DNA from: a virus
DNA: 21,635 nucleotides
Direction: 5' to 3' (one strand)
IMG/VR virus record: IMGVR_UViG_3300028615_000107
Location: 1 to 21,635 of that record
This document shows, piece by piece, positions 1-21,635 of this stretch. The position numbers were made by a program, and so were the translations under genes. The notes below the pieces were generated by a model that was not told the origin of the DNA, did no database searches, and saw only the letters and a program-made list of their open reading frames with translations. How positions within the stretch are numbered: the stretch's first letter is position 1; each line of letters starts with the position of its first letter.

Positions 1-40
1 GCTTCTCAAAGATGGTAAAATTGACAAAATAGAGGAATAA
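1..40 (+). CDS. 3' end of an upstream gene (partial)
   Basis: Reading from base 2, an open frame of twelve codons (LLKDGKIDKIEE) ends in TAA at 38-40, four bases before the next ATG. The charged, helix-like tail and the tight spacing fit the end of a gene that begins left of the window. Too little is visible to name it, and another frame also stays open for a short distance. Confidence 0.45.
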   Translation, partial: LLKDGKIDKIEE

Positions 41-44
41 GGTT

Positions 45-344
45 ATGGTAAAAGAATGGTATATTAAAAAATGGGGAGTTGGAATTTCTGTTTGGCAGAA
101 TTGGTCAGAGCTTCTCCCTTGGAAAATTAAGGAATATAATTGGGTTAATTTTATTCCGATTGAGATTAACTTTGAGTTGGGTTGGTATAAGGGCAAGTAT
201 TTCGAATTTCGATTCATCCTTTTGAATTTGGGGTTTGAATTCGAAATTTGGAATAGGAAGTCTAGAGAAGATTTTGTTGACTATTTGAAAGCAAAGTGTC
301 CAGAAGCATTCGAAGATAAAGAATGGGATGATGAGGAAGCGTGA
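45..344 (+). CDS. Hypothetical Trp/Phe-rich 99-aa protein whose stop lies inside a tRNA gene
   Basis: I do not recognise a family. The 99-residue product is very rich in Trp and Phe in its first 75 residues, for example the pattern FELGWYKGKYFEFRF, and ends in an acidic tail (DKEWDDEEA). Alternating hydrophobic and polar residues suggest a small beta-rich fold; there is no signal peptide or membrane segment. The ATG at 45 is preceded by GAGGA at 32-36 with eight bases between. The last three codons and the TGA stop (342-344) lie within the acceptor strand of the tRNA-Ser gene that starts at 335, so maturation of that tRNA would remove the stop codon from this mRNA. Probably an accessory phage gene; function unknown. 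Confidence 0.7.
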   Translation: MVKEWYIKKWGVGISVWQNWSELLPWKIKEYNWVNFIPIEINFELGWYKGKYFEFRFILLNLGFEFEIWNRKSREDFVDYLKAKCPEAFEDKEWDDEEA

Positions 345-419
345 CCGAATGGGTAAGGAGCCCGCCTGGAAAGCGGGTAAAGCCGAAAGGCTCTGCAGGT
401 TCGAGTCCTGCCGCTTCCG
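335..419 (+). tRNA. tRNA-Ser (GGA anticodon)
   Basis: An 85-base type II tRNA. The acceptor strands GGAAGCG (335-341) and CGCTTCC (412-418) pair fully, with discriminator G at 419. The anticodon stem is CCCGC/GCGGG around the loop CTGGAAA, giving anticodon GGA at 368-370 (reads UCC and UCU). A long variable arm (GCCGAAAGGC) and a T-arm with loop TTCGAGT complete the serine pattern. CCA is not encoded (419 is followed by CTT), so the host CCA-adding enzyme is needed. It overlaps the last ten bases of the upstream CDS and is followed within five bases by the AAAGGAG ribosome site of the next gene. Confidence 0.95.
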
Positions 420-436
420 CTTGAAAGGAGTTGGAA

Positions 437-661
437 ATGGCACATACATTTGGATGGATTGACCGTGGCTGTGCATCCGTGGATTATTGTGGAGATACGC
501 TTATTCGTATTCCTTCAACTGGCAAGTGGGCACTAACAAAGGAAACTCCCGTCATTATTAGTACAAAGCGATGGGAGAAATGTCCCGTTTGTGGAAAACT
601 TCTCAAACTCAAACAGATAAACGAAATATTAGAAAAGGATGGCAATGGCAATAGCAATTGA
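437..661 (+). CDS. Small protein with a CPxCG zinc-knuckle-like motif
   Basis: A 74-residue protein of unknown function. Cys12, Cys18 and a CPVC pair at residues 49-52 followed by Gly-Lys could form a small zinc site; only the CPxCG half is convincing. The C-terminal part is a short charged helix. The ATG at 437 is chosen over the in-frame TTG at 431 because AAAGGAG (424-430) sits six bases before it. The ribosome site directly follows the tRNA-Ser(GGA) gene. Its end overlaps the start of the following HAD phosphatase gene, which suggests translational coupling. Confidence 0.75.
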   Translation: MAHTFGWIDRGCASVDYCGDTLIRIPSTGKWALTKETPVIISTKRWEKCPVCGKLLKLKQINEILEKDGNGNSN

Positions 662-992
662 TTTTGACGGGACATTAACTCAGTATGAGCACTTCCAAGG
701 ATGGGAAACAACTGACCCGCCGATTAAAGGTGCGATTGCTTTTGTTAAAGCTCTAAGTGAGATTGATGAGATTATCATTTTCTCAGTAAGAGCCGGCGAC
801 CCGAAGGGAAAAAAGGCAATAATAGAGTGGATTGAAAAACACGGTTTATCAGATTATGTTAGTGGTGTAACTTCGGAAAAACTTGGTAAGTTTGCTGTGA
901 TGATTGATGACCGTGGTATTAGATTTGAGAACAACTATCGGGAAGTCCTCAAACAAGTCGTCAAAATTTATCAGCAAGACAATCATAGATAA
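645..992 (+). CDS. HAD-superfamily hydrolase (small phosphatase)
   Basis: This 115-residue protein carries the haloacid dehalogenase motifs in order. DFDGTL near the N-terminus supplies the nucleophilic and acid/base aspartates, FSVR in the middle supplies the motif II serine, a Lys (SEKLGK) follows, and the metal-binding IDDRG comes near residue 90. It is a minimal cap-less HAD domain, typical of small phage phosphatases; the substrate (a nucleotide, sugar phosphate or polynucleotide end) cannot be read from sequence. I place the start at ATG 645 because AAAGGA (634-639) lies five bases before it; ATG 639 lies in the same frame but has no site at a suitable distance. The gene overlaps the upstream CPxCG gene by 17 bases. 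Confidence 0.87.
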   Translation: MAIAIDFDGTLTQYEHFQGWETTDPPIKGAIAFVKALSEIDEIIIFSVRAGDPKGKKAIIEWIEKHGLSDYVSGVTSEKLGKFAVMIDDRGIRFENNYREVLKQVVKIYQQDNHR

Positions 993-1012
993 TAAAGGAG
1001 AGTGATTAAGTA

Positions 1013-1102
1013 GTGGGATATCCAAAAAAGCATAGAGGTCGCAGAAAGAAGGGCTCCAAAAAGCGCAAGGCAATGCGTAAGCGCAGAAAGAAGAAGCGGT
1101 AA
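1013..1102 (+). CDS. 29-aa Lys/Arg-rich peptide
   Basis: A GTG-started frame encodes 29 residues, about two thirds of them Lys or Arg, beginning GYPKKHRGRRKKG. It ends in TAA (1100-1102), whose last A is the first base of the next gene's ATG. AAAGGAG at 994-1000 is its only ribosome site, twelve bases upstream, which is long. The fully basic composition, absence of other interpretation for the gap, and the stop/start overlap support a real gene. Such a peptide would bind nucleic acid or polyphosphate by charge. I know no specific family. A GTG at 1002 is better placed relative to the ribosome site but opens only three codons. Confidence 0.6.
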   Translation: MGYPKKHRGRRKKGSKKRKAMRKRRKKKR

Positions 1103-1437
1103 TGAAATACGATGAAAAGTACAAGATGAAGGGCGTTGAAGCGGCACAAATAAATCCGTCAATAATGTATACATCAGATTTCAGTGGTTCTTGTTGGGAA
1201 TGTGGAGATGAAACCAACTGGATGGATATTGATTTTCAAGCGTATATTTGCTCAACCGAATGTCACGAAGCAAAACTGAATGAGTATGGAAGAGCATGCA
1301 TGAGAGGCGAAATTTGGGCGGCTCTAGATGAAGTATATGTAAAGGTTGGTGAACCGCCCGTTGAGCAGTTTTCAATTGTGTTACGAGAGTGGGTTTTGGC
1401 GCAACTCAAAAATAATGAGAAATCAGTAGAACTATAA
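1102..1437 (+). CDS. Hypothetical protein with a four-Cys zinc-finger-like motif
   Basis: A 111-residue protein. CWEC at residues 31-34 and CSTEC at 50-54 form a C-x2-C...C-x3-C arrangement of the treble-clef or zinc-ribbon sort, with aromatic residues between. The C-terminal half is a helical, mixed-charge region without a recognisable domain. The ATG at 1102 overlaps the stop of the basic-peptide gene (TAATG), so translation is probably coupled. The stop at 1435-1437 is one base before the tRNA-Ser(CGA) gene. A nucleic-acid- or protein-binding role is possible but not shown. Confidence 0.78.
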   Translation: MKYDEKYKMKGVEAAQINPSIMYTSDFSGSCWECGDETNWMDIDFQAYICSTECHEAKLNEYGRACMRGEIWAALDEVYVKVGEPPVEQFSIVLREWVLAQLKNNEKSVEL

Positions 1438-1438
1438 C

Positions 1439-1522
1439 GGAAACGATCCGGCTGGATGAGGGGCTGCTCTCGAAAAGCAGTAAGCGCTTCGGCGTTTGTG
1501 AGTTCGAGTCTCACCGTTTCCG
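1439..1522 (+). tRNA. tRNA-Ser (CGA anticodon)
   Basis: An 84-base type II tRNA. Acceptor strands GGAAACG (1439-1445) and CGTTTCC (1515-1521) pair fully, discriminator G is at 1522. The anticodon stem CTGCT/AGCAG encloses loop CTCGAAA, so the anticodon is CGA (1471-1473) and reads UCG. The long variable arm (GCGCTTCGGCGT region) and T-loop TTCGAGT are typical of tRNA-Ser. CCA is not encoded. It starts one base after the preceding stop codon, and the ribosome site of the next gene (GGAG 1526-1529) begins four bases beyond its end. Confidence 0.94.
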
Positions 1523-1534
1523 CTTGGAGTTAAA

Positions 1535-2005
1535 ATGAAAAAAGTCTTTGTAGTGTTATTTGGAATTTTGTATGGGTTGGGCTGTCAGCCATCTTCGGAA
1601 CCTAAGTATACCACCTGTCGTGATACTGACCAAAGAGTCTGTCCAGTTAGAGAAGTTCAACACGCTTTTGTAGAGATTCTAGAGGTCGAGCCCGGAGAGG
1701 TTTCTGTCGTAGGGTGGAGAGTCCCGCAATCTCAGCCATACCTTTTTGGTATCAGAGTATTTCAAGATGGCAAAGCAACAACGGGATATATTGAGAGATC
1801 GTATGAACCACCGTCTGGCGACGATACCGTATTTGTTCAGCAGACAGTTTTTTACGACACGATATACCCAACAGCAATTGTTGCAGAGATTGAAGTGAGA
1901 GCATTAGGAACTGCAACCGATGCATATTATTGGAAGGATGGTAAGGTTCCAATTCGAACTGTATCATGTGCAGCACAAAATTCTTTGGCACCACAGGGAA
2001 TGTAA
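1535..2005 (+). CDS. Putative exported or lipoprotein, 156 aa
   Basis: The N-terminus has two lysines followed by a hydrophobic stretch (VFVVLFGILYGLG) ending in Cys17, the layout of a lipoprotein signal. The residues before the cysteine (GLG) do not fit the ideal lipobox, so lipidation is uncertain while export is likely. The mature part has Cys residues at about 28 and 36 and then a mixed beta pattern of about 100 residues, with a further Cys near the C-terminus; I do not recognise the fold. GGAG at 1526-1529 is five bases before the ATG. The stop overlaps the ATG of another lipoprotein gene, so the two are co-translated and may work together in the envelope. Spanin or superinfection-exclusion roles are possible but not supported by motifs. 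Confidence 0.75.
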   Translation: MKKVFVVLFGILYGLGCQPSSEPKYTTCRDTDQRVCPVREVQHAFVEILEVEPGEVSVVGWRVPQSQPYLFGIRVFQDGKATTGYIERSYEPPSGDDTVFVQQTVFYDTIYPTAIVAEIEVRALGTATDAYYWKDGKVPIRTVSCAAQNSLAPQGM

Positions 2006-2295
2006 TGAGAGTCGCGTCTATATTACTTTGTTTATTCTTGGTTTCGTGCTCAACAATAAGGGATACGGGTTTAGTAGTTTTTACTCTAGCAATACCTAAT
2101 GTATTGAGCAAAGTATTACCACAGAACCCCGGCGATGCGCATTGGAGAGTATCTTGTGACGCTGAAACAATATGGAGATTTGAGACAGAAGAAGAAGCAC
2201 AGAGACAGGCCGAACATTTACGGGAATTTGGTTATAAGCAATGCATTGTTTCTGATAGCATAGTTGTGTGGGTTCCGGAGAAGAATAATGGATGA
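2005..2295 (+). CDS. Putative lipoprotein, 96 aa
   Basis: I use ATG 2005, which overlaps the previous stop (TAATG), and not the longer in-frame start at 1966, because from 2005 the protein opens with a textbook lipoprotein signal. MRVASILLCLF is followed by lipobox LVSC, so Cys15 would be lipidated. The mature part of about 80 residues contains two further cysteines and an amphipathic helix rich in Glu, Gln and Arg. The residue after the lipidated Cys is Ser, which in enterobacteria would favour outer-membrane sorting. Family unknown. Its 3' end overlaps the start of the next small gene by eight bases. Confidence 0.78.
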   Translation: MRVASILLCLFLVSCSTIRDTGLVVFTLAIPNVLSKVLPQNPGDAHWRVSCDAETIWRFETEEEAQRQAEHLREFGYKQCIVSDSIVVWVPEKNNG

Positions 2296-2461
2296 GAAAT
2301 ATACAAAGAAAGAATATAATGAACTGAAAATTTCAAAATCGGATGGTTCAAATTTGAAAGTATATCAAGTGTCAAATGGACAGATGACTTGGTATGAAAT
2401 TTATGATGAGGATGATCCAAAGAAAGATTTAAAAGAAAAACGCCGACGAGAAATTCTATAA
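2288..2461 (+). CDS. Hypothetical 57-aa charged protein
   Basis: A short, strongly charged protein (begins MDEKYTKKEY, ends KEKRRREIL) with a central Tyr/Trp-containing strand-like region. No family recognised. ATG 2288 is chosen because GGAG (2277-2280) lies seven bases before it; an upstream in-frame start at 2264 would lie well inside the lipoprotein gene and lacks a ribosome site. It ends seven bases before the CAU tRNA gene. Confidence 0.65.
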   Translation: MDEKYTKKEYNELKISKSDGSNLKVYQVSNGQMTWYEIYDEDDPKKDLKEKRRREIL

Positions 2462-2468
2462 TTATTAT

Positions 2469-2539
2469 TGCGGGCAAGTGAACCGGTGTCACGCCACCCT
2501 CATAAGGTGGAGAGTTGGGTTCAACTCCCAAGCCCGCCA
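2469..2539 (+). tRNA. tRNA with CAU anticodon (Met, or Ile2 after lysidine modification)
   Basis: A 71-base cloverleaf. D-stem GTGA/TCAC, anticodon stem CCACC/GGTGG with loop CTCATAA (anticodon CAT at 2501-2503), T-stem TTGGG/CCCAA with loop TTCAACT. The acceptor strands TGCGGGC (2469-2475) and GCCCGCC (2532-2538) pair in six of seven positions; the first pair is U1-C72, a mismatch. Discriminator A is at 2539 and CCA is not encoded. Position 8 is A, where U is almost universal. The unpaired 1-72 is an initiator-like trait, but the anticodon stem lacks the initiator's three G-C pairs, so identity (elongator Met, initiator-like or Ile2) is open. Confidence 0.85.
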
Positions 2540-2572
2540 TCAAAGGTTGCGTTACTCAAACCTAATAGTGAG

Positions 2573-2983
2573 ATGAGTATATATTTATTTCGCAACGATA
2601 AGGTTTTACACGATGGCGGACACGCAGCAACTGCACTAGCAGTATCGTCAGCACTTAAGTTTCTCGTAGGATTGCCTGGTTGGCTCGCATTCTTTCTTGG
2701 CTGTACAGCTTTAGGAATCATTTTAGAGTCAATAGATACATTCTTTGGTGGACTATTAGTTTCATCCGAACAAAGAAAGAGGATTCTAGAGAATGCCAAG
2801 AAGAGGGGATATAAGCCTTCGGCAGATAGTGTTAAGGATTTTGCAAACTATCAGATTCCATGGGCGTTATTCTTTATATTCTCATTTGGGATGTGGCCTA
2901 TAGGTCAAATAGTTGGAGTGTTAATAGCAGCTGCGCTGTTTTATGTCCATTACCAATTTTACACAAGAAAATGGTGGTGGTAA
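2573..2983 (+). CDS. Small integral membrane protein, 136 aa
   Basis: From ATG 2573 the protein has about three hydrophobic segments: one or two around residues 20-50, including LPGWLAFFLGCTALGIIL, and two in the C-terminal third, ending with an aromatic cap RKWWW. Polar landmarks are NDKVLHDGGHA at the N-terminus, a Glu-Ser-Ile-Asp after the first hydrophobic block, and DSVKDFANY before the last block. The spacing of DK-x2-H, Glu and D-x3-D-x2-N loosely recalls VanZ/YfiM-like membrane proteins, but this is a weak resemblance. The longer in-frame start at 2468 would run through the tRNA gene and is rejected. The ribosome site is weak. An intrinsic terminator follows eight bases after the stop. 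Confidence 0.72.
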   Translation: MSIYLFRNDKVLHDGGHAATALAVSSALKFLVGLPGWLAFFLGCTALGIILESIDTFFGGLLVSSEQRKRILENAKKRGYKPSADSVKDFANYQIPWALFFIFSFGMWPIGQIVGVLIAAALFYVHYQFYTRKWWW

Positions 2984-2990
2984 GCAAATT

Positions 2991-3020
2991 AGCCCTTCAA
3001 CTTTGTTGAGGGGCTTTTTT
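2991..3020 (+). terminator. Intrinsic (Rho-independent) terminator
   Basis: AGCCCTTCAA (2991-3000) pairs with TTGAGGGGCT (3006-3015) over ten pairs, one of them G-U, around a five-base loop, followed by T3015-3020. It lies directly after the membrane protein gene and closes the tRNA-containing accessory block. Confidence 0.92.
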
Positions 3021-3024
3021 GATA

Positions 3025-3052
3025 TTGACAAACGAACGAAAAATATTAGATT
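3025..3052 (+). promoter_or_regulatory. Candidate sigma70-like promoter
   Basis: A perfect -35 box TTGACA (3025-3030) is followed after 16 bases by TAGATT (3047-3052; four of six match to TATAAT). It sits just after a terminator and before the metallophosphoesterase gene, exactly where a new transcript must begin. The -10 match is imperfect; TTATAA at 3051-3056 is an alternative with a 20-base spacer. Confidence 0.5.
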
Positions 3053-3069
3053 ATAAGAAAGGTTTTGAG

Positions 3070-3735
3070 ATGAAAATTTATGTGATTGGGGATATCCACG
3101 GCGGGTTCGAATTTCTTCCGAACATCTTGAAAGATGTACATCCCAGCGCATTTGTTGTTCAGGTAGGAGACTTTGGTGTCTACCGTGAATATAAGAGTCG
3201 TTGGGAAAAAGTTGTGAAGGATATTAAACAACATATTTTCTTCATCGATGGAAACCACGAGGAATTTCCGTTGTTTTATGATCCAGATAGAAGAGTTCCA
3301 CTTCCTGTTTGGCCACAATTGACATGGATTCCTCGCGGAACAGTTTTAGAAGTTAATGGTTATCGAATCGGATTTATGGGAGGCGCTGCGTCAGTTGATA
3401 AAGCACTTCGAACCGAAGGTCTTGATTGGTGGCCACAAGAAGTAATTTCGTATGGCGAGTTTGAGAGAATGTTGAAGAATGAAGGTCCAATTGACCTTCT
3501 AATTACTCATACTCCGCCACAGAGAATTATTAGTAGACGATTTCGTCATCCATCGATGGTAGCTCCTTCGTGGAGACTATCGCCCGATTGGATTGATTGG
3601 TCAGCAGTTGCAGTCGAGAAAATCTGGGATCATTTTGATAATCCAGATTTGATTTGCGGACATTTTCATTCTAGTTTCAAAGATGAGAATTGTCGAGCAC
3701 TTGACATAAATGAACTGGTTGTTTGGGAGGGATAA
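3070..3735 (+). CDS. Metallophosphoesterase (calcineurin-like)
   Basis: A 221-residue protein with the full metallophosphoesterase motif series: GDIHG (7-11), GDFG (33-36), GNHE (61-64), THTPP (146-150) and GHFH (197-200). These residues bind the two catalytic metals, so an active phosphomono- or diesterase is expected; the substrate could be a nucleotide, a protein phosphate or a cyclic nucleotide. ATG 3070 is preferred over the TTG at 3019 because AAAGG (3058-3062) is seven bases before it and because 3019 lies within the terminator. It is the first gene after the candidate promoter and heads a run of three predicted phosphoesterases or nucleases (this gene, HNH and HD). Confidence 0.93.
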   Translation: MKIYVIGDIHGGFEFLPNILKDVHPSAFVVQVGDFGVYREYKSRWEKVVKDIKQHIFFIDGNHEEFPLFYDPDRRVPLPVWPQLTWIPRGTVLEVNGYRIGFMGGAASVDKALRTEGLDWWPQEVISYGEFERMLKNEGPIDLLITHTPPQRIISRRFRHPSMVAPSWRLSPDWIDWSAVAVEKIWDHFDNPDLICGHFHSSFKDENCRALDINELVVWEG

Positions 3736-3747
3736 CTATTTATTAAT

Positions 3748-4056
3748 ATGATTAGAATTCCATCTGTAACTCCCGGCTCATTTCGTCAATATCTGATGAC
3801 GCGACGCGACCGCGTCTACCGATATGTTGTAAGAGAGATTGGAAAGGCGGTAGAGGAAAGTCTACCGTCTATCCAACTCTTTCAAATTAGTAAATCTAAT
3901 GATATATTGGAACTTAAGGAGAAAAACTACATAGTAATACTCAATGCTGCAATGAATTTCTTCGTCACAAAAGAAATGTATGAAGATGCAGCAGTCTGTA
4001 GAGATATTATTCGTCAGATAAATGAGGATGTGACGAAAGGGGAGGAAAATGATTGA
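3748..4056 (+). CDS. Hypothetical 102-aa protein with a UVR-like helical motif
   Basis: The C-terminal part (about residues 66-95) contains MYEDAAVCRDIIRQI, which resembles the UVR motif of UvrB/UvrC (F/Y-E-x-A-A-x2-x-R-D-x-I). The motif normally forms a helical hairpin for protein contact, so an adaptor role is conceivable. The N-terminal part is basic (MTRRDRVYRYVVREI). I infer this by eye and the resemblance may be convergent. The ATG at 3748 has no ribosome site at normal distance; GGAGG is 16 bases upstream and the intervening bases are ACTATTTATTAAT. It overlaps the next gene by eight bases. Confidence 0.75.
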   Translation: MIRIPSVTPGSFRQYLMTRRDRVYRYVVREIGKAVEESLPSIQLFQISKSNDILELKEKNYIVILNAAMNFFVTKEMYEDAAVCRDIIRQINEDVTKGEEND

Positions 4057-4576
4057 TGGGATACGATGCATTATACTTAATCAGTCGTATGAGCCGCTGT
4101 CGGTTGTTTCGTCTAAGCGAGGCCTAATTCTGGTCATCGAAGGCAAAGCAACGATTAGTGAGGCTCATCCTACGTTACAAATTCGCTCGGTTAAGCAGGC
4201 ATGGCCCGTTCCAACTCAGATTGTTTTGAATGAGTATCGGAAGGCTCGTCCAGCCAATCTTGTCCCGGCGCAATTGACACAACGCAACTTGTTCATTCGT
4301 GACAAATACAAGTGTCAATATTGTGGTCGTGAAAAGAGGGATCTTAATCATGGCGAGTTTTTGACGCGAGATCACATTATCCCTACAAACAAAGGCGGTC
4401 GTGACCACTGGCTGAACGTTGTTACCGCATGTAATGCTTGTAATAACCGAAAGGCAGACTATACGCTAGAGGATGCAAATCTCTATTTCAACATGGAGTT
4501 GCTTAACAAGCCTCGTATTCCAACTGTATTCGAAATCTGGTCACGGGTTCGAGTCAAATATCCGAAAGTGAATTAG
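4049..4576 (+). CDS. HNH endonuclease
   Basis: A 175-residue protein with a C-terminal HNH nuclease domain (residues about 80-140). Zinc-binding pairs are CQYC (89-92) and CNAC (128-131). The catalytic segment is TRDHIIP with Asp108-His109, followed by GGRDHWLN and NNRKAD. The N-terminal 75 residues (LNQSYEPLSV, then a Lys/Arg-rich strand and VIEGKA) match the conserved leader of a widespread bacterial and phage HNH family. There is no intron or flanking repeat, so it looks like a stand-alone phage enzyme and not a homing element. GGAGG (4041-4045) is unusually close to the ATG, three bases. It overlaps the preceding gene by eight bases and is followed two bases later by the HD gene. Confidence 0.92.
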   Translation: MIDGIRCIILNQSYEPLSVVSSKRGLILVIEGKATISEAHPTLQIRSVKQAWPVPTQIVLNEYRKARPANLVPAQLTQRNLFIRDKYKCQYCGREKRDLNHGEFLTRDHIIPTNKGGRDHWLNVVTACNACNNRKADYTLEDANLYFNMELLNKPRIPTVFEIWSRVRVKYPKVN

Positions 4577-4578
4577 TT

Positions 4579-5229
4579 ATGAAAGAATCTGATAGGTTAC
4601 TCAAACAACTTGAAACGTTGACTCAAATAGCTGAGGAATATTTCAGCGAAGAACGTTATAAGAAGGTGGAGAAGTTGATTGAGCACTTCGGTCCACGGAT
4701 GATGAACTCGCCCGCAAGCGGCAAGGTTCATTTTCATTGCTGTTATCCGGGAGGCTGGCTCGACCACACCCTCAACGTGGTTGAAGCTGTAAAGAGAGTT
4801 GCAAACACTTACAAATCTCTTGGCGGCGATATCGATTTTACAGCAGAAGAAGCTATCTTCTGTGCGATGTTTCACGATTTGGGGAAGTTGGGAGATGTGG
4901 ATACTCCATATTATATTGAACAAACATCAGATTGGCATCGAAACCGCGGTGAGCTGTATATAGATAATCCAGCTCTGCCCAACATGCCACATTCAGATCG
5001 GTCACTTTATCTCCTACAAGAATTTGGAATTGAAGTCAACCAAAAAGAATGGAGAACAATTAAGTGTCACGATGGATTGTTTATTGATTCTAATAAGCCA
5101 TACTTTATTAGTTATGGATATCCACCGCCAGAGTTTTTCACTAATTTACATCATATCGTGCATTGGGCAGATATGATGGCTACATATATGGAGCACGATA
5201 AGCATCGAAAAAGGTTTCATAAATCTTAA
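4579..5229 (+). CDS. HD-domain phosphohydrolase
   Basis: A 216-residue protein with the HD-superfamily metal ligands: His63 in LDHTLNVVE, His99-Asp100 in MFHDLGK, a histidine near 138 (MPHSDRS) and Asp198 in HWADMMA. The first 50 residues form a helical lead-in. HD enzymes of this size hydrolyse nucleotides, dNMPs or signalling nucleotides; which one cannot be told here. It starts two bases after the HNH stop and has no strong ribosome site, so it is probably translated by coupling. Residues 105-135 (DTPYYIEQTSDWHRNRGE) form an insertion that often contacts substrate in related phage proteins, an inference only. Confidence 0.9.
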   Translation: MKESDRLLKQLETLTQIAEEYFSEERYKKVEKLIEHFGPRMMNSPASGKVHFHCCYPGGWLDHTLNVVEAVKRVANTYKSLGGDIDFTAEEAIFCAMFHDLGKLGDVDTPYYIEQTSDWHRNRGELYIDNPALPNMPHSDRSLYLLQEFGIEVNQKEWRTIKCHDGLFIDSNKPYFISYGYPPPEFFTNLHHIVHWADMMATYMEHDKHRKRFHKS

Positions 5230-5243
5230 AGTAGGAGTTGCCT

Positions 5244-5357
5244 ATGAAACAATCCCTTGAACGGTTTTATTCATATTTAACCTATAAACAACAGGGGGTG
5301 ATCGTTACTGGTTATTACAACTTTAACGATTTTTACAAAGGAGGCTTATACTTATAA
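5244..5357 (+). CDS. 37-aa hypothetical peptide
   Basis: A short frame begins MKQSLERFYSYLTYKQ and ends in TAA at 5355-5357. It has a well-placed ribosome site, AGGAG (5233-5237) six bases before the ATG, and starts 15 bases after the HD gene. The product is rich in Tyr and Phe (YYNFNDFY), soluble in character and of unknown function. Coding nature is inferred from the ribosome site and gene packing. It ends at the base of the hairpin that opens the Hsp20 leader. Confidence 0.6.
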   Translation: MKQSLERFYSYLTYKQQGVIVTGYYNFNDFYKGGLYL

Positions 5358-5453
5358 GTGGTGGGGGTGCTAAACGCACCCCACTACCCATACGCCCACA
5401 ATGGGGTGTGGGAACTTAGGTCGCTCAAGTATGAGGGCCAATAACAAAAGGAG
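5358..5453 (+). promoter_or_regulatory. Structured leader of the Hsp20 gene
   Basis: The gap before Hsp20 holds successive hairpins. Bases 5358-5370 pair with 5376-5387 (about twelve pairs, one bulged G, loop TAAAC). CCCACA (5395-5400) pairs with TGTGGG (5407-5412). A weaker hairpin joins GGTC-CTC (5419-5426, one bulge) with GAGGGCC (5433-5439). No T-run follows the first hairpin, so it is not a normal terminator. The region ends with the AAAAGGAG ribosome site. A regulatory leader, including a thermosensor, is an inference from position before a heat-shock gene. Confidence 0.45.
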
Positions 5454-5459
5454 AAGATT

Positions 5460-5939
5460 ATGACTACTACAAAGAACCTACCTTCGATATTTCCACGATT
5501 TGATATTCGCGAGTTTGAACCTTTCGATTTGCTTTTCAAAGAAGCAATAGAAAGTTTATTTCCTGAGCACGAAAAATTTTCAAGAGTAGCTTGGGGTCGT
5601 TTTCCGAAACTCAATATTTTAGAATATTCAGATCGTCTTGAAATTGAAGCTGAACTCGCAGGCTTGACAAAAGACGATATTGATATTAAGATTGAAGATG
5701 GAATTTTGACTCTAAGTGGTCTACACCAATCTGGAAATCATAAAGAAGGCAAGAAAGAAGAAGAGCCACGGTATATTGTGAGAGAGTTACGTAGATCTTT
5801 CTTCAAGAGAGACATCGTTCTCGGTGATACTCTTGATGAGGAATCTGTTAACGCAACGTTTAACAACGGTGTTCTCACAATAACTATCGACAAGAAAGAA
5901 GTCGATAAACCAAAAGCTCGCAAAATCGAGATTAAATAG
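5460..5939 (+). CDS. hsp20: Small heat-shock protein, Hsp20/alpha-crystallin family
   Basis: A 159-residue ATP-independent chaperone that would hold unfolding proteins. The alpha-crystallin domain spans about residues 48-150. It includes FPKLNILEYSDRLEIEAELA, then DIDIKIEDGILTLSG and RSFFKRDIVLGD, and the closing FNNGVLTITI. The C-terminal extension ends with the IxI motif in KIEIK, which docks on neighbouring subunits. Length is normal for bacterial and phage Hsp20. AGGAG (5449-5453) is six bases before the ATG. Phage-borne Hsp20 is known from T4-like phages of aquatic bacteria and may assist folding of virion proteins. It is preceded by a structured leader. Confidence 0.95.
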   Translation: MTTTKNLPSIFPRFDIREFEPFDLLFKEAIESLFPEHEKFSRVAWGRFPKLNILEYSDRLEIEAELAGLTKDDIDIKIEDGILTLSGLHQSGNHKEGKKEEEPRYIVRELRRSFFKRDIVLGDTLDEESVNATFNNGVLTITIDKKEVDKPKARKIEIK

Positions 5940-5946
5940 GAGATAA

Positions 5947-7461
5947 ATGTTTAAGCATCTAGTGTGGATATCAGCAATTGGAGTTGCACTCTGTGCCGCG
6001 CTGTTTTCAGTTACCGGCATAGCCACACTATTCTCCGCCAAGTTCTGGGCTGTCGTCGCAATGGCGTCAGCCCTTGAACTTGGAAAGCTTGTGATGGCAT
6101 CCTACCTATATCGCTGGTGGAAGAATACACCTAAACTGCTCAAAACATACGCCATCGCAGCAGTAGCCATTCTTATGGTCATCACTTCCATCGGTATTTA
6201 TGGCTATCTGTCAGCCGCATACGCTGAAGTGGCCGCCGTTCCTCAAAATACTCTCAACGAAATCACAGCAATCGATACCCGCCAGGCATCTCTCAACTCT
6301 ACAATCAATCGCCTACAGAGCGATAATGAGACTCTTGACGCCCGCCGAGAACAAGCTCAGCGGTCGCTGGATAACGTTCTCGCAGGTGAGACAAATCTGA
6401 GCCAGAGAAGCGCATTCGCAAACCTTCGTCAGGAAGTCGCTGACTTAGATGACGAACGCCAAGCCAACAACGAGCGCATTGAAGCGGCTGTCGCTGAACG
6501 TGATTCGCTCGAGAACGTCAAAGTCGGACTCAATGCCGAACTCAACGTTAACTCAGACATCGGCCCGTTCATTTATATTGCACGGACAACCAACCTTCCC
6601 TTAGATACTGTGGTCAAGTGGTTCGTTCTGATGATTGTGTTTGTCTTTGACCCTCTCGCAATTTCTCTCATTCTCGCCTACAACAACATCGTGGTCAAAG
6701 AGAAAGAAGGATTTAAAGGTCGTGATCCCGGTATGGAAAGCATTATGAATATATTTAAGGGGCGAGAGATGAATGATGAAGAGAGGGAGGCTTATAAGCG
6801 AGTTGAAGAAAGACTGTTCACTCCTGTTGAGGAAAAGAAGGATCCCATTAAAGAAGCAGCAGCTCAGACTAGGAAATTTGTAGACAATTTACCAGACGAT
6901 CTTGTTGACGCTGATTTGGGGTCAGATTGGCCAGAAAAAGAGGATGAAATTGAACCAGTTAATCTAGATGAGGAAGAACCCGATGTAATTGATTTTGATT
7001 CACTCCGTAATATCAAAGCGCTTGAGAACATCACAGATTTGTCTCACGAAATCGAATTCGATGATGAGTGGGAAGAAGATGAAGAAGATTGGTTTGATTG
7101 GACACCGCCATTGGAAGCGGACGGCCGAATCACTATGTCAGTTAAAGAAGGTAAACTTCCCGATCCAAGTTGGGATTTGAACGAAGAACGAAGCGCAATT
7201 TCGCGTGATAGTGCGCCGACGCAAAGCCTTGATGCAGAAGAAGATACAGAGATTCTAGAAATTCATGATGAACCTAGAAAAGAACCGATAAATAGAGGAT
7301 GGAGTTTGAGCACAAAGAAAGAATTTCCGCATGATATGCCGTTTTATGAGCGGCCCGGTTATGATTGGAAACGTCGAGAAAAAGAATGGAAACGAAATCC
7401 CAAGGCAGTTGAATATTATGAAACTCATGTCAAACCAAACTTGACAAACGACGAAGAATAG
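5947..7461 (+). CDS. Four-helix membrane protein with periplasmic coiled coil and long acidic cytoplasmic tail
   Basis: A 504-residue protein. Membrane segments lie at about 5-28, 34-55, 67-90 and 222-246. Between the third and fourth is a long coiled-coil region (about 100-195) rich in Asn, Gln, Asp and Arg. After the fourth comes an acidic tail of about 250 residues with many Asp-Glu runs (for example WEEDEEDWFDW). The first half (ALELGKLVMASYLY, ITSIGIYGYLSAAY) matches a membrane protein I recall as conserved in T4-like phages of aquatic bacteria; its function is unknown. Codon use changes sharply near base 6720, C-ending before and A/T-ending after, close to the boundary between membrane part and tail. 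AGGAG at 5938-5942 is four bases before the ATG. Confidence 0.88.
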   Translation: MFKHLVWISAIGVALCAALFSVTGIATLFSAKFWAVVAMASALELGKLVMASYLYRWWKNTPKLLKTYAIAAVAILMVITSIGIYGYLSAAYAEVAAVPQNTLNEITAIDTRQASLNSTINRLQSDNETLDARREQAQRSLDNVLAGETNLSQRSAFANLRQEVADLDDERQANNERIEAAVAERDSLENVKVGLNAELNVNSDIGPFIYIARTTNLPLDTVVKWFVLMIVFVFDPLAISLILAYNNIVVKEKEGFKGRDPGMESIMNIFKGREMNDEEREAYKRVEERLFTPVEEKKDPIKEAAAQTRKFVDNLPDDLVDADLGSDWPEKEDEIEPVNLDEEEPDVIDFDSLRNIKALENITDLSHEIEFDDEWEEDEEDWFDWTPPLEADGRITMSVKEGKLPDPSWDLNEERSAISRDSAPTQSLDAEEDTEILEIHDEPRKEPINRGWSLSTKKEFPHDMPFYERPGYDWKRREKEWKRNPKAVEYYETHVKPNLTNDEE

Positions 7462-7486
7462 TTATATTGAAGTAGAGGTTATAATT

Positions 7487-8140
7487 ATGAAAATTTCATT
7501 CGGAATTACGACACATAATGAGGGTGCTTCTCTAGGAGAATTGTTAGAGCAGCTCGTCACTTTTATTGAAGATACTAATACAGATGATGAGATTGTTATT
7601 CTAGACGACTATTCCGATGACGAAGAAACCGTCAATATTCTTAGCAAATATGAAGGAGAATATCCTTTCATTTCAATACACTATCGAGCTCTTGAACGAG
7701 ACTTTGGAGCTCAAAAAACCCACCTAAATTCCCTCTGCGAAGGCGACTATATTTTTCAGATTGACGCCGACGAATTAGTATCTCAAGATCTTCTAGAAAA
7801 CCTTCACGAAATTATTGAAGGCAATCCGACGATTGATTTGTTTTGGATTCCACGAATCAATACGGTTGATGGATTGACTGATGAACATATTGAGATGTGG
7901 AATTGGAAGGTAAATGAGCATGGTTGGGTTTTGTTCCCCGATTATCAGTCGAGAATATATCGTAATTCTCCTGAGATTATTTGGGTTGGAAAAGTACATG
8001 AGAGAATTGACGGGATTGAGAAATATGGCCATCTTCCGCCTGAGCCGGAATATTGTCTCCTTCATCATAAGGAAATCAGTCGTCAGGAAAAACAGAACGA
8101 GTTTTACTCGTCAATTCTACAAGAGATGAGGAATCAATAA
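7487..8140 (+). CDS. Glycosyltransferase, family 2 (GT-A fold)
   Basis: A 217-residue protein with the hallmarks of GT2 enzymes. The opening strand is ISFGITTHNEG, the nucleotide-sugar site VILDDYSDDE lies at about 37-46, and the metal-binding DxD is DAD at 93-95 in YIFQIDADE. Downstream features include GKVHERI and LLHHKEISR, the latter like the terminal His/Lys segment of related enzymes. There is no membrane segment. It may glycosylate phage DNA, a virion protein or a host surface sugar; the sequence does not decide. The ribosome site is weak (AGAGG upstream of 7487). The stop overlaps the ATG of the next gene (TAATG). Confidence 0.9.
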   Translation: MKISFGITTHNEGASLGELLEQLVTFIEDTNTDDEIVILDDYSDDEETVNILSKYEGEYPFISIHYRALERDFGAQKTHLNSLCEGDYIFQIDADELVSQDLLENLHEIIEGNPTIDLFWIPRINTVDGLTDEHIEMWNWKVNEHGWVLFPDYQSRIYRNSPEIIWVGKVHERIDGIEKYGHLPPEPEYCLLHHKEISRQEKQNEFYSSILQEMRNQ

Positions 8141-8481
8141 TGTGGATTTGGATTACTATTATGATAATAGAGGCTGCGCTCATAGCAACGCTTGTGTTTA
8201 TTGTGCGCAACCTTTGGTTACAAAATGAACAGTTAACAGAATTTTCGGAAAGAGCTCTTTCTAATGCAGTAGCCACTTATCTAAGGATGAAGCGAATCGA
8301 TTCTACAGGAGCCTTTGAACATGAAGATGAAGTAGGAATAACGTTCAGGGAGTTGCTGCTCGCAGTTCGAGATTACGCTACATTTCTTGGCGTAGATGAG
8401 GAAATATTGCGTGAAGAAGAAGCTAGAATCGAAAAGGAAATAAAAGAGGAAACAAGTGCCACGGAAGAGAAAGAAGGGTAA
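8140..8481 (+). CDS. Hypothetical membrane-anchored protein, 113 aa
   Basis: An N-terminal hydrophobic segment (about residues 3-25, WITIMIIEAALIATLVFIV) is followed by a helical domain. This contains a conserved-looking turn RIDSTGAFEHEDEVG and then a charged C-terminal helix rich in Glu and Lys. It would be a single-pass inner-membrane protein with a cytoplasmic domain. Family not recognised with certainty; the GAFEHEDEVG segment looks like one I recall from small T4-like phage proteins. Its ATG overlaps the glycosyltransferase stop and its end overlaps the sigma factor gene by 26 bases. Confidence 0.75.
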   Translation: MWIWITIMIIEAALIATLVFIVRNLWLQNEQLTEFSERALSNAVATYLRMKRIDSTGAFEHEDEVGITFRELLLAVRDYATFLGVDEEILREEEARIEKEIKEETSATEEKEG

Positions 8482-9184
8482 ACGTTACTTTACAAAGGAA
8501 ACTGAAAACGCTATTATTCGATATAACAATAGTGATGATTATGACGAGCGCAATCGCATTTACGAGAAAGAAATACATGCGGCCTTTGATAAATTAGTTG
8601 AAAATATTATAAATAGATTTAAATTTCCCTATATTAAATCAAGCTATAAAGATTTGAAAGATGAAGTAATTTCTTTCTTGGTGATGAATCTTGGAAAATA
8701 TGCTCCTGAGAAGGGCAAGGCGTTTTCGTATTTTTCTGTCGTCGCCAAAAACTACTTGATTTTATATAATAACAAAACGTATGATCGGGATAAGAAAGGG
8801 ATTTATCTGTCAGAAACTATTGACGGTCAAACTTCGATGGAGGAACTGTTAGTAGTAGATGATCACCTTGATGAAAATGCACAAGATATGGAAGAATTCA
8901 GTAGATTAATTATTGAATTTTGGGATAACAATTTAACTCGTATCTTTAAGAAAGACAGAGATATTGATATTGCAAATGCAATTATCGAGCTCTTTCGAAA
9001 AGCAGACCGCATTGAGAATTTCAATAAAAAGGCTCTATATGCTTTCATCCGTGAAATGACCGGATACAAGACTAGTGCCATTACTCGCGTCATTAATAAA
9101 ATGTCTACATATATGGACAGACATCGTGAGGAATTTATTAACACAGGCGCAATTACAGATTCTTCTCCTTTCTTTTCATACTGA
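8456..9184 (+). CDS. 55: T4-type late transcription sigma factor (gp55-like)
   Basis: A 242-residue divergent sigma70-family factor that redirects host RNA polymerase to late promoters. Recognised from its run of conserved segments: a basic start (PRKRKKGKR), FTKETENAIIRYN, then ERNRIYEKEI, FDKLVENIINRFKF (about 44-57), KDEVISFLV and KGKAFSYFSVVAKNYLI (about 86-102), equivalent to sigma region 2. T4 gp55 is 185 residues; the extra length here is C-terminal. The start is GTG 8456, with GAGGA (8446-8450) five bases upstream, inside the preceding gene. An intrinsic terminator follows, and the structural block that it would control starts next. Confidence 0.9.
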   Translation: MPRKRKKGKRYFTKETENAIIRYNNSDDYDERNRIYEKEIHAAFDKLVENIINRFKFPYIKSSYKDLKDEVISFLVMNLGKYAPEKGKAFSYFSVVAKNYLILYNNKTYDRDKKGIYLSETIDGQTSMEELLVVDDHLDENAQDMEEFSRLIIEFWDNNLTRIFKKDRDIDIANAIIELFRKADRIENFNKKALYAFIREMTGYKTSAITRVINKMSTYMDRHREEFINTGAITDSSPFFSY

Positions 9185-9191
9185 TATAAAG

Positions 9192-9230
9192 TAGGCGGCG
9201 CCTCAAAACCTGAGGTAGCCGCCTATTTTT
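9192..9230 (+). terminator. Intrinsic terminator after the late sigma gene
   Basis: TAGGCGGC (9192-9199) pairs with GCCGCCTA (9218-9225); inside it CCTCA (9201-9205) pairs with TGAGG (9211-9215) around a five-base loop. T9226-9230 follows. The stop codon is eight bases upstream. A strong terminator that separates the sigma factor block from the structural block. Confidence 0.93.
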
Positions 9231-9239
9231 GTGCCTTTG

Positions 9240-9249
9240 ACTATTTATA
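9240..9249. promoter_or_regulatory. Late-promoter-like motif before the structural block
   Basis: The gap between the terminator and the first structural gene contains TATTTATA (9242-9249), which on the minus strand is an exact copy of the T4 late promoter TATAAATA. Read on the plus strand, ACTATTTAT is also found at 3735-3743 just before another gene start. A promoter must exist here to serve the structural genes, but the orientation does not match the T4 consensus, so this is only a candidate. Confidence 0.3.
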
Positions 9250-9265
9250 TATTGGAGGCGTTTAT

Positions 9266-9676
9266 ATGGAAAATCCCGAAATTTTTAAAGGTAAAACTTT
9301 TGAAGGGTTGCTCAAAGACATTTATGACAACACCTTTGAGAAGAAGCACAGTATAGTGCAGTTAAAAGACCAGTTAGCTAAACTGATTAATACTCCCGCA
9401 GAAGCAGCAATGGTTATTCCACTAGTCAAAGATCTGTTAGAAATTGAAGTCAAAAATGATGAACATCTCGTCAAGATGGCAACCATTATTCAGAGATTAA
9501 TGTCTACAAAGGCAAAGACAGGCAGCTCTGACCTTGACGCCCTTTTGACTGAACAGGAAAAGCAAGATCTTATGGCTGAGCTCGACACCGTTCTCACAGG
9601 CGATGATGATGTTGAGAAAATCAAAGAAAAAGCGAAAAACGTTTTAGAGGTTAAGGATGAGAAGAAGGATTCGTAA
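9266..9676 (+). CDS. Hypothetical helical 136-aa protein at the head of the structural block
   Basis: A predicted all-helical, soluble protein with no recognised domain. Visible segments are FEGLLKDIYDNTFEKK, then MVIPLVKDLLEIEVKNDEHL, then MATIIQRLM, a linker (TKAKTGSSD) and an acidic C-terminal helix. GGAGG (9254-9258) is seven bases before the ATG. As first gene after the terminator and immediately before the gp5-like gene (20-base overlap), it may be a baseplate assembly factor or minor virion protein, inferred from position only. Confidence 0.8.
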   Translation: MENPEIFKGKTFEGLLKDIYDNTFEKKHSIVQLKDQLAKLINTPAEAAMVIPLVKDLLEIEVKNDEHLVKMATIIQRLMSTKAKTGSSDLDALLTEQEKQDLMAELDTVLTGDDDVEKIKEKAKNVLEVKDEKKDS

Positions 9677-10436
9677 CGCGGGCCAAGCTCTCTATGATAC
9701 GGGAGCTACATTTTTTGATGTTACTCGCGAGTCAATATCTCAAATTCAATATGATACGCTGCAGTGGGAAGAAGCTGTAGTCGTTGATGTAATTACAAAT
9801 GATAGCCATCCTGAATATACTGCTGATGGATTTAATGTAGGTGCTATTAAGTTTCGTTTTACTCATCGTGACGCATATCGAACCGATTCACAGTTGCTAT
9901 GGGCATGGCCAATTGAATCCAATATCAGCGAATATCCTCTCAAAAACGAAATCGTTATGGTCATTCTTTCTCAGGGCAATAACGTATTCTTCTATTCTCG
10001 CAAACTTAATCTTCGAAATCGTGTAACCGCAAATCCTAAGTTTGGCGTCATATCTGAAACAAAGGGAGACGAAACAAACGATGAGGATACGCGAAACAAA
10101 ACCGATGTTGATGAGGGACTTGGGCCCTTAAATGGTGAGAGAACGGAAGATGAAGAAATCAATCGTCTTGGCAACACTTTTCAGGATCGATATGATATAT
10201 TTCGCCTTCGACATAATGAAGGCGACTTAATTATTGAGGGTCGATCAGGACAGTCTATTCGACTTGGTTCGCAGCTTCAAGAAGATGCTCCACAGGAGCC
10301 AAATATTCTAATTCGCTGTGGCGCTGATGTAACCGAACAGGAAATTTTTGCGTCACCATACGCTCTTGTTAGTGAATCTTTTCAAAATGACAAAAGTTCT
10401 ATATGGCTTGTTTCAAATCAACCAATTCCCGACTGA
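9657..10436 (+). CDS. 5: gp5-like baseplate OB-fold protein, N-terminal part (frame interrupted)
   Basis: The 259-residue frame contains the N-terminal OB-fold region of T4-like gp5 (about residues 37-117): EEAVVVDVITND, GAIKFRF, LLWAWPIES, the typical YPLKNEIVMVI and FFYSRKLN. It continues into the beta-rich part (RLRHNEGDLIIEGRSGQSIRLG, then PNILIRCG) and SSIWLVSNQPIP, then meets TGA at 10434. The family normally continues past this point, and the continuation lies one base back in the next ORF. Adding one C to the CCC at 10428-10430 joins both into about 430 residues. There is no lysozyme domain as in T4 gp5. GAGG (9647-9650) is six bases before the ATG. Confidence 0.85.
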   Translation: MRRRIRNAGQALYDTGATFFDVTRESISQIQYDTLQWEEAVVVDVITNDSHPEYTADGFNVGAIKFRFTHRDAYRTDSQLLWAWPIESNISEYPLKNEIVMVILSQGNNVFFYSRKLNLRNRVTANPKFGVISETKGDETNDEDTRNKTDVDEGLGPLNGERTEDEEINRLGNTFQDRYDIFRLRHNEGDLIIEGRSGQSIRLGSQLQEDAPQEPNILIRCGADVTEQEIFASPYALVSESFQNDKSSIWLVSNQPIPD

Positions 10437-10948
10437 TATTTAATAGTGAGAATAATATTCTTGTCAGCTCGTTTCGTGGCACTCATTTATCAGCCGGAGA
10501 AAATATCACAGTAGACACTGCCAAAGAATATCGCAGTTATTCGTCAGGCAGTCGCAAGGTTCAGTCTGACCAAAACTATAATATTATTACGGCTGAGGAT
10601 TATTTATTAAGTGTAGGAAAAGATCAAATTGTCGAGATTACGGGAAGCACTGCGCATAATAGCACGGGACCGCATTCGATTACTGCTGAAAAGATATTTA
10701 TTGGATCTAGGAGTGATGAGGAAGAACCTGCTGTATTTGGTGAGGAGCTTCGTAAATTGCTATTAGAGTTCGTTGATGCACATTTGAACAATGCAGCAAC
10801 TCATACAATTCCTACAATTGGAGTTGGCCCGCTCAATCCAGCAGTGGTGTCAGCATTAAACGCAATCAAAAGCAAATTGCAGAGTGAAAAAGAAGCACCG
10901 TTTGAATCAAAAACCGTGTTTATTTCAGATGAACAGAATGGAGAATAA
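10403..10948 (+). CDS. 5: gp5-like baseplate protein, C-terminal part in the -1 frame
   Basis: This frame continues the gp5-like protein. From about 10430 it reads RLIFNSENNILVSSFRG, LSAGENITVD, then a run of short beta repeats (NYNIITAEDYLLSVGKDQIVEI, broken here as NYNIITAEDY and LLSVGKDQIVEI) and EKIFIGS. It ends with a helical segment (EELRKLLLEFVDAHL). The repeats are of the needle or beta-helix kind, and the ending resembles gp5-like proteins of cyanophage type. The ATG at 10403 has no ribosome site and its first nine residues overlap the other frame, so independent initiation is unlikely. Most probably a single protein with the upstream ORF. Confidence 0.75.
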   Translation: MACFKSTNSRLIFNSENNILVSSFRGTHLSAGENITVDTAKEYRSYSSGSRKVQSDQNYNIITAEDYLLSVGKDQIVEITGSTAHNSTGPHSITAEKIFIGSRSDEEEPAVFGEELRKLLLEFVDAHLNNAATHTIPTIGVGPLNPAVVSALNAIKSKLQSEKEAPFESKTVFISDEQNGE

Positions 10949-10951
10949 GTT

Positions 10952-11425
10952 ATGACGAAAAAGCAGCTTAGACGCATGATTCGGGAAGAGGTCGTCAGAG
11001 AAGTCAACAAGATTTTGCCTGATGTTATTGAAGAAGCAATGGGGCAAGTCATACCTAAAGTTAAGAGACTTATCAAAGAATCGAGAAAGGTTCAGAAGCG
11101 ACAGACACAACCACAGGCTTCTACTCCAATTGATAGGACAAGAATGAAAGAGTTAATTGGTTATGGAGATTTTGAGCCGGGAATGAATCGCACAGAACCT
11201 TCACATTATCTTGAAGAATCTCATGCACCTGCAGCTTCCGGCCCACCGTCAATGGAAATCGCTGGTGTTCCCGTTGAGGGAGGATTGGCAGCTAGAGAAG
11301 AAGCTGCTTCTGCGGGAATGGATTTTCAGGCAATGCCACCGGAATTGCAAAAGGCTATAGCAAAATCGAAGAAGGTTTTGGATGATGTAGAAAAACGATC
11401 TAATTGGCGACCGGGTATGAAATAA
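10952..11425 (+). CDS. Hypothetical helical protein between gp5-like and gp25 genes, 157 aa
   Basis: The N-terminal 50 residues form a basic amphipathic helix or coiled coil (MTKKQLRRMIREEVVREVNK, then IPKVKRLIKESRKVQKRQ). A Gln/Pro/Ala-rich flexible middle follows, and a short C-terminal helix (ELQKAIAKSKKVLDDVEKR). No enzymatic motif. GGAG (10940-10943) is eight bases before the ATG, and the stop overlaps the ATG of gene 25. Position suggests a baseplate or tail assembly role; function unknown. Confidence 0.8.
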   Translation: MTKKQLRRMIREEVVREVNKILPDVIEEAMGQVIPKVKRLIKESRKVQKRQTQPQASTPIDRTRMKELIGYGDFEPGMNRTEPSHYLEESHAPAASGPPSMEIAGVPVEGGLAAREEAASAGMDFQAMPPELQKAIAKSKKVLDDVEKRSNWRPGMK

Positions 11426-11799
11426 TGGCTGACCGCACTATTGGTGTATTACTTCCGATTCGCAGAGGAAAAGTTGGATACTTTGATTCGTCACTTGATT
11501 TAGTGACGCAAGTAAAGTCCAATCTGGTCAATCTCGTGCTCACCCGCAAAGGAGAACGACCGTTTCAGCCAGAATTCGGAACGGATTTGCATGAACTCGT
11601 TTTTGAGCAGATGGATGATGAGTATAATTCTCGCGTTGAAGCAGCAATTCGAACAGCAGTAGCTAAGTGGATGCCGTTCTTACGCATTGATGAGTTGGAA
11701 ATTTTGAGAAACGAAGATAGAAATCGCACGATTGTTCAGATTACGTTTAGCCTTCGGTCAAATGAAAATGTAACTGAAAGCGTGGTGGTTGAATTTTAA
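11425..11799 (+). CDS. 25: Baseplate wedge protein gp25
   Basis: A 124-residue protein of the gp25/IraD-like family; T4 gp25 is 132 residues. It forms part of the inner baseplate wedge core with gp6 and gp53 and primes sheath assembly. Recognised from the order LPIRRGKVGYFDSSLD, VKSNLVNLVLTRKGERPFQPEFGTDLHELVF (conserved GER and EFG segments) and VAKWMPFLRIDELEI. ATG 11425 overlaps the preceding stop (TAATG) and is preferred over the TTG at 11404, which would add seven residues from inside the neighbour. The gene 6 homologue follows. Confidence 0.94.
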   Translation: MADRTIGVLLPIRRGKVGYFDSSLDLVTQVKSNLVNLVLTRKGERPFQPEFGTDLHELVFEQMDDEYNSRVEAAIRTAVAKWMPFLRIDELEILRNEDRNRTIVQITFSLRSNENVTESVVVEF

Positions 11800-11811
11800 T
11801 AGGAGAATAAA

Positions 11812-13812
11812 GTGCCGACTTCAAGAGTAAATAGAGTTAGCAAAATCCAAAAGGATTTTACACCAACAGTTAAGGAAATCAAATATCTCAGCAAAACCTT
11901 TCCAGAGTTTCGCCGAGATTTGATTGAGTTTGCGAAAGTATATTTCCCAAACACATATGCAGACTTTAACGAAACTTCGCCGGGCATGATGTTCATCGAA
12001 ATGGCGTCATATATCGGTGATGTTTTGAGTTATTATATTGATACGCAGTATCGTGAGAATCTTCTTACACATGCAACTGAACGCTCGAATATTCTGAATA
12101 TTGCACAGTCATTCGGATTCAAGCCAAAACCAGCCGGCGCCGCAAATACAACCCTTGATGTATATCAGCTTTGTCCATCGTCAGGAAGTGGTGGCCAGTA
12201 TATTGATGACCGATATTTACTTCTCATTGCTCCAAATGCGAAATTTACATCAACTGCTTTTGGAGAGGTAGACTTCCGCAATCCACAAGCAATTGATTTT
12301 CGTGATCCAATTGGTCGTTCAGAAACCGTATTCTCAGTAGATGCAAATAATGTTCCGCTGACATATCTTGTTAAGAAAAGAGCAAAAGTGTCAGCCGGAA
12401 CAATCAAAACAATCACAAGAACCTTTGGCGAACCGACGAAATTCAGCAAGATTAGATTGCCGGAAGCAAACGTTCTTGGTGTTATTAGCATAACTGACTC
12501 AAACGGAAATCTGTGGTCAGAAGTTGATTATTTGGCTCAAGATATCGTAATTGACGAAACGGAGCTGACTCAATATCAATTTAATGAAGCTATAGCTGAA
12601 CAAACAGGAAGTGATACTACCCCTGTTCCACCAAAGATGTTGCAGTTTAGAACGGAACCGCTTCGTTATGCAACTCGCTATAATGAAGATTTTCAGTTGG
12701 AAGTTATATTTGGTTCAGGCGTAGTTGATGATAATAATGAGAACGTCACATTAGATGTGACAAAAATTGCGAGTTCAGAATTTACAACTCGTCAGTCAAG
12801 CACGAGCGTTGACCCCGCTGACTTTTTGGCAAATTCCACTTTCGGCCGAGCACCAGCAAACACCACGTTAACCATTACTTATGTTGTTGGAGGCGGAATT
12901 GAAAGCAATGTTCCGGCTGGAACGATAACCCGAGTCAGCAATGTTAATGTGTTAAACACATCGGATGCATTTACTACAGCTGCAGAAAAGGCACTATTTT
13001 CAGATACTATTACATCAATTGCTTGTAATAATGTTGAGTCAGCAACAGGTGGCCGCGGTGCCGAAAGCGTTGAAGAAATCCGTCAGAACGCTTTTGCATT
13101 TTTCAATGCTCAAAATCGTGTCGTCACCGCCGAAGATTATGTAGTCCGTTCTTACGCGATGCCGCCACAATTTGGTTCGGTTTCAAAGGCATTTGTATTG
13201 AGTGACGACCAGCTACAGCTTATTGAAGAAGCAGAAGCTGGCACCGGCGGAATTCCAAGTGACGCTAGACTAGTATCCGAAGAAGCGCAAGAAAACCAAG
13301 TCAATCTGTATGTTCTTGGATATGACCAGAACAAGATTGTTCGTCGTTTGAATTCCGCAACAAAAGATAACTTGAAGCGATATCTCTCTCGTTACGCTAT
13401 GGTTAATGATTTGATTGTCATTCACGATGCATTTGTGGTTAATATTGGAGTTGAGTTTAGAGTCGCTGCCTTTAAGAATTACAATCTTAACGATGTTCTT
13501 GCGCGTTGCATTGATTCCGTCAAAGACTTTTTTGATATTGACAAGTGGCAGATAAATCAGCCGATTGTTGTGAGTGACCTTTATACGACACTTGCTCAAA
13601 TCGATGGAGTCAAGAGTGTTCTCAGACTTAGAATATTCAACAAGTATGCTGCTACCCACGGCACGGCTTATGAGCCGTATCGTTATGATATTGACACGAT
13701 GGCAACAATTAGAACTGACGACGAATGGGGAATCATTTATCCGTCAATCGATCCGATGATTTTTGAAATGAGATTCCCCGATCAAGACATCGTTGGTTCG
13801 GCCGTATTGTGA
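11812..13812 (+). CDS. 6: Baseplate wedge protein gp6
   Basis: A 666-residue gp6/gpJ-like baseplate protein, close in length to T4 gp6 (660). It forms the ring that holds the wedges together and changes shape on contraction. Diagnostic is the N-terminal segment FNETSPGMMFIEMASYIGDV (about residues 52-71) followed by LSYYIDTQYREN and the FGFKP turn. Also typical is AESVEEIRQNAFAFFNAQNR with VVTAEDYVV near residue 430. The C-terminal domain (VVSDLYTTLAQIDGVKSV) is like the gpJ end. The start is GTG 11812 with AGGAG (11801-11805) six bases upstream. No interruption is visible. Confidence 0.95.
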   Translation: MPTSRVNRVSKIQKDFTPTVKEIKYLSKTFPEFRRDLIEFAKVYFPNTYADFNETSPGMMFIEMASYIGDVLSYYIDTQYRENLLTHATERSNILNIAQSFGFKPKPAGAANTTLDVYQLCPSSGSGGQYIDDRYLLLIAPNAKFTSTAFGEVDFRNPQAIDFRDPIGRSETVFSVDANNVPLTYLVKKRAKVSAGTIKTITRTFGEPTKFSKIRLPEANVLGVISITDSNGNLWSEVDYLAQDIVIDETELTQYQFNEAIAEQTGSDTTPVPPKMLQFRTEPLRYATRYNEDFQLEVIFGSGVVDDNNENVTLDVTKIASSEFTTRQSSTSVDPADFLANSTFGRAPANTTLTITYVVGGGIESNVPAGTITRVSNVNVLNTSDAFTTAAEKALFSDTITSIACNNVESATGGRGAESVEEIRQNAFAFFNAQNRVVTAEDYVVRSYAMPPQFGSVSKAFVLSDDQLQLIEEAEAGTGGIPSDARLVSEEAQENQVNLYVLGYDQNKIVRRLNSATKDNLKRYLSRYAMVNDLIVIHDAFVVNIGVEFRVAAFKNYNLNDVLARCIDSVKDFFDIDKWQINQPIVVSDLYTTLAQIDGVKSVLRLRIFNKYAATHGTAYEPYRYDIDTMATIRTDDEWGIIYPSIDPMIFEMRFPDQDIVGSAVL

Positions 13813-13822
13813 GGATTGACTA

Positions 13823-14935
13823 ATGCCTAGACGATTTATTACACCGTCACAAGATGTGACAATTTATCAAGAATATCCTAGACGAAATACTGGTAAGGAT
13901 GAGGTAATTGAAGTTGGTAAGGATGATACAGGAGCATTTATCATTCGCGGACTTCTTCAATTTGACTTGACAACTTATTCAGCAAGTTTAGCTAGTGGAG
14001 ACATTGCGGCCAACGCCGACTTTTATCTCAACCTTCGTTTAGCAAAGGCTTATAGCCTTCAGACTAGCCAACAGGTTGAGTTTTATATGGTCAGTCAGAG
14101 TTGGGAAGAGGGCACCGGATATTTTGCACAAGACATCAAAAATCCGAAAGATGGCGCGGATTGGCAATTCCGCGTCAACACAGATCAAGTTGTTGTATCC
14201 GAATCCCTTACAGCATCAGTTGGTAAGTGGGGTGGTGATCCGTTTAACCCTATAACCGGATCAACGTGGTGGAGTGGTTCGGGAGTCGGAAAGCCAAGCG
14301 CATCAGTTACATTTGGAGATCCGCCAGAGGATGTTCGTGTTGATGTAACCGCGTTTATTCGTGATTGGGTTTCTGGCTCAACGGCAAACAATGGATTTGT
14401 TATTAAATATCCTATTGCAGACGAGATTAACGGAAACGTCAAATCGGTCCTTCGGTTTTTCTCAGGCGATACTCATACGATATATCCGCCTACGCTTGAA
14501 GCGTTTTGGAATAACCAAGTAATTAAAACTAGAGTTGGCAATTTCCAAGTTTTAAATTCTGCTCCTGATGAGTTTGAATTGTTTGTTAGAAATATGCCGG
14601 GAGAAATGGCAACAGGATCAGTTTATCGACTTCGGTTTGGAGTAAGAGATTTGTATCCAATTAAGTCATTTACAGATTCAAATCGATTTGAGAACAAATA
14701 TTTCCTTCCAAGTGGATCATATCTTGGCGTCAAAGATGCAAGTAATGGAGACTTTATTGTTCCATTTGATTCTGGCTCCTTGTTGAGTGCGGATACGACA
14801 AGCAGTTATTTTGACTTGAAAATTGAGAATATGTTTATCAATCGAACATACGAAATTTACGTCAAAGTAGATAAGAGTTGGGGCACAGAAGTATACAACA
14901 CCGGCCATCGGTTTAAAGTAGTAAGAGGATACTAA
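13823..14935 (+). CDS. Structural protein with DNRLRE/CBM-like beta domain
   Basis: A 370-residue protein. Residues about 5-230 follow the layout of DNRLRE or CBM96-like domains: IIRGLLQFDL, then FYLNLRLAKA, a Trp-rich middle with SWEEGTGYF and TWWSGSG, then VRVDVTAFIRDWVSGS and NNGFVIKYP. The C-terminal part (about 240-370) is another beta domain ending YEIYVKVDKSWGTE. Such domains occur as carbohydrate-binding or decorating modules. Placed directly after gp6, it is probably a peripheral baseplate or tail component, possibly binding surface glycans; this is inference. A GAGG lies about ten bases before the ATG. Confidence 0.82.
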   Translation: MPRRFITPSQDVTIYQEYPRRNTGKDEVIEVGKDDTGAFIIRGLLQFDLTTYSASLASGDIAANADFYLNLRLAKAYSLQTSQQVEFYMVSQSWEEGTGYFAQDIKNPKDGADWQFRVNTDQVVVSESLTASVGKWGGDPFNPITGSTWWSGSGVGKPSASVTFGDPPEDVRVDVTAFIRDWVSGSTANNGFVIKYPIADEINGNVKSVLRFFSGDTHTIYPPTLEAFWNNQVIKTRVGNFQVLNSAPDEFELFVRNMPGEMATGSVYRLRFGVRDLYPIKSFTDSNRFENKYFLPSGSYLGVKDASNGDFIVPFDSGSLLSADTTSSYFDLKIENMFINRTYEIYVKVDKSWGTEVYNTGHRFKVVRGY

Positions 14936-14936
14936 T

Positions 14937-15302
14937 ATGGCAGAACCAGAAAACACTAAAACTCCAAATCCGATAAATTCTCGCGTCATTATTGTTGACC
15001 GATTTTTAGACGGAGAAGAGGCTGATTATATCCAGTTTGTTCTTGATGAGGGATTGCGCGAACGCGCCCTCAACGAACTCAACATCGTTGAAAATCGGAC
15101 ATCAGGTTCGGTTTTGCTTTTACGAGACAACGCAAACTTTCTCACGGTTGAAGTGCCGGACACAGATGTAACAGGTTCAGCACGAGAGGATACTTTGAAT
15201 GCTATTGTTAGGCATTGGTCAACAACGCCGGGAATCAACTACAAACTTTCACGAAAACTTACCGAATCTGTTATTGATAAGGAAATCACAGAGCTACTCT
15301 AA
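14937..15302 (+). CDS. Hypothetical virion or baseplate protein, 121 aa
   Basis: A small mixed alpha/beta protein with no recognised domain. Features are a Pro/Asn-rich start, DRFLDGEEADYIQFVL, a central strand pair (SGSVLLLRDNANFLTVEVPD) and a helical end. It starts two bases after the preceding stop and its own stop overlaps the next ATG (TAATG), so it is in the structural operon. A role as a baseplate component is inferred from position only. Confidence 0.8.
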   Translation: MAEPENTKTPNPINSRVIIVDRFLDGEEADYIQFVLDEGLRERALNELNIVENRTSGSVLLLRDNANFLTVEVPDTDVTGSAREDTLNAIVRHWSTTPGINYKLSRKLTESVIDKEITELL

Positions 15303-16300
15303 TGCCAAGACGAGAAAATTACGGACAAAGATTAACGAAAACTTGGGGCTTCCGCCCTCGGCGCATTGATAATCGAGATTGGGATCTTATTGCTCTCCGC
15401 GACGACAACGGCAACCCAATTTTTGAGGATGTGACCTTTGGCACATCTGAGAGAGATATATTAGAAATCTGGATTTACGATGACGCAAATCAGATTGTTG
15501 CTCACACAAACCTACATCCATCAGATGAAGCTTTGCGGCTGACGCGATATCAGCAAGCTCCTACAGATGCAGGAGTTGGCGTTGGTCAAGATGAAACGCC
15601 AGATATGATTGAGATTGACTGGCCGCTCGTCATATCTCGACTCAATCTGCCGGAAGGCCGATTCTTTGCCACAATCAACTTTTTCAGAGATGAGGTTGGC
15701 AGCGAAACTCGTATCAACAATCCTGATAAGCCGGGCAACAAACTATTCATTAGCGACATTTCTCCATCACGCACAGAACTTCGCCTTGAACCAGCTCAGC
15801 AAAACAACCAACTTGCACGTCAAATTCGTGAATTTGCACAGCCAAGTGTTCCGCCGTTTGTTGCTCAAGCATTGACAGATCAGCTTTTTGCTCACGCAAG
15901 CGTGACTTCCAGTTTTGTTGATGGAGAACCTACGAATATCGATCCTGCTAAATCAATTACGCAAACATTTAGTGTAGATGCAAAGAACACAAATCGTTCA
16001 GTAGCAGATCGTGTATCTGACGGTTCTCGTAGATTTGACTCAACTATTAATGAGAAAATTGAGAGAGCCGGATTGAGAAGTGATTGGCTGTCATTTTTGA
16101 GTGATGCCCGGCTCACAATACGAAACAAGATTATCAATAAGCTTCAAGAAAAGCTGAATCGTGGTGATACTTTCATTCGTGAGAGAGAATTTCAGAGATT
16201 AGTAAATCAATCGATTGATGAAGCATTGAAAGAGTTGCAATCGACAATTGAGAGTGATCCTATTAGTGGTCGAATTTCTCTTGTTAATCAAGGAGATTAA
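15302..16300 (+). CDS. Putative baseplate or tail structural protein, 332 aa
   Basis: The N-terminal half is a beta domain (about residues 40-165) that includes EIWIYDDANQIVAHTNL, a strand-rich EGRFFATINFFRDEVG and the sentence-like motif FISDISPSRTELRL. I recall that motif from many large tail and fibre proteins of T4-like aquatic phages. The C-terminal half is helical and basic (EKIERAGLRSDWLSFL, RLTIRNKIINKLQEKLNRGD). There is no T4 gene I can equate with it with confidence. ATG overlaps the previous stop. Confidence 0.82.
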   Translation: MPRRENYGQRLTKTWGFRPRRIDNRDWDLIALRDDNGNPIFEDVTFGTSERDILEIWIYDDANQIVAHTNLHPSDEALRLTRYQQAPTDAGVGVGQDETPDMIEIDWPLVISRLNLPEGRFFATINFFRDEVGSETRINNPDKPGNKLFISDISPSRTELRLEPAQQNNQLARQIREFAQPSVPPFVAQALTDQLFAHASVTSSFVDGEPTNIDPAKSITQTFSVDAKNTNRSVADRVSDGSRRFDSTINEKIERAGLRSDWLSFLSDARLTIRNKIINKLQEKLNRGDTFIREREFQRLVNQSIDEALKELQSTIESDPISGRISLVNQGD

Positions 16301-16302
16301 TA

Positions 16303-17685
16303 GTGGTTGTTGTAGATTCTAATGAACCAGTAATTCGTGAGGAGTTTGAGGACGATCGTCCTGTTATTGTTCCTGATGGAGACAGCGAAGTAGATTGTTG
16401 GATTCGGGAGCAAGACGGCATCTCAACAACTCTTTGTGCTCAAGAAACCTTTGAAAATGATACATGGACATTTTCAGATTCGGTGCCACAAAGTTTTGGA
16501 GTAATTTGGAAGAGAACATATAATATTACAGAAGCAGGACTGTATACATTCAGTTTTAGCACCAATTTTGGCACCAGATATATCATCACCGATCCAGATG
16601 GAAATGTAATAGCATCTGAATTTGGCGTTTCTGAGAAATCAATAGAAATTGAGCTAACTACAGGCCAAAATCGATTTTTGATTTTTGGATTGGCTTCTCG
16701 TTCTCCACAACTAAACTTGGAAACCGAGCTTCGGTTTTTAGGAAATCTTGCTGATTCCCTATTATTCCAAGCAGCAGTTTTCGTTCCAGATTTGTTTAAT
16801 GTAATAGAACGCACGGTTGAACAAAACTCTCCCGCAGAGTTGCGCCCGCAAGTTATTGGTGTTTTCAATCGAGCAGAAAATATGGAGCTGGTTATTTCTT
16901 GGGATTTGCCCCAAGGTGTATTTATGCGTTTGCCTGTCGAAGATGGAGCACATACAATCAATACTATTAACATTGCTCCAAGAGAGGAAGAGAAATTCGT
17001 TCTGGATTTTGAGGAATCTGCGTTGACGCAACTGGAAGCAGGAACCTATGAGGGAAATGTAGAAATCCGACTCTCCGCCGGTGAAATTAACCTACGTCCA
17101 GATGATGAGGGAGTAGTAATTGGCCCGCCGCCAGATGATATGCTGACAGAACCGATTATGGATGAACAGCCAATAATAGTGGAGCCGGAAGAACCACCAG
17201 CTCCGCCGACAGGAAGTGATGAGGAAATTATCGTGCCGCCGCCACCGCCGCCGGAGCCAGTTCTTTCAGTTGCATTTACAGAGACAGAACCGCTAGTATC
17301 AGATACGGAGAAGTTTGCAGCAGGCCAATTCAGTTTACGAATTGACAACGATGATCCAACCAAGTATACCTACTTGTGGGATTTTGATGTAAACGATGTT
17401 AGTTTGGTTCGTGGTTCGGTGACAGCTATAAATCCGTCAGCTGCTTGGCAGATGACTTCGGCAGATTTAGCAGAGATTGAAGCAGGTGGCGCAGCAACTC
17501 GTGAAGTTTCTGTCACAGCAACCAAGGGAAGCACAGTTTTGCAGGAAACGCTTGTGATACAATTAGACGATCCTAGATTACTTGATGTTGAAGATCCTAT
17601 TGAACCGCCGCCACCGCCACCACCCGATGATGGCGGCAGTGACCCGATTGGATTTAAAGATTTAGGTGACAAACAAATTTTGTAG
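16303..17685 (+). CDS. Structural protein with Ig/PKD-like domains and two polyproline linkers
   Basis: A 460-residue protein starting at GTG 16303, with AGGAG (16291-16295) seven bases before it. An N-terminal beta sandwich (about 40-145; YNITEAGLYTFSFSTNFG) is followed by a second beta domain to about residue 270. Then come a Pro/Glu linker with six consecutive prolines (17236-17253), a PKD-like domain (about 320-425; TYLWDFDVNDVSLV) and a tail with seven consecutive prolines (17605-17625). It looks like an extended, multi-domain virion protein. The polyproline runs would need elongation factor P for efficient translation. No T4 counterpart recognised. Confidence 0.83.
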   Translation: MVVVDSNEPVIREEFEDDRPVIVPDGDSEVDCWIREQDGISTTLCAQETFENDTWTFSDSVPQSFGVIWKRTYNITEAGLYTFSFSTNFGTRYIITDPDGNVIASEFGVSEKSIEIELTTGQNRFLIFGLASRSPQLNLETELRFLGNLADSLLFQAAVFVPDLFNVIERTVEQNSPAELRPQVIGVFNRAENMELVISWDLPQGVFMRLPVEDGAHTINTINIAPREEEKFVLDFEESALTQLEAGTYEGNVEIRLSAGEINLRPDDEGVVIGPPPDDMLTEPIMDEQPIIVEPEEPPAPPTGSDEEIIVPPPPPPEPVLSVAFTETEPLVSDTEKFAAGQFSLRIDNDDPTKYTYLWDFDVNDVSLVRGSVTAINPSAAWQMTSADLAEIEAGGAATREVSVTATKGSTVLQETLVIQLDDPRLLDVEDPIEPPPPPPPDDGGSDPIGFKDLGDKQIL

Positions 17686-17695
17686 GAGATAAACT

Positions 17696-19363
17696 TTGGC
17701 AGATTGGTCATTAATACGCAGAGAAACTACGCCAGAAAATACGTTCATCGGCACGGATATTGGTCAGATGTATTGTATTATTCCTGAGGTTGTGCCATTT
17801 GACTTGGGCCGATACGTGTATGAAGTCGGAACCGAACCAGATATTCCAGAGTTTTATTTGTCTCTTCAAAATTTCTGTTATGATAAAGCATTAGAAGTGA
17901 CAGTGAAAGCACCGCCATTTGTGCGTGTCTTTTCCAAAGGGACAGATATTGAACTTGATGTGTTCCGAATCGTTCCGCGAAATCCAGATTTTGATGTAGG
18001 AAGTGTGCAAAGACCGCCACTATTTCTTGGACCGCCATCAGATCCAGATCAACCACTTCCGCCTCTACCCGGCGTCCCGCCCGTGTTCGGATTTACGGGA
18101 GCAGATTTGCATGGACTATTTGTAATGAAAGTAGTATTTGATGACCAAAAGGCCATTCAAGATCCAGAGTTTATTCTTGGCCCAATGGCGGATGGCACTT
18201 ATACATTAGAATTCGAATTTACTCCGCTGAATGTAACAGGTCCAGTTTATGTATGGAACAACATTCTATGTCCAGAAGATATCAATGTTATTGAAGATCC
18301 AGATGATATCGGTGACGATGGAACGGGCGAAGAGCCGCCTGAGCCAGAAGAAGAGGACGATCGTGTCACAATTGTTATTGAAGAAGGTGATACAGGCGGA
18401 GATATTCTCTGGATTGATGGCACTACAGGCAGAATATGGAATAATGATGATAGGGGAGCAGAAAACTACCGTGAATTGCCAGATGATTGGGTTTCGCTTG
18501 GTGGCATGATGTTCCCGCCAGATATACCACTTACGCCGTGCATTGAGCAGCTATTACGAATAGTAGATCGTAGAAACGATGTTCCGCCGCTCGGTCATAC
18601 ACGCCGTGGGTTCCAACTCGATCCTTGGGATTTCTTGGCAGGACCATTTACAGCAGACAATCAGGATGAATTTACATTCCGCATTACAGCTCAAACTTGG
18701 GAATGTGTGATTGGAGATATTGGAAAGGAAGTCAACGACTTCCGCATCCCGCGAGGCGGTTTCCCACGAGTATTTCGTGGACCACCAGAATTTGAGAATG
18801 CGGAGCTTAGACGCAAGATGAGGGATTGGGTAGAGGCCCTTGTAAAACTTGTCCGCCTGCGTCAATTCTTCGTCAATGGCGGCACCTTTGATGAGAGTCA
18901 ACAGTCTAATCAAATCAATAGAGAGTATGGTCGGCTGGTTGAGGAGTTTATGCCGCCTCCACTTGCACGTCAAAGAGTAGGCGGCGTGTTTCGTCTAATT
19001 CCACAGACAAAGTGGGGAGCATTTGGTGTAGGTAGCCGAATTATTGATTGGGGAGATCATATTGAGAGAGATTCCACACGAGAATTGCTAGCAGTATTGC
19101 GCCGGTCAGTTGACTTAGAAGAGCCTGGAAATGATCAGTTTGTATTTGCTTGGGCGTTTAAGCAGCTGATTGAGTTGCTTGAAGATGGCAAAGAAATCCC
19201 AACAGGCCGCGGAGCTTCTGGCAATCCTGCAATAATGCAAGAAAGAGCAGCTCCATATTCATCAACTGTTGCGTCAATCTTCTACGATATTCAGGAGAAG
19301 GGAGAAGGAGATGTTCCTGAGTTGCCGGGTCCATATGAAACTGAAGAAGATGAGGAAGCTTAA
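17696..19363 (+). CDS. Large hypothetical structural protein, 555 aa
   Basis: No recognised family. The start is TTG 17696, supported by AGGAG (17684-17688) seven bases upstream; the first possible ATG would lose conserved-looking N-terminal sequence. Residues 1-200 are a beta-rich domain with a Pro-rich loop (PPSDPDQPLPPLPGVPP). An acidic linker with many Asp, Glu and Pro follows (about 205-225), then a short Trp-containing strand pair (DILWIDGTTGRIWNND). The C-terminal 280 residues are mixed and helix-rich (RRKMRDWVEALVKLVRLRQF). Its place between other structural genes makes it a probable baseplate or tail-fibre-base protein. Confidence 0.82.
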   Translation: MADWSLIRRETTPENTFIGTDIGQMYCIIPEVVPFDLGRYVYEVGTEPDIPEFYLSLQNFCYDKALEVTVKAPPFVRVFSKGTDIELDVFRIVPRNPDFDVGSVQRPPLFLGPPSDPDQPLPPLPGVPPVFGFTGADLHGLFVMKVVFDDQKAIQDPEFILGPMADGTYTLEFEFTPLNVTGPVYVWNNILCPEDINVIEDPDDIGDDGTGEEPPEPEEEDDRVTIVIEEGDTGGDILWIDGTTGRIWNNDDRGAENYRELPDDWVSLGGMMFPPDIPLTPCIEQLLRIVDRRNDVPPLGHTRRGFQLDPWDFLAGPFTADNQDEFTFRITAQTWECVIGDIGKEVNDFRIPRGGFPRVFRGPPEFENAELRRKMRDWVEALVKLVRLRQFFVNGGTFDESQQSNQINREYGRLVEEFMPPPLARQRVGGVFRLIPQTKWGAFGVGSRIIDWGDHIERDSTRELLAVLRRSVDLEEPGNDQFVFAWAFKQLIELLEDGKEIPTGRGASGNPAIMQERAAPYSSTVASIFYDIQEKGEGDVPELPGPYETEEDEEA

Positions 19364-20046
19364 TGCCAAACGGTATTACACCACCTGACATAACCTTTAA
19401 CGCATACGGCTTACGCTTGAATGTAACGCCGGGTATACCGGAGTTTGCGCCTCATTCTAAACTTTACGACCTAAATCTTGTTGTCCGCCCGATTAGAGTT
19501 GAGTTGGAAAGAGCATTTCGCCAGCTTAGCCGCGAGTTGCTCGAAGGTTCTATCGAGTCGTTCTTTGATGATGACCGCGAGCTCCGAACGCTTCTCAACT
19601 TTGGAGATGACCGACAGGTACTTCTCACAAACTGGATGCTTGACCCGAACAATCGTGACCGAAACGCGATTCTCGTCAAGCTCTATGAACCACTTCCAGC
19701 CGGCTTTTCTCGCCGTGATCAGCTGTGGATTAGCCGAGAGATTACGCCTCCGCTATTGGAGCAGATAAATGTAGTGTTTCGCCCGGCGGCACTTGTTCCA
19801 ATCTACTTGCGACCACGAAACGAAAATCTGGACATCTTTGTCGGTCACGAAGTCAATCAAACTTCGCTCGACACAATTTTCCCATCGGGCGCAGTCAATA
19901 TTCCTTCTGGTTGGCCGCATCCAGATTCGGGCAGCGTAACACTTCAAGAGTCAGCTCTTGAACGACTATACGTTCTGCGGAACTCAACATCGATTATGCT
20001 GCGTGGAGCAACTTCATTCATTTCAGCTCAGCAAAACGACGATTAG
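19363..20046 (+). CDS. Giant LamG-type structural protein, N-terminal part (frame interrupted)
   Basis: The frame carries the N-terminal part of a large structural protein family that I recall from T4-like aquatic phages. Marks are LLNFGDDRQVLLTNWML, ILVKLYEPLPAGF, QLWISREITPPLLEQ and a basic beta segment after it. In that family the sequence then runs on into an ELNIDY...NF..FSSA..RL segment. Here that segment is in the -1 frame from about 19974 on, while this frame continues with unrelated residues to TAG at 20044. Adding one T to the TT at 19973-19974 would restore continuity. The ATG overlaps the previous stop (TAATG). Confidence 0.8.
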   Translation: MPNGITPPDITFNAYGLRLNVTPGIPEFAPHSKLYDLNLVVRPIRVELERAFRQLSRELLEGSIESFFDDDRELRTLLNFGDDRQVLLTNWMLDPNNRDRNAILVKLYEPLPAGFSRRDQLWISREITPPLLEQINVVFRPAALVPIYLRPRNENLDIFVGHEVNQTSLDTIFPSGAVNIPSGWPHPDSGSVTLQESALERLYVLRNSTSIMLRGATSFISAQQNDD

Positions 20047-21635
20047 AGATTTTCAGAGAGAAGCTACAACAAGTTGAAGCTCTTACAACCATTATCAACA
20101 ATCAGCTTGATTACGCTTCGGGTGCATATGCAGCTACAGAAACCGCAGGAGACACGCCGCTTCCGCTTGAATCGATGTCGGTATTTCCAGAGCTTCGCTC
20201 TAATCTTGAAGAGCGTCAGTCTCTTATCCGATCTTTCGATGGATACGAGAAGTTCCTGTATTATGAGACAGGATCGTTATCGGCTTCTCTCAGCGGTGAC
20301 GATGATGAGGATTTGATACTTTATCAGCCAACTGCTTCGTGGCCGAAAGACAATAGCCTCAATCCACTTCCAACAACAAACTCAATAGCAGAGTCGTGGT
20401 TCAACACGCAGTCTATTCTTGCAGATGAATATGATGGCCAGAACCAGAATTGGCTACAACGCGTAGTTCCAAACTATCTTCTTGATGATAACGATTCAGA
20501 TGCATATTTGACCTTCGTGGATATGGTCGGTCATCACTTTGATTTGGTCAAAAACTATATTGATCAGATGACGCAGATTTACGACCGTGATCCAAGTTTC
20601 GAGCGCGGTCTATCGAAGGATTTGATATGGCACATCGGTAAATCTCTTGGATTGGAGTTCCCACACATCTCAACCGTTCTTTCAGCTGCCGGACTATCTG
20701 ATTGGGGAGTTTCAGCAGGAAGCTCGTCATATCTAGACACATATCGAGATGCGACACAAGAGTCGTGGAAGAGATTCCTTCATTCTCATATTTACTTGAT
20801 GAAAACAAAGGGAACCGAAGAATCCTTCCGAACGCTGTCCAATATTTATGGACTTCCATATGAGACTTTGCGCCTCAAAACATCGATGCATCCGTCAACT
20901 AATTATGTGTTGAATCCATCTGACTTAGACACGGCTGCATTTGAGACTTTTGATGAGTCTAATTATGTCCTTCCATTTACAAGTGGAACCCATCTTGAAC
21001 TGGCATTCTCGTCAAGCCTAATCGACATCAAGACGGTTGAGATGAGATTTTCCGTTTCAGGATCTGCAAGTGGAACACTTCTGGTTGCAGGAAACGGAAC
21101 TGCGCCAGATTGGTCGGTTGAAATCGTTCCAGAAACGGTCACATCTAGCTGGACTTCACGAGAATCTGTAAAGAAAGCCAAGTTTGTCGTCAAAGATAGT
21201 GCAGGATCGTGGGTTGCAACATCAGCAATCGACAACATTTTCAATAACGGATACTTCACTCTGATGCTTCGCAACACCGGAAGCACTTATGACTTCACAG
21301 TTGCGCAGTATAAGAGTGAAACTTTCCGCTACTTCTCTGGCCCACAAGCCATCACAACGGGATCGTTCACGGGCAGCTGGCTCGCAGACTCTCTCTTTGT
21401 CGGTGGCTCTGGATCTGAATGGTTTACAGGATCTGTTGATGAGGTGCGAGTATGGAGCGAGCCAATCCGCTTGCCGACCTTCCGCAACCATGTCAAGTTC
21501 CCCGGGCTCTACGGCGGTGAGACAACGGCGTCAGCCCGCGAACGACTTGTGTGGCGCCTCTCGTTCAATAAGCCGCAGAATATGGCAACAACCGCGAGCT
21601 ATCCTAACGAGTCGCCATTCCTTACGCAATATACT
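19962..21635 (+). CDS. Giant LamG-type structural protein, continuation in the -1 frame (runs off the window)
   Basis: An open frame from just after a TGA (19959-19961) to the right edge without any stop, over 550 codons. From about 19977 it reads AELNIDYAAWSNFIHFSSAK and RRLEIFREKLQQVEAL, the expected continuation of the preceding ORF. Later parts include an extended helical region (WLQRVVPNYLLDDNDSDAYL; SWKRFLHSHIYLMKTKGTEE) and from about 20970 a concanavalin/LamG-like beta sandwich ending SVDEVRVWSEPIR. The first in-frame ATG is 20175, after the conserved region, so separate initiation there would lose it. Most probably one protein of at least about 758 residues with the upstream ORF. A peripheral tail or baseplate role is likely. 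Confidence 0.8.

Follow-up and report, generated by a model that had tools for sequence, protein, structure and literature searches.

A recent out-of-frame deletion very probably interrupts a putative gp5/VgrG-type central-spike gene in a virus record

Both baseplate assembly and infection depend critically on the tail spike in phage T4 (PMC4576200), with T4 gp5 present in the particle as two chains that are generated by proteolysis of one product (PMC3004832). T4 gp5 proper carries an internal lysozyme domain and VxGxxxxx repeats, neither of which is apparent at the locus described here. Intact orthologues of the present gene are found in IMG/VR contigs (L031, L032, L033, L003, L040, L046 and others), in Microcystis phage Mel-JY01 (WWT39504.1) and in the uncultured phage LR756508.1, with L031 being the nearest relative. 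These orthologues belong to the same gene family and likewise precede the wedge genes at a similar position, their matched parts being mostly 25-49% identical to those of the window (the whole stretch of DNA analysed, a virus record of 21,635 bases in one contig), but they are uninterrupted ORFs that include a segment absent from it. The features of the window that bear on this difference are as follows.

9657-10436, + strand: N-terminal part of the putative central-spike gene (ORF1; 259 amino acids), comprising the OB-fold region, a linker and the start of the needle base
10403-10948, + strand: mechanical ORF2, running from an out-of-frame ATG without an upstream Shine-Dalgarno sequence
10427-10433, + strand: probable deletion junction, with the last matched N codon at 10428-10430 and the first matched C codon at 10430-10432; shorter than L031 by about 97 nt
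10430-10948, + strand: C-terminal part of the putative central-spike gene in the -1 frame, with a predicted beta-repeat needle and C-terminal helical segment
11425-11799, + strand: gp25-like baseplate wedge gene, intact (Pfam GPW_gp25, E 1.3e-14, scanned from an upstream TTG at 11404)
11812-13812, + strand: gp6-like baseplate wedge gene, intact (phrog_219, E 1.5e-19; 58% identity to its L031 counterpart along the gene)

ORF1 ends in ...SSIWLVSNQPIPD-TGA with the stop codon at 10434-10436, while the -1 frame, which holds RLIFNSENNIL, stays open over 10391-10948 and overlaps ORF1 by 46 nt. In keeping with this, codon usage scores positively only in each part's own frame (0.213 for the N part and 0.147 for the C part, other frames being negative), confirming that the coding frame switches at the junction from that of ORF1 to the -1 frame, as a preliminary description of this DNA had stated. 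The C part continues for more than 170 codons without a stop and with normal codon usage, and the GC content is flat across the junction.

A profile built from the intact relatives matches ORF1 at model positions 28-256 (E 8.6e-73) and the downstream -1 frame at model positions 290-454 (E 4.6e-43), confirming together with tblastn that the N and C halves belong to one family and one gene, in agreement with the earlier reading of a single gp5-like gene broken at this point. The 33 intervening positions (257-289) are unmatched in the window and fall exactly at the junction. In all 45 of the 45 loci with an ORF crossing the junction (several being near-duplicates, such that the independent cases are somewhat fewer) this gap is filled by 25-43 residues in one open frame, with a G-x-Q-I-x-x-N-S-D strand conserved at the end of the segment in most loci and lacking in the window. 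The suspicion that the junction was short, and that a small deletion was possible, was thereby borne out. The missing segment was not found elsewhere in the window by profile search (best E 0.36). Single continuous ORFs of 454-486 codons span both halves in L031, L033, L003, L040 and others, and two MAG contigs found with the gp6-like protein each carry a single ORF matching both sides of the junction region. A two-ORF layout was seen in none of the 45 relatives spanning the junction nor in any other relative examined.

The comparison with L031, to which the N part is 48% and the C part 46% identical, allows the size of the loss to be estimated. The L031 ORF extends over 458 codons stop to stop (457 amino acids from its ATG), with the N match reaching nucleotide 3261 and the C match resuming at 3358 in the same frame of the one ORF. 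As such 96 nt separate the two matches in L031, whereas in the window they overlap by one base, a net loss of about 97 nt that is not a multiple of three and therefore places the downstream part in the -1 frame. How much this lineage lost can be given only approximately, since the length of the segment varies among relatives by the range given above. In L031 the lost segment corresponds to residues 252-283, a stretch that begins just ahead of the first predicted needle strands (276-298, low confidence) and extends into them.

The gene is assigned with moderate confidence to the gp5/VgrG-type central spikes, the membrane-puncturing needles of contractile tails, based on predicted fold and gene order. 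Confidence in the predicted structure of the L031 protein is low overall (mean pLDDT 45) but fair around the OB fold, placed at residues of about 31-113, the region over which the N part of the window aligns. The best match of this region is to chain 9vzk_q of the phage P1 baseplate (Foldseek E 1.9e-4; Z 8.7 with an rmsd of 2.5 over 73 residues), followed by cyanophage A-1(L) (8kea_D), extracellular contractile injection systems, the phiKZ spike (6orj) and VgrG; other phage and VgrG spikes appear at Z 6-8, listed beside unrelated OB folds. Positions 288-369 of the family profile, at the needle, match the beta-repeat of a T6SS VgrG (8gra_I; E 2e-4), in a region where the monomer model is of low confidence. 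Unlike these solved spikes, the gene in the window is broken. Its place ahead of the gp25-like and gp6-like wedge genes is that of gp5/VgrG-type spikes, while scans against PHROG, Pfam and NCBIfam returned no named spike family at threshold. No lysozyme family matched the window parts or L031 and no lysozyme domain is apparent between the OB fold and the needle, such that the gene is not T4 gp5 proper; inspection of the alignment by eye likewise showed no regular VxGxxxxx repeats.

Taken with the intact relatives, the break is very probably the result of a single, recent out-of-frame deletion near 10430 that is not programmed, present either as an artefact or in a defective genome. A single net loss of the size estimated against L031 would have taken out the linker and the conserved strand at the needle base and shifted the remainder to the -1 frame, with translation ending at the TGA at 10434, so that as read the gene would be expected to yield no functional spike. 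The lesion is likely to be recent or artefactual because the C part is still open with normal codon usage. The locus would then be an ordinary case, a damaged copy of a gene of known type, with no recoding element and no new gene arrangement.

The frame change taken alone also fits a one-base difference, and the preliminary description had listed a base-call error among its options, noting that one C added to the C run would give a single protein. The restored protein would still be about 32 residues short of L031, and 25-43 residues short against 45 of 45 relatives, the conserved strand being included in the loss; it is thus highly unlikely that the true gene differs by a single base only. 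Programmed -1 ribosomal frameshifting, raised in the same description, would join the N and C parts in translation, and it is true that the downstream part lies in the -1 frame, that the frames overlap and that a weak fold follows. As had been noted, a slippery X-XXY-YYZ heptamer is absent from the overlap; at 10424, where tandem re-pairing is best, two identities out of three are kept on either side. The fold of 10425-10520 is not strong (z -1.40, with 15 of 200 shuffles folding as well, pseudoknots not being considered), a two-frame layout is found in no examined relative, and frameshifting would leave the missing segment unexplained. This makes frameshifting the least probable of the explanations considered.

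A genuine two-piece spike, assembled in trans from separately made ORF1 and ORF2 products, would be in keeping with both parts being open and the C part not being decayed, and T4 offers the two-chain gp5 particle form, arising there after translation. The second frame has a single ATG, at 10403, which is probably not a real start because it has no Shine-Dalgarno sequence upstream, one being present for most neighbouring genes, and the first nine residues of ORF2 are N-part sequence read out of frame. With the conserved strand lost and no examined relative split, the single-protein view put forward earlier held up against the relatives, and separate production of the two parts is very improbable. 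Equally improbable is the broader proposition that the deletion has become fixed in a living virus, whose spike would lack the conserved needle-base strand and be put together from two parts translated separately, or be produced by frameshifting. Were the deletion fixed and functional, the one-chain design of gp5-type spikes would come into question, a reading that nothing here supports. The case cautions against inferring programmed frameshifts from a single metagenomic contig; here the relatives reveal a missing segment and no recoding site.

A chimera of two distant viruses was also considered and rejected, both sides of the junction sharing L031 as nearest relative at similar identity, with synteny and flat GC. 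Exact 20- and 21-mers from each side of the junction gave no match in viral contigs (a set that may lack records very close to the window), and as no close DNA relative was found the ancestral sequence and exact breakpoints are not fixed. There are no direct repeats of more than 11 nt in 10300-10560 and no repeat is convincingly placed at the junction; with no long repeat flanking it, no obvious assembly mechanism is visible.

As to the origin of the out-of-frame deletion, an artefact of assembly or amplification, or a defective minority template within the sample, is judged somewhat the likelier source and a true deletion in the sampled genome only moderately less so, this being a matter of judgement rather than measurement. 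The leaning towards an artefact or minor template reflects the critical role of the spike in T4 together with the intact state of the rest of the tail block. All other genes from 8456 to the end of the window are open and tightly tiled, with synteny to L031 on both sides of the junction where L031 covers these genes. Clear breaks are very rare in several hundred copies, from related contigs, of five genes that neighbour the spike gene, with six apparent breaks consisting of a single stop close to the match end and read as edge effects. One clear out-of-frame loss of roughly 83-100 nt was found among these copies, in another tail gene of L073, such that isolated losses do occur in such records; the gene is intact in the close relatives L080 and L087, and relatives with no such loss reach 96% identity in protein. 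The affected L073 gene (2733-3768, with the loss at 3050-3058) is the homologue of the window gene at 13823-14935. A further homologue of this gene, in L007 (4425-5431), has an in-frame insertion of about 1 kb that is open throughout and resembles a beta-rich domain, possibly one that binds carbohydrate.

The interval between the spike and gp25 genes varies, the gene at 10952-11425 being present only in the nearest relatives L001, L031 and L032, while in Mel-JY01 the interval holds a chitinase-annotated gene and another gene. Elsewhere in this phage contig, an Hsp20 small heat-shock protein gene is located at 5460-5939 (Pfam HSP20, E 5.1e-21) and an HNH endonuclease gene at 4049-4576, the HNH region of which also matches IscB and Cas9d models far below cut-offs. 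A family 2 glycosyltransferase gene at 7487-8140 (Pfam E 3.4e-18) has a counterpart upstream of the L031 tail block.
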